DNA of 64,000 bases from Peptoniphilus sp. BV3C26 (GTDB taxonomy: Bacteria; Bacillota; Clostridia; Tissierellales; Peptoniphilaceae). The translations under genes and the position numbers were made by a program. Positions 1 through 64,000 of the stretch are shown here, piece after piece (within the stretch, counting starts at the first letter, position 1; every line of letters starts with the position of its first letter). Under the pieces are notes generated by a model, which saw only the letters and a program-made list of their open reading frames with translations, had not been told where the DNA came from and made no database searches. The stretch is from positions 1 to 64,000 of the forward strand of contig NZ_AWXB01000039.1 in the NCBI RefSeq assembly GCF_000478985.1. Reading direction: 5' to 3'.

Positions 1-21
1 TTTTATAAAGTTTTTATTATA

Positions 22-57
22 AAATAAAAAAACCTTGGAAGTTGGTGATTCCAAGGT
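22..57 (-). terminator. Intrinsic terminator after rpsI
   Basis: A perfect 9-bp stem pairs 32-40 with 49-57 around an 8-base loop. On the minus strand it is followed by a run of Ts. It lies just past the rpsI stop and closes the rplM-rpsI transcript. Confidence 0.85.
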
Positions 58-69
58 AATTTTTGTATC

Positions 70-462
70 TTATCTCTTTGAGAATTGTGGAGCACGTCTT
101 GCTTTCTTTAAGCCGTACTTCTTTCTTTCTTTCATTCTCGGGTCTCTTGTTAGGTAGCCCGCTTTTTTTAATAGACTTCTGAAGTCTGCGTTTACTTCAA
201 GTAAAGCTCTTGCAACTCCATGTCTTACAGCTCCGGCTTGACCTGTAAATCCACCACCGTGAACTTTTACTATAACATCATATGAGCCGAGAGTTTCTGT
301 TAACTCAAGGGGAGATTTTGCAACTGTTATTAAAGTATCGTAGTTAAAGTAGTTGTCTAAATCTCTTCCGTTAACGGTAAAGTTTCCGTTTCCGGGAATA
401 AGTCTAACTTGAGCTACAGAAGATTTTCTTCTTCCTGTTCCTCTATATTGCTTATTGTCCAT
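70..462 (-). CDS. rpsI: 30S ribosomal protein S9
   Basis: S9 is a small-subunit protein whose C-terminal tail reaches the P-site tRNA. The protein begins [20 protein letters not shown] and ends in the invariant basic tail RRAPQFSKR, with [12 protein letters not shown] just before it. Length is 130 residues, normal for the family. I chose the ATG at 462 because a GGAGG ribosome-binding site sits directly upstream; a TTG four codons earlier lies inside that site and is not credible. It follows rplM with a 12-base gap, the standard rplM-rpsI pair, and ends before a strong terminator. Confidence 0.97.
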
Positions 463-474
463 AACTACCTCCAA

Positions 475-909
475 TTAAAATTCGTATACTTCAGGTTTTT
501 GTGCTTCGTGAGGATGATTTGGTCCTGCATAAACCTTTAGTTTTGTATACATTTTTCTTCCCAATCTGCTCTTTGGTAACATGCCTTTTACAGCAAGTTC
601 AATGATTCTTTCAGGATTTTTTTGAACTAATTGTTTATATTGGATTTCTCTTCTTCCTCCCGGATATCCGGTGTGATATGCGTACACTTTTTGATTCCAC
701 TTGTCACCTGTTAGACGAATTTTATCTGCGTTAATTACAATTACAAAGTCGCCTGTATCAACATGGGGTGTATAGATAGCTTTGTGTTTTCCTCTTAATA
801 GAGTAGCTACTTCAGTAGCAAGTCTACCTAAAACTTTATCTTCGGCATCTATAATATACCATTTTCTTTCAACTTCATTAGCTTTAGCCATAAAGCTCTT
901 GCTATTCAT
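475..909 (-). CDS. rplM: 50S ribosomal protein L13
   Basis: L13 is an early-assembling large-subunit protein. The family start [20 protein letters not shown] is present, followed by the [16 protein letters not shown] region, the [13 protein letters not shown] segment and a C-terminus ending in KPEVYEF. Length is 144 residues, as usual. The ATG at 909 is chosen because an AGGAGG site sits 5-6 bases upstream; the reading frame stays open 15 codons further but has no homology there. It is the first gene of the rplM-rpsI operon, with its own promoter at 963-991. Confidence 0.97.
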
Positions 910-962
910 GAATTTCCTCCTGTGTATAAAAAATTTCCGGGGCTTTTTAAACACTATTGATT

Positions 963-991
963 ATAATAGAGTGTTTTTATTCATTTGTCAA
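963..991 (-). promoter_or_regulatory. Promoter of rplM-rpsI
   Basis: The minus strand reads TTGACA (986-991), a 17-base spacer, then TATTAT (963-968). An overlapping TATAAT would need a 20-base spacer. The leader to rplM is about 45 bases and contains a short GC-rich stretch; I cannot say whether it folds into an L13-type autoregulatory leader. Confidence 0.75.
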
Positions 992-999
992 GATATTTT

Positions 1000-1497
1000 T
1001 TAACCTATATTTTGATGAGCAACTCTTGATGCTGCTGCGGCTGCAATAGCTGCAACTAAGTCGTCTGCGAAGGTTGTAACTTCATCTGAAGTTTTTTTTC
1101 TGTCATCAAGTTCTTTTATTATTCCTATTTTTTCCTTGTCAAGATATCCAAAATTTGTAAGTCCTATGGACCCGTATAAATTTACTATTCCAAGGGGCAA
1201 TATTTCGTCTATACCGTAAAGGCCTTCGTCGTTAGAAACTATTGATTGAAGAGGTTCGTCTAAATTTTTTTCCATTGCCATCTTATCAAGAGCAAGGCCT
1301 GTGAGAACAGCATGAACTACTTCTCTTTTTCCCAAAACCATTTCAACGGATTCAAGGCAAATTTCATAAGTTACATGAGGGCTATAGGGAATTTGAAGAT
1401 CATAAACTATTTTTGCTATGTCTGAAATTTCTATTCCTCTTTCTTCTAATCTTTCCTTTGTAATTTTTACAAGTTCTTCCATTTTATATTTATACAT
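1000..1497 (-). CDS. Phosphatidylglycerophosphatase A-related protein (YutG family)
   Basis: This 165-residue protein matches the YutG/PgpA-related family of Firmicutes. Recognisable segments are KREVVHAVLTGLALDKMA, SNDEGLYGIDEILPLGIVN, NLYGSIGLTNFGYLDKEK and the closing DDLVAAIAAAAASRVAHQ. Membrane PgpA removes phosphate from phosphatidylglycerol phosphate, but this soluble branch lacks the transmembrane segments, so its substrate is uncertain. Its ATG overlaps the stop of the upstream nuclease reading frame (TGATG at 1495-1499), so it is translationally coupled. It is the last gene of the apbE operon. No clear terminator separates it from the rplM promoter. Confidence 0.85.
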   Translation of the reverse strand: MYKYKMEELVKITKERLEERGIEISDIAKIVYDLQIPYSPHVTYEICLESVEMVLGKREVVHAVLTGLALDKMAMEKNLDEPLQSIVSNDEGLYGIDEILPLGIVNLYGSIGLTNFGYLDKEKIGIIKELDDRKKTSDEVTTFADDLVAAIAAAAASRVAHQNIG

Positions 1498-2016
1498 CAG
1501 TTACCTCTTGTGCTCCCTTCTTCTGAATTTTTCCACATTCCGACTTTTTCTTTTTTTGCTTTATCTTCTATTTCTTTAAAATATTTTTTGTATTTTATGT
1601 TTGGCTTAAAGGTATAGACCCTTGCATAGCCCTTTGCTAAAAGTATTCCTTCAAGGGTATTCTTCTCAATTTCTTCCCTATTTATTTTTTAGGTTTTTTA
1701 GCCAAACATATCTTAAAAGTCGATTATATTTATCCCTTTCTTCTATGTCCTTTTCAAAATATACTTTTTTATTTAAAACAAGGCTTTTAGTTAAGTCTTT
1801 TGCCTCATGAGAAAAGTCTTCTTTACTTTTTAATTCTGGAGTGTTTACTCCTATAATTCTTATTTTTTCATTGTTTGCCCAAATTGTATCTCCATCAGAT
1901 ACTTTTGTTACGGTATAAGCTTCAAATTGCCCTAAAGAGGGACTTAAAAATAAATTTATACCGTAGGCGAGAATAATTAGAAAGACTAAAAATAAAAGTT
2001 TTTTTAATCTATTCAT
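1497..2016 (-). pseudogene. Secreted thermonuclease-like protein, frameshifted
   Basis: The N-terminal part (start 2016) has a hydrophobic signal or anchor segment (residues about 5-26) and then the SNase fold: VTKVSDGDTIWANNEKIRII, GVNTPELKSKEDFSHEA, RDKYNRLLRYVWL. It stops at TAG 1678-1680 after 112 residues. In the next frame the missing C-terminus continues at once (EKNTLEGILLAKGYARVYTF, then KVGMWKNSEEG) and ends at TGA 1497-1499, which overlaps the next gene's ATG. Removing one A from the A6 run at 1685-1690 restores one reading frame of about 171 residues. The family degrades extracellular nucleic acid. The frame break may be a real mutation, slippage or a sequencing error. Confidence 0.85.
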
Positions 2017-2513
2017 ATTTTTCTTCTTCTTGCTAAATTTCTTTTTCTTATAAGCTTTTTTCTGCTAATTTTTATGGAAATTCCATAAATTAAACCTGGC
2101 AAAAAGCTTAGTAAGATTAAACTTACAAAGCTTTCTTTAAGTTTTAAGAGTCTAATAATATAGAGCTGGGGAAATAAAAACACGTCCATAAAAATTCTGA
2201 ATCCGCTTCCTCCTGGTCCTGCTTTAAAAATATTTTTTCCCAGTCCTAAAAAGGCAAATCCCATAGTGATTAAACCTATAAAGACAATTAAATTTCCCGC
2301 AAGAAAATCAAAGTTTTTATTTTGCCTTTTGCTCATAGCCTTTGAAAAGTTAAAATACAAAAAAATCACAAAAGCTATAAGGACAAGTCTGAAAATAAAA
2401 TTGCCATATAAAACCCCTGTCAAACTTGGGCTTAAATTTATAAAATAAGCAAGAACAAAAAGGATAAGTCCTAAGAAAATATGAAAGATAAGGCCTCTTA
2501 TATTATTTCTCAT
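2013..2513 (-). CDS. Hypothetical multi-pass membrane protein
   Basis: I do not recognise this 166-residue protein. It has about four to five hydrophobic segments (near residues 8-27, 36-53, 71-92 and 128-147), a glycine-rich loop KAGPGGSGFRIF, and a strongly basic C-terminal tail (KISRKKLIRKRN, RRRKI), which predicts a cytoplasmic C-terminus. It overlaps apbE upstream by ATGA (2510-2513) and the nuclease downstream by ATGA (2013-2016), so it is translated as part of one tight operon. No FMN-binding or flavinylation threonine motif is visible, so a link to ApbE rests on position only. Confidence 0.8.
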   Translation of the reverse strand: MRNNIRGLIFHIFLGLILFVLAYFINLSPSLTGVLYGNFIFRLVLIAFVIFLYFNFSKAMSKRQNKNFDFLAGNLIVFIGLITMGFAFLGLGKNIFKAGPGGSGFRIFMDVFLFPQLYIIRLLKLKESFVSLILLSFLPGLIYGISIKISRKKLIRKRNLARRRKI

Positions 2514-3607
2514 TTTTGTCCCCTATCTGTCAACTCTTGAGCACCTTCCATCATATAAGTTTTTGAATCCTTATCAATCCAAATTCCCAGAGCATTCTTT
2601 TCTTTTAAAAGTTTTTCTCCTTCTTCAATGGGAAGTAAAAAGCAAGCTGTAGATAAAAAGTCACAAAGGCCTGAATCTTTTGCAATAATTGTTACTGATT
2701 TAAAATCATGGGCAGGTTTTAAAGTTAATGGATCAATTATGTGGCAATATCTTATTCCGTCCAAATCAAAATATCTTTGATAATCTCCACTTGTTACAGC
2801 TGAAGTGTCATTTAAATGCAAAACTTCAGAAATGGAATCCATTCCGTTTGTATTTTCATCAACATCTGGGTTTCTTACTCCTATGGCAAAGGCTGTTTTT
2901 CCACTATCATTTTTTGGGAAATCTCCAATAATTCTAACGTTACCTCCGGCACTTATTACGCAGTGCTTTACCCCTTCTTTAATTGCTTTTTGAGCTACCA
3001 GTTCTGTTGCATATCCCTTGGCAACAGCACCTATATCCATTTTCATTCCCTTTTCTTTTAAGTAGATAGAAGATTCTTCATCATTAAGCACAATCTTATC
3101 CATACCTAAAAGGGGTCTGAGAGCTTTTAGGGCTTCCTCTGTGGGCAGATAAGATCCTGTTAAGGCTTTTACCTCTTCTTTTGTTTTTCCTTCGTTATAG
3201 AGGTCCCTGTACTTTGTCCAAAGGTCCACAACAGGTCCTATGGATATATCAACCTTATTTGACAGTTCTTTATTGTAGGTAAAAGTATCCTTAATAAGTT
3301 TATAAGCTTCAGGGCTCACTTTTACAGGAGCGAGCCCTGCATTTTCGTTGACGTTACAAAAATTGTTTATTCCGTCATACTTATTGTATCTGTCAAAGAG
3401 TTTATTTAATCTTTCAAATTCGTTTTTTATAAGTTCAAGTTGTTTTTGACCTTCTTTTTCGTTTTCTGTATAGACACTTACATCTACAACAGTGTCAAAG
3501 GTGTCGAAAAATTGGTCTGAATATTTTTCAAGTTCTTTATCCTTATTACAGGCTGTAAAAAGACTTAAAGATAAAATTAAAGATATTAAAATTATTATTT
3601 TTTTCAT
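2510..3607 (-). CDS. apbE: FAD:protein FMN transferase, lipoprotein
   Basis: ApbE uses FAD to attach FMN covalently to threonines of extracytoplasmic flavoproteins, for example Rnf or Nqr subunits and FMN-binding domains. The 365-residue protein has a lipoprotein signal peptide with lipobox LFTAC (Cys20), so it is anchored on the outer membrane face. Family landmarks are DISIGPVVDLW, MKMDIGAVAKGYATE, CVISAGGNVRIIG, TSGDYQRYF, HIIDPLTL and the magnesium-site region GLCDFLSTACFLL. The start is an ATG at 3607 preceded by AAAGGTGATTGC. It is the first gene of an operon with the membrane protein, the nuclease and the YutG-like gene. No obvious FMN-acceptor substrate is encoded in the window. Confidence 0.93.
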   Translation of the reverse strand: MKKIIILISLILSLSLFTACNKDKELEKYSDQFFDTFDTVVDVSVYTENEKEGQKQLELIKNEFERLNKLFDRYNKYDGINNFCNVNENAGLAPVKVSPEAYKLIKDTFTYNKELSNKVDISIGPVVDLWTKYRDLYNEGKTKEEVKALTGSYLPTEEALKALRPLLGMDKIVLNDEESSIYLKEKGMKMDIGAVAKGYATELVAQKAIKEGVKHCVISAGGNVRIIGDFPKNDSGKTAFAIGVRNPDVDENTNGMDSISEVLHLNDTSAVTSGDYQRYFDLDGIRYCHIIDPLTLKPAHDFKSVTIIAKDSGLCDFLSTACFLLPIEEGEKLLKEKNALGIWIDKDSKTYMMEGAQELTDRGQK

Positions 3608-3622
3608 GCAATCACCTTTTTA

Positions 3623-3666
3623 ATTTTAACATTTACTTGAAACTTAAACAAGAAATAAGATATTAT
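3623..3666. promoter_or_regulatory. Overlapping divergent promoters of apbE and degV
   Basis: Plus strand: TTGAAA (3637-3642), 18-base spacer, TATTAT (3661-3666), serving degV. Minus strand: TTGTTT (3646-3651), 17-base spacer, TAAAAT (3623-3628), serving apbE. The two promoters interlock, so simultaneous use is unlikely. Confidence 0.6.
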
Positions 3667-3693
3667 GTGATTATATTAAAAAAGGAGAAAAAT

Positions 3694-4551
3694 ATGTATT
3701 CAATATATGCAGACATGGGTGGAGATTTCAGCCAAGATATAATAGACAAAATAAATATTATTCCTATGGATATCATTGTTGACAAAGAAACAATTTTAAA
3801 TACAGATGATTTTAAAAATTTAAGCAGAGAAGAATTTTTGGAAATATTAAAAAACAAGGATATGTCCACTTCAATGATAAATTCTTTTACATTTAAAGAA
3901 TACTTTAAGAAATCTCTGGAAGAAGAGAAAGACATCTTATATATATGTCTTTCTTCAGGGCTTTCAGGTCAGTATTTACAGGCTAAAATTGCAGCAGATG
4001 AACTTTTAAAAGACTTTCCTCAAAGAAAAATAGAAGTTGTAGATTCCCTTGCAGCAACAGCAGGTCTTACAATTCTTGCTGAACATGCCCTTAAAAATAG
4101 AGATAAAGAAATCCCTATTGAAAAAAATGCCGAAATTTTAAGAGAAAAAGCAAAATTTTTAAAACACATATTTATTGTAGACGACTTATTTCATTTGCAA
4201 AGAGGCGGTAGGCTTTCAGTAACGGCTGCCCTGGTGGGAACAGCTATAAAGATAAAACCTATACTAAGAGTGGATGCTGAGGGAAAGCTTACAGTAAAAG
4301 AAAAAACTCGAGGCATTAAGAATGCCTATAAAAAATTAAAAGAAACATATTTTGAAGATAGAAATTTGAATTCAAAAGAGCTTTTTATATCTCAATGTGC
4401 TAATGAAGAGGGAGCCCAAATACTTAAAGAAATGATCTTAGAAAAAGATCCCGATGTTAAAATAGAAATCATCGAGATGACACCTATAATTTCTATACAC
4501 ACAGGTCAAGGTTTACTTACAACAATATATGAAGGAAGCGAGCCTAACTAA
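3694..4551 (+). CDS. DegV family fatty-acid-binding protein
   Basis: DegV proteins bind fatty acids; in Gram-positives some (FakB) present fatty acid to the FakA kinase. Family features are the STSMINSFTFKEYFKKSL region, CLSSGLSGQYLQAK, VVDSLAATAG and RGGRLSVTAALVGTAIKIKP, then a C-terminal lobe ending HTGQGLLTTIYEG. The start at 3694 is set by AAAGGAGAAAAATATG; an in-frame ATG at 3637 overlaps the promoter and is rejected. Length is 285 residues. The N-terminus reads YADMGGDF where the family usually has a TDSS-type motif. A second DegV lies at 62598-63431. Neither is beside a FakA gene. Confidence 0.9.
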   Translation: MYSIYADMGGDFSQDIIDKINIIPMDIIVDKETILNTDDFKNLSREEFLEILKNKDMSTSMINSFTFKEYFKKSLEEEKDILYICLSSGLSGQYLQAKIAADELLKDFPQRKIEVVDSLAATAGLTILAEHALKNRDKEIPIEKNAEILREKAKFLKHIFIVDDLFHLQRGGRLSVTAALVGTAIKIKPILRVDAEGKLTVKEKTRGIKNAYKKLKETYFEDRNLNSKELFISQCANEEGAQILKEMILEKDPDVKIEIIEMTPIISIHTGQGLLTTIYEGSEPN

Positions 4552-4602
4552 CTTTTAAAATATGGATTTTTATTGTATAATACAATTTGTTTAGGTGATA
4601 AA

Positions 4603-5664
4603 ATGGAAAAGAAAAAAGTAGTCCTTGGAATGAGCGGCGGAGTTGATTCTTCAGTCTCTGCTTATCTTCTAAAAGAAGAAGGCTATGATGTAATCGGAGT
4701 CTTCATGAAAAATTGGGACGAAAATGATGCTGAATGCACTGCTACTGATGATTATTTAGACGTTATAAAAGTTTCGCAGGAACTGGGAATCAAGCAGTAC
4801 ACAGTGAATTTTGAAAAAGAGTACTGGGATAAAGTTTTTTCTTATTTTTTAGAAGAATATAAAAAAGGAAGAACCCCTAACCCCGATGTTATGTGCAACA
4901 CTCAAATAAAATTTAAAGCTTTTCTTGACTTTGCTATGAAGTTTGATGCAGACTATATAGCTATGGGACATTATGCAAGAACCAAGACTGAAAACGGAAG
5001 AACCTATCTTTTAAGAGGCCTTGATAAAAATAAAGACCAGAGCTATTTTTTAAGCAGAGTAAATGAGGAAGCCTTAAAGAAAACTATTTTCCCTATTGGA
5101 AATTTAGAAAAAAATAAAGTTAGAGAAATTGCAGAAAAATTAAATTTGTCCACAGCTAAGAAAAAAGATTCCACTGGAGTTTGTTTTATAGGCGAAAGAA
5201 ATTTTAATGAATTTTTAGACAAGTTTTTATTTACAAAACCCGGCGACATTGTTGATGTTGATGGAAATATAATCGGCAAACACTCAGGCCTTATTCATTA
5301 CACAATAGGTCAAAGAAAAGGAATCGGCATAGGCGGTGTTGGAAGCGGAGAACCTTTTTTTGTTTGTGATAAGGATTTAAAGAACAACAGGCTTATAGTA
5401 GCTCAGGGAGTTAAAAATCCTCTTCTTTACAAAGATGAGTTTACTGTTGAAGATCCCTTTTTCATAACTGAAAAACCGGACTTTCCCTTTAAATGCACTG
5501 GGAAAATTCGTTATAGGGCACCTGATGAAGAAATGACCATCTATAAGGACGGTCAAGATTTAAAAATTAAGTTAAAAAATCCGTTAAAAGGAATTACTCC
5601 CGGACAAGTATGTGTCTTCTACAAGGGAGAAGTTTGTCTTGGATCGGGTATAATAAAAAATTAG
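4603..5664 (+). CDS. mnmA: tRNA 2-thiouridine(34) synthase MnmA
   Basis: MnmA adenylates and thiolates U34 of tRNA-Lys, -Glu and -Gln. The 353-residue protein has the PP-loop [15 protein letters not shown], the tRNA-contact [16 protein letters not shown] with the first catalytic Cys, the second Cys in [17 protein letters not shown], and [14 protein letters not shown]. The ATG at 4603 follows TTAGGTGATAAA; ten extra in-frame codons upstream overlap a TATAAT at 4576-4581 that is probably its -10 box. It lies 50 bases after degV and 9 bases before rplY. Confidence 0.95.
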
Positions 5665-5673
5665 GAGGATATT

Positions 5674-6306
5674 ATGAAATTAAATTTTACAAAAAGAGAG
5701 GCCTTTGGTAAAAATAAGGTCGATAAACTTAGAGCACAAGGTCTTGTCCCTGGAGTTGCATACTCAAAGGGAGAAGAAGCAATTCACGTATATGCAGTAG
5801 AAAAAGATTTAGTAAAAGCATATCAAAATGCAGGTCTTTCAAACATTATAAAGGCTGATTTTGACGGAGAAGAAAAAAATATTCTTTTTAAAGACGTTCA
5901 AAAACATCCCTTTAAAAATCAAATTATGCACTATGATATTTATCTAATAGATATGAATCAAAAAATCAAAGTTGAAATTCCTGTTGTTCTTGAAGGCAGA
6001 GATAATGTAAAAGTTCAACCTTCAGTATTGATGCAAATACTTGATACAGTTGAAATTGAATGTTTACCTGCAGATCTTCCAAGTGAAGCTCTTGTAAAAG
6101 TTGTTGATATGCAAATTGGCGATACAATGACAGTAGAAGATCTTGACATAGCTAAAAACGAAAAAATCGAAATTCTTACAGATAGAGATGAAATTGTGGC
6201 TACTTTAAGTGCTCCTCAAGAAGAAGTTATTGAAGAAGAAACATCAGAAGCATCAGTTGAAGTTCCTACAGTTGCTGAAACTAAAGAAAAAGAAGAAGAA
6301 GAATAA
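5674..6306 (+). CDS. rplY: 50S ribosomal protein L25 (Ctc type)
   Basis: L25/Ctc binds 5S rRNA; the long form with a C-terminal domain is the general stress protein Ctc type. Features are the N-terminal RxxxGKNKVDKLRAQGLVPG region, the 5S-binding part FKDVQKHPFKNQIMHYDIYL, and the beta domain with VEIECLPADLPSEALVKVVD. The final 25 residues are almost all acidic. Length is 210 residues. AGGAGGATATT precedes the ATG. It shares a transcript with mnmA and ends at a terminator. Confidence 0.93.
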   Translation: MKLNFTKREAFGKNKVDKLRAQGLVPGVAYSKGEEAIHVYAVEKDLVKAYQNAGLSNIIKADFDGEEKNILFKDVQKHPFKNQIMHYDIYLIDMNQKIKVEIPVVLEGRDNVKVQPSVLMQILDTVEIECLPADLPSEALVKVVDMQIGDTMTVEDLDIAKNEKIEILTDRDEIVATLSAPQEEVIEEETSEASVEVPTVAETKEKEEEE

Positions 6307-6313
6307 CAAAGTT

Positions 6314-6343
6314 AAAGCCGTCTTTTTTAAGGCGGTTTTTTTA
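6314..6343 (+). terminator. Intrinsic terminator after rplY
   Basis: Arm 6314-6322 pairs with 6331-6339 (9 bp including two G-U pairs) around an 8-base loop, followed by a T-rich tract. Confidence 0.8.
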
Positions 6344-6357
6344 TTTTCCCATCTTTC

Positions 6358-6402
6358 TTGTTTAAGAAACCATAGACTTATATAATATTAATAAAATAAG
6401 TC
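6358..6402 (+). promoter_or_regulatory. Promoter of the restriction endonuclease gene with 28-bp element
   Basis: TTGTTT (6358-6363), 17-base spacer, TATAAT (6381-6386). A 28-bp element at 6375-6402 begins GACTTAT and ends ATAAGTC (an inverted repeat) and covers the -10 box. A similar element with matching ends and identical length covers the promoter of the methyltransferase gene at 8291-8318. That suggests a shared repressor site; the binding protein is unknown. Confidence 0.55.
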
Positions 6403-6425
6403 AAAATTTTTAAGGAGGATTAAAG

Positions 6426-7016
6426 ATGAATTATTCAATGAATAATAAAGATATTAGCCTGTATAATGATAAGAGTCCCTATTCTTTTCCCAAATACACA
6501 TCTCAATTAATTAACTGGGCTAATCAAAATGCAAAGGGAACCCGTCCAAATGTTGTAGGTCAAATGTCCAATCTCTTTTTGGAATTTTTAGAATCCGGCG
6601 ATGAAAAGACCATAGAAGGCTGGAAGTCTTGGTATGAAAATCTAAATCCCAATGCCCGCAAAGAAGCAAGTGAAAAAATATGGCTGCAGATAAACAATCT
6701 TCGCAGTGCCATTGATCTTATTGATAAAGCCATGGTAGAAGACTGGGTTGAAGATCTTCTTATCTACAAAACATTTAACGGACTTTATTTTCAAAAAGTA
6801 ATCTTGGCTTTTCTTGCAGAAAAGAAAAACACTTCCTATCGTTTGGCAAATCCTCAAGAAGAAAGCCAAGGTATAGACGGATATGTTGGAAACACCCCCT
6901 ATTCTGTAAAACCCTTTAGCTATAAAACTATGGGCCGTCTTTCTGAAGTAATAGATGTGAAAATGATCTATTACAACAAGACAAAAACAGGTATAGAAAT
7001 AGAAGTGGAAGATTAA
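6426..7016 (+). CDS. MjaI-family type II restriction endonuclease (predicted target CTAG)
   Basis: This 196-residue protein carries the segment typical of the MjaI restriction enzyme family near residues 24-52 (YTSQLINWANQNAKGTRP, then NVVGQMSNLFLEF). A possible PD-(D/E)xK-like catalytic site is D151 followed by SVK at 160-162. MjaI cleaves CTAG; I infer the same target from family resemblance and from the m4C-type methyltransferase encoded convergently at 7182-8222. The start has TAAGGAGGATTAAAG ahead of the ATG. The gene is compact, has no accessory domain, and ends before a shared bidirectional terminator. The family call is from memory of its motifs and the specificity is inference. Confidence 0.75.
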   Translation: MNYSMNNKDISLYNDKSPYSFPKYTSQLINWANQNAKGTRPNVVGQMSNLFLEFLESGDEKTIEGWKSWYENLNPNARKEASEKIWLQINNLRSAIDLIDKAMVEDWVEDLLIYKTFNGLYFQKVILAFLAEKKNTSYRLANPQEESQGIDGYVGNTPYSVKPFSYKTMGRLSEVIDVKMIYYNKTKTGIEIEVED

Positions 7017-7125
7017 AAACACTTTGACTTTTCTATGTAAAGCCAAATTTTATTTATATAGGCCTAATTTAAGGAAATTTCCTGGTCAAAATAAATTTGA
7101 TTTTATAAAATTTATAAAAAATCAC

Positions 7126-7171
7126 AAAAATTAGCGGACAAAAGCAAAATAGCTCTTATCCGCTAATTTTT
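7126..7171. terminator. Bidirectional terminator between restriction and modification genes
   Basis: A perfect 13-bp stem pairs 7126-7138 with 7159-7171 around a 20-base loop, with A/T runs on both sides. It can stop transcripts from both convergent genes. Confidence 0.85.
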
Positions 7172-7181
7172 ATATAAATAA

Positions 7182-8222
7182 TTAACTTTTATCCTTACCA
7201 TATTGGCAGAAAAATACATTTCCCTCTTTTTTAATTTCAGTTATAGGATTAATTTCAATTTTCTTTTCCTGCTTTGTTTTTACAAGAAAACCATGATGAT
7301 CATTAAGATAACATTTTTCTTTTTTTTCCTCTTTTAAAGAATCAATAAAATTTAAATGTCTTTTAATTCTAGTATCAATAATTTGATTTAATTCATCAAG
7401 GCTCCTATCCATATTATTTAAAGCCATATCTGCAATAGCTTCGTCAATCTCAACTCCAATACTGTTCCTATTTAAAATCATACAAGCAAGGTTAGTTGTT
7501 CCAAGGCCTGCAAAGGGATCTAAAACAGTGTCCCCCTCCACTGAATACATGTTTATCAATCGAAAGGGTATCTCCAAAGGAAAAGAAGCATTTCTATCAC
7601 GACCATTTTTTGCTGAAAGAATAGTTTGAGAAGTTCCCTTAACATCCCAAAGATCAGAAAACCAAACATTTCTCTCTTCCCAAAAAAAAGCACTTTTTTG
7701 TCTTAATAATTTTTCTTGACCCTTAAAAATTCTCTTGCCGCCCTTTCTAAAAATCAGAATATATTCATGCTCATAAGTAACATAAGCACCAGCAGGATAC
7801 ATTCCAGAGCCCATAAATTTATTAGGAGAATTGGACTGCTTTCTCCAATGAATATCGGGAAGAAGACTATAACCCATTTCAAGAAAGGTATTAATAATCT
7901 GAGTGTGATTGGAAAAAAGTTGAAAATTATCTCCTATACTTCTTGTTGCATCTCCTATATTAATGCAGACAAAACCATTCTTAGCAAGAACCCTGTCACA
8001 CTCTTCCCAAGTTTTTTTAAGGACCTTATGCATTTTAAAAAAAGCGCCCATCCCATCTTCAGATTGTAAATCCTTTTCAATTTCTGGATCCTTTTTGCTA
8101 AACATTTCATCCCACATTTTTATCATGGGATAAGGAGGCGATGTGACAATTAGATTAACTGACTCATCTGATATTTTGTCCATTTTTTTGCTATCTCCAA
8201 GAATAATTTCATGTTTTGTCAT
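7182..8222 (-). CDS. Type II DNA methyltransferase, N4-cytosine type
   Basis: The protein is a 346-residue beta-class amino-methyltransferase. The catalytic motif IV TSPPYP lies at residues 27-32, before the AdoMet motif I LDPFAGLGTTNLA near 234-246. TSPPY is typical of enzymes that make N4-methylcytosine, while DPPY is more typical of N6-methyladenine. Other conserved parts are GFVCINIGDATR and LPDIHWRKQSNSPNKFMGSG. It would methylate the site cut by the MjaI-like enzyme encoded opposite it, inferred as CTAG. There is no helix-turn-helix extension. The ATG at 8222 follows an AGGAGGAAAAGATAA region. The C-terminal 80 residues after motif I are lysine-rich and not obviously conserved. Confidence 0.88.
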   Translation of the reverse strand: MTKHEIILGDSKKMDKISDESVNLIVTSPPYPMIKMWDEMFSKKDPEIEKDLQSEDGMGAFFKMHKVLKKTWEECDRVLAKNGFVCINIGDATRSIGDNFQLFSNHTQIINTFLEMGYSLLPDIHWRKQSNSPNKFMGSGMYPAGAYVTYEHEYILIFRKGGKRIFKGQEKLLRQKSAFFWEERNVWFSDLWDVKGTSQTILSAKNGRDRNASFPLEIPFRLINMYSVEGDTVLDPFAGLGTTNLACMILNRNSIGVEIDEAIADMALNNMDRSLDELNQIIDTRIKRHLNFIDSLKEEKKEKCYLNDHHGFLVKTKQEKKIEINPITEIKKEGNVFFCQYGKDKS

Positions 8223-8290
8223 TTATCTTTTCCTCCTATTTTTAAGCTTTATTTTAAAGTAGGTAAATTTTTTAATTTATTTTTGCCTTA

Positions 8291-8324
8291 GACTAATTTT
8301 AAACTATTAATTTAAGTCTGCCAA
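8291..8324 (-). promoter_or_regulatory. Promoter of the methyltransferase gene with 28-bp element
   Basis: The minus strand reads TTGGCA (8319-8324), 17-base spacer, TAAAAT (8296-8301). The spacer and -10 box lie entirely inside a 28-bp element (8291-8318) that resembles 6375-6402: both start GACTTA, both end AAAAT(A/T)AGTC, and I count 19 identical positions of 28. Confidence 0.55.
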
Positions 8325-8339
8325 GGGATTAAGAATATA

Positions 8340-8387
8340 AGAAAATAAAAAGACCTCGACTAATATATAAATCTTAGTCGAGGTCTT
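8340..8387 (-). terminator. Terminator after the SLH protein gene
   Basis: A perfect 13-bp stem pairs 8350-8362 with 8375-8387 around a 12-base loop. On the minus strand a T-rich run follows (8340-8349). Confidence 0.88.
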
Positions 8388-8403
8388 ATAAAATTTTATT
8401 TTT

Positions 8404-11400
8404 TTACTTTAATAAACTTTTATCTTCTATAATTTTTAACCAAATTTCATCCTTTAGATTTGATTTTCTCTTAAATTCATGACTGTTTGCAGCTTCCATA
8501 AGTTCGTAATAAGCCCAGTGCTTTTTATTTAGGTCTTTGTACTTTTCCAATAGAGCTTCATTTAAATCAATATAAGCCCTATCTGGAATTCTATTAAAAA
8601 TACTGTTAAACATTATAACTGCTTCAGCTCTTGTTATATTGTTATCTGGTTTAAATGTTCCGTCGGAATATCCTACTATTCTTCCATTTCCAAAAGCCAT
8701 ATTAATTTCTTTTTCGTACTTATGGCCGATTATGTCAGGGAAATCTGATTTTGCATTATTTTTTTCATCAATGGCAGCGAAAAGTTTTGCCATTTCTCCT
8801 CTTGTTATAGGATCATTGGGTCTTATTTTATTTTGATTCCAATCTAAAAGTCCAAGTCTTATTCCTTCATTTAGAGAAGCTATATACCATTGTCCTTCTT
8901 CAACATCTTCAAAATCAGGTTTTACCTTGTTATTTGCAGAAATTCCCTTTAATCTTACTGCTATTGCCACAGCTTCTGCCCTTGTTATATTTCCTTCAGG
9001 TTTAATATTGTTATCAGGATAACCGTAAATATATTTTATATGGTTTTCATAATGATCATCATCATGATTATTATGATCTTCACTTATTATAGTGAATCTT
9101 CCTCCAATCTCCCTATCTTCTTTAGGCTTTTCAGGTTGAGGTTGAGGTTTTGGTTCAGGCTTTTCAGTTTCTTTTAAAACTATGTTGTCATCAGCCATTT
9201 TGCTTAAATCTTTTTCTTCTTTAAATTCAAGAGTTTTTAAGCCTTGAGCTAGATCTTTTCTAACCAAAGCTTTCTCTTTCGCTGTCTTTCCTAAAGAAGC
9301 ATTAGACTTATATAGAAGAATGCCAAAATCTCTTTCAAATACACCGTCATAAGCTGGACCTTTCTTTAAATCTTCATCAATAAGATCACTGTAATTTTTA
9401 TTTTTATCAACTTTTAATATTCTATATAGAGGAGTTGAATTTTCTGTCCTATATTTTATTCCCTGAGGATTTCCATCTTTATCTTCAGCTTTTTCATAAG
9501 AATTTATGGTGTTTTCTTTAAAAATATCAACGTGATATTTTCCGCCCTTGACTAAAATATTCTTATCTCTGTACTCTTCATCTCCACCGGAAAATACTTT
9601 TGCCTTGCCTACATATAAGGCTCCATCGTTTTCTAAAAATATACTACTTATAGGATCTTTTCCAAACCAACCTTTAGGTGTAGTATAAGACATAACTTGT
9701 GGTGTGAATTGACCTTGTCCGTCAATTATAACTTTACCACTTGCTGATATGGCATAGGCTTCAGAGGATCGCCCTGAGAATCCTCCACCTCTAGTTCTTG
9801 GATGCATTTTCTCCTTATAAGCTTCTATATAGGTTTGATAAAGTTTATTACCAGCTTCAATTTTACCTGCTTTTATAGTGGCATTTCCTACCATATAAAG
9901 GCCTGAACCTGCTTGCCTATTAGTTTCTTGATCTGTAAATCTACAACCTCCACCAAAAATTGTAGGTTCCGTTCCGCTTGCTTCATCACCTTCAACAACT
10001 AGGTTATTTACATTGGCAATGGCGTGACCTGACTTTGTGGAACTTCCTCCGCCATAAATTTGTGCTCCACCCTTTACAGATAGATTTTCTCCTCCGTCAA
10101 TGGCGCTTCCTGCCGTAAGTCTGTCGGCAAATAAATATCCGTTCCGAGTTATATTAGTGGATGAACCCCCCGTTATTAAAGAGTCACCTATAATTTGAAT
10201 GTCTGTAGCACCCTTTATCCCTGCTCCGGCAATTCCATTACCTTCACACCTACCTGAAGTATCACAATTAGATGGGACAGTTAATATATCTCCACCGTGG
10301 ACTTCTGAGTTTTCAATATATACACTGACTACATTTTCAAGTCCGTAGCCTGCAGATACATTTTCTTCAGCAAAGCTATTGCTGTGTTTGTATACACTTT
10401 TATTTCTCAAGTATTTTATAGGTCCATAGCCTTGAACCACTGCACCATTTACAAGTTTAACTTCACTTGCATCTTTTATACCAGAGCCAAATCTGTATAG
10501 GTCTTTTTTTGAACCATTATCACTTAATATGTTAGATATTCCTCCACCGGAAATATTAGCTCCGTCAACTAAGACTTTACCCAGAGTTCTAATACCTGCA
10601 GCCCCAACCTTAGGTGCTATTTCATTGTCGCTATACCCTTTATTAGATGTGCTTGATCCAGGTGTAGGACCTTGAATAGAGGTGTTTGCTCCGTAAACAT
10701 TTACATCAGCCTTTGAGTCTATAAGGGCTTCTGATGTATTAAAGAAGTGAAAACCGCAACCTATTGATAAAGGATCGGTTTGACCTGGCATTCCCAAATT
10801 CAATGTTCCAGTTCCCATTTCTATAACAGGTGAATGGGGAAGCTTGTACATAAAGTCTGGATCAGCTGAACCACTAGGCATAGTGTCATTAGCTCCCTTG
10901 TCTATAAAGTTTCCTCTATAGACATTTACCTTAGCGTTTCCATTAGCAAGGATAATAGGCCCATAGAAGTTAGTAAATCTTTTCCCACTGAAAAAATTTT
11001 CGGATTCTGTATTACCATTTGAGTCTATATATTTTATATTACCACCACCGGTTATGCTATTCATTTTTTCCTTATCGCTATCATTTAGACTTGGAAATTC
11101 TTTTGTGGCAAAGTCTAATTTACCTCCATCATCTTCAACTTCAATAGTACCATAGTAAAACTTTTCTCTTTTGCTCTCGTTTACAGATAAATCAACTCCG
11201 TTACCTGGAGCTATTTTATTGTATCCGGCACACTTGATATTAATATTTTTCCCTATTATTGCTCCTTGACCGTAGCCTCCTGCACCTCCTGAAATAACAG
11301 TAGATGTAGAATGATATTCATTTTTTTCTCCTGAAAGGTCTACGATTATATTTTCACCCTTTAATCCATGGCCGCCTTGGATATTATCTCCTAGGCCATT

Positions 11401-12135
11401 ACCGCCTCTTATATAAAGGCCCTGATCAACGGTATAAGGGGAAGGTTTAAAGTCTAAATTAGTTTGATCAACTTCAATATCTTTAGCAACAATGGCATCT
11501 GCTCCCCTTTCTGTTGAAGAATCTCCCCCTATAATTCTGCTGTAATATTTTAGCTTAACTGTTACAGGATACCCATATTCATTAATTTCACCAGTTTCCT
11601 CCTCACCAGTATAAGACATAAGATTTTCTATTTTTACTGAACTGTTAGGTAGATAAATAGCAGGCTTGCCATTTTGTCCCGAAAGATTCATCCTCTCAGT
11701 TAAATAAAGATTCCCTTCGCCTGAAATTACTGCTTTGTCTTCAGGTCCCTTTAGATAAAGGTGTCCCTTCAGAGTAAGAGTTTTTTCAGAAGCTATATTA
11801 AAGCTTATATTTGATATGTAAACAGCCCTTGCTCCCTCTGTTGTACCCCATCCATAAGCAGCTTGTTTTGGGTCTGATGACATAATGGTAATATTACTAT
11901 TTACATTAATTAGTCCAAGGGAAGAAAAGTCATTACCTCCTGGCTTAAATTCATTTCTGTTATAAAATTTTACAAGGTCTATAACATCTCCATTCTGTGC
12001 ATTTTCAACCATGTTTTTAAATTCGTCCATGTTTTGTGGCTCAAGAGTTGCTGCACTTACATTTTGTGGCAAAATAAAAGTTAGTGCAAAAACTGCTAAA
12101 AACATAAAAACAAATTTTACATTTCTTACTTTCAT
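8404..12135 (-). CDS. Large surface protein with three SLH domains
   Basis: The 1243-residue protein has a classical signal peptide (about 1-28, cleavage near VSA-AT). A long region rich in GG, IxGG and AxIxG patterns follows to about residue 960; it looks like a right-handed beta-helix or adhesin passenger with no recognisable active site. Then comes a proline/lysine linker (PEPKPQPQPEKPKEDREIGG), a His/Asp-rich patch (EDHNNHDDDHYENH), and three SLH repeats near 1030-1180 with ITRAEAV, ITRGEMA and ITRAEAV cores. SLH domains bind pyruvylated wall polysaccharide, so the protein is displayed on the cell wall, probably as an adhesin or array component. A 63-residue tail follows the last SLH. AGGAGGATTTT precedes the ATG. 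It is monocistronic with its own promoter and terminator. Confidence 0.92.
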   Translation of the reverse strand: MKVRNVKFVFMFLAVFALTFILPQNVSAATLEPQNMDEFKNMVENAQNGDVIDLVKFYNRNEFKPGGNDFSSLGLINVNSNITIMSSDPKQAAYGWGTTEGARAVYISNISFNIASEKTLTLKGHLYLKGPEDKAVISGEGNLYLTERMNLSGQNGKPAIYLPNSSVKIENLMSYTGEEETGEINEYGYPVTVKLKYYSRIIGGDSSTERGADAIVAKDIEVDQTNLDFKPSPYTVDQGLYIRGGNGLGDNIQGGHGLKGENIIVDLSGEKNEYHSTSTVISGGAGGYGQGAIIGKNINIKCAGYNKIAPGNGVDLSVNESKREKFYYGTIEVEDDGGKLDFATKEFPSLNDSDKEKMNSITGGGNIKYIDSNGNTESENFFSGKRFTNFYGPIILANGNAKVNVYRGNFIDKGANDTMPSGSADPDFMYKLPHSPVIEMGTGTLNLGMPGQTDPLSIGCGFHFFNTSEALIDSKADVNVYGANTSIQGPTPGSSTSNKGYSDNEIAPKVGAAGIRTLGKVLVDGANISGGGISNILSDNGSKKDLYRFGSGIKDASEVKLVNGAVVQGYGPIKYLRNKSVYKHSNSFAEENVSAGYGLENVVSVYIENSEVHGGDILTVPSNCDTSGRCEGNGIAGAGIKGATDIQIIGDSLITGGSSTNITRNGYLFADRLTAGSAIDGGENLSVKGGAQIYGGGSSTKSGHAIANVNNLVVEGDEASGTEPTIFGGGCRFTDQETNRQAGSGLYMVGNATIKAGKIEAGNKLYQTYIEAYKEKMHPRTRGGGFSGRSSEAYAISASGKVIIDGQGQFTPQVMSYTTPKGWFGKDPISSIFLENDGALYVGKAKVFSGGDEEYRDKNILVKGGKYHVDIFKENTINSYEKAEDKDGNPQGIKYRTENSTPLYRILKVDKNKNYSDLIDEDLKKGPAYDGVFERDFGILLYKSNASLGKTAKEKALVRKDLAQGLKTLEFKEEKDLSKMADDNIVLKETEKPEPKPQPQPEKPKEDREIGGRFTIISEDHNNHDDDHYENHIKYIYGYPDNNIKPEGNITRAEAVAIAVRLKGISANNKVKPDFEDVEEGQWYIASLNEGIRLGLLDWNQNKIRPNDPITRGEMAKLFAAIDEKNNAKSDFPDIIGHKYEKEINMAFGNGRIVGYSDGTFKPDNNITRAEAVIMFNSIFNRIPDRAYIDLNEALLEKYKDLNKKHWAYYELMEAANSHEFKRKSNLKDEIWLKIIEDKSLLK

Positions 12136-12174
12136 AAAATCCTCCTCATTTTTGTCTATATTGATATTAAATTT

Positions 12175-12203
12175 ATATTATCATATTAAAAATTTTTTTA
12201 CAA
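12175..12203 (-). promoter_or_regulatory. Promoter of the SLH protein gene
   Basis: The minus strand reads TTGTAA (12198-12203), 17-base spacer, TAATAT (12175-12180), about 40 bases upstream of the ATG. Confidence 0.55.
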
Positions 12204-12243
12204 AGGCAAAATAGCCATGATCTTATGCTTTTTAATTTTATTT

Positions 12244-12279
12244 TTTTAAATAAAAAACCGTAAGTTTAAACTTACGGTT
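12244..12279 (-). terminator. Terminator after ribU
   Basis: The hairpin AACCGTAAG (12256-12264) / CTTACGGTT (12271-12279) has a 6-base loop and is followed by a T-rich run on the minus strand. Confidence 0.85.
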
Positions 12280-12301
12280 CTAATTGATTTTTTAATTTTG
12301 T

Positions 12302-12907
12302 TTAGTCTTTTAGAGCAGGTCTTACGTGCTTATAGATAAAGATTGTAAATATCGCAGTTATCGTTCCTTTTACAAGGTTAAAGGGCAAAACTACATAAAA
12401 CATAATGTCTTTTAAGTCTTTAACATTTGCATTTATTTTTGAACACATGGAGATTATTGCTTCCATTGGCATTATTTTCCCATATAGGGGAAAAATAAAG
12501 AAATAGTTTGAAAGCATTGCTAAAGCTGTCATGGTTATTATTCCCAAGGCTAAAGATCCTATTGCTCCTTTAAAGGTTCTATGTTTTCTATAGAAAAGAG
12601 AGGCTGTTACTGCAAAGGCACTTGCAACGATAAAGTTTGAAAGTTCTCCTACAAGTCCTGTGTCAGATCCTGCAATAATTATTTTTAAGATATTTTTTAT
12701 TAAAGCTGTAATAACCCCATATACAGGTCCCATGGTAAAGGCTCCTATTAAAACCGGCATATCCGAAATGTCAAGCTTCATAAATGAGGGAGCTATAAAT
12801 CCTAAGGGAGTTTTTATGTTCATAAGCACAAAGGCTATTACTGAAAGAACTGCAACTCTTGTTATGTTTCTTGTTTTAAATCTGCTTCTTACTTTTACTT
12901 CGTTCAT
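12302..12907 (-). CDS. ribU: Riboflavin ECF transporter S component
   Basis: RibU is the substrate-binding membrane subunit of an energy-coupling-factor transporter and pairs with a shared EcfA-A'-T module encoded elsewhere. The 201-residue protein has a basic N-terminus (RSRFKTRNITR), multiple hydrophobic segments, and family-like stretches LDISDMPVLIGAFTMGPVYG and FNLVKGTITAIFTIFIYK. The decisive context is an FMN riboswitch in its leader, which ties the gene to riboflavin supply. AGGAGGAATAAAT precedes the ATG. It is a single-gene unit. No rib biosynthesis genes are present in this window. Confidence 0.93.
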   Translation of the reverse strand: MNEVKVRSRFKTRNITRVAVLSVIAFVLMNIKTPLGFIAPSFMKLDISDMPVLIGAFTMGPVYGVITALIKNILKIIIAGSDTGLVGELSNFIVASAFAVTASLFYRKHRTFKGAIGSLALGIITMTALAMLSNYFFIFPLYGKIMPMEAIISMCSKINANVKDLKDIMFYVVLPFNLVKGTITAIFTIFIYKHVRPALKD

Positions 12908-12935
12908 ATTTATTCCTCCTTAATTTTAAGGGCAA

Positions 12936-12958
12936 TAAAAAAAGCCCAACTTCCGGGC
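12936..12958 (-). terminator. Expression-platform hairpin of the FMN riboswitch
   Basis: On the minus strand GCCC (12955-12958) pairs with GGGC (12944-12947) and is followed by a T-run (about 12937-12943), directly between the aptamer and ribU. This is the likely FMN-dependent terminator. The core stem is short and may be extended by neighbouring bases. Confidence 0.65.
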
Positions 12959-12968
12959 ATACAAAAAA

Positions 12969-13073
12969 TCTTCTTTCATCCGGACTATACCGTCGGTATC
13001 GGAATTTCACCGATTCAGTTAAAACTCGCGGACTATAACCGCCGGTGAGGATTTACACCTCGCCCTGAAGATA
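12969..13073 (-). ncRNA. FMN riboswitch (RFN element)
   Basis: The minus strand carries the conserved RFN landmarks in order: ATCTTCAGGGCGAGGTG, AAATCCTCACCGGCGGT, AGTCCGCGA, and GAAATTCCGATACCGACGG, ending TAGTCCGGATGAAAGAAGA. FMN binding is expected to reduce ribU expression. It starts within a few bases of the predicted transcription start. Confidence 0.97.
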
Positions 13074-13078
13074 AGTTT

Positions 13079-13107
13079 ATTATACAACAAAAGTAGAGAA
13101 TATTCAA
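13079..13107 (-). promoter_or_regulatory. Promoter of the FMN riboswitch-ribU unit
   Basis: The minus strand reads TTGAAT (13102-13107), 17-base spacer, TATAAT (13079-13084). The predicted start falls near 13072, exactly where the RFN element begins. Confidence 0.75.
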
Positions 13108-13160
13108 TCTCAGTTAAATTTTAAGATTAAATATTCTCTTAATAAGTCTTTATTTATTTT

Positions 13161-14381
13161 TTATTTTACATCTTCTTCTGTGCTTGGTTGGTATTCTACG
13201 TTTCCATTTCTTCCTGGAACTTTATTAAATATTCCTGTTACCATTAAGGCTATTGCTCCATCTCCTGTTACGTTACATGCTGTTCCGAAACTGTCTTGAA
13301 GGGCAAATATGGAAAGCATTAGAGCTGTTCCTGTGTCGTTAAAGCCCAAAATACTTGTTATTAAACCTAAAGATGCTACTACTGTTCCTCCGGGCACTCC
13401 TGGTGCTGCTATGGCAAAAATGCCAAGTAGGGAAATAAATAAAATCATTGTTGATATTTCTGGCATTTTTCCGTACAAAATTTGTGATACAGTCATTACA
13501 AAGAATGTTTCTGTTAATACTGAACCGCAAAGGTGGGTGTTTGCACATAGGGGTACTACAAAGTCCCTTATTTTAGGATCAAGGACTTTTGATTTTCTTG
13601 CACATTTTAAGGCTACTGGAAGGGTTGCCGCACTGGACATGGTTCCTACTGCTGTGAAGTATGCTGGTGGATAGTGTTTAAATACTTCTCTTGGGTTTGC
13701 TTTTGATATTGCTCCTCCTATTGAATATAAAAGGGTCATCCAAATAAAGTGTCCAACTATTACAATTAAAATTACTTTAATAAATACTGGAAGTTCATGA
13801 ATTATTGCTCCTTCATAAGCAAGTTCCGCAAAGGTTGTTCCAATGTATAGGGGAAGAATTGTTATTACAACTTTATCTACTATTGCAAGAACTATGTTGT
13901 TAAATTCAAGCAAAAGTTTTTCCCATGTTTGAGATTTTGTCCAAAGTACTGCAAGTCCTATTAAAACTGATGTTACAAGGGCTGTCATAACTGGCATTAT
14001 GGGAGCTATTTGAAGTTTAAATATTGCTTCTGGGATCTCATTTCCTGCCCCTACATTGCTTGCTATATTAAGATGGGGAATTATTATTCTTCCTGCTATT
14101 AAACTCATTGTTGCTGCACCTACTGATGATATGTAGCAAATTAATAGGGTTACTGATAAAATTTTCCCTGCTGAATCTTTTAAGCTTACTATAGCTGGTG
14201 TTATGAATCCTAAAATTATAAGAGGAACAATATATCCTATTAAATCTCCAAGTATCCTCTTAATTGCATCAATAACTGCTATTAACCCTTGGTTTGCCAT
14301 TTGGCCTACTATAATTCCTATTGCTATTCCAAGGATTAATTTAAATACTAAACTGTTAAAAAAACTTTTTTTCTTTTCCAT
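13161..14381 (-). CDS. Dicarboxylate/amino acid:cation symporter (DAACS family)
   Basis: This 406-residue membrane transporter belongs to the sodium:dicarboxylate symporter family (glutamate/aspartate/serine type). It opens with KLILGIAIGIIVGQMANQG, continues with GDLIGYIVPLIILGFITPAIV, and has the hairpin-like PAYFTAVGTMSSAATLPVAL and AAPGVPGGTVVASLG. The TM7 motif that is NMDGT in well-studied members is replaced by CANTHLCGSVLTETFF, so it belongs to a divergent subfamily and the substrate cannot be read from sequence. AAAGGAGTAAAAAA precedes the ATG. It stands alone, downstream of a promoter with a palindrome that shares a word with the Crp-family gene's promoter. Confidence 0.9.
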   Translation of the reverse strand: MEKKKSFFNSLVFKLILGIAIGIIVGQMANQGLIAVIDAIKRILGDLIGYIVPLIILGFITPAIVSLKDSAGKILSVTLLICYISSVGAATMSLIAGRIIIPHLNIASNVGAGNEIPEAIFKLQIAPIMPVMTALVTSVLIGLAVLWTKSQTWEKLLLEFNNIVLAIVDKVVITILPLYIGTTFAELAYEGAIIHELPVFIKVILIVIVGHFIWMTLLYSIGGAISKANPREVFKHYPPAYFTAVGTMSSAATLPVALKCARKSKVLDPKIRDFVVPLCANTHLCGSVLTETFFVMTVSQILYGKMPEISTMILFISLLGIFAIAAPGVPGGTVVASLGLITSILGFNDTGTALMLSIFALQDSFGTACNVTGDGAIALMVTGIFNKVPGRNGNVEYQPSTEEDVK

Positions 14382-14403
14382 TTTTTTACTCCTTTCTAAT
14401 TTT

Positions 14404-14447
14404 ATTTTAGCATGTTAATTTATTTAATCAATGAAAAAGTTTTCATG
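14404..14447 (-). promoter_or_regulatory. Symporter promoter with upstream palindrome
   Basis: The minus strand reads TTGATT (14426-14431), 16-base spacer, TAAAAT (14404-14409). Next to the -35 lies the palindrome ATGAAAA-AG-TTTTCAT (14431-14446). Its 13-base word AAAAGTTTTCATG (14435-14447) recurs at 15555-15567 in the promoter of the Crp-family gene. Confidence 0.55.
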
Positions 14448-14461
14448 TTTCATAAAAATAC

Positions 14462-14491
14462 CATAAAAAAAAGAGCGTTTTTTCAACGCTC
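14462..14491 (-). terminator. Terminator after the ArsR-family gene
   Basis: Stem GAGCGTT (14473-14479) / AACGCTC (14485-14491), 5-base loop, followed on the minus strand by a run of Ts. Confidence 0.85.
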
Positions 14492-14497
14492 AAGTTT

Positions 14498-14782
14498 TTA
14501 TTCTCCGAAAAGTATTTTTATAATTTCTTTTGCTTTCGGGCTATCTATCATATAATAAATTTCCGTTCCCACTCTTCTTGATTTTAAAACCTTGCTTCTT
14601 TTTAGTTTTGCAAGATGGGAAGAAACAGTAGGTTGAGGTATTCCAACTAATTCTTGTATGTTTGAAACATTTAAGTCTCCGTTTTGAGAAAGATGTTTCA
14701 CGATCAAAAGTCTTATAGGATGAGCCATAACTTTTAACATTTCAGCGTATTCTTCGTAAATTTCCATTTTAATTTTTTTCAT
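14498..14782 (-). CDS. ArsR-family transcriptional regulator
   Basis: This 94-residue winged-helix repressor has the family core MLKVMAHPIRLLIVKHLSQN, the recognition-helix region PQPTVSSHLAKLKRSKVL, and the wing SRRVGTEIYYMID. There is no CxC or ELCVCDL metal-binding motif in the helix and no cysteine anywhere in the protein, so it is probably not a classical metal sensor. It starts 10 bases after the Crp-family gene and forms a two-gene regulator operon with it. Target genes are unknown; the adjacent symporter is a candidate. Confidence 0.88.
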   Translation of the reverse strand: MKKIKMEIYEEYAEMLKVMAHPIRLLIVKHLSQNGDLNVSNIQELVGIPQPTVSSHLAKLKRSKVLKSRRVGTEIYYMIDSPKAKEIIKILFGE

Positions 14783-14792
14783 TATTTCACCT

Positions 14793-15488
14793 TCAAATTA
14801 AATCATATAAGTTTTCAATACTTTTAATTAATATACGTCCCTTTGGGAGAAGTTTTATATAATCGGCCTTTTCAAACTGATTAAGCTTTCTTGAAATTGT
14901 CTCCCTTGTGATTCCTGAATAAAAGCCTAGCTCTTCTCTATTTATATCCAGATTTAATAAAATACCCTCTTTTGTGATTTTGCCATATATTTGAGCAAAG
15001 TTTATGAGAAGTTTTGCAACTTTCATATTGGCATTTATGCCGGACAAAACATCTATAAGAGATTCACTTTTTCTAACTCTTTCGTATGTTTTTTCCAAAA
15101 GTTTCAATAAAAATTCTCTGTTTTTAAGCAGAACATTTTTAAAATCACAACTGGATATTTTAATTATTACACAGTCTGTAAGACAGACTCCGTTATAAAC
15201 ATACTTATCCCCTGACAAAATATTAAGCCCTCCTACAAAATCGCCGGCTTTAAAAATATATAGTATTTGTTCTCTGCCGTCGCTTAAGGGCTTCATAAGC
15301 TTGAATATTCCTTCATAAACTATGAACATAACATTTGCCGGGTGACCGGACTTAAAAATTGCCTCTCCTTTTGATACTCTTTCTACTTCAAAGGATGAGT
15401 TCATCGAATTTATTTCTTCTTCACTGAGGTAAGACAAAATCGGTACGTCTTTAAAAGCAATTTTTTTGTCTTCAAAATTCAGCTCCAT
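14793..15488 (-). CDS. Crp/Fnr-family transcriptional regulator
   Basis: The 231-residue protein has an N-terminal cyclic-nucleotide-like sensor domain (residues about 15-130; AIFKSGHPANVMFIVYEGIF, GREQILYIFKAGDFVGGLNI) and a C-terminal winged helix (about 150-225; REELGFYSGITRETISRKLN). Cysteines at the CLTDC and SSCDF positions do not form the N-terminal FNR iron-sulfur pattern, so the signal is unknown. It is the first gene of the regulator pair. Its own promoter spacer contains a 13-base word shared with the symporter promoter, suggesting autoregulation and control of the symporter. Confidence 0.9.
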   Translation of the reverse strand: MELNFEDKKIAFKDVPILSYLSEEEINSMNSSFEVERVSKGEAIFKSGHPANVMFIVYEGIFKLMKPLSDGREQILYIFKAGDFVGGLNILSGDKYVYNGVCLTDCVIIKISSCDFKNVLLKNREFLLKLLEKTYERVRKSESLIDVLSGINANMKVAKLLINFAQIYGKITKEGILLNLDINREELGFYSGITRETISRKLNQFEKADYIKLLPKGRILIKSIENLYDLI

Positions 15489-15549
15489 AACATCACCTAT
15501 GTTTTATATTACCCAATTTTTTTCAGTTAACACAATCTTTAAGCATATA

Positions 15550-15579
15550 ATTATAAAAGTTTTCATGCTTAATTGTAAA
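15550..15579 (-). promoter_or_regulatory. Promoter of the Crp-family gene with shared word
   Basis: The minus strand reads TTTACA (15574-15579), 18-base spacer, TATAAT (15550-15555). The word CATGAAAACTTTT (minus strand, 15555-15567) sits in the spacer and is the same 13 bases found upstream of the symporter promoter. The remaining sequence from 15489 to 15670 is AT-rich with no gene visible. Confidence 0.55.
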
Positions 15580-15663
15580 GGAGCTTTTGTATAATTGCAA
15601 TACTTTTTTAAAATATTTATAAATTTTATATAGTTTATTTTATAACTTTTTTATATTTTCCCA

Positions 15664-15693
15664 TAAAAAAATCCGTCGACTTAATCAACGGAT
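15664..15693 (-). terminator. Terminator overlapping the thiN stop codon
   Basis: Stem 15671-15679 / 15685-15693 (9 bp with one G-U pair), followed on the minus strand by seven Ts. The stop codon (15681-15683) lies in the loop, so the hairpin is partly coding. It ends the long housekeeping operon. Confidence 0.85.
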
Positions 15694-16322
15694 CTTATTA
15701 TAAAAGTTTTTCCTTTTTCTATTATTATTTTACTTGCTTCTTTTCCTTTTTTCATTTCGTTTGAAATTGCTCTTGATGTTTCTCTTTTTATTAAAAGGGA
15801 TTTTACTTCATAAGCCATATTTTCTGTTGAAAATATTACTTCTTCACTTACGGGGACAAGGGAAATATATTTGTAATTTTCGTCTTTTTTGAAAATATAT
15901 TGACCTGGTCCTGCAAAAATTATTTCGTTGTTGTTATCTACTGCTTTTGCTTTTATTTTTTTATTGTAAATTTTTTCAAGTAAAAATAAATTTGCAAGGG
16001 TGTGGTCAAGTCTTGTGCCGCTCATGGCAAGGATTGTTATTTGGTCAAAGCCCCTTTTTATTGCTTCTTCCAAAGCCATTTCTGTGTCAGTTCCATCTTT
16101 TTCCTTTGGAAATTTTAAAATTTCTATTTCTTTATCTTCTAATTTTTTTCTGTCAAGGTCTTCTATGGAATCAAAATCTCCTAATAATAAATCTGGTTTT
16201 ATTTTTAAATCTCTTAAATTTTTTATGCCGCTATCGGCGCAAATTATATATGAATTTTTTATTTCTCTTTTTATTATCGTGGGGTCTAATTTTTTCCCCC
16301 CTGATATTACTGTTGCTTTCAA
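15681..16322 (-). CDS. thiN: Thiamine diphosphokinase
   Basis: ThiN transfers pyrophosphate from ATP to thiamine to make thiamine diphosphate. The 213-residue protein has the landmarks ICADSGIKNLRDL, KPDLLLGDFDSI, FPKEKDGTDTEMALEEAI, and SGTRLDHTLANLFLL, followed by the C-terminal beta domain that binds thiamine. Length is typical. Its ATG overlaps the end of rpe by four bases. It is the last gene of the prkC-rsgA-rpe-thiN order conserved in Firmicutes. Confidence 0.95.
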   Translation of the reverse strand: MKATVISGGKKLDPTIIKREIKNSYIICADSGIKNLRDLKIKPDLLLGDFDSIEDLDRKKLEDKEIEILKFPKEKDGTDTEMALEEAIKRGFDQITILAMSGTRLDHTLANLFLLEKIYNKKIKAKAVDNNNEIIFAGPGQYIFKKDENYKYISLVPVSEEVIFSTENMAYEVKSLLIKRETSRAISNEMKKGKEASKIIIEKGKTFIIRSVD

Positions 16323-16960
16323 TTTATTTCTTTAAACTTCCTTATATTTTCTAGGGTATTTTCTCCAAATATTCCTGATCCTGACACTAATATGTCTGCT
16401 CCTGCTTCTATTACTTCTTTTGCGTTATCAAGTTTTATTCCACCATCAACTTCTATTAAAGCTTTTGAATTTTTTTCTTTTATGAGTTCTTTTAAATCTC
16501 TAATTTTATCAAGGCTATAATCAATAAATTTTTGTCCACCGAAGCCTGGGTTTACACTCATAATTAAAACCAAGTCCAATTTTTTTAAAATGTATTTTAT
16601 AGAATCTATATTTTCTCCTGGATTTATTGCAATTCCTGCTTTCATTCCCAAATCTTTTATAAGAGAGATTGTTCTATCTAAGTGCAGTGTTGCTGATGGA
16701 TGGATAGTAATTATATCTGCTCCCGCTTTTTTAAATTCTTCAATATAATTTTCAGGCTTCATTATCATTAGGTGCAGGTCAAAGGGTATTTTTGTAAGTT
16801 TTCTTAATTGCTTTATAAGGGAAGGCCCAAAAGAAATATTTGGCACAAAATTGCCATCCATTACATCTATATGTATGTAATCAGCTTGACCTTGATTTAA
16901 TTTTTTAAATTCTTCCTGCATATTTGTCCAATCTGCGGACAAGATTGATGGTGCTATCAT
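16319..16960 (-). CDS. rpe: Ribulose-phosphate 3-epimerase
   Basis: Rpe interconverts ribulose 5-phosphate and xylulose 5-phosphate in the pentose phosphate pathway. The 213-residue TIM barrel begins with the catalytic and metal-site region IAPSILSADWTNMQEEF and has HIDVMDGNFVPNISFG, PFDLHLMIMKPE, MSVNPGFGGQKFI and EVDGGIKLDNAKE, the last followed by VSGSGIFG for phosphate binding. It overlaps rsgA and thiN by four bases on each side (ATGA junctions). Confidence 0.97.
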   Translation of the reverse strand: MIAPSILSADWTNMQEEFKKLNQGQADYIHIDVMDGNFVPNISFGPSLIKQLRKLTKIPFDLHLMIMKPENYIEEFKKAGADIITIHPSATLHLDRTISLIKDLGMKAGIAINPGENIDSIKYILKKLDLVLIMSVNPGFGGQKFIDYSLDKIRDLKELIKEKNSKALIEVDGGIKLDNAKEVIEAGADILVSGSGIFGENTLENIRKFKEIN

Positions 16961-17817
16961 GAATATTTGTTTTTCTCCTTTTCTTTTAATTCTAAATAAA
17001 GATTTTTATAGTTTTCGTATCTTTGTCTATCTATTTTTCCTTCTTCTACTTTTTCTCTTATTATGCACTTAGGCTCATGAATATGATTACAGTTGTTAAA
17101 GTTGCAGGGACCGAATTTAATAAATTCTCTGAAATAATTTTTCAAATCTTCTGATGGACAAGTTAACTCATAGTTTGAAAATCCCGGTGTATCAAAAAGA
17201 TATATATTTTTCCCGGAAAATATTTCCGTATGCCTTGTTGTGTGTCGTCCACGATTTAATTTTTTACTTATTTCTCCGGTTTTTAATTCTCCGCCTATTA
17301 ATTTATTTATTAAGGTAGATTTCCCCGCTGCTGATACTCCGCTTAGGGCTATGGTTTTATTTAAAAGATATTCTTGGAGTTCTTCTATTCCCAGGGAATT
17401 TTTAAGGCTTATTTTAAAGGTTTTAAATCCGCTTTTTTTATAGGTTTCATAAAGTTTATTTCCAGCTTCTTCATCTAAGTCAATTTTATTTATGCCTATT
17501 ATTATTTCAAGATTTTCTCTTTCATATTCTGCAATTACCTTATCTATTAAAAGGGTATTTGGAGATGGAGATTTTGCCGCTATTAAAATTAAGACCGCAT
17601 CAACATTTGCAACAGGCGGTCTTTTTAAAAAATTTTTTCTTTCTAAAATTTTTGTAATGTAGCCAAGAGAATTTTCTTCAACTTCAAATTCAACATTATC
17701 TCCTACTAAAGGTTTTAAGTCTTGATGTCTGAAAAGTCCCCTTGCTCTTGTTTCATAAACAGTATCAGAGAGGACATAATAATATCCTCCCGTCAACTTT
17801 ATAATTTTTCCTATCAT
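16957..17817 (-). CDS. rsgA: Ribosome small-subunit GTPase RsgA
   Basis: RsgA is a late 30S maturation GTPase. The 286-residue protein shows the circularly permuted motif order: NKID (110-113, G4) before GVSAAGKST (160-168, G1) and DTPG (209-212, G3). An N-terminal OB-fold region precedes them. The C-terminal zinc site C238-x4-C243-x-H245-x5-C251 is intact. It overlaps prkC and rpe by four bases on each side, consistent with one polycistronic message. Confidence 0.97.
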   Translation of the reverse strand: MIGKIIKLTGGYYYVLSDTVYETRARGLFRHQDLKPLVGDNVEFEVEENSLGYITKILERKNFLKRPPVANVDAVLILIAAKSPSPNTLLIDKVIAEYERENLEIIIGINKIDLDEEAGNKLYETYKKSGFKTFKISLKNSLGIEELQEYLLNKTIALSGVSAAGKSTLINKLIGGELKTGEISKKLNRGRHTTRHTEIFSGKNIYLFDTPGFSNYELTCPSEDLKNYFREFIKFGPCNFNNCNHIHEPKCIIREKVEEGKIDRQRYENYKNLYLELKEKEKNKYS

Positions 17818-19766
17818 AGTGTTCTTGTATCTACTTGTTCATCGTCTATAAAAATATTAAATGTGTCTCCCTTTGAACCTTTAAGTTCAATTTCAACGGG
17901 GCTTTCTTCACTTGTCTTGTGATAATTATAGTATTCACTTGTGTTTCCATTGTGAATTCTATTAATTATTATTCTGTGTCTTGCTCCGTCTTGAGGAATT
18001 GTAACACTTATACTTTCACTTTTGACGTCTTCAGAGGAGTTTTCTGAACCTACTTCATTTTCTCCATCTTGTAAAGGTCCTTCTGAAACATATAAAATTA
18101 TTTCCGTAGATTTTGAAACTTCTCCAACTTCATTTTGAGATGCAACTTCTCCTTCATCCACTTTGTTGGATCTTACATTTTCAACTTTATATTTAAGTCC
18201 TAAACTGTCCAAAACTCCCTTTGCAGCTTCAAGAGGTATACCCTTTAAGCTTCTTAAATTTACAGGATTGTTGTCTACTCCTTTTGATATAAGGATATCA
18301 ATTTTTTGTCCTTTTCCTACTTCATAGCCAGATTCAGGTGAAGTTGAAATAATTTTTCCACTATCTATGCTTTCATTGTATTCTTCTTTTACCTCGCCTA
18401 TTTCCAAACTTGTTCCCTTTATAATATCTTTTGCTTCTTCTAAAGTTCTACCGACTAAGTTCGGAATTTTTTCTGTATCTGGTAATTTATTTACAACTAT
18501 TTTAACCATGGAGCCTTTTTCAATTTCTTCTCCATCTTTAGGTTCTTGACTTAATATTACTCCGCTTGGTTGGGTGTCATCTTCATCTACTTCCCTATCA
18601 GGTTTAAGTCCAAGTGCGGCTAAAATTGAATTTGCTTCTGATTCTGTTTTTCCAACTAAAACAGGCACTGTAATCTTTTCATTAGTTTCTACGGGCTTAT
18701 CCCCACTGTCTCTTCCAGATAAAACTTTAGGTACTACAAAAATGAGAAGAGCTACAAGTAAAAGTGCAGTTAAAGAGCCTAAAATTACAGGCAATTTTGA
18801 AGATTTTTCCTTTTTTGGTTTTTTAGGTCTTTCTTCTATAACAGGTTCATCTTCTTCTTTAACTTTTATATTTTCTCTGTCGCTTCGTCTTATTACTCTT
18901 TTCTTTCTCACTTCTTCAAAACCGAAGTCTTCTTTTCTGCCAAGTAAAATATTTTTTATATCACGGATTACAGCCTGAGCATTTTCATATCTGTCTTCAG
19001 GATCCTTCATGGTAAGTTTTTTTACAAGTAAGTCTGTTTCTTTACTTATTCCTGGAACACTATCTGATGGCATTGGCATATTACTTTGCACTTGCATAAG
19101 AGCAACTGATACAGGATTTTCTGCATCGAAGGGAAGTTTTCCTGTAAGCATTTCATAAATTACAATTCCAAGAGAATAAATATCGCTTCTGTTATCTACT
19201 TTTCCTCCCCTTGCTTGTTCTGGTGAAAAATAATGAACAGAACCCATTATGGCATTTGTTGCAGTTACTGTTGTATTATCTGCAATTCTTGCTATTCCAA
19301 AATCTGTAACCTTAACTCTATCATCTCTTGTGATCATAATATTTTGGCTTTTTATATCACGATGGACAATATTTTTACTATGGGCAACTTTTAATGCTTC
19401 AGCAATTTGAATAGCATAATTTAAAGCTCTTTTTTCAGGAATTTTATTTTCATCTTGAATAAGTTCCTTTAAAGTTTTCCCATCAATAAATTCCATAACT
19501 ATATAATGGACAGTTTCTTTTTGATTTTCTTCTGAACCGACATCATATATGCTGACAATACTTGGATGAGAAATACTTGCTGCAGCAAGAGATTCTCTTT
19601 TAAATTTTTTTATAAAATTTGAATCCTCATTATATTGTTGCTTCAAGATTTTTATAGCAACAATTCTATCAAGTCTTCTGTCATGGGCCTTATAAACGTC
19701 CCCCATACCTCCGGTGCCGATTTTTTCTAATATTTCATATCTATTTCCTAAAATTTTTCCTATCAA
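17814..19766 (-). CDS. prkC: PASTA-domain Ser/Thr protein kinase
   Basis: The 650-residue membrane kinase senses cell-wall fragments and phosphorylates division and wall-synthesis proteins. Kinase domain 10-270: glycine loop GTGGMGDVY, lysine K39 (VAIKI), catalytic HRDIKSQN at 135-142, DFG at 155-157. A basic juxtamembrane stretch leads to one transmembrane helix (about 325-347). Outside are three PASTA repeats (about 366-567), each beginning with an [IV]P-x-LVG/LKG-type start, then a C-terminal beta-rich domain (about 590-650). It overlaps its phosphatase partner (stp) and rsgA by four bases each. Confidence 0.96.
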   Translation of the reverse strand: MIGKILGNRYEILEKIGTGGMGDVYKAHDRRLDRIVAIKILKQQYNEDSNFIKKFKRESLAAASISHPSIVSIYDVGSEENQKETVHYIVMEFIDGKTLKELIQDENKIPEKRALNYAIQIAEALKVAHSKNIVHRDIKSQNIMITRDDRVKVTDFGIARIADNTTVTATNAIMGSVHYFSPEQARGGKVDNRSDIYSLGIVIYEMLTGKLPFDAENPVSVALMQVQSNMPMPSDSVPGISKETDLLVKKLTMKDPEDRYENAQAVIRDIKNILLGRKEDFGFEEVRKKRVIRRSDRENIKVKEEDEPVIEERPKKPKKEKSSKLPVILGSLTALLLVALLIFVVPKVLSGRDSGDKPVETNEKITVPVLVGKTESEANSILAALGLKPDREVDEDDTQPSGVILSQEPKDGEEIEKGSMVKIVVNKLPDTEKIPNLVGRTLEEAKDIIKGTSLEIGEVKEEYNESIDSGKIISTSPESGYEVGKGQKIDILISKGVDNNPVNLRSLKGIPLEAAKGVLDSLGLKYKVENVRSNKVDEGEVASQNEVGEVSKSTEIILYVSEGPLQDGENEVGSENSSEDVKSESISVTIPQDGARHRIIINRIHNGNTSEYYNYHKTSEESPVEIELKGSKGDTFNIFIDDEQVDTRTL

Positions 19767-20488
19767 CTTTCACACCTACTTGTATCTATTAATATAAAAG
19801 TAATATTATCAACTCCACCATTATCAAGGGCTTTTTCCATCAACATATTACCGGCATCTTCAAGTTCATTCTCCATTAAAAGTTTGTATATGTCTTCTTC
19901 TTTTACCATATTTGTAAGTCCGTCACTGCAGAGCAAAAATTTTTTTCCTTCAATATCTCTTGACTGAATATTAACTTTAAGTTTTTTTTCAGTACCAAGA
20001 GCTAATGTAAGCACGTTTTTATTTGGATGTACCCTTGCTTCTTCTTCCGTTATTTCACCTATGTCCAACAAATAATTTACATAAGTGTCATCTCTTGTAA
20101 GCTTTCTTATTCCTTCTTTGTCAAGCTCATATATTCTTGAATCTCCTACATTGGCATAAATAAATTGCTTTTCAAAAATATAGGCTATTGAAAGAGTGGT
20201 ACCCATGCCCTTATATTTTTCCACACTATTTGCTAAATCGAAAACTACTTTATTTGCAAGTTCAATTGACTCTTCTATAAGTGTTTTTACATCTGCCGCT
20301 TCTTTTATATTCTTGCTTTCAAATTCATGGACTATGGTTTTAACAGCTGTTGCTGAAGCTGTTTCACCTGCTAAATGTCCACCCATTCCGTCTGCAAGAA
20401 TAAATAGAGGAAGATTTTCGGACACGTGGTAATAATCTTCATTTTTTTCTCTGACTTTACCGACGTTAGTTTTTGAAACTATTTTCAA
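19763..20488 (-). CDS. stp: PP2C-family protein phosphatase (Stp/PrpC)
   Basis: This is the cognate phosphatase of the PASTA kinase. The 241-residue PP2C has metal-site motifs VREKNEDYYH near residue 16, LADGMGGHLAGETAS, VGDSRIYEL, KFLLCSDGLTNMV and GGVDNITFILI. It is soluble and manganese dependent by family. The start overlaps the rlmN stop by ATGA; the stop overlaps the prkC start. The pairing stp-prkC is universal in Firmicutes. Confidence 0.95.
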   Translation of the reverse strand: MKIVSKTNVGKVREKNEDYYHVSENLPLFILADGMGGHLAGETASATAVKTIVHEFESKNIKEAADVKTLIEESIELANKVVFDLANSVEKYKGMGTTLSIAYIFEKQFIYANVGDSRIYELDKEGIRKLTRDDTYVNYLLDIGEITEEEARVHPNKNVLTLALGTEKKLKVNIQSRDIEGKKFLLCSDGLTNMVKEEDIYKLLMENELEDAGNMLMEKALDNGGVDNITFILIDTSRCES

Positions 20489-21502
20489 TGTTCTACCTCA
20501 CTACTTCTCTTTAACTGCCCACATGATGCTGAAATATCACTGCCTAATTCTCTTCTAATTGTAGCATTTAATCCAAGTTTATTCATTTTATTTTTAAAAT
20601 CTTCAACTTTTTTTCTATCAGGTCTTTTTTCTTGATATTCTTCAATGGGATTTAAAGGTATTATATTTAAATGACTTCGCATGCCTTTCAATAACTTGGA
20701 AAGTTCATTGGCATGAGCATCCTTATTATTTACTCCGTCAATTAAAGTATATTCAAAAGTAACTCTTGTGCCTGTTTTTTCTTCATAATATTTGCAAGCT
20801 TTTATAACTTCATTAATATCATATTTTTTTGCAATAGGCATAATTTTTTTTCTTTCCTCATTAAAAGGATTGTGTAAAGAAAGTGCAAGAGTTATTTTTT
20901 TATTATAATCTGCCAGCTCATAAATTTTTGGGCTTATTCCACAAGTCGAAATTGTAATGTTTTTATAACTCATATTATGGCCTTTTTCATCATGAATAAT
21001 TTCTAAAAATTTTAAAAGGTTGTCAAAATTATCAAAAGGTTCTCCTGACCCCATTAATATAACATTTGAAACATTTATGTCAAAGGCTTTTTCAACTTGA
21101 TAAATCTGTCCCAACATTTCCGATGGTCTTAAATTTCTAACAAGACCTTTTTTAGTTGATGCACAAAAAGAGCAATTCATTCTGCATCCCACTTGGGTTG
21201 AAATACATTGAGCATATCCGTATTTGTATTTCATAAGGACTCCCTCTATAAGGTTGCCATCATCTAAGCTAAATAAAAATTTCTTCGTTTCATCAAGTTC
21301 AGAATTAAAAATTTTATGAATTTTTATTTTACTCACATCTAAATCTCTTAAAGATTTGGGAAGATTTGAAGATTCATTTAAATTTAATTTTTTTTCTAGA
21401 ATTAAAAAACCTAAATAATTGTTCAGCTCTGAAAGGTTTTTCTCCAATTTTTTTTATATATTCTTTCATTTCCTCAAAAGTTAAGTCATTTATATAAATC
21501 AT
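20485..21502 (-). pseudogene. rlmN: 23S rRNA (adenine2503-C2)/tRNA methyltransferase RlmN, frameshifted
   Basis: RlmN is a radical-SAM enzyme methylating A2503 of 23S rRNA and A37 of some tRNAs. The main body (20485-21447) has CRMNCSFCAST (CxxxCxxC cluster), LMGSGEPFDN, TISTCGISPKI, and the C-terminal ASCGQL cysteine. The true N-terminus lies in another frame: ATG at 21502 opens MIYINDLTFEEMKEYIKKIG and then EKPFRAEQLFRFF, and that ATG overlaps the rsmB stop (ATGA). The two frames meet at an A8 run (21388-21395); removing one A gives one intact frame of about 338 residues. The gene is conserved and housekeeping, so a sequencing error or slippage is plausible. Confidence 0.88.
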
Positions 21503-22764
21503 CTTATTTTCCTTAATTTAGTCATTGAAAAACCATCGCTTCCCATTGTTACATCAGTTCTAAAAGTATCTTTATCAAAGGTTTTTACAATCTCAAAATT
21601 TTTATTTTCTTGCAAAAATTTTGAGATTATATCCTCATTTTCAACTTTCAAAATAGAGCAAGTTGAGTATAATATCTCACCCTTTAGTTTTACATATTGT
21701 GAAGCATTTTCCAATAGTTTATATTGAATATTTGACAATTCTTTTATATTCGAAAAGTCCTTATATTTTATTTCAGGTTTTCTTCTTATAAGTCCTAGAG
21801 CTGAACAGGGTGCATCTAACATAACATAATCAAATTCATTTTTATTTTCTTCTTTGTAGATAGTTGAATCATTTATTTGAGTTTTTACTATTTTTATTCC
21901 AAGTCTTTTTGTGTTTTCATCAATAAGCTTTATTTTTTTATCCCTATCCCAAGCAAGGATGCTACCCTCATTTTTCATAAGGGCTGCCATATGGGCGGTC
22001 TTTCCTCCGGGAGCTGCACACATATCCAAAACTTTTGAGCCAGGTCTTGGATTTAAAACCTGAGAAATTAAAATTGAACCTGAATCCTGAACATAAAAAA
22101 ATCCTTTTTTAAATTCATCTGAATCTAAAATTCCTCTTGGATTTTCTATTTTTAAACCTGAATCTGTAAGCTTATCAATTTGAACAATATAATTTTCTTT
22201 AAGCTTTTTTAAAAGTTCTTCTCTTGAAATTTTTAAGGTATTTGTTCTAATTGTAAATGGAGCTTCACTATTATTAAGTTTTAAAATTTTTTCTCCTTTT
22301 TCTTCTCCATATAAACTTATTATATATTTTACATAGGAAAGACTGTGAGAATAAAATGTTGAAAGATATTCAATACCCTTTAAGTCAACTGAAAAATCTT
22401 TTTCTCTTATAATATTTCTAAGCATTCCATTTACATAGCCTATGGAACCTCTATTTCCCACTTCTTTTGCAAGTTTTACAGCTTCATCAACAATGGTGTA
22501 ACTTGGTATATTGTCCATAAAAATTATTTGATAAAGACTTAATTCAAGTATAGTAAGAATTTTTTCGTGAATTTTTTTAAATTTTATTTTTGAACTTTTT
22601 TCAATTAAATAATCTAAATAAGTTTTGTTTCTAATGACTCCGCTTGTAATTTCTCTTAAAAGGGGCATCTCGTCATAATTTCTATATTTATCTAAGGACT
22701 TCCATAAAAAAGCACCCTTGTTTACTTCAAGGATGATTTTCATTGCATTTTTTCTAACTGTCAT
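21499..22764 (-). CDS. rsmB: 16S rRNA (cytosine967-C5)-methyltransferase
   Basis: The 421-residue protein has an N-terminal NusB-like RNA-binding domain (about 1-130; LLREITSGVIRNKTYLDYLI, YVNGMLRNI) and a C-terminal AdoMet methyltransferase. Motifs are VLDMCAAPGGKTAHMAAL, DYVMLDAPCSALGLIRRKPE with the PC catalytic region, and LYSTCSILKVEN with the nucleophilic TC cysteine. It lies one base after the metallopeptidase gene and overlaps rlmN's real start. Confidence 0.96.
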   Translation of the reverse strand: MTVRKNAMKIILEVNKGAFLWKSLDKYRNYDEMPLLREITSGVIRNKTYLDYLIEKSSKIKFKKIHEKILTILELSLYQIIFMDNIPSYTIVDEAVKLAKEVGNRGSIGYVNGMLRNIIREKDFSVDLKGIEYLSTFYSHSLSYVKYIISLYGEEKGEKILKLNNSEAPFTIRTNTLKISREELLKKLKENYIVQIDKLTDSGLKIENPRGILDSDEFKKGFFYVQDSGSILISQVLNPRPGSKVLDMCAAPGGKTAHMAALMKNEGSILAWDRDKKIKLIDENTKRLGIKIVKTQINDSTIYKEENKNEFDYVMLDAPCSALGLIRRKPEIKYKDFSNIKELSNIQYKLLENASQYVKLKGEILYSTCSILKVENEDIISKFLQENKNFEIVKTFDKDTFRTDVTMGSDGFSMTKLRKIR

Positions 22765-22765
22765 A

Positions 22766-23449
22766 TTATCTTCTGCTCCTATTTCTAAGGGCTAAAAGTC
22801 TAAGAAGGTTTCCTATTGATACAAGGGTTGAAGCAACATAAGTTAAAGCTGCTGCAGAGAGGACTTTTTCAGTTCCTTCCATAACCCTATCAGACATAAA
22901 AAGTTTTAGTTCTTCTTTTGCCCTTGCCGATGCATTAAATTCAACAGGAAGAGTTATTATAGAAAAAGCCACTGCCAATAGGAAAAGACCTATTCCTAAA
23001 TTTAATAAAAAATCTGAAAATATAAGTCCCATAATGACAAGATATATACCTAAGTTTGATCCTATAGCAACTCCTGGTGCAAGGTAAGTCCTAAGAGCAA
23101 GAGGTCCATATTTTTCCTTATCTTGCAAAGCATGGCCAACTTCGTGAGCTGCAACAGCAGCTGATGCCACACTGGAATTTTCATAAACTTCCGGTGATAG
23201 TGAAAGGCTCTTATCTCTTGGATCATAATGATCTGTCAACCTTCCATTTACTTCTTTTATAGTTACATTATTTAATCCGTTTGCATCCAAAATTTTTCTT
23301 GCAACTTGAGCTCCCGTTAAACCGCTTTCATTAAAAACTTTTCTATATTTTTCATAATTTGAAGAGATTTTACTTTGAGCATACAAGGAAAGTAAAAAAC
23401 CTGGAATTAAATATATTAAACCTGAATAGTATCCGTATCCTAAAAGCAT
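22766..23449 (-). CDS. Membrane zinc metallopeptidase (YugP family)
   Basis: The 227-residue protein has an N-terminal hydrophobic segment (about 7-25), the zinc-binding motif AAHEVGHALQDKEKYGPLALR near residues 98-115, and two to three hydrophobic segments further on. This is the YugP-type neutral zinc metallopeptidase family. Its substrates are unknown; membrane protein quality control is a reasonable inference. It sits between fmt and rsmB, a common position in Clostridia. Both neighbours are one base away. Confidence 0.9.
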   Translation of the reverse strand: MLLGYGYYSGLIYLIPGFLLSLYAQSKISSNYEKYRKVFNESGLTGAQVARKILDANGLNNVTIKEVNGRLTDHYDPRDKSLSLSPEVYENSSVASAAVAAHEVGHALQDKEKYGPLALRTYLAPGVAIGSNLGIYLVIMGLIFSDFLLNLGIGLFLLAVAFSIITLPVEFNASARAKEELKLFMSDRVMEGTEKVLSAAALTYVASTLVSIGNLLRLLALRNRSRR

Positions 23450-23450
23450 A

Positions 23451-24371
23451 TTAACCCCCTATTATTTTTTCTTCTTCAATATTTCTTCCACGAAGAAAAT
23501 CTTCAGTATTCATCATCTTTTTACCCGGCCACTGAATTTTATTAATCTTTATAGCCTTATCTTTTGTCATAATAATTAATTGACCCTCATTTGAAATAAC
23601 CTGTCCTGCTTTTCCTTCCATGTTTAAAACTTCAAGATCTGAAATTTTAATTCTATTGCCGTCATAATTAAAAGATATTCCAGGTTTATCAAACAAGGCT
23701 CTGGAAAGTCTTTCAATTTCATCAGCAGTCATCTTTTTAAAGTCAATAAAACCTTCTTCTTTTTCAATTTTTGGAGCATAGGTTGCCTTAGAATCCTCTT
23801 GCTTTATCCACTTAATATTATTTTTTTCATAATCTTCTAAAAATTTAACAATTAAGTCTGCTCCCATTTGTCCCAACTCTTCTGTAAGTTCATCTATATT
23901 TTTGTTTTTTATTGGAGTTTTATCTTGAAAGCAATAATCTCCCGTATCAAGGCCCTCTTCAATTTTCATAATTGAAACTCCAGCAAATTCATCTCCATTT
24001 ATTATAGCCCTGTTAATAGGGGCCGCTCCTCTTAACTTAGGAAGAAGAGATGCGTGAATGTTAACCGGATTATCTCCTGTTAATTTTAAAATTTCATCTT
24101 TTAAAATTTTTCCATAAGCTGCCACAACTATTAAGTCTGCATTCATGGACTTTAATTTTTCTATAGATTCTTTCGAATTAATTTTTTCAGGTTGATAAAC
24201 TTCAAGGCCCAAAGCTTCTGCACAAATTTTTATTTCAGGTTTAGCAAGTTTTTTGCCCCTTCCTTGTCTTTTATCTTCCCTTGTTACTACCAGGACAACT
24301 TGATGTTTTTCTGAAATCTTTTTTAAAGCTGGAACAGCAAAACTTGGAGTTCCCATAAAAATAATTTTCAA
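23451..24371 (-). CDS. fmt: Methionyl-tRNA formyltransferase
   Basis: Fmt formylates initiator Met-tRNA. Landmarks are KIIFMGTPSFAVPALKKI, the folate-site and catalytic segment NIHASLLPKLRGAAPINRAI, DTGDYCFQDKTPI and a C-terminal OB-like tRNA-binding domain. I place the start at TTG 24371, which gives the family start (M)KIIFMGTP right after the def stop with GGGAGTGA upstream and a length of 306 residues. An ATG at 24389 inside def is the alternative; longer in-frame extensions into def are not credible. Confidence 0.93.
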   Translation of the reverse strand: MKIIFMGTPSFAVPALKKISEKHQVVLVVTREDKRQGRGKKLAKPEIKICAEALGLEVYQPEKINSKESIEKLKSMNADLIVVAAYGKILKDEILKLTGDNPVNIHASLLPKLRGAAPINRAIINGDEFAGVSIMKIEEGLDTGDYCFQDKTPIKNKNIDELTEELGQMGADLIVKFLEDYEKNNIKWIKQEDSKATYAPKIEKEEGFIDFKKMTADEIERLSRALFDKPGISFNYDGNRIKISDLEVLNMEGKAGQVISNEGQLIIMTKDKAIKINKIQWPGKKMMNTEDFLRGRNIEEEKIIGG

Positions 24372-24372
24372 A

Positions 24373-24858
24373 TTATTCTTCACTCCCATCTTCTTTTTTC
24401 TCAGGTAAATCCACAATGTCCTCCGCCATATCAATGTACAAAATTCCATTTAAATGGTCAGTTTCATGTTGCAAAATTCTTGCAAGAAATCCTTCCGCTT
24501 CAATTTGGCATTCCTCTTGATTTTCAGATAGATATTTTACTTTTACCTTATTAAATCTTTTAACGGTTCCTTGTTTTCCCGGTACTGAAAGGCATCCCTC
24601 AGGCCCTATTTGTTCTCCGCTTTCTTCAATAAATTCAGGATTTATAAGAGCAAGCCTATTTTCTTCTCCGTCATCAATTACAATTATTCTTTTTAGAATT
24701 CCCACTTGAGGTGCAGCAAGACCAACTCCATCTGCATCATCCATGGTTTCAAACATATCTTCAATTAAAATTTTTACTCTATCATCTATTTTTGTAACTT
24801 CTCTTGATCTTTTTCTTAAAATCGGATCTCCATCAGTTCTAATATTTCTCTTAGCCAT
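24373..24858 (-). CDS. def: Peptide deformylase
   Basis: Def removes the formyl group from nascent proteins. The 161-residue metalloenzyme has all three motifs: GVGLAAPQVG, EGCLSVPG and QHETDHLNG (HExxH metal site). It is the expected partner of fmt, directly downstream. The C-terminus is an acidic/lysine tail (DLPEKKEDGSEE). Two bases separate it from priA. Confidence 0.97.
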   Translation of the reverse strand: MAKRNIRTDGDPILRKRSREVTKIDDRVKILIEDMFETMDDADGVGLAAPQVGILKRIIVIDDGEENRLALINPEFIEESGEQIGPEGCLSVPGKQGTVKRFNKVKVKYLSENQEECQIEAEGFLARILQHETDHLNGILYIDMAEDIVDLPEKKEDGSEE

Positions 24859-24860
24859 AC

Positions 24861-27173
24861 TTACTCCATTTCTATATCAATTTTTATATTATTTATCTCT
24901 TTCTTATTAATTACCCCTTTTAGGGCATTTAATAACGTCTGTTCATCTCTTGGATCTACTTTTATAAGAACTTTTTGCCTGTAAATATTTTTTATTTTTG
25001 GAATGTTTATAAGTCTTGAGCGAACTGCACTTATATTTTTAAGTTCCCCTATTAAATCTTTTAAAAAATCTTCAGCATATTCTTTTATCGCTTTTTCTTC
25101 CCTTGATGAAAAAACAATTGTATAAAGCTTTGTAAAAGGTGGATATTCAGAAATTTTTCTAACTTGTAATTCGTCTTTATAAAAATTTTCATAATCACTT
25201 TTTGCAGCATGAACTATGGAATAATTGTCCGGATTATAAGTTTGAATAACAACATTGCCTTGCTTTTCTGATCTTCCAGCCCTGCCTGAAACTTGAGTGA
25301 TAAGTTCAAAGGTTGTGGCTTGAGCCCTATAATCTGAAATATATAAGGACATATCTGCAGCAATAATTCCTACTAAAGTTACATTTTCAAAATCGAAACC
25401 CTTAGCCAACATTTGAGTCCCTATTAAAATATCAACTTCATGATTTTTTACAAGTTCATAAACTTCATCATAAGAATTTTTTTTGTTCATAGTATCCCTA
25501 TCCATTCTAAAGACCTTTGCCTTTGGGAAAGCTTTTTTTACTTCCATTTCAACTCTTTGAGTTCCTATCCCAAATTGTTTTAAATATTTGCTTCCACAAT
25601 TGGGACAAGTTTTAACCATTGGCTTAACGCTTCCGCAGTAATGGCATCTTAAATGGTTCATGTCTTTATGGTAGGTCATAGATATGTCGCAGTTGTCACA
25701 TTTAATAACATAGCCACAAGATCTGCAACTGACAAAATTTGAAAAACCCCTTCTGTTTAAAAATAAAATAATTTGTTCATTTTTTGAAAGTTTTTCTTCC
25801 ATAAGCTTATATAATTTATTGCTAAAAATAGAAAGATTGCCTGAAAATAATTCCTCTCTCATATCTGCAATGTCAACTTTAGGAAGTCTTGCTCCCTCTA
25901 CTGCCCTATTCTTTAATTTAAAAAGTTGATATTTATTTTCTTGAGCATTTTTAAAACTTTCTATAGATGGCGTTGCTGAACCTAAGACTACTTTTCCCCT
26001 GCCTTCCATTCTTTTAAGGGCAACTTCTCTTGTATCATAAAAATTATTTTTTGAAAATCTATAAGATGAGTCATGTTCTTCATCAATTACAATTAACTTC
26101 AAGTTTTTAAGAGGAGAAAAAACTGCCGACCTTGCTCCAACAACTATATCCACTTGATCATTTTTAATTTTCATATATTGGTCAAATCTTTCTCCTGGTG
26201 AAAGTCTCGAATGTAAAATTGAAACTCTGCCCGGAAATCTTCCCATAAATCTTTCTATCATCTGGGGAGTTAATCCTATTTCAGGAACAAGAATTATAAC
26301 TTGACCACCCTTATCTATAATCTCTTTTGAAAGTCTTAAATAAACTTCTGTCTTTCCACTTCCAGTTTTCCCATATAAAAGACTCGTTTCTTTTTTTGTT
26401 TCTAAAATCCCCTTATAAGCTTTAACTTGCTCCATGTTTAATGGAACTTGACGATATTCTTTCTGTTTCTCATAGGGATTTCTTTGGTCCTTTACTAAGG
26501 ATTCTTCAATAATATTTTTCTTAATTAAAGTTTTTAGAGGAGAATCTGAAATTTGTAAATCTCTTAAAATTTCTTTTTTTGTTTTTTCTCCATTTGTCGC
26601 AAGATATTTTATTACATTTTTTGCAGGTTCACTTAACTTTTCAGAAAAAGTAAAATCAAGATAATTTTCACTTAACTTATAAAAACTTATAAATTTTTCT
26701 TTAACTTGAGTTTTTACTTTATAAAAAAATTTTATTTGACCCTTATCTTTTAAATCCTTTAAAAGTTTTCTTTCCTCTGCTTTTAAATCATAAATATTTC
26801 TATTTAAAAGATGGCCGTAAGGCTGTTTTTCATCACCTTGTGCGTAAACTTCAATAAATTTATAATCTCCCGGAGGCAGTATTGGCTGAAAAGATTTATA
26901 ATAGCCCTTTAAATATTTATCCTTCATCCAAAAGCCAAGGTCTATTAAATCTTTATTAATTATAGGTTCATCATCAATTACATCTATAACTTTTTTTAAC
27001 TTTTTTGATTCATTTTCAACATTTATGCGCACTACAAGACCTATAAGACTTCTATTTCCCTTTCCAAAAGGAACATGAACTCTCATTCCCGGTTCAACTA
27101 AAAAATCACATTCATATGTATAAAGCCTGTCAAAGTTTGAAAGACTTTTTTCAATAAAAACTTCAATAAACAC
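24861..27173 (-). CDS. priA: Primosomal protein N' (replication restart helicase)
   Basis: PriA reloads the replicative helicase at stalled forks. The 770-residue protein has an N-terminal DNA-binding domain (about 1-100, VPFGKGNRSLIGLVV), Walker A LLYGKTGSGKTEVYL, the DEEH box VIDEEHDSSYRFSKN, VVLGSATPSIES, and eight zinc-cluster cysteines (CRSCGYVIKCDNCDISM, then CHYCG and CPNCG). Helicase motifs include IGTQMLAKGFDFENVTLVG and QVSGRAGRSEKQGNVVIQ. A hairpin lies between it and coaBC, so it may receive only partial read-through from upstream. Confidence 0.97.
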   Translation of the reverse strand: MFIEVFIEKSLSNFDRLYTYECDFLVEPGMRVHVPFGKGNRSLIGLVVRINVENESKKLKKVIDVIDDEPIINKDLIDLGFWMKDKYLKGYYKSFQPILPPGDYKFIEVYAQGDEKQPYGHLLNRNIYDLKAEERKLLKDLKDKGQIKFFYKVKTQVKEKFISFYKLSENYLDFTFSEKLSEPAKNVIKYLATNGEKTKKEILRDLQISDSPLKTLIKKNIIEESLVKDQRNPYEKQKEYRQVPLNMEQVKAYKGILETKKETSLLYGKTGSGKTEVYLRLSKEIIDKGGQVIILVPEIGLTPQMIERFMGRFPGRVSILHSRLSPGERFDQYMKIKNDQVDIVVGARSAVFSPLKNLKLIVIDEEHDSSYRFSKNNFYDTREVALKRMEGRGKVVLGSATPSIESFKNAQENKYQLFKLKNRAVEGARLPKVDIADMREELFSGNLSIFSNKLYKLMEEKLSKNEQIILFLNRRGFSNFVSCRSCGYVIKCDNCDISMTYHKDMNHLRCHYCGSVKPMVKTCPNCGSKYLKQFGIGTQRVEMEVKKAFPKAKVFRMDRDTMNKKNSYDEVYELVKNHEVDILIGTQMLAKGFDFENVTLVGIIAADMSLYISDYRAQATTFELITQVSGRAGRSEKQGNVVIQTYNPDNYSIVHAAKSDYENFYKDELQVRKISEYPPFTKLYTIVFSSREEKAIKEYAEDFLKDLIGELKNISAVRSRLINIPKIKNIYRQKVLIKVDPRDEQTLLNALKGVINKKEINNIKIDIEME

Positions 27174-27183
27174 TTAATCACTT

Positions 27184-27214
27184 CCAAAAAATAAAGTAGG
27201 TTTTTAGCCTACTT
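27184..27214 (-). terminator. Hairpin at the coaBC end
   Basis: Stem AAGTAGG (27194-27200) / CCTACTT (27208-27214), 7-base loop; on the minus strand it is followed by TATTTTTT. It overlaps the last codons of coaBC and precedes priA by about 20 bases, so it probably attenuates rather than isolates. Confidence 0.65.
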
Positions 27215-28408
27215 CAATAATACTCTTACTTTGTCTATAATTATTTTTGCAAGATCTTCTTTGCTCATAATGTCAAATTTTTCAAGATTTCCTGACTTAT
27301 CAATAATACTTGCAATGTTTGTGTCCGATTTAAATCCTGCTCCTTGGCTTTTAATATTATTTATTACAATTAAATCCATATTTTTACTTGCCAGTTTGTT
27401 TTTTCCATATTCAAGTTCATTTGTTGATTCTGCAGCGAATCCAACTAGGACTCTGTTTTCTTTCACTTGCCCTACATATTTTGCAATGTCAGGATTTTTT
27501 TCAAGCTCTAATAAAGTCATATCTTTTTCTGAATTTTTCTTTATTTTTTCCTTTTGATAAAACTTAGGTCTGTAATCTGCCGGAGCTGCAGCTTTAATAA
27601 TGACATCAGCATCTTTCATTTCTTCTTTAACTGCATTAAACATATCTTCAGTAGAAATAATATCAATAGTTTTGTCAACTTTAGGACCTTTATTTTCAAC
27701 AGGTCCCTTAATAAGAACTACATGAGCTCCTCTATAAAAAGCTTCCTTTGCAAGAGCAAAACCCATTTTACCAGAAGAATGGTTGGATAAAAATCTTACA
27801 GGGTCAAGAGCTTCTTCAGTTCTTCCTGCAGTTATAACAAATTTTTTTCCAAAAAGATCTTTTTCTGTCAATTGATATTCAATAAGATCAATAATTTCTG
27901 AAGGCTCAAGCATTTTCCCCTGGCCCACATCTCCACAGGCAAGTAAATCATTTTGAGTTGAGCTTATTAAAAAACCCTTTTTCTTTAAATCTTCCAAATT
28001 TTTTTGAGTCTGTTCATTTTTAAGCATGTAAGTATTCATAGCAGGAACTATTAAAACAGGACACCTCTTTGCTAAAAGAACTGTTGTTAAAAGATTATCT
28101 CCAATGCCCCAATTTATCTTTGCAATTGTATTTGCAGTGGCAGGAGCAACAACTATTATGTCCGCCCATTTTGCAAGGGCTATATGTTCCACATCCATAT
28201 TTTTCATTTGGTCAAATTGTTCAATATGGACTGGATTATTTGACAAAGTTTGAAAGGTAAGAGGACTTACAAAATGAGTTGCTCCTTCTGTCATTATTAT
28301 TTTTACTTGAGCTTTCTGCTTTTTTAATCCGCTTACAAGACTTGCTGCCTTAAAGGCGGCAATCCCCCCTGTTACTCCTAAGAGAATTTTTTTATCCTTC
28401 AAGATCAT
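27209..28408 (-). CDS. coaBC: Bifunctional phosphopantothenoylcysteine decarboxylase/synthase
   Basis: CoaBC makes 4'-phosphopantetheine from phosphopantothenate and cysteine via two activities. The CoaC flavodoxin-like half (about 1-180) has GVTGGIAAFKAASLV, the catalytic-His region VEHIALAKWADI and PAMNTYML. The CoaB half (about 190-399) has AGRTEEALDPVRFLSNHSSG, KMGFALAKEA, KKNSEKDMTLLELEKNPDI and VGFAAES. Length 399 is normal. Its ATG lies inside the 3' end of rpoZ (17-base overlap). Confidence 0.96.
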   Translation of the reverse strand: MILKDKKILLGVTGGIAAFKAASLVSGLKKQKAQVKIIMTEGATHFVSPLTFQTLSNNPVHIEQFDQMKNMDVEHIALAKWADIIVVAPATANTIAKINWGIGDNLLTTVLLAKRCPVLIVPAMNTYMLKNEQTQKNLEDLKKKGFLISSTQNDLLACGDVGQGKMLEPSEIIDLIEYQLTEKDLFGKKFVITAGRTEEALDPVRFLSNHSSGKMGFALAKEAFYRGAHVVLIKGPVENKGPKVDKTIDIISTEDMFNAVKEEMKDADVIIKAAAPADYRPKFYQKEKIKKNSEKDMTLLELEKNPDIAKYVGQVKENRVLVGFAAESTNELEYGKNKLASKNMDLIVINNIKSQGAGFKSDTNIASIIDKSGNLEKFDIMSKEDLAKIIIDKVRVLLK

Positions 28409-28700
28409 CAGAAACTTCCTCGTCAGATAAAATCATATATTTTTCTCTTAAAACTCCAAGCCTCTTTTCTTTTTCTTCGTTAATTTTTTTATCGTATTGG
28501 CTGTTTGTCATAGGTGGACCGAATTTTATAACTCCATCTACAGCTTCTTGAAGAGCAATGGAAACAGGTTTTGTAAGTTCCGTATCTTCTAAGGGTCCGT
28601 TTCCGTCTACAATTTTTCTTGCTCTTTTTGAAACAAGCATTACAAGAGAATATCTTGAGTTTGTAATTTTTTTAATTTCTTCAAATGATGGTATTATCAT
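28392..28700 (-). CDS. rpoZ: DNA-directed RNA polymerase subunit omega
   Basis: Omega helps fold the beta' subunit. The 102-residue protein has the conserved N-terminal helices PSFEEIKKITNSRYSLVMLV and SKRARKI, then KPVSIALQEAVDGVI. The C-terminal 35 residues are charged and variable. It overlaps gmk by 20 bases and coaBC by 17, the normal gmk-rpoZ-coaBC arrangement. Confidence 0.93.
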   Translation of the reverse strand: MIIPSFEEIKKITNSRYSLVMLVSKRARKIVDGNGPLEDTELTKPVSIALQEAVDGVIKFGPPMTNSQYDKKINEEKEKRLGVLREKYMILSDEEVSDDLEG

Positions 28701-29316
28701 CTAATTTTCCTTTCTGTTTTAAAACTTCATTTTTTATATCTGAATGTCTTTTTGTTCTTAGCTTTTCAGCGGCAATAATATGTTCAATATCTGATACGGC
28801 CTTTTCCACTGTTGAATTGACAACAAAGAAATCATACTCTCCTACAAAATCCAGTTCTTTAAAGGCATTTCTAAATCTTGTATTTATTTCTTCTTCTGTT
28901 TCCGTATCTCTTTTTATAAGTCTTTGTTTAAGCTCGTCCATAGTCGGCGGCAACAAAAATATAAATACTGCTTCTTTATATTTTTTCTTTATTTGCAGGG
29001 CTCCCTGAACGTCAATTTCAAGGAGAACTATTTCGCCTTTTTCAATTTCATTAAACACAAACTCTTTAGGTGTGCCGTAATAATTTGTATGGACAAAGGC
29101 ATATTCTAAGAGCCCGTCGTTTTTTACCATATCTTCAAATTCATCAACACTTACAAAAAAATAATTTTCTCCGTTTACTTCTCCTGGTCTGGGAGTTCTT
29201 GTTGTTACTGAAGTTGAAAATACTATTTCTTTATTTTCTTTTAACAGTGCTTCACTTACAGTACCCTTTCCGCTTCCGGAAGGTCCACTTAGCACAAGTA
29301 AAAAACCTTTGGACAA
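28681..29316 (-). CDS. gmk: Guanylate kinase
   Basis: Gmk phosphorylates GMP to GDP and is a control point for GTP and (p)ppGpp pools. Landmarks: P-loop LSGPSGSGKGTVSE, the GMP-binding segment TTRTPRPGEVNGENYFFVS, EYAFVHTNYYGTP, and LLEIDVQGALQIKK. Length 211 is slightly over the usual 205. It starts 11 bases after yicC. The remA gene usually found between them in Bacillus is absent. Confidence 0.97.
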   Translation of the reverse strand: MSKGFLLVLSGPSGSGKGTVSEALLKENKEIVFSTSVTTRTPRPGEVNGENYFFVSVDEFEDMVKNDGLLEYAFVHTNYYGTPKEFVFNEIEKGEIVLLEIDVQGALQIKKKYKEAVFIFLLPPTMDELKQRLIKRDTETEEEINTRFRNAFKELDFVGEYDFFVVNSTVEKAVSDIEHIIAAEKLRTKRHSDIKNEVLKQKGKLDDNTII

Positions 29317-29327
29317 AATTTCACCGC

Positions 29328-30203
29328 CTACTCAATATTTTGTATTTGTTCCCTTATTTTTTCAATTTCACTTTTGAGAACCACAATTGTGTTTATAATC
29401 TTTGTGTTTGTAGATTTAGAGCCTATGGTGTTTGACTCCCTATTAAGCTCTTGTAACAAAAAATCCAACTTTCTACCTATTGGATTTGTATCCTTTATTA
29501 TATCATTAAACTGGTCAATATGTGAATAAATCCTTGTAATTTCTTCATCTATTGCAAGCTTATCGCACATAAGGGCAACTTCCGTTGAAAGCCTTGCCTT
29601 GTCAAGACTTTGGTCTTTAAGTTGACTTTCTATATTTTCTTTTAATTTTTTTATATTTTCTTCAAGACTTATAGGTGCAAGATCCTTGATTTCATCATTT
29701 AAAGTTTTTATATTTTTAATTTTTTCTTTTAAGTCCGCCTTTAAATTTTCCCCTTCAATTTTTCTAAATTCATCAAATTTTTTTACTGCACCTTCAAGAG
29801 TTTGAAAAATTAAATTATTAAGCTCATGATCTTCTTCGTCAGAAATGGAACTTGTTACAACTCCTTGAAAAGTATAAATATCCCTTAAGCTTATAGGGTC
29901 TTTAAGTTCAAGTTCTTCCTTTAAATCCAAAAGATTTTTCATATAGGCTTTTGCCAAAGGAATGTTTAGCTTAATGTCTTCATTGTTTTGGCTTAAATAT
30001 TCAATGTTTATAAAAACATCTACTTTACCCCTCTTTACAGTATCTTTAATAAATTTTCTAATTTTATCTTCTATGGCAAAAAGATTTTTCGGCAATCTTA
30101 TATTTATTTCAGCATAGCGATTATTTACACTTTTTATTTCTATTTTAACATTGTAATTTTCATCGGACTTTTGATAAAGTCCATAACCTGTCATGCTTTT
30201 CAT
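29328..30203 (-). CDS. yicC: YicC/YloC-family endoribonuclease
   Basis: The 291-residue protein opens with the family signature MKSMTGYG and has IEIKSVNNRYAEINIRLPK, and the C-terminal region RKLDFLLQELNRESNTIGSK followed by KSEIEKIREQIQN. Family members act as ring-shaped RNA-cleaving enzymes; the cellular RNA targets are unclear. It heads the gmk-rpoZ-coaBC group and follows the mog gene by 10 bases. Confidence 0.95.
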   Translation of the reverse strand: MKSMTGYGLYQKSDENYNVKIEIKSVNNRYAEINIRLPKNLFAIEDKIRKFIKDTVKRGKVDVFINIEYLSQNNEDIKLNIPLAKAYMKNLLDLKEELELKDPISLRDIYTFQGVVTSSISDEEDHELNNLIFQTLEGAVKKFDEFRKIEGENLKADLKEKIKNIKTLNDEIKDLAPISLEENIKKLKENIESQLKDQSLDKARLSTEVALMCDKLAIDEEITRIYSHIDQFNDIIKDTNPIGRKLDFLLQELNRESNTIGSKSTNTKIINTIVVLKSEIEKIREQIQNIE

Positions 30204-30213
30204 CTATAACACC

Positions 30214-30717
30214 TCAGTCGTTTTTATGAATTTTCAAACAATCTTTTCTTATTCCTGCAAGAATTTTTAGGGCTTCAGGTATTACATCAATAATATAAGA
30301 TAAATATGCTATGGCAGCTTCTTGTCCGCCTGGTAAATTTATAATTAAAGTTCCCTGTCTTATTCCACAGACTGCCCTTGATAAAAGAGCTTCTCTTGTA
30401 GACTGTGAAGCTTTTCTTCTCATTTCTTCAGCAAGACCAGGCACAATTCTTTCACAAACATTTATTGTTGCTTCAGGAGTGTTATCTCTTTTTGAACAAC
30501 CTGTTCCTCCTGTTGTAACAACAAGGCTTATATTTTCATCTCTGTCCAGTTCCAAAAGTTTATCTTCAATTACTGACCTGTCATCTGAAACAATTCCTCT
30601 ATTTACAACTTTAAAATTATTTTTTGTCAAATATTCTTCAAGAGCAGGTCCTGAAGATTTTTCAACTCCATCTTTATAAGATGAGTCACTTACCGTTAAA
30701 ACATAAACGCCGAACAT
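30214..30717 (-). CDS. mog: MogA/MoaB-family molybdopterin-binding protein
   Basis: The 167-residue protein has the family motifs VVTTGGTGCSKRDNTPEAT, PGLAEEMRRKA and LIINLPGGQEAA. MogA-type enzymes adenylate molybdopterin; MoaB-type proteins are similar but of unclear role. No other molybdenum-cofactor genes are in the window. It begins the long minus-strand housekeeping transcript (mog-yicC-gmk-...). The start ATG at 30717 follows TTTGGAGGAAAA. Confidence 0.9.
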   Translation of the reverse strand: MFGVYVLTVSDSSYKDGVEKSSGPALEEYLTKNNFKVVNRGIVSDDRSVIEDKLLELDRDENISLVVTTGGTGCSKRDNTPEATINVCERIVPGLAEEMRRKASQSTREALLSRAVCGIRQGTLIINLPGGQEAAIAYLSYIIDVIPEALKILAGIRKDCLKIHKND

Positions 30718-30845
30718 TTTTCCTCCAAATTTAATATTATTTTTTTAATTTCATGTCATTATTTTTCAAATATATATTATCACACAATGTAAAAAATATT
30801 TACCTTATATGAATTAATAAAAATTATATAAAAATTTTTTAAAAA

Positions 30846-30872
30846 TAAAAAAAGGCAAGTTTAATTCTTGCC
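30846..30872 (-). terminator. Terminator after hinT
   Basis: Stem GGCAAG (30854-30859) / CTTGCC (30867-30872), 7-base loop, then a T-run on the minus strand. It separates the heat-shock/methyltransferase cluster from the mog-yicC cluster. Confidence 0.85.
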
Positions 30873-30879
30873 CTCTTTC

Positions 30880-31218
30880 TCAACCTGGTGGCCATTGTAA
30901 GCTTCTTCCTGCGAGCACATGAAAATGCAGGTGATCTACTGTTTGACCTCCGTCTTCTTTGCAATTATTTACGATTCTAAATCCATTTGTAACGCCTTTT
31001 TCTTTTAATATCTTTGCTGCAGTTAAAAACACATGACCTATTAAGTCCTTATCTTTTCCCGACAGCTCTTCTGCATTTTTTATATGTTTTTTTGGAACTA
31101 TTAAAAAATGTACCGGCGCTTCCGGATTAATATCCTCAAAAGCATAAATAAGATCATCTTCGTAAACTTTTTTTGAGGGTATTTCTCCTGCTATTATTTT
31201 GCAAAATAAACAGTCCAT
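30880..31218 (-). CDS. hinT: HIT-family purine nucleoside phosphoramidase-like protein
   Basis: The 112-residue HIT protein begins DCLFCKIIAGEIPSKKVYED with a CxxC-like zinc pair position, has FEDINPEAPVHFLIVPKKHI and the catalytic triad VDHLHFHVLAGR (HxHxH). Family enzymes hydrolyse adenosine phosphoramidates. Its ATG overlaps the mtaB stop (TAATG). The position after mtaB is conserved in Clostridia. Confidence 0.95.
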   Translation of the reverse strand: MDCLFCKIIAGEIPSKKVYEDDLIYAFEDINPEAPVHFLIVPKKHIKNAEELSGKDKDLIGHVFLTAAKILKEKGVTNGFRIVNNCKEDGGQTVDHLHFHVLAGRSLQWPPG

Positions 31219-32516
31219 TAGTCCTCCTTTTCTACTTCTGCTTCTTCTTTTTCTACACCTTTTATTTTAACATTTATTATCTTATTTTTTAATTCTTCTT
31301 GAGTTTTTAATTTACACCTAATGTAATTTGTAGTGTAGCCCTCATAGTAATCTCCCTTTCTCTCTTCAAAAAGCACTTTTAAACTTCTATTTTTATTTTT
31401 TTCTATAAACTCTTCCATGAGCCTATCGTTTGTTTCAAGAAGTTTTTCGCTCCTTTCAATTTTTATATTTCCATCAACTTGATTTTTCATACTTGCAGCA
31501 GGAGTGCCTTTTCTCTTGGAATACTTAAAAACATGAATTTTTGAAAATTTTACTTTTTCAACTAAATCTAAGCTATCATTAAAATCTTCATCTGTTTCTG
31601 TGGGAAAACCTACTATTATATCCGTTGTAAGACCTGCATAGGGCATATATTTTCTTATTATTTGACACTTTTCCATATATTCTTCCCTGGTATAGCGTCT
31701 GTTCATTGCTTTTAAAATTTTATTTGAGCCACTTTGCAAGGAAAGATGAAAGTGATCACAAAGTTTTTTTGTTTCAATGGCTCTTTCCATAAATTCATCG
31801 GTTATTATTACAGGCTCTACTGATGAAAGTCTTATTCTTTCTATTCCTTGGACTTTTCCTATGGCTTCAATTAAGTCTATAAGTCTTTTATCTCCCAGAT
31901 CTTTTCCGTAACTACCTATGTGAATTCCTGTTAAAACTATTTCTTTATAACCTGCTTTTGCCAATACTTTTGCTTCTGCAAGAGAATCTTCTATGGTCCT
32001 TGAGCGAATTTCTCCTCTGGCATAGGGAATTATGCAGTAAGAACAAAATCTGTTGCAACCATCTTGAACTTTCATATAAGACCTTGTCATTATATGCTCT
32101 CTTGTTGTCTTTATTTTTTGAAATTCCCTATCTCCTTTTAAAGACCTTACTATATTTATTTTGCCTTGATCTTTTTTATAGTTTTCGCAAAGTTCAACTA
32201 TTCTTTCTCTTTCACTGGTTCCTATTATTATGTCCACATCTTCAAGACTTTCTACTTCTTTTGGGGATACCTGAGAATAGCAGCCTACTACTGCAACAAT
32301 TGCATCGGGATTTTCTCTTTTTGCCCTTCTTATATATTGTCTGGATTTTCTGTCGGATAAGTTTGTAACAGTGCAGGTGTTTACTATATAAACATCTGCA
32401 ACATCCGTTTCCTTATCCACTTCCACATATTGATTTTTTTCAAACAACTCCTTCATTGCTTCAGATTCATATTGATTAACTTTGCAACCAAGAGTCAGTA
32501 TTGAAAATGTCTTCAT
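31218..32516 (-). CDS. mtaB: tRNA t6A37 methylthiotransferase MtaB
   Basis: MtaB is a radical-SAM enzyme that converts t6A37 to ms2t6A37 in tRNA. The 432-residue protein has the N-terminal UPF0004 cluster cysteines (LTLGCKVNQYESEA, VNTCTVTN, VVGCYSQV), the SAM cluster CNRFCSYCIIPYARG, GIHIGSYGKD, IIVGFPTETDEDF, and a C-terminal TRAM-like region. It overlaps rsmE by ATGA upstream. Confidence 0.96.
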   Translation of the reverse strand: MKTFSILTLGCKVNQYESEAMKELFEKNQYVEVDKETDVADVYIVNTCTVTNLSDRKSRQYIRRAKRENPDAIVAVVGCYSQVSPKEVESLEDVDIIIGTSERERIVELCENYKKDQGKINIVRSLKGDREFQKIKTTREHIMTRSYMKVQDGCNRFCSYCIIPYARGEIRSRTIEDSLAEAKVLAKAGYKEIVLTGIHIGSYGKDLGDKRLIDLIEAIGKVQGIERIRLSSVEPVIITDEFMERAIETKKLCDHFHLSLQSGSNKILKAMNRRYTREEYMEKCQIIRKYMPYAGLTTDIIVGFPTETDEDFNDSLDLVEKVKFSKIHVFKYSKRKGTPAASMKNQVDGNIKIERSEKLLETNDRLMEEFIEKNKNRSLKVLFEERKGDYYEGYTTNYIRCKLKTQEELKNKIINVKIKGVEKEEAEVEKED

Positions 32517-33181
32517 CTTATCTCCTCTATTACTGTAAATGAGCTTACTATTGCTGCTGTTTCAGCCCTTAATATTCCGGGCCCTAATGTAACAATTTTT
32601 GCTCCTTTATTTTTTAAATATTCTATTTCTTCTTCTTCAAAACCGCCTTCGGGCCCTATGACTAAAGATATTTTTTTTGTCTTTACATCTTCTAAGGCTT
32701 TTCTTATGGTATTTTCTTTAGCTTCTTCATAGGGAACTATTACAAGATTTTCAAAATCTATTTCTTCAATTGTTACGGTTTTATTTAGTTTAGGTATTAT
32801 ATCACGTCTTGATTGTTTTGCAGCTGATTCTATAATTTTATTCCAACGTATAAGTTTTTTTTCTTCTTTTGCTGATATGTCACTTATAGATCTTTTTAAT
32901 TTTAGAGGGAAAAATTCACTTATGCCCACTTCCGTTGCCTGGCTTAAAATTTTTTCCATCTTGTCCCCTTTTACTAAGGCCATATAAAGAATTACAGGAA
33001 TTTTTGTTTCGTGAGTTTTTTTAAGTTCTTTTAAAATTTCAAGCTCTTGATCAAATTTTGCAAGATAGAGTTTGTCTTTTATTACTATTTCAAATTCTTC
33101 ATCTTTTCCTATTCTAAGAACCTTTATATGGTGAAGATTTTCTTTTGAAAGCTCCCTAGATTCATCAAAAAATCTATGCAT
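32513..33181 (-). CDS. rsmE: 16S rRNA (uracil1498-N3)-methyltransferase
   Basis: This 222-residue SPOUT methyltransferase has an N-terminal PUA-like domain (HHIKVLRIGKDEEF) and the knotted C-terminal domain with KGDKMEKILSQATEVGI, AAKQSRRDIIPKL, VIGPEGGFEEEEIE and LGPGILRAETAA. It overlaps prmA by eight bases; the order dnaJ-prmA-rsmE-mtaB is conserved in Firmicutes. Confidence 0.96.
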   Translation of the reverse strand: MHRFFDESRELSKENLHHIKVLRIGKDEEFEIVIKDKLYLAKFDQELEILKELKKTHETKIPVILYMALVKGDKMEKILSQATEVGISEFFPLKLKRSISDISAKEEKKLIRWNKIIESAAKQSRRDIIPKLNKTVTIEEIDFENLVIVPYEEAKENTIRKALEDVKTKKISLVIGPEGGFEEEEIEYLKNKGAKIVTLGPGILRAETAAIVSSFTVIEEIR

Positions 33182-34076
33182 ACAATCTACCTACTACTAG
33201 TGCCCAACCGTTTTTTTCTCTTATTTCTAAAATTTCAAAACCATTTTCTTTTAAGGCTTTTTCTACCAAGTCTATTTTTTCTTTTATTATACCTGAAGAA
33301 ATAAATATGCCCTTTTCATTTAAATGGACTCTTAAATCGCCCACAAGACCAGCTATTATTTCTGCTATTATATTTGAAACTATAAGGTCTGCACTTCCTT
33401 CAACTACATCAAGAAGATTGCCCTCGTAAACTTCAATTTTATCTTCTACTTTGTTTAGTTTTGCATTTTTAAGGGTTACTTCCACGCATTTTTTATCCAA
33501 GTCCACTGCAATAACTTTTTTTGCTCCCAATTTTACGCCTGCTATGGAAAGTATTCCTGAGCCACAGCCTACATCAAAAACCTTTTGGTCTTTTTTAAGA
33601 TATTTTTCAAGGGCTTCAAGACACATATATGTGGTTTCATGACTTCCTGTTCCAAAGGCCATACCTGGATCTATTTCTATAATTTTTCTATTTGTATCTT
33701 CTACTTCTTCCCAGCTTGGTTTTATTAATAGCCTTTTACCTACTTCTATGGGATGATAATATTTTTTCCAATTGTTTGCCCAATCTTCATCGTCTTTTTC
33801 TATAAACTCGCAATAAATATTTTTTTCATTAAGTTCTTTTTTTATTTTTTTTGCCAGCTTTTCTTCATGGGGATAGGCTTTTATTATAAGCTCTTCATCT
33901 TTAAGTTTAAAAATTTCAGAATCTACATAGTCCCAGGAATCTTTTGCATTATTTAGTTCATTTAATATTTCTTTTGAATATTCTTCAAGGGTAAAAATAT
34001 CATTCTTATAAAAAATATTTAAAATTTCTTCCCTAAGTTTATTTTCTGATTTTACAACAAGTTCTATATATTTCAT
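33174..34076 (-). CDS. prmA: Ribosomal protein L11 methyltransferase
   Basis: PrmA trimethylates L11. The 300-residue protein has an N-terminal substrate-recognition domain, DWANNWKKYYHPIEVGKRL, the loop EIDPGMAFGTGSHETTYMCL, AdoMet motif VFDVGCGSGILSIAGVKLGA, and SNIIAEIIAGL (post-I NxxA-type motif). The start is an ATG at 34076. A terminator-like hairpin lies between dnaJ and this gene, so it may be transcribed in part independently. Confidence 0.95.
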   Translation of the reverse strand: MKYIELVVKSENKLREEILNIFYKNDIFTLEEYSKEILNELNNAKDSWDYVDSEIFKLKDEELIIKAYPHEEKLAKKIKKELNEKNIYCEFIEKDDEDWANNWKKYYHPIEVGKRLLIKPSWEEVEDTNRKIIEIDPGMAFGTGSHETTYMCLEALEKYLKKDQKVFDVGCGSGILSIAGVKLGAKKVIAVDLDKKCVEVTLKNAKLNKVEDKIEVYEGNLLDVVEGSADLIVSNIIAEIIAGLVGDLRVHLNEKGIFISSGIIKEKIDLVEKALKENGFEILEIREKNGWALVVGRLYA

Positions 34077-34149
34077 ATTTATTCCTTCTTTAAAATTTTT
34101 TCTTAATTTTATTATATTAAAGTAATTTTATTTTTTCAATTTTCCTTTT

Positions 34150-34188
34150 TTTCAAAAAAAAAGAGCAAGTTTTAAAACTCACTCTTTT
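34150..34188 (-). terminator. Terminator after dnaJ
   Basis: A hairpin of about 10 bp with two G-U pairs (34161-34171 with 34176-34186) is followed on the minus strand by a run of Ts. Confidence 0.8.
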
Positions 34189-35314
34189 TATTCAAATATC
34201 TCTTTTACCTTATCAAAAAAAGTTTTTCTTTCTTTTGTAATTTCTTTTCCTTCGTGTAATCTTAATTTTTCAAGAATTTCTCTTTCTTCATCGGAAATTT
34301 TTCGAGGAACGTGAATGTCTACTCTAAAGTATAAATCTCCCTTAGCTTCTCTTTTTATAAATGGAACTCCTTCTCCTTTTATTTTAAAAGTTGTCCCAGA
34401 GCTTGTTCCTGCAGGAATATCATAATCTACAATTGATGTTAGAGTCGGAACTTTTATTTTTCCTCCTAAAACTGCATCTGAATAGGTTATTGGAAGTTCT
34501 ATATAAATATTATTTCCGCTTCTTTTAAAGATTTTATCTTCCTTAACATTTACATATACATAAAGGTCTCCCTTTTCTCCTCCATTGTCTCCTGCATTTC
34601 CTTCACCTTTTAAAGAAATGACCATTTTATCGTCAATGCCCTTAGGGATTTTAACATTAATTTTTTTGTTACAACTTTTTTGCCTATTCCCTTACATTCT
34701 TTACAGGGATCTTCAATTATTTCTCCTGTGCCCTTGCATTTGTCACAAGGCTCTACTTGCATGAATCTTCCGAAAGCTGATTGTCTTACGGTTTTCATTT
34801 TTCCGGTTCCCTTACATTTATCACAGGTTTTTTTCTCTGTGCCCGGTTCTGCTCCTTCTCCATGACAATGTTCACAGGTTTCGCTTCTTTTTATATTTAT
34901 TTCTCGCTCTGTTCCGAAAACTGCTTCTTTAAATTCTATTGTTATATCAGCCCTTATATCAGATCCTCTAACAGGCCTCTTCCTGAAGTCCTCATAGGAC
35001 GTATCATAGCCGGAAGAAAATCCGCCACCAAATATGTCAAATAAGTCTCCAAAGATGTCTGAGAAGCCTCCAAAGCCTCCCTGGCCCATGTTCCCTTTAA
35101 GACCTTCTTCGCCATAAGTATCATATATTTGTCTTTTGTTGTCATCTGACAAAACTTCATAGGCAAGATTTATTTCTTTAAAGTGTTCTTGAGCTTCTTT
35201 GTCATCTGGATTTAAGTCCGGATGATATTTTTTTGCAAGTTTTCTATAAGAGGATTTTATTTCTTCTTGAGAGGATGATCTTTCAATTTCCAAAATTTCA
35301 TAAAAGTCTCTCAA
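34188..35314 (-). pseudogene. dnaJ: Chaperone DnaJ, frameshifted
   Basis: DnaJ delivers unfolded clients to DnaK. The upstream frame has the J domain (RDFYEILEIERSSSQEEIK, HPD motif in KKYHPDLNPD), the G/F region (GQGGFGGFSDIFGDLFDIFG) and zinc repeats (CEHCHGEG, CDKCKGTG twice, CKECKGIG), then ends in a short out-of-frame tail. The client-binding C-terminus (MVISLKGEGNAGDNGGEKGD onward) is in the next frame. The frames meet at an A7 run (34661-34667); one extra A would join them. The TTG at 35314 is the likely start (GGTGGTGA ahead). Loss of DnaJ is unusual, so this may be a sequencing error or a slippage site. Confidence 0.9.
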
Positions 35315-35370
35315 ATTTTCACCACCAATCAAAGGAATATTTTATACTAAATAAAAAATTTTTAAAAGTA

Positions 35371-35404
35371 AAAAAATAAAGTGGCTTTAAGCCAAAGCCA
35401 CTTT
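35371..35404 (-). terminator. Terminator after dnaK
   Basis: Stem AAAGTGGCTTT (35378-35388) pairs with AAAGCCACTTT (35394-35404) around a short loop and is followed by a T-run on the minus strand. It should reduce dnaJ transcription relative to dnaK. Confidence 0.85.
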
Positions 35405-35412
35405 TATTTATT

Positions 35413-37254
35413 TTATTTGTTTTCTTTGTTGTCATCTTCATCTACAACTTCGTAATCAGCATCTACAACATCATCTTCTGCTGTTGACTTGCCTTCTCCT
35501 GCACCGCCTTGTTGTGCTTGAGCTTCTTTATAAAGTTGTTCTGATATAGCATAGAAAGCTTTTGTTAAATTTTCGGTCTTGTTCTTTATTTCTTCAACAT
35601 TTTCAGAATCTTTTACTTCTTTAAGTTCTGAAATTGCCTTTTCTATTTTTTCTTTATCTTCTGCCTTGATTTTACCTTCCACTTCTTTAAGAGTGTTTTC
35701 TGATTGATAAATCATTGAATCTGCATTGTTACGAGCTTCTATTAAGTCTTTTTTCTTCTTGTCTTCTTCTTCATACATTTCAGCTTCTTTTACTTTTTTA
35801 TCAATTTCTTCTTCACTCATATTAGTTGAAGATGTGATTGTTATGTGTTGTTCTTTTCCTGTTCCCAAATCTTTAGCAGATACATTTACAATTCCATTGG
35901 CATCAATATCAAAAGTTACTTCTATTTGAGGGATTCCCCTTCTTGCCGGTGCAATTCCATCAAGTTGGAATCTTCCAAGAGTAATATTGTCTTGAGCCAT
36001 TTGTCTTTCACCTTGAAGAACGTGAATATCTACTGATGTTTGATTGTCTGCTGCTGTTGTAAAGATTTGTGATTTCTTAGTTGGAATTGTAGTATTTCTT
36101 TCAATAAGTCTTGTTGTTACATTACCCATTGTTTCAATTCCAAGAGATAGAGGTGTTACATCAAGAAGTAGTAAATCTTTTACATCTCCTGATAATACTC
36201 CACCTTGAATTGCAGCACCTAAAGCTACACATTCATCTGGATTAATATCTTTTTGAGGTTCCTTGTTTATTAATTTTTTAATGCAAGCTTGAACTGCTGG
36301 TACTCTTGTTGAACCACCTACTAATAAAACTTTATCAATGTCACTTGCACTCATTCCTGCATCTTTTAATGCGTCAAGAACAGGTCCTTCAGTTTTCTTT
36401 ACAAGATCTGCAATTAAATCTTCAAATTTTGCTCTTGTAATATCCATGTTCAAGTGAAGAGGTCCTGATGCATTAGCTGTAATAAAGGGTAGATTTACAT
36501 TTGTTGACATTGTAGAAGAAAGTTCCTTCTTTGCTTTTTCAGCTGCTTCTTTTAATCTTTGAAGACTCATTTTATCATTCTTTAAGTCAACGCCGTTTTC
36601 TTTTTTAAATTCTTCTGCAAGATAATCTATAAGTCTGTTGTCAAAGTCATCTCCACCTAATCTGTTGTTACCACGAGTGGCATGAACTTCAAAAACTCCG
36701 TCTGAAAGTTCAAGGATGGAAACATCAAAAGTACCTCCACCTAAGTCGTATACCATAACAGTTTCAGAGTCTTTATTTTTATCTTCTCCATAAGCAAGTG
36801 CTGCTGCTGTAGGTTCGTTAACAATTCTCTTAACGTTTAAACCTGCAATTTTTCCTGCATCCTTAGTTGCTTGTCTTTGAGCATCTGTGAAATATGCAGG
36901 AACTGTAATTACTGCATCTGTAATTTTTTCTCCCAAGTAAGATTCTGCATCTGATTTTAATTTTTGAAGAATCATTGCTGAAATTTCTTGGGGTGTATAT
37001 TTTTTGCCATCAATATTCACTGAATAATCGTGGCCCATTTCTCTTTTTATTGATTGAACAGTTCTTTCTGGATTTGTAATAGCTTGACGTTTTGCAGTTT
37101 CACCTACAAGTCTTTCTCCGTCTTTTGTAAAAGCTACTACAGATGGTGTAGTTCTGTTTCCTTCAATATTTGGAATAATAATAGCGTCCCCGCCTTCCAT
37201 AACTGCAACTGCAGAGTTTGTTGTTCCTAAGTCAATACCAATAATTTTAGACAT
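35413..37254 (-). CDS. dnaK: Molecular chaperone DnaK (Hsp70)
   Basis: The 613-residue chaperone begins with the ATPase domain ([49 protein letters not shown]), then the substrate domain ([36 protein letters not shown]) and a lid ending in an acidic tail ([18 protein letters not shown]). All the hallmark signatures are intact. Promoter and CIRCE control lie upstream of hrcA. It starts after grpE with a 13-base gap. Confidence 0.98.
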
Positions 37255-37267
37255 ATTAATTTACCTC

Positions 37268-37873
37268 CTATTTTGAAACCTTAACCATTGAAGGTCTCAA
37301 TACTTTATTTCCAATCATATAACCTTTTTGAAGAACCTCAGTTACTATACCTGGTTCACAATCTTCTCTCTCATCCATGATTACAGCATGGTGAAAGTTG
37401 GGATCAAAAGGTTTGTTTAATGCTTCTATTTCAACTATATCGTGCTTTTTAAGAGTATCTATAAGTTGTCCTTCAATAAGAACAATCCCTTCATAAAAAG
37501 CATCTTTATCATCACAAGCTTCAATAGCTCTTTCAAAAGTGTCAAGAACCGGCAAAAGATCATTTGCAAGTTTTTGAACACCTAAATTTAGATACTCGGC
37601 TTTTTCATTATTAGCCCTTCTTTTAAAATTTTGAAAATCCGCTTGAAGTCTTATGTGCCTGTCTTTTAATTCATCCAACTGTTTTTGAAGAGGATCTTCT
37701 GCTTTTTCTTCCTCTTTTTCTAAATAGTTGGAATCTCTTTCCGGCTCAAGTATTTCTACTTCCGGCTTATTTTCTTCTAAGTCCGATATTTCATCATTTT
37801 TTATATCTTGACTTTTATCTTTAACTTCTTCTTCAAATTCACTTTCATTTTTTTCATAAATATCACGATTCAA
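37268..37873 (-). CDS. grpE: Nucleotide exchange factor GrpE
   Basis: GrpE releases ADP from DnaK. The 201-residue protein has a long acidic N-terminal arm (about 1-60), a coiled-coil helix (LDELKDRHIRLQADFQNFKR), and the C-terminal DnaK-contact domain (LLPVLDTFERAIEA, DPNFHHAVIMDERED, EVLQKGYMIGNKVLRPSMVK). Normal order between hrcA and dnaK. Confidence 0.97.
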   Translation of the reverse strand: MNRDIYEKNESEFEEEVKDKSQDIKNDEISDLEENKPEVEILEPERDSNYLEKEEEKAEDPLQKQLDELKDRHIRLQADFQNFKRRANNEKAEYLNLGVQKLANDLLPVLDTFERAIEACDDKDAFYEGIVLIEGQLIDTLKKHDIVEIEALNKPFDPNFHHAVIMDEREDCEPGIVTEVLQKGYMIGNKVLRPSMVKVSK

Positions 37874-37886
37874 AATATCACCTCAC

Positions 37887-38903
37887 TTATAAAACTCTCA
37901 TAATAATATCACTTAGAATATTTCTAAATAACGCAACTGAATCCAACAAATTTTGATAATCCATTCGCATAGGACCTAAAATTCCTATTTGTCCATACTT
38001 TGACGGAACGTTAAGACCTGCTCTCACAATGGACATGTCTTTTAAAAGATCACTGTCATTTTCATCTCCTATGGATACATCTATGTTGGAATCTTCCATT
38101 GAGGAAAGTGCTTCAATAAATAAACTTCTATTTTCAAGTAAAGTCATAAAATTTTTTGCACCGGTAATGTCTTTAAAATCCAAAAAGTTTAAGACATTTC
38201 CCAATCCGTCATAATAGATATCCACTGATTTTATGTGAGAATTAAAAGTGCTTGCACGTTTTATCACATCATAGATAAAATCTTTGTGTTTTAAAAGTTC
38301 TCCTGTCACAGTAACTTTCATCTCTTCAATTTCATTAAATTCAATTTGTGTAAGCTCAGAGTTTAGATAAGCCTTTATCATATTAAGTTCGCTATTTTTT
38401 ATTGGAAATTTTAAACTTATAATATCTTTTTCCACAACTCCCCTATTTCCTATAAGAAGAATGAGGACTAAAGTTTCATCCAACTTCAAAAGCTCAATGT
38501 GATTAATTTTTGTATCTCTTTTTTTTGGAGTGATTATAAAGGAAACGCAATTTGTATAATTGGCAAGTTCCTTTACAGTATTTTTATAAATATCCTCAAT
38601 GCCCGTGGCATCTGACAAAATTCTGTCTTTAAGTCTATTGTTTAAAAAATCATTTCCATTAAAAATTTGAAGAATTTCATCAACATAAAATCTATAAGCC
38701 TTAGTAGACGGTACCCTACCTGCTGAAGTGTGTGGTTTGTTTAAATAACCTAAGTCTTCAAGGTCTGCCATTTCATTTCTAATTGTTGCAGAACTTATAC
38801 CAAGTCCTGACTCTTTTGAAATGGTTCTGGATCCTACAGGCACAGCGGACTTAATATAGGATTTTATAATTGTATTTAAAATTTCAATTTTTCTTTCATC
38901 CAT
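37887..38903 (-). CDS. hrcA: Heat-inducible transcription repressor HrcA
   Basis: HrcA represses chaperone genes by binding CIRCE. The 338-residue protein has the winged-helix N-terminus (AVPVGSRTISKESGLGISSA, TIRNEMADLEDLGYLNKPHT, SAGRVPSTKAYRFYVD) and a GAF-like domain ending in IGILGPMRMDYQN. Two CIRCE elements lie just upstream, so it represses its own operon. The ATG at 38903 is 19 bases from the first CIRCE. Confidence 0.97.
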   Translation of the reverse strand: MDERKIEILNTIIKSYIKSAVPVGSRTISKESGLGISSATIRNEMADLEDLGYLNKPHTSAGRVPSTKAYRFYVDEILQIFNGNDFLNNRLKDRILSDATGIEDIYKNTVKELANYTNCVSFIITPKKRDTKINHIELLKLDETLVLILLIGNRGVVEKDIISLKFPIKNSELNMIKAYLNSELTQIEFNEIEEMKVTVTGELLKHKDFIYDVIKRASTFNSHIKSVDIYYDGLGNVLNFLDFKDITGAKNFMTLLENRSLFIEALSSMEDSNIDVSIGDENDSDLLKDMSIVRAGLNVPSKYGQIGILGPMRMDYQNLLDSVALFRNILSDIIMRVL

Positions 38904-38922
38904 ATAAATCCTCCACCTATTC

Positions 38923-38949
38923 TTAGCACTTATTCAGTGCGAGTGCTAA
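38923..38949. promoter_or_regulatory. CIRCE operator 1
   Basis: TTAGCACTT-N9-GAGTGCTAA, one mismatch from the CIRCE consensus TTAGCACTC-N9-GAGTGCTAA. It lies between the hrcA promoter and the hrcA start, in the transcribed leader. Confidence 0.95.
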
Positions 38950-38960
38950 AGCTTATCTAT

Positions 38961-38989
38961 ATAATATACAAAGTGTTAGCACTTGTCAA
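38961..38989 (-). promoter_or_regulatory. Promoter of the hrcA-grpE-dnaK operon
   Basis: The minus strand reads TTGACA (38984-38989), 17-base spacer, TATTAT (38961-38966). CIRCE 2 covers the -35 and CIRCE 1 lies just downstream of the start. Confidence 0.88.
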
Positions 38990-39002
38990 GATTAAGTGCT
39001 AA
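38976..39002. promoter_or_regulatory. CIRCE operator 2
   Basis: TTAGCACTT-N9-AAGTGCTAA, a perfect inverted repeat with one symmetric change from consensus in each arm. It overlaps the -35 of the hrcA promoter and is 79 bases from lepB on the other side. Confidence 0.92.
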
Positions 39003-39080
39003 TTTTTTAAAAATTTTTAAGTTTTTACATCTATATGTTAAAATTAAAGTTACTAAAATTAGTCTTTAAGGAGAATTTTA

Positions 39081-39647
39081 ATGTCAAAAGAAAATTTATC
39101 TATAATTAAAACTATAATAATTGCAATAGTAATTGGTCTTTTAATAAGAAATTTTGTTTTTACTATTGCATCTGTAAATGGAAAATCCATGTATCCCACT
39201 TTGAGTCATGGAGACAAATTATTTTGTTTGTCCTATAAAAAATACGGGCAAGTAAAAAGAGGAGATATAGTTGTAGTAAGCCCACCTATAAAGGGAGAAA
39301 GAAGAAAGTTTATAAAAAGAGTTGTAGGCCTTCCTGGAGAAACTATAAAATTTGAAGGAGGTCAAGTTTATATAGATGGAAAGCTAATAGAAGAATCTTA
39401 TATAGGAGATGCTATAACCGATCCTCTTACAAGCTACCCTTCTTTGGTGGAAGGTTTTGTAAAATCTGATGAGTATAAGTTAAAGGATGACCAATATTTT
39501 ATAATGGGTGACAATAGAGAAAATTCAGAGGATTCAAGAGAATTCGGCCCAATTACAAAAAAGAACATAAAAAGTATTGTTGCTTTTAGAATACTTCCCT
39601 TTAAACAAAGAGGGAAAATAAACTCTGAATATAAATTAGGAGATTAA
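39081..39647 (+). CDS. lepB: Signal peptidase I
   Basis: LepB cleaves secretory signal peptides outside the membrane. The 188-residue protein has one N-terminal membrane helix (about 9-29), catalytic Ser36 in SVNGKSMYPTL, catalytic Lys79 in RRKFIKRVVGLPGE, and the domain E motif MGDNRENSEDSREFGPI. Length is typical of Gram-positive enzymes. AAGGAGAATTTTA precedes the ATG. It is divergent from hrcA and directly followed by lepA. Confidence 0.96.
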   Translation: MSKENLSIIKTIIIAIVIGLLIRNFVFTIASVNGKSMYPTLSHGDKLFCLSYKKYGQVKRGDIVVVSPPIKGERRKFIKRVVGLPGETIKFEGGQVYIDGKLIEESYIGDAITDPLTSYPSLVEGFVKSDEYKLKDDQYFIMGDNRENSEDSREFGPITKKNIKSIVAFRILPFKQRGKINSEYKLGD

Positions 39648-41456
39648 ATGGACAGACAAAAAAGAATTAGAAATTTTTCAATAATTGCACATATTGACCA
39701 CGGTAAAAGCACTCTTGCAGACAGATTAATAGAAAAAACTGGAATGCTTACAAAAAGAGAGATGAACAATCAGGTTTTAGATTCCATGGATCTGGAAAAA
39801 GAAAGAGGAATCACAATAAAACTTAAGGCTGTTCGTCTTGTTTACACTGATAAAAATGGTGAAGAGTATCTTTTTAATTTAATAGATACTCCCGGTCATG
39901 TTGACTTTAATTATGAAGTCTCAAGGTCTCTTGCAGCTTGTGAAGGGGCTCTTGTTGTGGTGGATGCTACCCAAGGTGTGGAAGCTCAAACTCTTGCCAA
40001 TGTCTATCTTGCCATTGATCAGGACCTGGAACTTGTTCCTATAATAAATAAAATAGATCTGCCCAGTGCAAGACCAGATGAAGTAAAAAAAAAAAAAATT
40101 GAAGATATAATTGGAATTGATACGGAAAATGCTCCTTTAATATCTGCCAAAACAGGACTTAATATTCAGGATGTAATTGACAGTATTATTTCGCATATAC
40201 CTGCACCATCAGGAGATGAAAATGCACCCCTTAAAGCCCTTATATTTGATTCCTATTACGATTCTTACAGGGGGGTTATATGCTATGTAAGAGTGAAAGA
40301 CGGAATTGTAAAACCCGGAGACACCATTGAGATGATGTCTACAAAAAATACCTTTGAAGTTGTTGAGGTAGGTATAACGGCAAATGGGCTTATAAGTCTT
40401 GATAAATTAAGTGCCGGTGATGTAGGTTATATAACTGCATCAATAAAAAATGTAAAGGATGCAAGAGTGGGGGATACTATAACAAATCCTATAAATCCTA
40501 CAAAGGAACCCTTCCCCGGTTATAAAAAGGTCGTTCCTATGGTCTTTTGCGGAATTTATCCTGGCGAGGGAGAAAATTATCAGGAATTAAGAGAAGCTCT
40601 TGAGAAATTACAGGTAAACGATGCTGCCCTTTCTTTTGAAGCTGAAACTTCCGTTGCCTTAGGTTTTGGATTTAGATGCGGATTTTTAGGTCTACTTCAT
40701 ATGGAAATAATTCAAGAAAGACTTGAAAGAGAATTTAATTTAAATTTAGTTACAACAGCTCCTTCAGTAATTTATAAAATTATGAAAACTGACGGAAATT
40801 TAATAGAAATTCAAAATCCTACAAATCTTCCAGATTTAAGTGAAATTTCTTTTATGGAAGAACCTATTGTAAGGGCTGAAATTATGACTCCCACTGATTA
40901 TGTCGGTGCCATAATGGATTTATGTCAAAATAGGCGTGGAACTTTTATAGATATGGAATATCTTGAAGAAACAAGAGCTTTAATAAGCTATGACCTTCCT
41001 TTAAACGAAGTAATCTATGATTTTTTTGATGCTTTAAAATCAAAAACCAGAGGTTATGCAAGTTACGACTATGAATTAAACGGCTACAAGGAATCTGAAC
41101 TGGTGAAACTGGATATTTTAATTAACGGAGAGTTAATTGATGCCTTTTCCATGATAGTTCACAAGGACAGTGCCTATGCAAGGGGCAGAAAAATTTGCGA
41201 AAAATTAAAAGATGTAATACCCAGAAAACAATTTGCAATACCTATTCAAGCGGCTATAGGTTCAAAGATTATAGCAAGAGAAACTATAAGAGCCCTTAGA
41301 AAAGATGTAACGGCAAAATGTTACGGTGGAGATATTTCAAGAAAAAGAAAGCTTTTAGAAAAACAAAAGGAAGGAAAGAAAAAAATGAGAATGATAGGCT
41401 CAGTAGAACTTCCTCAAGAAGCTTTTTTAACAGTTTTAAAATACGACGAAGAATGA
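39648..41456 (+). CDS. lepA: Elongation factor 4
   Basis: LepA is a translational GTPase that acts on stalled or back-translocated ribosomes. The 602-residue protein has G1 [41 protein letters not shown], and the LepA-specific C-terminal domain ([20 protein letters not shown]). An unbroken A13 run (40085-40097) encodes VKKKK in the GTPase domain and remains in frame. Its ATG follows lepB's stop immediately; the stop overlaps hemW by four bases. Confidence 0.98.
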
Positions 41457-42562
41457 GAGAAGGCATTTATATCCATATTCCCTATTGCCAAAGAAAATGT
41501 AAATACTGTGATTTTTTATCTTTTACAAACTTTGATAATGTGGAAAAATATATAACTTATCTTATAAGGGAAATAGAAATTTTTCCTCCCCATGAAATTT
41601 CATCAATATTTATAGGCGGTGGCACTCCTTCTGCAATAGATGGAGTTTACATTGAAAAAATAATGGCTGCTTTAAAAAAATATATAAAAGATGAAATTGA
41701 AATAACAATTGAAGCAAATCCCAATTCATTAACTGAAAAAAAAGTCCTTTCTTATAAAAGGGCAGGGATAAATAGAATTTCCATGGGTGCTCAAAGTTCC
41801 AATGATACAATTTTAAAAACAATAGGAAGACTTCACAAGCGAGAAGATGTTTTTAAAGCTGTAAAATTAATAAAAAAATACGGTTTTACTAATTTTAATT
41901 TGGATTTTATGCTGGATCTTCCTGGACAAACTTTAGAAGATATTAAAAATACCCTTGAAGATATAAAAATTTTAAATCCTGAACACATTTCTTATTATTC
42001 TTTAATTTTAGAAGATGGAACTCCTTTAAAAAAAGAATATTTAGAGGGAAAAATTAAAATTCCTCCCGTAAAAAAAGATAGGCAAATGTACAGGTATCTT
42101 GTAAAAAATTTAGAAAAAATCGGCTACAAACAGTATGAAACTTCAAACTTTGCAAAAAATTTTCCTTCCTCTCACAATTTATCTTATTGGAAGCTTAAAG
42201 ACTATATAGGCTATGGTCTTAATGCTCATTCAAACCTTGGTTTAAAAAGATTTTACAACACGGGAAATTTTGAAGAATATTTTTCCCTAATAGATCAAAA
42301 TAAAAAACCCACCCTGGAAGTTGAAAATTTAACAAAAAAAGATAGAATTAACGAATATTTTATAATGGGCCTTAGGCTTACAGAGGGCATAGACCTTTTA
42401 GAAGCTTCAAAAAAATTTGAAATGGATCTTTTTTCCTACTATAAGGAAGCAATAGAAAATAATATAAAATATAAAACTTTAATAAAAAAAGAAAATAAAA
42501 TCTTTCTTACCACCTACGGCAAAGATGTTGCAAACCAAGTAGAACTTGATTTTATGAAATAA
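41453..42562 (+). CDS. hemW: Heme chaperone HemW (radical SAM, HemN-like)
   Basis: The 369-residue radical-SAM protein has [10 protein letters not shown] (CxxxCxxC, with a fourth position F rather than the extra Cys of true HemN), the [11 protein letters not shown] motif, [27 protein letters not shown] and [14 protein letters not shown]. HemW is thought to insert heme rather than oxidise coproporphyrinogen. The ATG at 41453 overlaps the lepA stop (ATGA); in-frame codons further upstream lie inside lepA and are not coding. Confidence 0.93.
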
Positions 42563-42565
42563 ATC

Positions 42566-42594
42566 TTGCAATGGTAATGTCCGGGTGGTAAAAT
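42566..42594 (+). promoter_or_regulatory. Promoter of rpsT
   Basis: TTGCAA (42566-42571), 17-base spacer, TAAAAT (42589-42594), 38 bases upstream of the rpsT start. Confidence 0.75.
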
Positions 42595-42631
42595 ATTAAG
42601 AGCTTTAAAGAATAATTGGAGGTGAATTTGA

Positions 42632-42898
42632 GTGGCAAATATTAAGTCTGCTATTAAGAGAATACAAGTTGGTAAGAGAAATACTCTTAAAAATAAAATA
42701 AAAAGAACTGAAATAAAAACAGCAATTAAAAAATTTGAATCAACCCTTTCTTTAGGAAAAGCTGACGATGCAAAGGAATTGCTTAAAGATGTGGACAAGA
42801 AACTTAAAAAAGCTTCCGCTAAAAATATTATTCATAAAAACGCAGCTGCAAGAAAAGTTTCAAGACTTACAAAAAAATTAAACAAATTAGTAAAATAA
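42632..42898 (+). CDS. rpsT: 30S ribosomal protein S20
   Basis: This 88-residue, lysine-rich protein begins MANIKSAIKRIQVGKRNTLK and ends NAAARKVSRLTKKLNKLVK, as S20 does. The start codon is GTG at 42632, preceded by TTGGAGGTGAATTTGA. It has its own promoter and terminator. S20 binds early to the 16S rRNA 5' domain. Confidence 0.97.
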   Translation: MANIKSAIKRIQVGKRNTLKNKIKRTEIKTAIKKFESTLSLGKADDAKELLKDVDKKLKKASAKNIIHKNAAARKVSRLTKKLNKLVK

Positions 42899-42911
42899 AA
42901 TTTTAAATTTT

Positions 42912-42946
42912 AAAATAGCTTGGACCTGTTCCAAGCTATTTTTTTA
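42912..42946. terminator. Bidirectional terminator after rpsT
   Basis: Perfect 13-bp stem 42912-42924 / 42930-42942, 5-base loop, with T-run on the plus strand and an A/T-rich side for the convergent minus gene. Confidence 0.88.
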
Positions 42947-42953
42947 ATTAATT

Positions 42954-43595
42954 TTAATTAATTTCAATTGTATTAAGACTGAAAGTATTAAAAGAATTTA
43001 TTGAATGACTAAATCTCGTGTAATCTAAAAATCTTTTTTGACTTGACCAGTTATCCACGACTTCAAGAATTTTTATTTTCATTCCCCTATAATTTAAAAT
43101 TATATACCCGCTTATAGTTATAGAATGGTTTTTATAAGCCCCAAAAACTATATTCATAATAAGAGGCCTTCGCTTATCCAACTCACTTTTTATAGGCCTA
43201 TAAAAATTTCCTAAATAATGTCCCCTTACCTTTCCCTTAACCTTATATTCTTTAAAGACATCCTTCACAATGTTTGAAATCATAATTGGCATGGTACCAA
43301 AGGTTTCATTAAAAAAATATTTTTTCCCGCTCTTATAAATATCTTCATAAAGCACTTCTTTACTTTCTGGCAAAACTTGAAACTTATCTATGTTGTACAT
43401 AAGAACCCTTAAAATCGAAGTTAAAGTACAATTGTTTCTTTGATTTTTAAAATCCGTCTGAGTGAAATTATCAAGTTTTAAACTTACGCTAGTTAAAACT
43501 TCCGCCCCTTTATAATTTTTTTCAATGTATTCTGGCAAATTTTTTATTACTTCATAATCATTTACCTTATTTTTTAAATCTCTTATAATTTTCAT
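42954..43595 (-). CDS. Hypothetical protein with possible C39/papain-like cysteine peptidase layout
   Basis: I do not recognise this 213-residue protein with certainty. The spacing of candidate catalytic residues resembles papain-like C39-type folds: Cys56 in RNNCTLTSILRVLMY at the start of a helix, His157 in FGAYKNHSITISGYII, and Asp181/Asn182 in LEVVDNWSS. There is no signal peptide or membrane helix, so it is cytoplasmic unless exported otherwise. It stands alone between rpsT and the divergent GntR operon. AAAAGGTGATGAA precedes the ATG. Bacteriocin-leader peptidase, amidase or inactive homologue are all possible. Confidence 0.6.
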   Translation of the reverse strand: MKIIRDLKNKVNDYEVIKNLPEYIEKNYKGAEVLTSVSLKLDNFTQTDFKNQRNNCTLTSILRVLMYNIDKFQVLPESKEVLYEDIYKSGKKYFFNETFGTMPIMISNIVKDVFKEYKVKGKVRGHYLGNFYRPIKSELDKRRPLIMNIVFGAYKNHSITISGYIILNYRGMKIKILEVVDNWSSQKRFLDYTRFSHSINSFNTFSLNTIEIN

Positions 43596-43640
43596 TTCAT
43601 CACCTTTTTTAATTATAACAAATATTTTTTATAAATTTTC

Positions 43641-43677
43641 TTGACAAGTATATATAGTGAGTATACACTGTATATAC
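43641..43677 (+). promoter_or_regulatory. Promoter and inverted-repeat operator of the GntR-ABC operon
   Basis: TTGACA (43641-43646), 17-base spacer, TACACT (43664-43669). Overlapping it is the inverted repeat GTATATATAGTG (43648-43659) / CACTGTATATAC (43666-43677), with 11 of 12 arm positions complementary and a 6-base centre. It covers spacer and -10, as expected for autorepression by the YtrA-type GntR protein. Confidence 0.8.
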
Positions 43678-43698
43678 ACGATATATACGGAGGCCTTT

Positions 43699-44073
43699 AT
43701 GTATATAATAATTTCAAACTCAAAAGACAAACCTATCTATGAGCAAATTAAAGATGAAATAAAAAATCAAATCATAGATGGAACTTTAAAAGCTCATGAT
43801 CCTCTTCCTTCCATGAGATCTCTTGCAAAAGATTTAAGAGTTTCAGTTATAACCACAAAACGTGCTTATAATGATTTGGAAAATGAAGGATTTATTGTAA
43901 GCCTTGCAGGAAAGGGAACCTATGTTGCTGGAAAAAGTTCTGAGTTTGCAAGAGAAGAAAGATTAAAAGCAATTGAAGAAAATTTAGATTTGGCAGTTAA
44001 ATCTGCAAAAGATTTAAATTTATCTTTAGAAGAACTTATTGAAAGTTTAAAAATTATCTATAACGGAGATTAA
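43699..44073 (+). CDS. GntR-family (YtrA-type) transcriptional repressor
   Basis: The 124-residue protein has only the winged-helix domain (PIYEQIKDEIKNQIIDGTLK, LPSMRSLAKDLRVSVITTKR, AYNDLENEGFIVSLAGKGTY) plus a short helical C-terminus of about 40 residues, which defines the YtrA subfamily. The start ATG 43699 follows CGGAGGCCTTT; in-frame codons before it overlap the operator. It is the first gene of an ABC transporter operon. In Bacillus YtrA responds to lipid II-binding antibiotics; the signal here is an inference from family. Confidence 0.92.
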   Translation: MYIIISNSKDKPIYEQIKDEIKNQIIDGTLKAHDPLPSMRSLAKDLRVSVITTKRAYNDLENEGFIVSLAGKGTYVAGKSSEFAREERLKAIEENLDLAVKSAKDLNLSLEELIESLKIIYNGD

Positions 44074-44074
44074 A

Positions 44075-44914
44075 ATGAATGCAATAGAAGTAAAAAATTT
44101 AGAAAAATCCTATGGTGATTTTACTTTATCAGTGGAAAATTTTCTTTTGCCCAGGGGAACTATTATGGGCCTTATAGGAGAAAATGGAGCTGGTAAAACA
44201 ACTTTTATAAAATGTATTTTAAAAATGTTAAATTATAAGGGTCAAATCACAGTTTTAGGAAAAAGTTTAGATAAAAATGTAAAAGAAAAGATGGCGGTTA
44301 TCCTTGATGACTCCTATTTTCCCGATCAAATGACTCCCAATGAAATTGGAAAAGTTTTAAATAAAATCTATAAAAATTATGACCTTAATTATTACTATGA
44401 ACTTTTAGAAAAATTTAAAATTCCAAAAAATAAAAAATTACGTGAATTTTCAAAGGGAATGTTTGTAAAAACAAAAATTGCATCAAGTCTTTCCTCAAGG
44501 CCTGAGCTTTTAATTTTAGATGAACCTACAACGGGACTTGATCCTGTTATTCGCTCTGAAATTTTGGATATTTTTTATAACTTTATTGAAGATGAAAGAC
44601 ATTCAATTTTAATTTCAAGCCACATAACAAGTGACCTTGAAAAAATTGCAGACTATATTACCCTTATTGATAATGGAAAAATAGTATTTAAATCCTCAAT
44701 AATAGACTTAAAAGATAACTATGGTCTTGCCATAATAAAGCCTGATGAATTTGACAAAATAGACAAAAAATACCTGCTTAAATATATTAAAAATAAATAT
44801 AACTACAAGGCCTTAATAAAAAATAAGGTGGAGTTTAAAAATTCCTACCCCAATACAGACGTTGAAAGTTTAAATATAGAAGAATTAATGGTCTTCTTTA
44901 TAAAGGGTGAATAA
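44075..44914 (+). CDS. ABC transporter ATP-binding protein
   Basis: This 279-residue ATPase belongs to an ABC-2-type exporter. Motifs: Walker A LIGENGAGKTTFIKC, signature region LREFSKGMFVKTKIA (FSKGM in place of LSGGQ), Walker B LLILDEPTTGLDP and switch SSHITSDLEKIADY. A C-terminal 70-residue extension follows the core. It starts two bases after the GntR gene and is followed by two permeases. Confidence 0.92.
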   Translation: MNAIEVKNLEKSYGDFTLSVENFLLPRGTIMGLIGENGAGKTTFIKCILKMLNYKGQITVLGKSLDKNVKEKMAVILDDSYFPDQMTPNEIGKVLNKIYKNYDLNYYYELLEKFKIPKNKKLREFSKGMFVKTKIASSLSSRPELLILDEPTTGLDPVIRSEILDIFYNFIEDERHSILISSHITSDLEKIADYITLIDNGKIVFKSSIIDLKDNYGLAIIKPDEFDKIDKKYLLKYIKNKYNYKALIKNKVEFKNSYPNTDVESLNIEELMVFFIKGE

Positions 44915-44915
44915 A

Positions 44916-45512
44916 ATGAAAGCCTATCTCTTAAAAGATTTTTATATTTTTAAAAATTCTTTAAAAGCCTCAATTATGGCAATCCTTATAGGTTGTTTAA
45001 TAATTTATGTATCCTTAAACCAAATGCCAAATGTTTTTTCCTTGGGGCTTAACTTTTTATTTATCTTTATTGTAATGCAATGTTTAAATAACTGGGAAAT
45101 TGATAGAAATTCAAACTTTAAAAATTTGGTTAAAACCTTTCCAGCCCAGTATAAAGCCTATGTAGATGGAAAATTTATTTTTACTTTTATTTTAATACTT
45201 ATATCAGCCATAAGCATATTTGTTTTATTTTTAATATTTAAATTTGAAAACTTTGATTTGTTAATTGTAAATATTTGTTTAGAGATGGTTTTTTTAAGTT
45301 TAATAAATACTTTTCAAATCCTCGATCTAAATCAAAATGTGATTGTAATATTTCCCATGATTTATTTGGCTCTTATATTTTTCCCCTATATTTTGAAAAA
45401 ATTATCAAATTTTTCCATATACTTAGATCCCTTTAAATTATGCTTAATATTTTTAATTTCATGTTTAATCAGTTTATTACTAATGTTTTTTGCAAGGAGA
45501 ATAAAAAAATGA
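44916..45512 (+). CDS. ABC-2-type transporter permease, first
   Basis: This 198-residue hydrophobic protein has about six membrane segments, beginning MKAYLLKDFYIFKNSLKASI. The NWEIDRNSNFKNLVKTFPAQ loop after the second segment is typical of ABC-2 permeases that interact with the ATPase. I use the ATG 44916 (GGTGAATAAA upstream); a GTG at 44907 overlaps the ribosome-binding site. It overlaps the second permease by four bases. Confidence 0.85.
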   Translation: MKAYLLKDFYIFKNSLKASIMAILIGCLIIYVSLNQMPNVFSLGLNFLFIFIVMQCLNNWEIDRNSNFKNLVKTFPAQYKAYVDGKFIFTFILILISAISIFVLFLIFKFENFDLLIVNICLEMVFLSLINTFQILDLNQNVIVIFPMIYLALIFFPYILKKLSNFSIYLDPFKLCLIFLISCLISLLLMFFARRIKK

Positions 45513-46162
45513 CAGGATTATTTTTAAAAGATATATATTTAAGTAACAAAAAAATCAATTTATTTTTGCTATTTCCACTAATCTTTATTTTGTCTTTAGG
45601 CATAACCTATGTAAGCGGTGATTTTATACCTGCCTTTATTGCTTTTATTATCGTTTGTGCCTTTGTAGTAAATATGGCAAGTGAAGCTGAGGTAAAAGAT
45701 AAGACCCTATCTTATGTAAAGACTTTACCTGTAAGCAGTATAAACATAGTCTTTTCAAAATTTTTAGTAAGTGCCTTTTTATTTATAATTTTAAGTTTAT
45801 TAAATTTTTTAGCAGTATTAATCTGCAAAAAAATAGGAAGAATTGATGAAAATACAATTTCATTTTTACTTATAATTAACGGCTTTATTTTTTTAATACT
45901 TATGCTCTACTCCATTTTAAGAATTACCCTTGATTATAATAAAAGTAAATTTCTTTTGATTTTTTTATCTTTTTTCCCAAATTTATTTTTAAAAGCTACA
46001 GACAAATTATTTCCTCATGCCTTAAAAAATATTAAAATGTTTTTTATTAATAAATCTATGATTTTTAACATAAGTATCGGGATTTTTACAACATTTATAA
46101 TACTTTCTCTTGCCATTTTATATGAAAGTAAAAAAGTAAGTCTTAACAAATTTTTACACTAA
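45509..46162 (+). CDS. ABC-2-type transporter permease, second
   Basis: This 217-residue protein begins MTGLFLKDIYLSNKKINLFL and has six hydrophobic segments. The loop EVKDKTLSYVKTLPVSSINI between segments 2 and 3 is the ABC-2 coupling-type loop (LPVSS is typical). AAGGAGAATAAAAAA precedes the ATG, which overlaps the first permease's stop. Together the two permeases and the ATPase probably export an antibiotic-like or lipid-linked compound. Further in-frame codons upstream lie inside the first permease. Confidence 0.87.
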   Translation: MTGLFLKDIYLSNKKINLFLLFPLIFILSLGITYVSGDFIPAFIAFIIVCAFVVNMASEAEVKDKTLSYVKTLPVSSINIVFSKFLVSAFLFIILSLLNFLAVLICKKIGRIDENTISFLLIINGFIFLILMLYSILRITLDYNKSKFLLIFLSFFPNLFLKATDKLFPHALKNIKMFFINKSMIFNISIGIFTTFIILSLAILYESKKVSLNKFLH

Positions 46163-46174
46163 TTAAAAAAATAC

Positions 46175-46203
46175 TTGATTAAATTTATTTAAAAAGCTAT
46201 AAT
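46175..46203 (+). promoter_or_regulatory. Promoter of the tRNA-Pro genes
   Basis: TTGATT (46175-46180), 17-base spacer, TATAAT (46198-46203), 14 bases before the first tRNA. The HAD, vanZ and tmRNA genes downstream may share this transcript. Confidence 0.8.
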
Positions 46204-46216
46204 ATACAAGTGACGT

Positions 46217-46293
46217 CGGGGTGTAGCGCAGTTTGGTAGCGCACATGGTTTGGGACCATGGGGTCGAAGGTTCGAATCCTTTCACCCCGACCA
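46217..46293 (+). tRNA. tRNA-Pro (anticodon UGG)
   Basis: 77 nt with encoded CCA. Acceptor CGGGGTG / CACCCCG, D-arm GCGCAGTTTGGTAGCGC, anticodon arm CATGG-TTTGGGA-CCATG (anticodon TGG), T-arm with GGTTCGAATCC. Confidence 0.97.
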
Positions 46294-46311
46294 CTTTTAT
46301 ATGCTTTATTG

Positions 46312-46388
46312 CGGGGTGTAGCGCAGCTTGGTAGCGCGCATGGTTCGGGACCATGAGGCCGGAGGTTCAAATCCTCTCACTCCGACCA
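46312..46388 (+). tRNA. tRNA-Pro (anticodon CGG)
   Basis: 77 nt with encoded CCA. Acceptor CGGGGTG / CACTCCG (one G-U pair), anticodon arm CATGG-TTCGGGA-CCATG (anticodon CGG), T-arm with GGTTCAAATCC. It closely resembles its neighbour and is probably an old duplicate. CGG decodes CCG, a rare codon in such AT-rich genes. Confidence 0.96.
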
Positions 46389-46435
46389 CCAAACTTGCAC
46401 AGTCAAGTTTTTTTTTGTATGTGAGGTGATTTTTT

Positions 46436-47071
46436 ATTAAAGCTGTAATTTTTGATTTAGACGGCACTCTTGCAGATTCTATGAAAATGTGGAGAGCCTT
46501 GGGTTATGATTATTTAAAAAGTAATAATATAATTTTACAAGAAAAAGATGCTCAAGAAATGACTACTATGAGTTTAAAAATGAGCAGCACTTTTATTAAA
46601 GAAAGATTCAAATTAGAAAAAAGTTCTGAGACTATTTATGATGAGATGAAAGATATAGCAAGAAATTTTTATAAAAATGATTGCCTTTTAAAAATTGGTG
46701 CAAGAGAGATCCTTCAAGATTTTAAAAACATGAATTATAAAATGCTTTTAGGTACTGGAACTCCTCATGAATTTCTTGAACCCTTTTTAGAAAGAGAAGA
46801 TTTATATAAATATTTTTCAGATATAATTACCTGTGATGGAATTGGAATTAAAAAAGACAATCCCAACTTTTTTCTTTTTTGTTCAGAAAAGCTTAATTCC
46901 AATCCAAAAGATGTTACTTTAATAGATGATGCCTTTTTTGCTCTTAAAGCTGCTAAGACTTTGGGCATGAAAACAATAGGTGTGTATGATGAAGTCAATA
47001 AAAATGTCCTTGATATTTTAAAAAGTGTAAGCGATCAATTTGTTTACAATTTAAGTGATATAAAACTATGA
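46436..47071 (+). CDS. HAD-family hydrolase, apparent ATT start
   Basis: The 211-residue protein has the HAD nucleophile motif VIFDLDGTLADS, a helical cap (DAQEMTTMSLKMSSTFIKER), motif II LLGTGTPHEF, and motifs III/IV with GIGIKKDNPNFF and VTLIDDAFFALKAAKTLGMK. It looks like a phosphoglycolate phosphatase / beta-phosphoglucomutase-type enzyme; the substrate is unknown. The motif begins upstream of the first ATG (46481), so the real start must be earlier; after the in-frame TGA the only sensible codon is ATT at 46436, seven bases after GAGGTG. An ATT start or a lost ATG by mutation or sequencing error are the alternatives. It overlaps vanZ by four bases. Confidence 0.8.
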   Translation: MKAVIFDLDGTLADSMKMWRALGYDYLKSNNIILQEKDAQEMTTMSLKMSSTFIKERFKLEKSSETIYDEMKDIARNFYKNDCLLKIGAREILQDFKNMNYKMLLGTGTPHEFLEPFLEREDLYKYFSDIITCDGIGIKKDNPNFFLFCSEKLNSNPKDVTLIDDAFFALKAAKTLGMKTIGVYDEVNKNVLDILKSVSDQFVYNLSDIKL

Positions 47072-47667
47072 AACTTATTTTATTTTTTGCCATAAGAGGT
47101 GTCATTGCCTTTGTAATAGGCTTTTTACTTGCCAGTATCATGAGGACTTATTTCTTTAATGATTTGAAAAAAAAATCTTCAAAAAAAAGAGAAATTTTAA
47201 TTTCCTGTCTCGTTGGATATATCCTTATGCTTTGTATTTTTATGTTTATGCCCAACTATTTAATAAGTAGGGGCGGAATAGATTTAAGTGCACAAAATTT
47301 TGATTTTGTTGGAAATTTTAAGGATAGGGCAGGCTCAGGTTATTGGGGAGTAAATATTTTTCCCTTTAGAACTATAAGATCCTATTTAAAATATTCAGGG
47401 TTTTTCCATTCTTTTTTAAACATTGTGGGAAATATTTTAATATTTGTTCCCTTTGGATTTTTTATTTCCACCCTATACAAAAGATTTCAAAACTTTTTAA
47501 AAGCCACTAGTGTTTTTGTTTTAATAAGTCTTTTTATAGAATTCATACAATTTTTTGTTGGACGCAGTGTTGACATAGATGATATGATATTAAACACCCT
47601 TGGAGGAATAATTGGGTATATAATATATAGATTAAATGAAAAAAATTTAAAAAAATTATCTCGTTAG
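47068..47667 (+). CDS. VanZ-family membrane protein
   Basis: This 199-residue protein has about five membrane helices and the VanZ core NILIFVPFGFFISTLYKRF, then LFIEFIQFFVGRSVDIDDMI and LNTLGGIIGYIIYRL. VanZ proteins are linked to low-level teicoplanin resistance in some species and to lipid-linked polymer processing in others; function here is unknown. It is translationally coupled to the HAD gene (ATGA-type overlap). Its TAG stop (47665-47667) abuts the tmRNA 5' end. Confidence 0.88.
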   Translation: MKLILFFAIRGVIAFVIGFLLASIMRTYFFNDLKKKSSKKREILISCLVGYILMLCIFMFMPNYLISRGGIDLSAQNFDFVGNFKDRAGSGYWGVNIFPFRTIRSYLKYSGFFHSFLNIVGNILIFVPFGFFISTLYKRFQNFLKATSVFVLISLFIEFIQFFVGRSVDIDDMILNTLGGIIGYIIYRLNEKNLKKLSR

Positions 47668-48010
47668 GGGGCGAAATTGGCTTCGACAGGGATAGTGAAC
47701 TTTTAGTAGCGAGCAGTTGTGAGGAACAACTTTAAAAGTCTCAAAACAAATAAACGACAATAATAATAGTTTAGCTTACGCAGCTTAATAGCGTCATCTG
47801 AACCTTGAGGCCCACGTCAAGGGGAAGGTGTCAAAACCTGTGGGAAACAAAGCTTGGCAAGACTTCATAGCCAAGGGGGTAATTATGAGGTTATAGTTTA
47901 AATTGTTTGTCTTTAGAAAATTTAAACAGAATATTAAATAAAGACTGCGCTCGGAGAAATTATTAGGAATCTATTTTTGGACGCGGGTTCAACTCCCGCC
48001 GCTTCCACCA
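47667..48010 (+). ncRNA. ssrA: tmRNA (ssrA)
   Basis: 344 nt. The tRNA-like ends pair GGGGGCG (47667-47673) with CGCTTCC (48000-48006), followed by ACCA. GGCTTCGACAGG near the 5' end and GGGTTCAACTCCCG near the 3' end are the expected conserved parts. The tag reading frame runs NDNNNSLAYAA to the TAA at 47786-47788; the resume codon appears to be AAC or ATA near 47750-47755 rather than the usual GCA. The 5' end shares its first G with the vanZ stop codon. A candidate TATAAT at 47619-47624 lies in vanZ, but no good -35 is seen, so processing of a vanZ-ssrA transcript by RNase P is likely. Confidence 0.95.
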
Positions 48011-48042
48011 TACATAAAATGCTTATTTTTTGATTTTTAATA

Positions 48043-48084
48043 AAAAAAGGTTGGTTAGAATTTTATTTCTAATCAACCTTTTTT
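48043..48084. terminator. Bidirectional terminator between tmRNA and aspA
   Basis: 18-bp stem 48043-48060 / 48067-48084 with one G-U pair and a 6-base loop, A/T runs on both flanks. It serves tmRNA (plus) and aspA (minus). Confidence 0.9.
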
Positions 48085-48099
48085 AATGCTCCTATTATT

Positions 48100-49524
48100 T
48101 TATTTTTGATTTTTTTGTTTTATTAAATATTCTGCAGCTATTCCCGGTCTTGTCATTGCAGAAGGATCCAAAATTTCATTTATTTCTTCTTCTGTTAAAA
48201 GTTTATCCCTAAGTATTAAAGTTCTTAAAGGCACTCCTGTCTTAAGTGATTCTTTAGCTATATCGGCACTTTTTTGATATCCAATGTGAGGAACAAAAGC
48301 AGTAACTGTTCCAACACTTGTTTCAATATCATGTTTAAGTTGAGCTTCATTTGGAAGTATTCCTACTATACAATTATCTACAAGAGTTGCAACTGCATGA
48401 GTCATATATTCTATAGATTCATAAAGAGAATAGAAAAGTACAGGTTCAAATGCATTAAGCTCAAGTTGTCCACCTTCTGCACACATGGAAATTGTTAAAT
48501 CATTTCCTATAACTTTAAAGGCAACTTGATTTACTACTTCTGGAATTACAGGATTTACTTTTCCTGGCATAATTGATGATCCATTTTGCTTTGCAGGTAA
48601 AATTATATCTGCAATCATAGTCTTAGGACCTGAACCCATAAGTCTTAAGTCGTTACAAATTTTTGATAAATTTACAGCACAAGTTTTAAAGGCTGAAGAT
48701 ACTTCAACTAAACCATCAAGGTTGTTTGTGCCATCTATTAAATCTTCTGCTTGAACAAGATCATAACCTGTTAATTTTGAAATTTCAGGAACTATCATAT
48801 CAAAATAATTCTTATCTACATTTATTCCTGTTCCTATGGCAGTTCCGCCCATATTTAAAACTTTTATGGCTTTTGATGCATTTCTTATTCTTCTGCAATC
48901 CCTACTTATTACAGATGCATAAGCCTTAAATTCTTGACCTAGGGTCATGGGAACAGCATCTTGTAATTGTGTTCTTCCCATTTTTAAAATGCTTTGAAAT
49001 TCTTCAGCCTTATCTTCAAGGGCTTCAAAAAGTCTGTCAAGTTCTTTTAAACTTTCTTCGATTAAATCCAAAGCTCCAAGTTTTCCTGCAGAAGGATAAA
49101 CATCATTTGTAGATTGACCCATATTTACATGGTCGTTAGGATGGACAAATTCATATGTACCTCTTTTTCCGCCCATATATTCATTTGCTATATTTGCAAT
49201 AACTTCATTTGCATTCATATTTGCAGATGTTCCTGCTCCCCCTTGTATGGGATCTGTTAAAAATTCTTTTAAATATTTTCCTGAAAGTATTTCATCACAA
49301 GCAAACTTTATAGCATCAGCTTTTTCTTTTGGTAAGATGCCAACTTTTTCATTAGTTATGGCGCAAGCTTTTTTTATTATTGCCAAATTTTTTACCATCT
49401 TAGGATGAAGATGTCTTCCTGTAATTGAAAAGTTTTCAAAAGCTCTTAAGGATTGTACACCGTAATAAGCTTCTGAGGGTACTTGTTTTTCTCCAACTGA
49501 ATCTCTTTCAATTCTATATTTCAT
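48100..49524 (-). CDS. aspA: Aspartate ammonia-lyase
   Basis: AspA deaminates L-aspartate to fumarate and ammonia. The 474-residue protein has the family start YRIERDSVGEKQVPSEAYYG, VHPNDHVNMGQSTNDVYPSA, the signature GSSIMPGKVNPVIPE, and QGGAGTSANMNANEVIANIA. The absence of an FumC-specific feature and the overall N-terminus favour aspartase over fumarase. The ATG 49524 follows AGGTGAATATT; an in-frame ATG ten codons upstream lacks a binding site. Monocistronic. Confidence 0.92.
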   Translation of the reverse strand: MKYRIERDSVGEKQVPSEAYYGVQSLRAFENFSITGRHLHPKMVKNLAIIKKACAITNEKVGILPKEKADAIKFACDEILSGKYLKEFLTDPIQGGAGTSANMNANEVIANIANEYMGGKRGTYEFVHPNDHVNMGQSTNDVYPSAGKLGALDLIEESLKELDRLFEALEDKAEEFQSILKMGRTQLQDAVPMTLGQEFKAYASVISRDCRRIRNASKAIKVLNMGGTAIGTGINVDKNYFDMIVPEISKLTGYDLVQAEDLIDGTNNLDGLVEVSSAFKTCAVNLSKICNDLRLMGSGPKTMIADIILPAKQNGSSIMPGKVNPVIPEVVNQVAFKVIGNDLTISMCAEGGQLELNAFEPVLFYSLYESIEYMTHAVATLVDNCIVGILPNEAQLKHDIETSVGTVTAFVPHIGYQKSADIAKESLKTGVPLRTLILRDKLLTEEEINEILDPSAMTRPGIAAEYLIKQKNQK

Positions 49525-49669
49525 AATATTCACCTCTTTTTTATTATACATCAATTTTTAAAATCTTTATTAAAAGCTTTAGAAATTATGATTGTTAAGA
49601 AATTATTAAAGTTTGTCTCTTTAAGTTTACTAATATTTTTTATGTATTAAAATGAAGGTGGAGGTAAAA

Positions 49670-50940
49670 ATGAAAATTTTAATTACTACAGATTTATATT
49701 CTCCAACTATAAATGGAGTTGTAACTTCTGTTTTAAACCTTAAAGAAGAACTTGAAAAGATGGGAAATGAAGTGAGAGTTTTAACTCTTTCAAATAAACC
49801 CTATTCCTATTATAAAAATGGGGTTTATTATATAAAAAGTTTTCCCCTAAAAATATATCCTGGCGTAAGAGCAACTGTTTCTTTTAGAGATCCGGTTATA
49901 AAATCTGCAATAAATTTTAAGCCTGATCTTATTCATACTCAATGTGAATTTTCAACTCTTATAATTGCAAAAATAATTGCAAAAAAAATTACGCTGTCCT
50001 ATTGTTCACACTTATCACACCATGTATGAATACTATGTAAAATATCTTACTAAATATGACAGACCTTTAAAAAAAGCTTTAAAATCAATTATGCACAGAC
50101 TCTTAGAAAAATGCGATGTTTTAATTGCCCCTACTGATAAAGTTAAAAATTCTTTAAGATCTTACGGTCTTAAAAATAAAATAGCCGTCATCCCCACAGG
50201 TATAGATTTGTCTGTTCATAAAAAATCTTTTGATGAGGATGATATAAAAAAATCTTAAAAAAAGTTTGGGAATTGACCTTCATAAAAAAGTTTTATTATT
50301 TTTAGGTAGAATTGCCCAGGAAAAAAATCTTCTTGAAATTGTTTATAATTTTAAATATTTAATAAAAGAAGATGACTCCTATATCCTTTTAATTGCAGGA
50401 GATGGTCCCTACAAAAAAGAACTAGAAAATATAGTTTCCGAATTTAATTTAGAAAATAGAGTATTTTTTACAGGCATGATAAAACCAAGTGATACTTATA
50501 AATATTATAGGCTTTCGGATGTTTTTATTTCAGCATCAAATTCCGAAACTCAAGGTCTTACTTATATTGAAGCTATGGTTAATGGTCTTCCTGAAGTTGT
50601 TAAATATGATGATTGTCTTAAGGGACTTCTTGAAGAAGGAAAAAACGGATTTTATTTTTCCAATGCGGAAGAATTTAAAAAGGGCATAAAAAAAATTTTT
50701 GCAAATAGGGAAACTTATATGAATATGAAAAAAAATGCTTTAACAAGTGGCAATAAATATTCAAAGGAAGAGTTTGCAAAATCTGTTTTTGAAGTTTATA
50801 AGTCTGCTATAAAAAATTATAAATTTCCTAAAAAATATTCAACCACTATGCTTAGAAAAATAAAAATCGGCGGTAAAAGACAATTTAGAAAATTAAAAAA
50901 AATTCCCCTCCCCCTTTTAGAAAAGTTGAAGCTTGATTAG
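49670..50940 (+). pseudogene. Family-4 glycosyltransferase, two frameshifts
   Basis: Three consecutive reading frames make one GT4 enzyme. N-terminal: MKILITTDLYSPTINGVVTS, DLIHTQCEFSTLII. Middle (frame changed at the A8 run 49981-49988): RCPIVHTYHTMYEYYVKYLT, IAVIPTGIDL. C-terminal (frame changed at A7 run 50246-50252 or nearby): VLLFLGRIAQEKNLLEIVYN, LLIAGDGPYKKEL, ISASNSETQGLTYIEAM. Removing one A from each run gives a protein of about 420 residues. Similar enzymes glucosylate diacylglycerol to make membrane glycolipids; the substrate here is unconfirmed. GGTGGAGGTAAAA precedes the ATG 49670. The gene is disrupted unless the sequence is in error. Confidence 0.87.
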
Positions 50941-50941
50941 A

Positions 50942-50970
50942 TTGACAAAGTTTTAAAAGTAATCTATAGT
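50942..50970 (+). promoter_or_regulatory. Promoter of the tyrS T-box leader
   Basis: TTGACA (50942-50947), 17-base spacer, TATAGT (50965-50970). It starts 2 bases after the glycosyltransferase stop. Confidence 0.85.
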
Positions 50971-50976
50971 TAATAA

Positions 50977-51131
50977 TTAACAGATATAAAAATTAATAGA
51001 AGTCCATGAAGATGTCCAGTAGAGAAATCGAATTACACCATCTGAGACTTCAAGAGCTGTACTTATACAGAATAAAGCCCAAGTGAATGGTGGTACCACG
51101 AATGCGTCCATTTCGCCAGGGCTTTTTTTAT
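50977..51131 (+). ncRNA. Tyrosine T-box leader
   Basis: The conserved T-box core AATGGTGGTACCACG is at 51086-51100 and is followed by the terminator half ending GGGCTTTTTTTA near 51130. AAAGCCC (around 51074-51080) is the competing arm. The specifier codon is probably TAC (51034-51036) in the GAATTACACC context, agreeing with the downstream tyrS. Uncharged tRNA-Tyr should prevent termination. The leader is shorter than many T-boxes (about 155 nt). Confidence 0.92.
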
Positions 51132-51146
51132 TATTTTGGAGGTAAT

Positions 51147-52373
51147 ATGAAAAACGTAATTGATATTTTGGAAGAAAGAGGTTTTATAGACCAAATAACT
51201 TATGAAGATGAACTTAGAGAACTTTTAGAAAAGGAAAAAATTCCTTTTTATATAGGTTTTGATGCAACTGCCGATTCTTTAACTTTAGGACACTTTTTAC
51301 AAATAAGAGTTATGCAACATATGCAAAGGGCTGGCCATATTCCTATAGCTCTTTTAGGTGGAGGTACTACTTTTATAGGAGACCCCTCCGGCAAAAATGA
51401 TATGAGAAAGTTAATGTCAAAGGATTTTATTGAACACAATGTATCTTGTTTTAAAAATCAAATTTCTAAATTTTTAAATTTTTCAGATGGCAAGGGTCAT
51501 TTTGAAAACAACGGCGATTGGCTTTTAAATTTAAACTTTTTACAATTTATGAGAGAAATCGGAGTTCATTTTAGTGTAAACAGGATGCTTACCTTTGATT
51601 GCTATAAGAACAGAATGGAAAAGGGACTTACTTTTTTTGAGTTCGGCTATATGCTTATGCAATCCTATGACTATTTAGTTCTTTATAGAAAATACGGCTG
51701 CAAACTTGAGCTTGGAGGATCAGATCAATGGTCTAATATGCTTGGTGGTTATGAACTTGTAAGAAAAATTGAAAAAGATAATGTTTACTGCATGACTTTT
51801 AAACTTCTTACAACTGCTTCTGGACAAAAAATGGGAAAAAGTGAAAAAGGTGCTATTTGGCTTGATGAAAATAAAACTTCTGCCTACGAACTTTTCCAAT
51901 ATTTAAGAAATTGTGATGATAGAGATGTTATAAAATTTATGAAATTATTGACTATGCTTTCTATGGAAGAAATTGCAGAGTATGAAAAACTTGAAGGAGC
52001 TGACTTAAATAAGGCTAAAGAAGTCCTTGCTTATGAAATAGTTAAAGATATTCATGGAGAGAAAAAAGCAAAAGAAGCTCTTGATGCATCTCATGCTCTT
52101 TTTAAAGACGGTCTGGATTCCGATGATATCCCTTCAAGTGAAATGAATAAAAAAGATTTTGAAGAAGGCTACCCTTTAGTTGACCTTATGAAAAATTTAA
52201 ACCTTGTTAAATCTAATAGTGAAGCCAGAAGATTAATTGAACAAGGTGGAGTTTCCATTGAGGGAGAAAAGGTTGAAGATAGGGATAAGGTTGTTACTTT
52301 AGAAGATTTTGTAGAAGATAAAATTTTAATTAAAAAGGGTAAAAAAGTTTACCATAAGGTAACTTTAAAATAG
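51147..52373 (+). CDS. tyrS: Tyrosine--tRNA ligase
   Basis: This 408-residue class I synthetase has the HIGH-like motif ADSLTLGHFLQIRVMQHMQ, GGSDQWSNMLGG, and the KMSKS-like KMGKSEKGAIWLDE, with a C-terminal S4-like RNA-binding domain (KSNSEARRLIEQGGVSIEGE). The start ATG 51147 follows TTTGGAGGTAAT; an in-frame start in the T-box leader is rejected. Expression is controlled by the T-box. Confidence 0.96.
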   Translation: MKNVIDILEERGFIDQITYEDELRELLEKEKIPFYIGFDATADSLTLGHFLQIRVMQHMQRAGHIPIALLGGGTTFIGDPSGKNDMRKLMSKDFIEHNVSCFKNQISKFLNFSDGKGHFENNGDWLLNLNFLQFMREIGVHFSVNRMLTFDCYKNRMEKGLTFFEFGYMLMQSYDYLVLYRKYGCKLELGGSDQWSNMLGGYELVRKIEKDNVYCMTFKLLTTASGQKMGKSEKGAIWLDENKTSAYELFQYLRNCDDRDVIKFMKLLTMLSMEEIAEYEKLEGADLNKAKEVLAYEIVKDIHGEKKAKEALDASHALFKDGLDSDDIPSSEMNKKDFEEGYPLVDLMKNLNLVKSNSEARRLIEQGGVSIEGEKVEDRDKVVTLEDFVEDKILIKKGKKVYHKVTLK

Positions 52374-52382
52374 GTTTTAAAA

Positions 52383-53642
52383 ATGATATTAAAAAATGTT
52401 CGCCTAATTGATCCGGCAAATAATTTAGATGAAATAAGGGATATTACAATTGAAAATGGCAAAATTAAAAGTCTTTCAAAAACAAATGAAGATGGAATTG
52501 ATTTAAAGGGTTTAATTGCCTGCCCTGGTTTTGTAGATGTTCATGTGCATTTTAGGGACCCGGGCTTTACCTATAAGGAAGACTTGTTTACAGGAACACA
52601 AGCAGGTATAAGAGGAGGCTATACATCTCTTATTTGTATGGCAAATACAAATCCTAAAATGGATAGTCCAAATTTAATTAGAGATTTTTATAAAAAAGCT
52701 AAAGAACTTCCCATAGATGTTTTTACAGTTTCTGCCCTTACTAAAAATTTTGACGGAGAAAATCTTGTAGATATGGAAGGTAATTTAGCTGCTGGTGCTT
52801 TAGGTTTTACTGATGACGGAATCCCCAATACTAATTCCAATTTAGTTTTAATGGCACTGAAAAAAGCTAAAAATTTAAATGTTCCTGTAAGTTTTCACGA
52901 AGAAGATCCAAAATTAATAAAAGAAAATGGTATTAATCATGGAAAAATTTCTGAAAGTCTTGGCCTTTATGGTTCACCTGATATCTCTGAAAGTCTTCTA
53001 GTTCTTCGTGATGGTTTTCTATCCTTAAAAACGGGAGCAAAGGTTGAAATTCAACATATTTCTGCAGGGGATTCTGTAGAAATCGTAAGAGAATTTAAAA
53101 AACGTGGAGCAAATTTATATGCAGAAGTTACTCCCCACCACTTTTCTCTTACAGAAGATGCTCTTTTAAAATACAAAACTTTGGCAAAGATGAATCCTCC
53201 CCTTAGAAGTGAAAAAGATAGGCTTAAAATAATTGAGGGTATGAAAGATGGAACCATAGAAATAATTGCAACGGACCATGCTCCCCATTCAAAGGAAGAA
53301 AAAGAAAGGGAACTTACAAAAGCTCCCAGTGGTATTTTAGGACTGGAAACAGCTCTTTCTTTAGGCATAGAAAATCTTGTTGATAAGGGTCATTTAACTT
53401 TAAATAAATTAATAGAAATGATGACTATAAATCCTGCCCGCCTCTATAATTTAGATGCAGGTCATCTTTCTTTAGGAAGTCGTGGAAATATTACAATCTT
53501 TGATCCTAATGAAAAATGGGTCTACAAAAAATCTTATTCAAAATCTGAAAATTCACCTTTCCTAGGTCAAACCCTAAAGGGAAAAGTAAAAATGACAATT
53601 TTTGAAGGAAAAGTGATTTTTGATGATTCAAGAGAAAAATAA
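52383..53642 (+). CDS. pyrC: Dihydroorotase
   Basis: PyrC catalyses the third step of pyrimidine synthesis. The 419-residue class I enzyme has the metal-site HVHFRDPGFTYKEDLFTGTQ, SFHEEDPKLI, VEIQHISAGDSVEIV, EVTPHHFSLTEDALL and ATDHAPHSKEEK. Nine bases follow the tyrS stop, so it may share the tyrS transcript. No other pyr genes are in the window. Its 3' end overlaps the response regulator start by about 20 bases. Confidence 0.94.
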   Translation: MILKNVRLIDPANNLDEIRDITIENGKIKSLSKTNEDGIDLKGLIACPGFVDVHVHFRDPGFTYKEDLFTGTQAGIRGGYTSLICMANTNPKMDSPNLIRDFYKKAKELPIDVFTVSALTKNFDGENLVDMEGNLAAGALGFTDDGIPNTNSNLVLMALKKAKNLNVPVSFHEEDPKLIKENGINHGKISESLGLYGSPDISESLLVLRDGFLSLKTGAKVEIQHISAGDSVEIVREFKKRGANLYAEVTPHHFSLTEDALLKYKTLAKMNPPLRSEKDRLKIIEGMKDGTIEIIATDHAPHSKEEKERELTKAPSGILGLETALSLGIENLVDKGHLTLNKLIEMMTINPARLYNLDAGHLSLGSRGNITIFDPNEKWVYKKSYSKSENSPFLGQTLKGKVKMTIFEGKVIFDDSREK

Positions 53643-54294
53643 AATTGTTTTAGTTGAAGATGACAAGATTATTGCAAGAGAACTTAAAAATAAAATTGAG
53701 GATTACGGATATAGGGTAAAACTTATAGAAAATTTTGAAAATACCCTTGAGGAGATTAAAGATTTTTCTCCTCAACTTTTAATCCTGGATATAAATCTTC
53801 CCTACACTAATGGTTTTACCCTTTGTAAGGAAGTAAGGTCATTTTCAAAAATTCCCATACTTTTTATAAGCTCAAGAGAGGATACTTTTTCCTTTATAAA
53901 TGCCATAAGTTACGGTGGAGATGATCTTTTAGTAAAACCTTTTGAAAGCCAAGTTTTAATTATGAAAATTCAAGCTCTTTTAAGAAGAAGCTATGACTAC
54001 ACAAAAGAGAAAAAAACTTTTAAAGATTATACTTTAAGTGAAAATATGACTTTAAAATATAAAGACTCGGAAATTGAACTTAGCAAAAATGAATATAAAA
54101 TACTTTCAATTTTATTTTCCAACCCAAATAGGGTTGTTACTAGAAGAGAAATTATTGAAGACCTCTGGGATTCTCAAGAATTTATTGACGATAACACTTT
54201 AACTGTAAATATTAATAGGCTTAGAAAAAAATTAAAGGCTAATGGAATTAATGACTTTATTGAAACTAAAGTTGGTTTAGGTTATAAAATATGA
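53623..54294 (+). CDS. bceR: Response regulator, OmpR/BceR type
   Basis: The 223-residue regulator has a receiver domain (acidic pair in VEDDKI, phosphoacceptor D56 in LLILDINLP, K in LLVKPFESQ) and an OmpR-type winged helix (SILFSNPNRVVTRREIIEDL, NINRLRKKLKANGINDFIET, KVGLGYKI). It precedes a BceS-like kinase and an ABC pair, and a perfect BceR-type box lies at 55217-55230. I start at ATG 53623 after GGAAAAGTGA; this is inside the pyrC 3' end. Confidence 0.92.
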   Translation: MIQEKNKIVLVEDDKIIARELKNKIEDYGYRVKLIENFENTLEEIKDFSPQLLILDINLPYTNGFTLCKEVRSFSKIPILFISSREDTFSFINAISYGGDDLLVKPFESQVLIMKIQALLRRSYDYTKEKKTFKDYTLSENMTLKYKDSEIELSKNEYKILSILFSNPNRVVTRREIIEDLWDSQEFIDDNTLTVNINRLRKKLKANGINDFIETKVGLGYKI

Positions 54295-55235
54295 TTTTTT
54301 TTAAATTAAATAAATCCCACTTTTTATTTTTTATTTTAAATGCTTTTCTTCTCTACATTTTCTTCGTTGCTTTTAAATATAACTTGTGGGACCTATTTTA
54401 CATCTTACTTGTTGAATTTATATTTTTACTTATTTTTTCTATTTTTAAGTATAAAAAATATAAAAATTATTTAGAGAAAATTAAAAAATATAATGATAGT
54501 CTTATAAGTTTTGAAGATTTTTACCAAAGTCCCAGTGATTTATACGTCTATGATTATTTAAAAAGGATTTATAGGCAAGTTGCAGAAACTAAAAGAGAAA
54601 ATGAAGTTTTTAAGAAAAATTTTAAGGACTATATTAATTTGTGGACTCATGAAATTAAAACGCCCATCTTTGCCCTTAAACTTTTAAATGAAAATAATTT
54701 TGAAAGTAAAAAAGAAATTGATAAGTTGGAAAATTTAGTTGACCAGGTCTTAACTTATGCAAGACTTGAGAAAAGTGATTTTGATTATAAATTTAACTTT
54801 TTAAATCTTAAAGATCTTGTCCTCCAAGTAATAAAGGCTAAGAAAAATCTTTTTATAGAAAAAAATCTTTCTCTTGAAATTAATATTCCTGAATCCTTAG
54901 AAGTTTTAAGTGATTTTAGATTTTTAAAGTTTGTCCTTGAACAGATTATTTTAAATTCCATTAAATATACTAATCTTGGTGGAATAAAAATTAATTTCAA
55001 GGAAAATTTTATTGAAATAAAAGATACAGGAATTGGAATAAAAAAGCAGGATCTAGATAGAATTACAGATTTTGGTTACAGGGGAGAAAATAATCCCCTT
55101 GCCTCTTCTACGGGCCTTGGTTTATATTTAGTTAAAAATATTTTAGACAATTTAGGACATAAGTTTAAGATTCTTTCCAATGAAGATGGAACAAATTTTA
55201 TAATTTATTTTGAAACTTACAAAAATGTAAGATAA
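54291..55235 (+). CDS. bceS: Sensor histidine kinase, BceS type (intramembrane sensing)
   Basis: The 314-residue kinase has two close membrane helices (about 10-28 and 32-52) and almost no extracellular loop, typical of BceS kinases that take their signal from the ABC transporter. The phosphoacceptor is H120 in NLWTHEIKTPIFALK. The ATP-binding domain has EQIILNSIKYT (N box), IEIKDTGIGIKKQDLD and STGLGLYLVKNI. It overlaps the response regulator by ATGA. The BceR-type box lies in its last codons. Confidence 0.92.
   Translation: MIFFKLNKSHFLFFILNAFLLYIFFVAFKYNLWDLFYILLVEFIFLLIFSIFKYKKYKNYLEKIKKYNDSLISFEDFYQSPSDLYVYDYLKRIYRQVAETKRENEVFKKNFKDYINLWTHEIKTPIFALKLLNENNFESKKEIDKLENLVDQVLTYARLEKSDFDYKFNFLNLKDLVLQVIKAKKNLFIEKNLSLEINIPESLEVLSDFRFLKFVLEQIILNSIKYTNLGGIKINFKENFIEIKDTGIGIKKQDLDRITDFGYRGENNPLASSTGLGLYLVKNILDNLGHKFKILSNEDGTNFIIYFETYKNVR
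55217..55230. promoter_or_regulatory. BceR-type operator
   Basis: TTACA-AAAA-TGTAA fits the reported BceR-type consensus TNACA-N4-TGTAA exactly and lies 68 bases upstream of bceA. A second, partial TGTAA follows at 55236-55241. Phosphorylated BceR would activate the ABC genes here. Confidence 0.75.
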
Positions 55236-55250
55236 ATGTAAGTTTAAATT

Positions 55251-55272
55251 AGGGAGTTTTCTCCCTTTTTTT
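55251..55272 (+). terminator. Hairpin between bceS and bceA
   Basis: AGGGAG (55251-55256), 4-base loop, CTCCCT (55261-55266) and T-run. It could end the bceRS transcript or attenuate an induced bceA transcript that starts at the box. Confidence 0.7.
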
Positions 55273-55297
55273 ATTACAATAATCATAGGTGATAAAA

Positions 55298-56053
55298 ATG
55301 CTTAAACTTATTAATGTTAAAAAAACTTATACTTCTCTTTTAAGCTCCAACAATGTTGAGGCTTTAAGGGGAATAAATTTTACTATGAACGATGGAGAAT
55401 TTATTTCCATCATGGGAGAGTCTGGCAGTGGAAAATCAACTCTTTTAAATATTATTTCCACTATTGACGATCCAAGTGAGGGACAGGTAATTTTAAATGA
55501 TTTAAATCTTGAAACTTTATCTAAAAGTCAAAAAGCTATTTTTAGAAGAGAAAATTTAGGTTTTGTTTTTCAAAACTTTAATCTCCTTGATACTATGACT
55601 GTTAGGGAAAATATTGCCCTGCCCCTTGTCTTATCTCAAGAAAAAAAGGCAGAAATTGACAGAAAAGTTTTAAATGCTGCAGGTTCTTTAAATATAATAG
55701 ATCTCTTAGACAAGTATCCTTTTGAACTTTCTGGTGGACAAAATCAAAGAGTTGCTGCTGCAAGAGCTATTGTAAATGAACCGGATCTTCTTCTTTGTGA
55801 TGAACCAACAGGTCAACTTGATTCAAAAAATTCTTTGGAATTTCTTGAACTTTTAAAAAAACTAAATAGATTTATTTCAATTATTATGGTTACCCACTCT
55901 GCCTTTGCAGCTTCAAAATCAAATCGTGTTTTATTTATTAAAGACGGAATAATTATCCATGATATTTATAGGGGCGATTTAAGTGAAGAGGAATTTTACA
56001 AGAGAATTGTAAGATCTCAATCCATGATATTAGGTGGACAAAATGATTTTTAA
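55298..56053 (+). CDS. bceA: BceA-type ABC transporter ATP-binding protein
   Basis: The 251-residue ATPase is of the MacB/BceA type (LolD-like): Walker A GESGSGKSTLLNIIST, Q-loop FVFQNFNLLDTMTVRENIAL, signature LSGGQNQRVAAARAIV, Walker B LLLCDEPTGQLDSKNS. The start ATG 55298 follows ATAGGTGATAAAA. It works with BceB to detoxify or sense peptide antibiotics that bind undecaprenyl-phosphate lipids. Confidence 0.93.
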   Translation: MLKLINVKKTYTSLLSSNNVEALRGINFTMNDGEFISIMGESGSGKSTLLNIISTIDDPSEGQVILNDLNLETLSKSQKAIFRRENLGFVFQNFNLLDTMTVRENIALPLVLSQEKKAEIDRKVLNAAGSLNIIDLLDKYPFELSGGQNQRVAAARAIVNEPDLLLCDEPTGQLDSKNSLEFLELLKKLNRFISIIMVTHSAFAASKSNRVLFIKDGIIIHDIYRGDLSEEEFYKRIVRSQSMILGGQNDF

Positions 56054-57707
56054 AACTTATTTCAATCTTTCAAAAAATATATTAAAGAGAAATAAAAATC
56101 TCTATATTCCCTATATTATTACAGGAATTTTTATTGTGGTGATTGCATTTTTTATGGATTATTTTGCAAGCTCATCTTTTATTACTAAGCTTAGGGGTGG
56201 AAGGACCATATCCTCTACTTTTGCTTTTGGTTTTTTTATTATTTGTATTTTTTCTTTAATTTTTTTATCTTACACAAATAATTTTATTATTAAAAATAGA
56301 TTTAAAGAACTGGGAGTCTTTTCGATTTTAGGCTTTATGCCTAAGGATTTAATTTTTTTAGAGCTTATTCTAACCCTTATAAACTATTTTATAATTGTTT
56401 TTTTAGGGATAATTTTTGGGACTTTGCTTTCAAAATTATTTTTTATGTTTGTAAATACAAGCCTTGATATGGGAGGAACCTATTCTTTTGAACTTACTCC
56501 CCTTCTTTTAACGGCTTTTGCCTTTTCTTTAATATTTTTAATAATTTTACTTTTAAATTTATTTAAAATTATAAGATTTAACCCTAAAAAAATTATTGAG
56601 CAAAAATCCATAGGTGAACTTACTGCAAAAAATTCAAAATTTTTAACTTTCTTAGGAATATTTTTAATGCTTGGAGGATATATAATTGCAAATTTAAATT
56701 TAAATCCTCTGGATTCCTTACCTTATTTTTTTCTTGCAGTTATTATGGTAATTTTCGGAACCTTTCTTCTTTTTTCTCAGGGTCTTATATTTTTCTTTAA
56801 AAACTTAAAGAAAAGGGAAGATTTTTTCTATAAAAAGAAAAATTTTATCTATATTTCTCAAATGATTTACAGAATAAAATCAAATTCCAAGGGTCTTGCT
56901 TCCATTTGCATTTTACTTACCATGGCAATTATTACCATTGCTTTTTCTTTAGGCCTTTTGAATTTTAAAAATCAAGTTATGAATAGGATTGACAAGGATG
57001 TAACTTTTACCTTTGTTCCAAATAAAAATTTCAATAAAGAAAAAACTATAAAAGATCTTAAAAATTTCCTTAAAGAAAATAATATAGAAATTCTCCAGGA
57101 AAAAATTTCTATAAAAAAAGTTAATTATTCTAAAGATGGTAAAAAAGAAATTGATGGAATTTTTTATGAATTTAATTTAAAAAATAAGGAAGATTATAAA
57201 ATTTTAAGAAATTTATCCAGTGACTTTTCAAAAAATATTTTAAAGGGTGTTGAATTATTTTCTTATTCTTCAAAATATGAAATGAACAGGGCGTTTTTCT
57301 ACCAAAGCGGCGGCCTTTTATATATAGGTTTTTTATTATCCATAATTTTCTTTGCTGCAAGCATTATGGTTATGTATTACAAGCAAGTTTCTGAAGGTCT
57401 TGAGGATAAGAAAAATTATGACATTTTAAGAAAAGTGGGCATGACTAAGGAAGAAATTAAATCCGGTATCAATTCTCAGGTTAAAAGCATCTTTATGCTT
57501 CCTTTAATAGTTGCCATTTGCCATTCCTTTGGTTCTCTTAAAATTGTTAATGGAATTTTTAATACAATTTTTGATTATTCCCATTTAGAAAGCGGTATTT
57601 ACCTAAAAAGTCTTTTAATAATTTTATTTTTATCCATCCTCGTTTATATTTTCTCTTATAGATTAACTTCAAATGTTTACTACAAAAATATTAGAGAAAA
57701 AATTTAA
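56043..57707 (+). CDS. bceB: BceB-type ABC transporter permease
   Basis: The 554-residue permease has about ten membrane segments and one long hydrophilic loop (about residues 313-420) between TM7 and TM8, the extracellular detector domain typical of BceB. The domain is short relative to the 200-plus residues in Bacillus, so ligand range may differ. It starts MIFKTYFNLSKNILKRNKNL and overlaps bceA by 11 bases. A terminator at 57762 closes the module. Confidence 0.92.
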   Translation: MIFKTYFNLSKNILKRNKNLYIPYIITGIFIVVIAFFMDYFASSSFITKLRGGRTISSTFAFGFFIICIFSLIFLSYTNNFIIKNRFKELGVFSILGFMPKDLIFLELILTLINYFIIVFLGIIFGTLLSKLFFMFVNTSLDMGGTYSFELTPLLLTAFAFSLIFLIILLLNLFKIIRFNPKKIIEQKSIGELTAKNSKFLTFLGIFLMLGGYIIANLNLNPLDSLPYFFLAVIMVIFGTFLLFSQGLIFFFKNLKKREDFFYKKKNFIYISQMIYRIKSNSKGLASICILLTMAIITIAFSLGLLNFKNQVMNRIDKDVTFTFVPNKNFNKEKTIKDLKNFLKENNIEILQEKISIKKVNYSKDGKKEIDGIFYEFNLKNKEDYKILRNLSSDFSKNILKGVELFSYSSKYEMNRAFFYQSGGLLYIGFLLSIIFFAASIMVMYYKQVSEGLEDKKNYDILRKVGMTKEEIKSGINSQVKSIFMLPLIVAICHSFGSLKIVNGIFNTIFDYSHLESGIYLKSLLIILFLSILVYIFSYRLTSNVYYKNIREKI

Positions 57708-57761
57708 TAATAATAAATTTTTATTTTTTACTTTAATATTTTAATTAAAAATCCTATACTT

Positions 57762-57798
57762 AAAACTCTCTTTTGCTTATAAAAAGAGAGTTTTTTTT
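57762..57798 (+). terminator. Terminator after the BceRSAB module
   Basis: Stem AAAACTCTCTTTT (57762-57774) pairs with AAAAGAGAGTTTT (57782-57794), then T-run. Confidence 0.88.
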
Positions 57799-57812
57799 AA
57801 TTTTTTTTGCAT

Positions 57813-57897
57813 TTCACAATAAATTCACCAATTGTAAAGAAAATTTACATTGAAACTAAATTTATATTACATTTATTTGACAATTGTTTTTTATAAT
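57813..57897 (+). promoter_or_regulatory. Pho-box-like region upstream of pstS
   Basis: TTCACA (57813-57818) and TTCACC (57824-57829) are spaced 11 bases; further TTTACA (57844-57849) and related hexamers follow. Such direct repeats resemble the PhoP/PhoB box TT(A/C/T)ACA of Firmicutes. A TATAAT (57892-57897) is a plausible -10 with no clear -35, as expected at an activator-dependent promoter. Confidence 0.6.
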
Positions 57898-57930
57898 CTA
57901 CTTACATCAAATAAGAAAGGTGATAAAAAA

Positions 57931-58872
57931 ATGAAATTAAAAAAATTAGCTGCAATTACTTTGTCTTTGTTAATGATAGGCTCAATTGCCACAGGTTGTG
58001 GTAAAAAAGAAAATAAACCTGCAAATACAAATTCAAAGCCAGCCAACACAGAACAAAAAAATGACAAAAAAGATAGCGAAAAGAAAACCTCTGATATCTC
58101 AGGTTCTTTAACTGCTTCAGGTTCATCAGCTCTTCTTCCTTTATGCCAAGATGCTGCTGACAAATTTAAAGAATCTTATCCTAACATTTCAGTTACTTTA
58201 AATGCCGGCGGTTCAGGTACAGGACTTAAACAAGTTGCTGATGGATCTGTAGACATTGGAAACTCAGATGTTTTTGCTGAAGAAAAACTTGATGCTGCAG
58301 TTGCTAAAGATCTTGTTGACCACAAGGTATGTACTATTACTATGGCTCCTATTGTTAACAACGACATAGCAAGTCAAGTAAAAGACTTAACTAAACAACA
58401 ACTTATTGACGTCTTCACAGGAAAGATTGCAAATTGGAAAGAACTTGGAGGACCTGATGAAAAGATTCTTCTTGTAACAAGACCTGACTCTTCAGGTACA
58501 AGAGCTTTATTTACAAAATACGCTTTAGATGGAAATCAAGAAAGCTCAACAGCTTCTTATCTTGAAACTGATAACTCTGGAGAACTTCTTGAAACTGTAA
58601 AGACAAACAAGGGTGCTATAGGATATGTTGCTCTTTCATATCTTGTAAATAACAAAGATGTTGCTCCAATTTCTATTGACGGTGTTGCACCAACTCTTGA
58701 AAACACTTACTCAGGTGAATATCCAGTTTGGGGATATGAACACATGTATACAAAAGGTGAACCAAGTGAAGCTGCTAAAGCTTTCATAGACTTCATGATG
58801 AGTGATGATTATGCTCAAAACATGGAAGCTCAAGGCTACGGCGTTGCTTCAAAAATGAAAGTTGATCGTTAA
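57931..58872 (+). CDS. pstS: Phosphate ABC transporter substrate-binding lipoprotein
   Basis: The 313-residue protein has a lipoprotein signal (lipobox IATGC, Cys23), a Lys/Asn linker (NKPANTNSKPANTEQKND), then the phosphate-binding fold: SGSLTASGSSALLPLCQDAA, GGSGTGLKQVADGSVDIGNS, VTRPDSSGTRALFTKYAL, TNKGAIGYVALSYL. Phosphate-site residues (SGSSA, SGTR) are intact. The start ATG 57931 follows AAGAAAGGTGATAAAAAA; upstream in-frame codons overlap the promoter. A hairpin separates it from pstC, likely giving higher pstS expression. Confidence 0.95.
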   Translation: MKLKKLAAITLSLLMIGSIATGCGKKENKPANTNSKPANTEQKNDKKDSEKKTSDISGSLTASGSSALLPLCQDAADKFKESYPNISVTLNAGGSGTGLKQVADGSVDIGNSDVFAEEKLDAAVAKDLVDHKVCTITMAPIVNNDIASQVKDLTKQQLIDVFTGKIANWKELGGPDEKILLVTRPDSSGTRALFTKYALDGNQESSTASYLETDNSGELLETVKTNKGAIGYVALSYLVNNKDVAPISIDGVAPTLENTYSGEYPVWGYEHMYTKGEPSEAAKAFIDFMMSDDYAQNMEAQGYGVASKMKVDR

Positions 58873-58887
58873 TTATTTTAACAAATA

Positions 58888-58917
58888 AAGGGCAGTTTAG
58901 GCTGCCCTTATTTTTTA
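58888..58917 (+). terminator. Hairpin between pstS and pstC
   Basis: Stem AAGGGCAG (58888-58895) / CTGCCCTT (58902-58909), then TATTTTTT. It probably attenuates transcription so that the binding protein is made in excess. Confidence 0.8.
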
Positions 58918-58926
58918 GGAGATTTT

Positions 58927-59910
58927 ATGAATAAAAAAGAAAACACAAAAACTTTGGATATTAACAAATATGAAGAAAATTTCAAAGCTAAAAAAGAATC
59001 TCTGTACTATGATAGGAAAATGAAAAATAAAAAGGAAATATCTTGGCAATTTATAATATTTCTCTCAGGAATATTTGTAATAAGTCTTACAATAGCCATA
59101 GGTGCTTTTTTAATTTATAAGGGCTCTTATACTTTTTTAGGCCTAGGCCACAGCCTTTCTGAATTTTTATTTTCTTCTGAATTTAAACCTGCTGATTCTG
59201 CTAACGCACCTAAGGGTTTAATAGGTTCTTGGGCTTTTATTTCAGGCTCTCTTTTAACTTGCGGTCTTGCCCTTTTGATTTCAACTCCCTTTAGTCTTGC
59301 TGCTGCAATTTTTATGACTGAAATAGCTCCTAAGTTTGGAAAAAAAGTATTTCAACCAGCAGTTGAAATTTTTGTAGGTATACCTTCTATTGTTTACGGC
59401 TGGACAGGTCTTACAATTCTTGTTCCCTTTATAAGAGATACTTTTAATCTTGGCTACGGAAACACTATTTTTACTGCCGCTCTTGTACTTTCAATAATGA
59501 TTTTTCCATCTATTACAAGCGTCGCTTCCGATGCAATAAAAAGTGTTCCTAAATTTTATAGAGAGGGCTCTTTTGCTCTTGGAGCTACAAGATGGCAAAC
59601 AATTTATAAGGTTGTAGTTCCTGCTGCTATGAGCGGAATTATAACTGGAGTTATTTTAGGCCTTGCAAGAGCTTTTGGAGAAGCCTTGGCAGTTGCAATG
59701 GTAATAGGAAAAACAAGAACAGTGCCTAAATCTCTTTTTGATTCAGGTTCAACTCTTACTTCCATTATTGCATCAAACATGGGAAATACTTTTGATGGGA
59801 CTGAATATAACTCAGTTCTTTGGTCTATGGCCCTACTCCTATTTTTAATATCACTCTTATTTATATTTTTAATTCACTTAGTTGGTAAGAAAGGAAATCA
59901 ATATGAATAG
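58927..59910 (+). CDS. pstC: Phosphate ABC transporter permease PstC
   Basis: The 327-residue permease has a hydrophilic N-terminal tail (about 1-38) before the first helix, longer than usual, then six helices. The coupling loop AIKSVPKFYREGSFALGATR, with WQTIYKVVVPAAMSGI next, is typical for PstC. Further landmarks are ETEIAPKFGKK-like MTEIAPKFGKKVF and FVGIPSIVYGWTGL. It overlaps pstA by eight bases. Confidence 0.94.
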   Translation: MNKKENTKTLDINKYEENFKAKKESLYYDRKMKNKKEISWQFIIFLSGIFVISLTIAIGAFLIYKGSYTFLGLGHSLSEFLFSSEFKPADSANAPKGLIGSWAFISGSLLTCGLALLISTPFSLAAAIFMTEIAPKFGKKVFQPAVEIFVGIPSIVYGWTGLTILVPFIRDTFNLGYGNTIFTAALVLSIMIFPSITSVASDAIKSVPKFYREGSFALGATRWQTIYKVVVPAAMSGIITGVILGLARAFGEALAVAMVIGKTRTVPKSLFDSGSTLTSIIASNMGNTFDGTEYNSVLWSMALLLFLISLLFIFLIHLVGKKGNQYE

Positions 59911-60784
59911 ATACAAAAGATCAAAAGCTGTAGACAATTTTATGACAGGAGTATTTTATTTAGTTGCAGGATTTTTTCTCCTTTTACTTTTAGTATTTGC
60001 TCTTTATGTAATTATAAAAGGCTTTTCAGGTGCAAGTAAAGAAATGTTTACCTTTTCAAGAAAGGGAATAATGAATCAATTTTTTAATACTATTTATTTA
60101 GTATTCCTAGCTCTTTTATTTTCCTGTCCTATTGGAATAGGTGCTGGCATATATTTAAGTCAATATGCAAAGCCTGGCAAATTAACTTCCGCAATACAAA
60201 TGAGTATAGAAACTCTTTCTTCTCTACCTTCAATTATTGTAGGTCTTTTCGGATATTTGGTATTTATACTAATGACTGGTATGAAATGGAATCTTTTTGC
60301 AGGAGCTCTTGCTTGTAGTATTTTATGTCTTCCTCTTATAACTTCAACTGTCTTTGACGCACTAAAAGCCCTGCCTGAGCATTATGCTTTAGGTTCTTAT
60401 GGCCTTGGTGCAACAAAAAGACAAACCATAGTAAGAGTATTAATTCCCGCTTGTACTTCAAGAATTATGACAGGAGTAATCCTTGCTGCAGGAAGATGTT
60501 TCGGTGAAGCTGCAGCTTTATTGTATACGGCAGGAATGAGTACTGATATAAATTGGTACAATTGGAATATAACTTCTCCAACTTGTCCACTAAATCCTTT
60601 TAGACCAGGAGAAACTCTTTCTCTTCACATTTGGGCTTCTTTCTCGGAGTCAACTGCTTTAAATGCTAAAGATATTGCAAACTTATCATCAGCTATTCTT
60701 ATGCTTTTGGTCCTAACTTTTAACTTAGGAGTTAGGGTAATGGCAAGCAACATAGATAAAAAAGCCTTAGGAAAAACAAAGTAA
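59903..60784 (+). CDS. pstA: Phosphate ABC transporter permease PstA
   Basis: The 293-residue permease has FNTIYLVFLALLFSCPIGIG, SLPSIIVGLFGYLVFI, and the coupling loop ALPEHYALGSYGLGATKRQT followed by IVRVLIPACTSRI. The ATG 59903 follows AAAGGAAATCAAT inside the pstC 3' end. A terminator follows directly, so the ATPase PstB and regulator PhoU are not part of this transcript. Confidence 0.94.
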   Translation: MNRYKRSKAVDNFMTGVFYLVAGFFLLLLLVFALYVIIKGFSGASKEMFTFSRKGIMNQFFNTIYLVFLALLFSCPIGIGAGIYLSQYAKPGKLTSAIQMSIETLSSLPSIIVGLFGYLVFILMTGMKWNLFAGALACSILCLPLITSTVFDALKALPEHYALGSYGLGATKRQTIVRVLIPACTSRIMTGVILAAGRCFGEAAALLYTAGMSTDINWYNWNITSPTCPLNPFRPGETLSLHIWASFSESTALNAKDIANLSSAILMLLVLTFNLGVRVMASNIDKKALGKTK

Positions 60785-60797
60785 TTGCAAATTTTAT

Positions 60798-60829
60798 AAA
60801 GAAGTCGCTTATGCTGACTTCTTTTTTTG
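60798..60829 (+). terminator. Terminator after pstA
   Basis: AAAGAAGTC (60798-60806) pairs with GACTTCTTT (60816-60824), then T-run. Confidence 0.85.
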
Positions 60830-60854
60830 TTATAATTTATTGGGAGGTAATATT

Positions 60855-61400
60855 ATGTATATAAGAAAAGCTTTAGGAAAAGATTTAGAGAGAATTGAAG
60901 AAATTTATGATGCTATTTTAAAAGATACGGAAGACGGTCTTATACATACAAATTGGCAAAGAGGTGTTTATCCCACAAGAAAAACAGCAGAAGAAGGAAT
61001 TGAAAAAAAAGAACTCTTTGTTTTAATTGACAGAGAAAAAATCCTTGGAGCTGCAAAAATAAATCAAGAACAAGTGCCGGAATATAAAAATGCCTCTTGG
61101 GAATATGACGTTGCTGATAATTTAATTATGGTCATTCACACTCTTACAATAGACCCTAAATTTAAAAATAGGGGTTGTGGAAAGTATTTAATGAATTTTT
61201 ATGAAGACTATGCTTTAATTCACGGTGCCCCCTATCTTAGAATGGACACTGTTGAAACAAATATTGATGCTTTAAGTTTTTATAAAAAATTGGGCTTTAA
61301 AAATGTGGGAACAGTATCTTGTACCTTTAACGGAATTCCCAACACAAACCTTGTCTGCCTTGAAAAATCTTTAGTAAAAACAAACAAGGAAGCTGAATAA
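60855..61400 (+). CDS. GNAT-family N-acetyltransferase
   Basis: This 181-residue protein has the GNAT acetyl-CoA motif (HTLTIDPKFKNRGCGKYLMN) and SFYKKLGFKNVGTVSCTFNG after the beta-bulge region. The substrate cannot be told. TTGGGAGGTAATATT precedes the ATG 60855. A TATAAT just upstream (60831-60836) may be its -10. Monocistronic. Confidence 0.88.
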   Translation: MYIRKALGKDLERIEEIYDAILKDTEDGLIHTNWQRGVYPTRKTAEEGIEKKELFVLIDREKILGAAKINQEQVPEYKNASWEYDVADNLIMVIHTLTIDPKFKNRGCGKYLMNFYEDYALIHGAPYLRMDTVETNIDALSFYKKLGFKNVGTVSCTFNGIPNTNLVCLEKSLVKTNKEAE

Positions 61401-61412
61401 GCTTCCTTTTAT
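61386..61412. terminator. Hairpin at the GNAT gene end
   Basis: AAGGAAGC (61386-61393) pairs with GCTTCCTT (61401-61408) around the stop codon, with T-run on the plus side. It may also end the convergent MerR gene. Confidence 0.75.
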
Positions 61413-62266
61413 ATTTTATTCTTACTTTTTAAAAATTTTTCATTGGCTATCAAAATTTTTTCATAAAATTCATTATATGATTTACTCAATTTTCTCATTG
61501 CTGGAATAAAAATTTCATAATAACCTGATTTTTTATTAAATTCTTTAAAAGTATCCATAAGTTTTTTTTCCTTTGAATTTTTATACTCTAAAGAATTTTT
61601 ATAATCCTCGTAAATTTTTAAAACTTCTTTATTTTCATTAAGAAATTCTTCCGAATTTTCTATTGCCGACTTATAATTTTCCAAACTTTTTTTAATTTGA
61701 TCCTTTGAAATGTCCTTTGAAATAAAATTCATATACTCTTTAAGGTCTTCAGGGATTTTTATTTCTTCCATGGAATCTAAAAAATCTATAAGAGTATAAA
61801 AGGCTTCTTTTTCTTCTTCACTTTCTATTTTTTCATTTAAAAATTGGCCAAAATATAATTTTAAATAATCTCCATAGTAGCCTGGAAAAAGTTTCGTCAA
61901 CTTATCTATTATTTTTTCTCTTGCGGAAATTCCTTCAATTTCTTTTTTAAAATCTAAGATTGAATCCTGACTTTCTAATTTTGAAATAATTTCCTTTTTT
62001 CTCAAATCATTTTTTATTTCAAGTTCTCTTTCAACGGCAATTTTTCGTAAAATATTTTTGTCCCCTTGTAAAATTTTTTGAATTTCAGTTACAGAAAAAT
62101 CTAAATCCCTAAAATATTTTATCTTTACTAACTTTTCCTGGTCTTCTTTTGAAAAATTCCTATATCCGTTGTCTAAAATTTCAGGTTTTATTAAATTTTT
62201 TTCAATGTAATATTCAATGGCCTTTCTTGTTAATTCTGTCTTCTTTGCAATTTCATTTATTAACAT
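61409..62266 (-). CDS. MerR-family transcriptional regulator with long helical C-terminus
   Basis: The N-terminal 70 residues are a MerR winged helix (INEIAKKTELTRKAIEYYIE, YRNFSKEDQEKLVKIKYFRD, LDFSVTEIQKIL). The remaining 210 residues are charged, helix-rich and unlike metal-sensor tails; no cysteine cluster is present, so it is not a metal-type MerR. A drug or peptide effector (TipA/BmrR-like logic) is conceivable but not shown. Its promoter has the 19-base spacer typical of MerR-activated genes. AAGGAGGGATAAG precedes the ATG. Confidence 0.9.
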   Translation of the reverse strand: MLINEIAKKTELTRKAIEYYIEKNLIKPEILDNGYRNFSKEDQEKLVKIKYFRDLDFSVTEIQKILQGDKNILRKIAVERELEIKNDLRKKEIISKLESQDSILDFKKEIEGISAREKIIDKLTKLFPGYYGDYLKLYFGQFLNEKIESEEEKEAFYTLIDFLDSMEEIKIPEDLKEYMNFISKDISKDQIKKSLENYKSAIENSEEFLNENKEVLKIYEDYKNSLEYKNSKEKKLMDTFKEFNKKSGYYEIFIPAMRKLSKSYNEFYEKILIANEKFLKSKNKI

Positions 62267-62285
62267 CTTATCCCTCCTTATTTTT

Positions 62286-62316
62286 ATATTAATCTCACAC
62301 CTTAGGTAGAGGTCAA
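62286..62316 (-). promoter_or_regulatory. MerR-type promoter with 19-base spacer
   Basis: The minus strand reads TTGACC (62311-62316), 19-base spacer, TAATAT (62286-62291). The spacer holds a near-palindrome ACCTAAGGT flanked by CTC / GAG, the classical MerR-family operator position, implying autoregulation. Confidence 0.8.
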
Positions 62317-62329
62317 GAGTTTTTTAATT

Positions 62330-62357
62330 AAAAAACAGTTGGTTTTTCCCAACTGTT
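62330..62357 (-). terminator. Terminator after the small membrane protein gene
   Basis: AACAGTTGG (62334-62342) pairs with CCAACTGTT (62349-62357), 6-base loop, then a T-run on the minus strand. Confidence 0.85.
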
Positions 62358-62374
62358 CTAATTTTTTATTTCTA

Positions 62375-62575
62375 TTAAAATTTGTTCTTGCTATTTGTAA
62401 TTATTAAAAAGATAAGACTTATTCCTAAAAAGATTAAAAATTTAAGCCAAAAAATCTTGGGATCAAGACTCCATTCTGGGTGATTTTTAAATTGTATTAA
62501 ATCTTTAGTAAGAAAAATTAAGCCTAATATTAAAAAAGTTATTGAAAATTTATACTTCAAAAAAAATTTTTTCAT
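62375..62575 (-). CDS. Small hypothetical two-helix membrane protein
   Basis: This 66-residue protein has two hydrophobic helices (about 8-24 and 43-61) separated by a hydrophilic loop (FKNHPEWSLDPKIFW), with lysine at both ends. The ATG is preceded by GGGGGAAAAGT on the minus strand. It sits 22 bases after the DegV gene and is followed by a good terminator, which supports its reality. I do not recognise a family. Confidence 0.65.
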   Translation of the reverse strand: MKKFFLKYKFSITFLILGLIFLTKDLIQFKNHPEWSLDPKIFWLKFLIFLGISLIFLIITNSKNKF

Positions 62576-62597
62576 ACTTTTCCCCCATTTTTTATTT

Positions 62598-63431
62598 CTA
62601 AAAGGCTATTACAATTCCTCCATCATCTGCATAGGTTGTTGAAAGACCCTTTGCTTCTAAAATTATTATGTCTTTAAAATTATAAAGTTCTTTTACCTTT
62701 TCTTTAAAGAGCTCTGCTTTTTTCACGTCATTTGATTCCGTTATAAATAAAATTTTATCTTGAAAGTCATGAGAGATATTTCCAAAGCTCTTAGCAAGAT
62801 TTATAAGACTTTTTTTAAAGCCCCTATTTATTTGAAAAACTTCTATTTCTCCTTTTACTCCCTGCATTATTGGTCTTATATTTAAAGCTCCTGCAAGAAT
62901 TCCTGTAACTTTTTTCATTCTTCCGTTTTTTACAAGATTATCAAATCTTTCTAAAATAAAAAATGTTTTTAATTCTTTTACTCTTTCTTCTAATTTTTCA
63001 ACTAAAGTTTCAAAATCAAATTTGTCCTTCCATTGAAGAAAAGAATATAAAAGGCTCACTTCTCCTGCTGCCGCTGAAAGAGAGTCCAGTATGTGAATTT
63101 TTTTATTTGGATTTTCTTTTTGTGCCTCTTCCATACCAACTTTTGCTGCATTGTAAGTTCCGGAAAGTTGTTTTGATATGGTTATAATTATTAATTCGTC
63201 TTCTTCCATTTCCAATATTTTTTCTTTAAATTCAAAGGGGGATGGGCAAGATGTTCTTATGGGATTTTTACTTGCTTTCATTTTTTCCAAGAAATTATTT
63301 TTATCCAACTTGTCATTGTCTACATACTCAACCCCGTCAATATAGATTTTAAAGGGCACTATTCCTATTTTGTTTTTTTCTGCAAATTCTTTACTTATAT
63401 CACAGCATGAGTCTACAATAATTCCTGTCAT
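62598..63431 (-). CDS. DegV family fatty-acid-binding protein
   Basis: The 277-residue protein begins TGIIVDSCCDISKEFAEKN, has IRTSCPSPFEFKEKI (the STSxPS-like motif), ITISKQLSGTYNAAK, LDSLSAAAGEVSLL and NGRMKKVTGILAGALNIRPI. It binds a fatty acid by family; FakB-like presentation to a kinase is a possibility. It is a distant paralogue of the gene at 3694-4551. ATAGGAGGACTC precedes the ATG, 16 bases after glmM. Confidence 0.92.
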   Translation of the reverse strand: MTGIIVDSCCDISKEFAEKNKIGIVPFKIYIDGVEYVDNDKLDKNNFLEKMKASKNPIRTSCPSPFEFKEKILEMEEDELIIITISKQLSGTYNAAKVGMEEAQKENPNKKIHILDSLSAAAGEVSLLYSFLQWKDKFDFETLVEKLEERVKELKTFFILERFDNLVKNGRMKKVTGILAGALNIRPIMQGVKGEIEVFQINRGFKKSLINLAKSFGNISHDFQDKILFITESNDVKKAELFKEKVKELYNFKDIIILEAKGLSTTYADDGGIVIAF

Positions 63432-63447
63432 GAGTCCTCCTATCTAT

Positions 63448-64000
63448 CTAACCAAGTCTTTTTTCTATAAAACTTGCAAGCTCTTGGGCTTCTTTTTTTA
63501 TTTCCTCTTCGTCTTCTCCTTCTATCATAACACGAACAAGACTTTCTGTTCCTGAGGTCCTTATTACTATTCTACCCTTGCCTTCAAATTTACTTTCCAT
63601 ATTTTTGATTTTTTCTTTTATTTTTTCGTCTTCAAGATATTTAAATTTTAAATCTGGTCTTACTTTTGCATTCACAAGAACTTGAGGATAAGAAATCATA
63701 AGCTCGTTAAGTTCTGAAAGTTTCATCTTTGTGTTTTGCATAACTTCCAAAATGTGAATGCCTGTTGCAAGTCCATCTCCTGTTGTATTGTAATCAAGAA
63801 AAATTATGTGGCCTGATTGTTCTCCGCCTAAGGAATAATCTCCCCCAATCATTTGTTCTAAAACATATCTGTCCCCAACTTTTGCATGAATTAAACCTAT
63901 TCCTTCTTCTTGCAAATATCTTTCAAGACCTATGTTGGACATAATTGTTCCTACAACTTTATTGTTTTTAAGTTTGTTTTGTCTTTTTAAATACATGGCA
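63448..64000 (-). CDS. glmM: Phosphoglucosamine mutase, C-terminal part (runs off the window)
   Basis: GlmM converts glucosamine 6-phosphate to glucosamine 1-phosphate for peptidoglycan precursors. The window holds about 184 residues: VVGTIMSNIGLERYLQEEGI, GDRYVLEQMIGGDYSLGGEQ (sugar-binding GGEQSGH), GDGLATGIHILEVM and the phosphate-binding RTSGTESLVRVMIEGED. The catalytic phosphoserine and metal sites are upstream of the window. The frame is open to the last base, so the ATG near 63996 is not the true start. Confidence 0.93.
   Translation of the reverse strand, partial: AMYLKRQNKLKNNKVVGTIMSNIGLERYLQEEGIGLIHAKVGDRYVLEQMIGGDYSLGGEQSGHIIFLDYNTTGDGLATGIHILEVMQNTKMKLSELNELMISYPQVLVNAKVRPDLKFKYLEDEKIKEKIKNMESKFEGKGRIVIRTSGTESLVRVMIEGEDEEEIKKEAQELASFIEKRLG

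Follow-up and report, generated by a model that had tools for sequence, protein, structure and literature searches.

The two promoters of an MjaI-family type II restriction-modification (R-M) pair carry the same kind of symmetric 28-bp element, an inverted repeat GACTWA-N16-TWAGTC that overlaps each predicted promoter and whose only exact copies in the genome assembly are these two. We tentatively read the elements as a lineage-specific operator, shared by the endonuclease gene (R) and the methyltransferase gene (M), for a repressor that is unlinked or has been lost, and from the sequence we put this reading slightly below an even chance. It and simple coincidence stand about even.

Results

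The R-M locus and its promoters

In the window (the whole 64,000-nucleotide stretch of DNA analysed), a convergent type II R-M pair lies between a gene for an L25/TL5 ribosomal protein and a gene encoding S-layer homology domains (Table 1). That R and M form a real pair, as the first-pass annotation held, is borne out by profile matches to PF09568 RE_MjaI and PF01555; judged from sequence, this is an MjaI-family type II system by its endonuclease family and adjacent amino-methyltransferase. The two promoters form the outer ends of the pair and face each other across it. The predicted M promoter, TTGGCA-17-TAAAAT, is a 10/12 match and the top of the nine promoter-like sites listed by the scan, where 9.5 would be expected by chance in the same region.

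Table 1. Features of the R-M locus, with positions in the window.
Feature	Position	Strand	Sequence or basis
R promoter -35, TTGTTT, weak (3/6)	6358-6363	+	Read by eye; absent from the promoter scan list
Element 1 (R promoter), inverted repeat GACTTAT-N14-ATAAGTC	6375-6402	+	GACTTATATAATATTAATAAAATAAGTC
R promoter -10, TATAAT, of the predicted promoter	6381-6386	+	Read directly; 17-bp spacer to the -35
R, MjaI-family restriction endonuclease, 196 aa	6426-7016	+	PF09568 RE_MjaI, E 2.1e-59, whole profile
Terminator-like hairpin between convergent R and M	7126-7171	-	
M, N6/N4 DNA methyltransferase, 346 aa	7182-8222	-	PF01555, E 4.6e-45; model and fold search
Element 2 (M promoter), inverted repeat GACTTA-N16-TTAGTC	8291-8318	-	GACTTAAATTAATAGTTTAAAATTAGTC
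M promoter -10, TAAAAT, of the predicted promoter	8296-8301	-	Read directly; promoter scan
M promoter -35, TTGGCA, of the predicted promoter	8319-8324	-	Promoter scan

Two inverted repeats over the R and M promoters

Direct reading confirmed the two 28-bp elements that the first-pass annotation had described, as well as its placement of the -10 box at positions 7-12 of the R element and 18-23 of the M element. What it had missed is the symmetry. Both elements are inverted repeats of the form GACTWA-N16-TWAGTC; their four half-sites read GACTTA, GACTTA, GACTTA and GACTAA, and within each element these lie 22 bp apart, centre to centre. Element 1 spans the R -10 box and extends beyond the likely start, element 2 starts directly after the M -35 box and spans the spacer and the -10 box, and the two are offset from one another by 11 bp relative to their -10 boxes. 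Their plain identity, counted by eye, is 19/28.

The ungapped match between the R and M promoters is equalled in 7 of 300 dinucleotide shuffles, and their direct similarity gives weak evidence that the elements are related. The shared-inverted-repeat score of the two promoters is equalled in 85 of 40,344 shuffles (1/300, 5/2000 and 2/1500 in smaller runs), and a shared inverted repeat that also covers both -10 boxes in 4 of 40,344; the scores were devised after the motif had already been seen, so these numbers are generous. When 19 upstream regions of the window, all with a length of 70 bp or more, are compared pairwise (171 pairs), the R/M pair comes second on the shared-repeat score. The top-ranked pair is a single shared intergenic region beside hrcA, counted from both sides, with CIRCE-like repeats; third place falls to three tied pairs, one of which is again a shared intergenic region. 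Because the region by hrcA ranks first, the score does detect a known kind of operator. In this region CIRCE-like inverted repeats (TTAGCACT..AGTGCTAA) occur twice upstream of hrcA, at window 38924-39002. For the pair of elements at R and M, these figures suggest modest statistical support.

In the 1.93-Mb assembly GACTWA-N16-TWAGTC has exactly two sites, elements 1 and 2. Allowing one mismatch raises the total to 15, compared with 11 for a reversed control pattern, and GACTTA..TAAGTC with a free spacing of 4-24 occurs at seven sites, as against one for the control. Of the other six free-spacing sites, L069, L071 and L073 are palindromes that by eye resemble hairpins followed by a T run, L070 and L072 fall within open reading frames, and the sixth is on contig C65. 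A host regulon was rejected: the one-mismatch copies are near background, and the three inspected of 13 (L006-L008) all fall inside open reading frames. The inspected copies elsewhere are terminator-like or lie in open reading frames, and therefore no regulon is seen. Terminator function for the two elements themselves was also rejected, since by eye no T run directly follows the stem on either strand, unlike at L069, L071 and L073.

Distribution of the cassette and its relatives

An MjaI-family nuclease is present in 3 of 61 relatives, 2 of 130 genomes from the taxonomic family, 7 of 249 from the order (six with scores above the cut-off of the nuclease family), 7 of 391 drawn from the class and 6 of 398 drawn from the phylum; these five sets overlap, and the genome of the window is counted in each. 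A scan of genome contigs yielded four further loci. Fifteen loci of relatives were matched for both R and M, 13 of them convergent and two in tandem (L010, L011).

None of the 13 relatives whose promoters were tested has, between the R and M promoters (or those of controller-R and controller-M), a shared inverted repeat as strong as that in the window. Shuffles did as well as the real sequence in 54/2000 (L012) to 1472/2000 (L055) cases in a first run and in 156/1500 (L081) to 1126/1500 (L088) in a second. For the closest relative (L002/L066; R 67%, M 74%) the figures are 251/2000 and 200/1500, and a lone GACTTA stands upstream of its M. The test covered loci other than those with M and R in tandem (L010, L011, L089, L090), one with R truncated at a contig end (L087) and the fragments L017-L020, L060 and L061; for L012 and L015 the start of R was placed by guess 60 bases before the match, the R gene of L085 is divided between two frames, and that of L086 covers only part of the profile. 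The first-pass annotation had held that lack of conservation in related loci would count against its proposal, and the absence of the element from all 13 does so, although operators can turn over fast.

The viral contigs scanned contain no match to the exact elements and no relative of R. An exact half-site was found upstream of 0 of 14 viral relatives of M, and weak repeats with two mismatches and other spacings upstream of two (L024, L030). Three Methanothermobacter plasmid records carry a 48.8% identical homologue of R.

In G001, the other genome from this genus (locus L035), a homologue of the gene at window 12302-12907 comes 167 bp after the L25/TL5 gene. The matching 3.6-kb stretch of that genome has no match to R, M or the S-layer-domain gene (window 6307-12300); the pair therefore sits in a variable place.

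Controller genes and C-boxes

Several relatives carry small controller-like genes next to their R-M genes. R is preceded by a BclI/AhdI-type C gene in L081, L082 and L088, and by a weaker match (42%) in L086; one C-gene search of the relatives used the L088/L014 protein alone as its query. M in turn has a second small helix-turn-helix (HTH) gene on its 5' side in L064, L081, L082 and L087, so that L081 and L082 carry both controllers. This second controller is of the HTH_26 type (LARRxGQxPQNF) and unrelated to the BclI/AhdI-type C gene. By eye, L064 and L087 share a direct repeat, AGTTTAT-N14-A(G/A)TTTAT, over the predicted -10 box upstream of the HTH-M operon. This repeat is a candidate operator for the HTH_26-type controller. 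The remaining relatives' loci, including the closest (L066), have no match to either controller at E 1e-3.

The first-pass annotation saw no controller gene near the pair, and we likewise found none beside R or M. No HTH family is recognised in the four main open reading frames of 5674-12135 or in four others there (65-134 aa); the remaining frames of at least 25 aa in 6300-8420 are all of 58 aa or less, and in these, read by eye without a profile scan, no controller was noted. The two controller proteins have no match in window 5001-9500 at E 1e-3. In the assembly that includes the window, which is 95.8% complete in 69 contigs, the two controller families have weak matches, at E 6.6e-4 (31% identity, in a 216-aa open frame) and at E 0.047, and HTH_3 is found at 16 places, none tied to the R-M pair. 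Genes for an ArsR-type and a Crp-type regulator lie at 14.5-15.5 kb of the window, and nothing connects them with the elements. For the trans-acting repressor that the first-pass annotation had suggested as a possibility, these searches identified no candidate.

C-boxes are described as pairs of GACTTATAGTC some 4 bp apart with a consensus that begins GACTTAT (PMC4321490), and as contacted specifically at GAC and at the TATA between (PMC3758141). The relatives' C genes are preceded by stretches of this kind, such as GACTTATTGTATGTATACTTATT in L082 and ACTTATTGTATGTAGACTAATTGT in L081, and our elements resemble them in the outer arms alone. A C-box reading of the elements was rejected: a matrix built from four such stretches scores 2.2 on the R promoter (174/2000 shuffles) and -1.1 on the M promoter (734/2000), which is at chance and agrees with the earlier remark that the layout is not that of a usual C-box. 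The pattern used to search the assembly for a canonical double C-box, which is blind to the relatives' variant, returned none.

The methyltransferase and CTAG

The model of M has a mean pLDDT of 77.8, with residues 130-150 and 196-212 poor. Its nearest matches in the fold search are TTHA0409 and then CcrM, it has a C-terminal helix plus a few strands, and neither profiles, model nor fold search reveals a recognisable helix-turn-helix; on the model, M appears to be a beta-class-like methyltransferase. MjaI-type nucleases that are ~58-62% identical (L003, L055, L009, L081, L082, against window 7182-8222) pair with two very different methyltransferases, one of 346 aa and one of ~423 aa with a long C-terminal extension, at only ~35% identity. 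This suggests, at the level of sequence, that partners have been swapped.

The site of the family is presumably CTAG. The window (1-64000) holds 23 CTAG sites, fewer than the ~91 expected from trinucleotides, a scarcity that is consistent with CTAG specificity and says little beyond that, because CTAG is rare in many bacteria. Neither promoter (6307-6425 for R, 8223-8350 for M) has a CTAG site, and control of the promoters by CTAG methylation was rejected, provided that CTAG is the site. The first-pass suggestion that the methyltransferase itself coordinates the pair thus lacks support, both promoters being free of CTAG and M having no recognisable helix-turn-helix.

Discussion

From the sequence and symmetry of the elements, their overlap with both predicted promoters and the uniqueness of the exact pattern, we infer binding and repression by a protein encoded elsewhere or since lost. 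The two elements would be copies of one operator, in each of which a dimeric or tetrameric repressor would contact both GACTWA half-sites; at 22 bp, or about two helical turns, these would lie on the same face of the DNA. Once bound, the repressor could block RNA polymerase at the -10 box of R and at the spacer and -10 box of M, so that R and M would be held down together. The 11-bp offset to the -10 box, about one helical turn, would let it meet the polymerase from the same face at both promoters.

Such an operator is favoured by the shuffle figures (85/40,344, and 4/40,344 with both -10 boxes), by the rank of the R/M pair as the best of the 171 promoter pairs in the window apart from one intergenic region counted twice, by the coincidence of the only two exact genome copies with the elements, and by the controller-like genes 5' of R or M in several relatives, which indicate that the family gets regulated. 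Against it stand the 13 of 13 tested relatives without a comparable shared repeat, the lack of an adjacent regulator gene, with the two controller families matching the assembly weakly, the lack of a wider regulon, the modest and post hoc statistics, and the weaker plain similarity (7/300). It would also be odd for a dedicated unlinked regulator to have its only two exact sites at R and M and none at its own gene. Much of this speaks for coincidence, in which two AT-rich promoters happen to hold similar short palindromes with nothing bound, a serious contender at somewhat less than an even chance. Coincidence accords with the missing element in the relatives, with the failure to find a reader, with the 7/300 result and two scores chosen post hoc, and with one-mismatch sites near background (15 against 11). 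It has more difficulty with the 85 and 4 in 40,344 shuffles and the best independent promoter pair of the window, and with two exact genome sites that land on both promoters of one functional pair.

The other readings rank well below these. It is unlikely, if conceivable, that in this convergent R-M system with no controller the widely spaced palindrome GACTWA-N16-TWAGTC is read by a host regulator or by one of the system's own enzymes (an MjaI-type nuclease, or a methyltransferase lacking a helix-turn-helix), which would throttle both promoters at once and stand in for the C-type genes of several relatives. The elements are improbable as a relic or variant of a C-box, with the outer GACTTA arms left from a double box of a cassette that once had a C gene: in relatives, the BclI/AhdI-type C genes in front of R do have GACTTAT or GACTWAT stretches upstream, and the published consensus starts with GACTTAT (PMC4321490), but the matrix scores at chance, the inner arms are absent, and the assembly yields neither a canonical double box nor a convincing C homologue. 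Binding of the palindromes by M or R itself is more doubtful still. The pair encodes no other product, and methyltransferases that repress their own genes are known from other systems (PMC3874152), but the known cases described there use an N-terminal helix-turn-helix, which is not recognisable in M, and CTAG is in neither promoter. We regard as very improbable that the elements are the ends of a mobile R-M cassette, serving as its terminal inverted repeats. They do flank the pair almost exactly, and the pair is missing at this place from the other genome of the genus; that genome also lacks the neighbouring S-layer-domain gene, however, so the difference extends beyond the elements, such ends would leave both -35 boxes outside, and no flanking target duplication was seen by eye.

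Control by C proteins is better understood than the balancing of nuclease and methylase in R-M systems that lack a controller gene, for which a shared operator read by an unlinked protein, if true, would be a simple answer. Among the relatives, MjaI-type nucleases occur with a C gene before R, a different small HTH gene before M, both of these or neither, and so offer a useful set for following the gain and loss of control. Titles and abstract openings in the literature searched disclosed no report of control in an MjaI-family system, and none of an operator shared by R and M where there is no C gene, which is not proof of absence in print.

Several known systems offer parallels. R is a clear member of the MjaI R-M family, while the promoter element sets the locus apart from the family relatives tested (0/13). 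In autorepression by methyltransferases, as in Ecl18kI and others, an operator overlaps the M promoter, as the element does here; there, the methyltransferase carries an N-terminal helix-turn-helix (PMC3874152), whereas none is recognisable here. In Esp1396I-type control a single C protein acts on operators at the C/R and M promoters, and our locus resembles it in having one kind of symmetric element at the R and M promoters, with GACT/AGTC arms; the Esp1396I type has its own C gene and box arms a few bp apart (PMC3758141 and PMC4321490), unlike the present locus, where our searches found no C gene and 16 bp separate the arms. Csp231I differs in its C gene and CTAAG-n5-CTTAG boxes (PMC4824078), but as in our locus its R and M genes converge on a predicted terminator and each has a promoter of its own.
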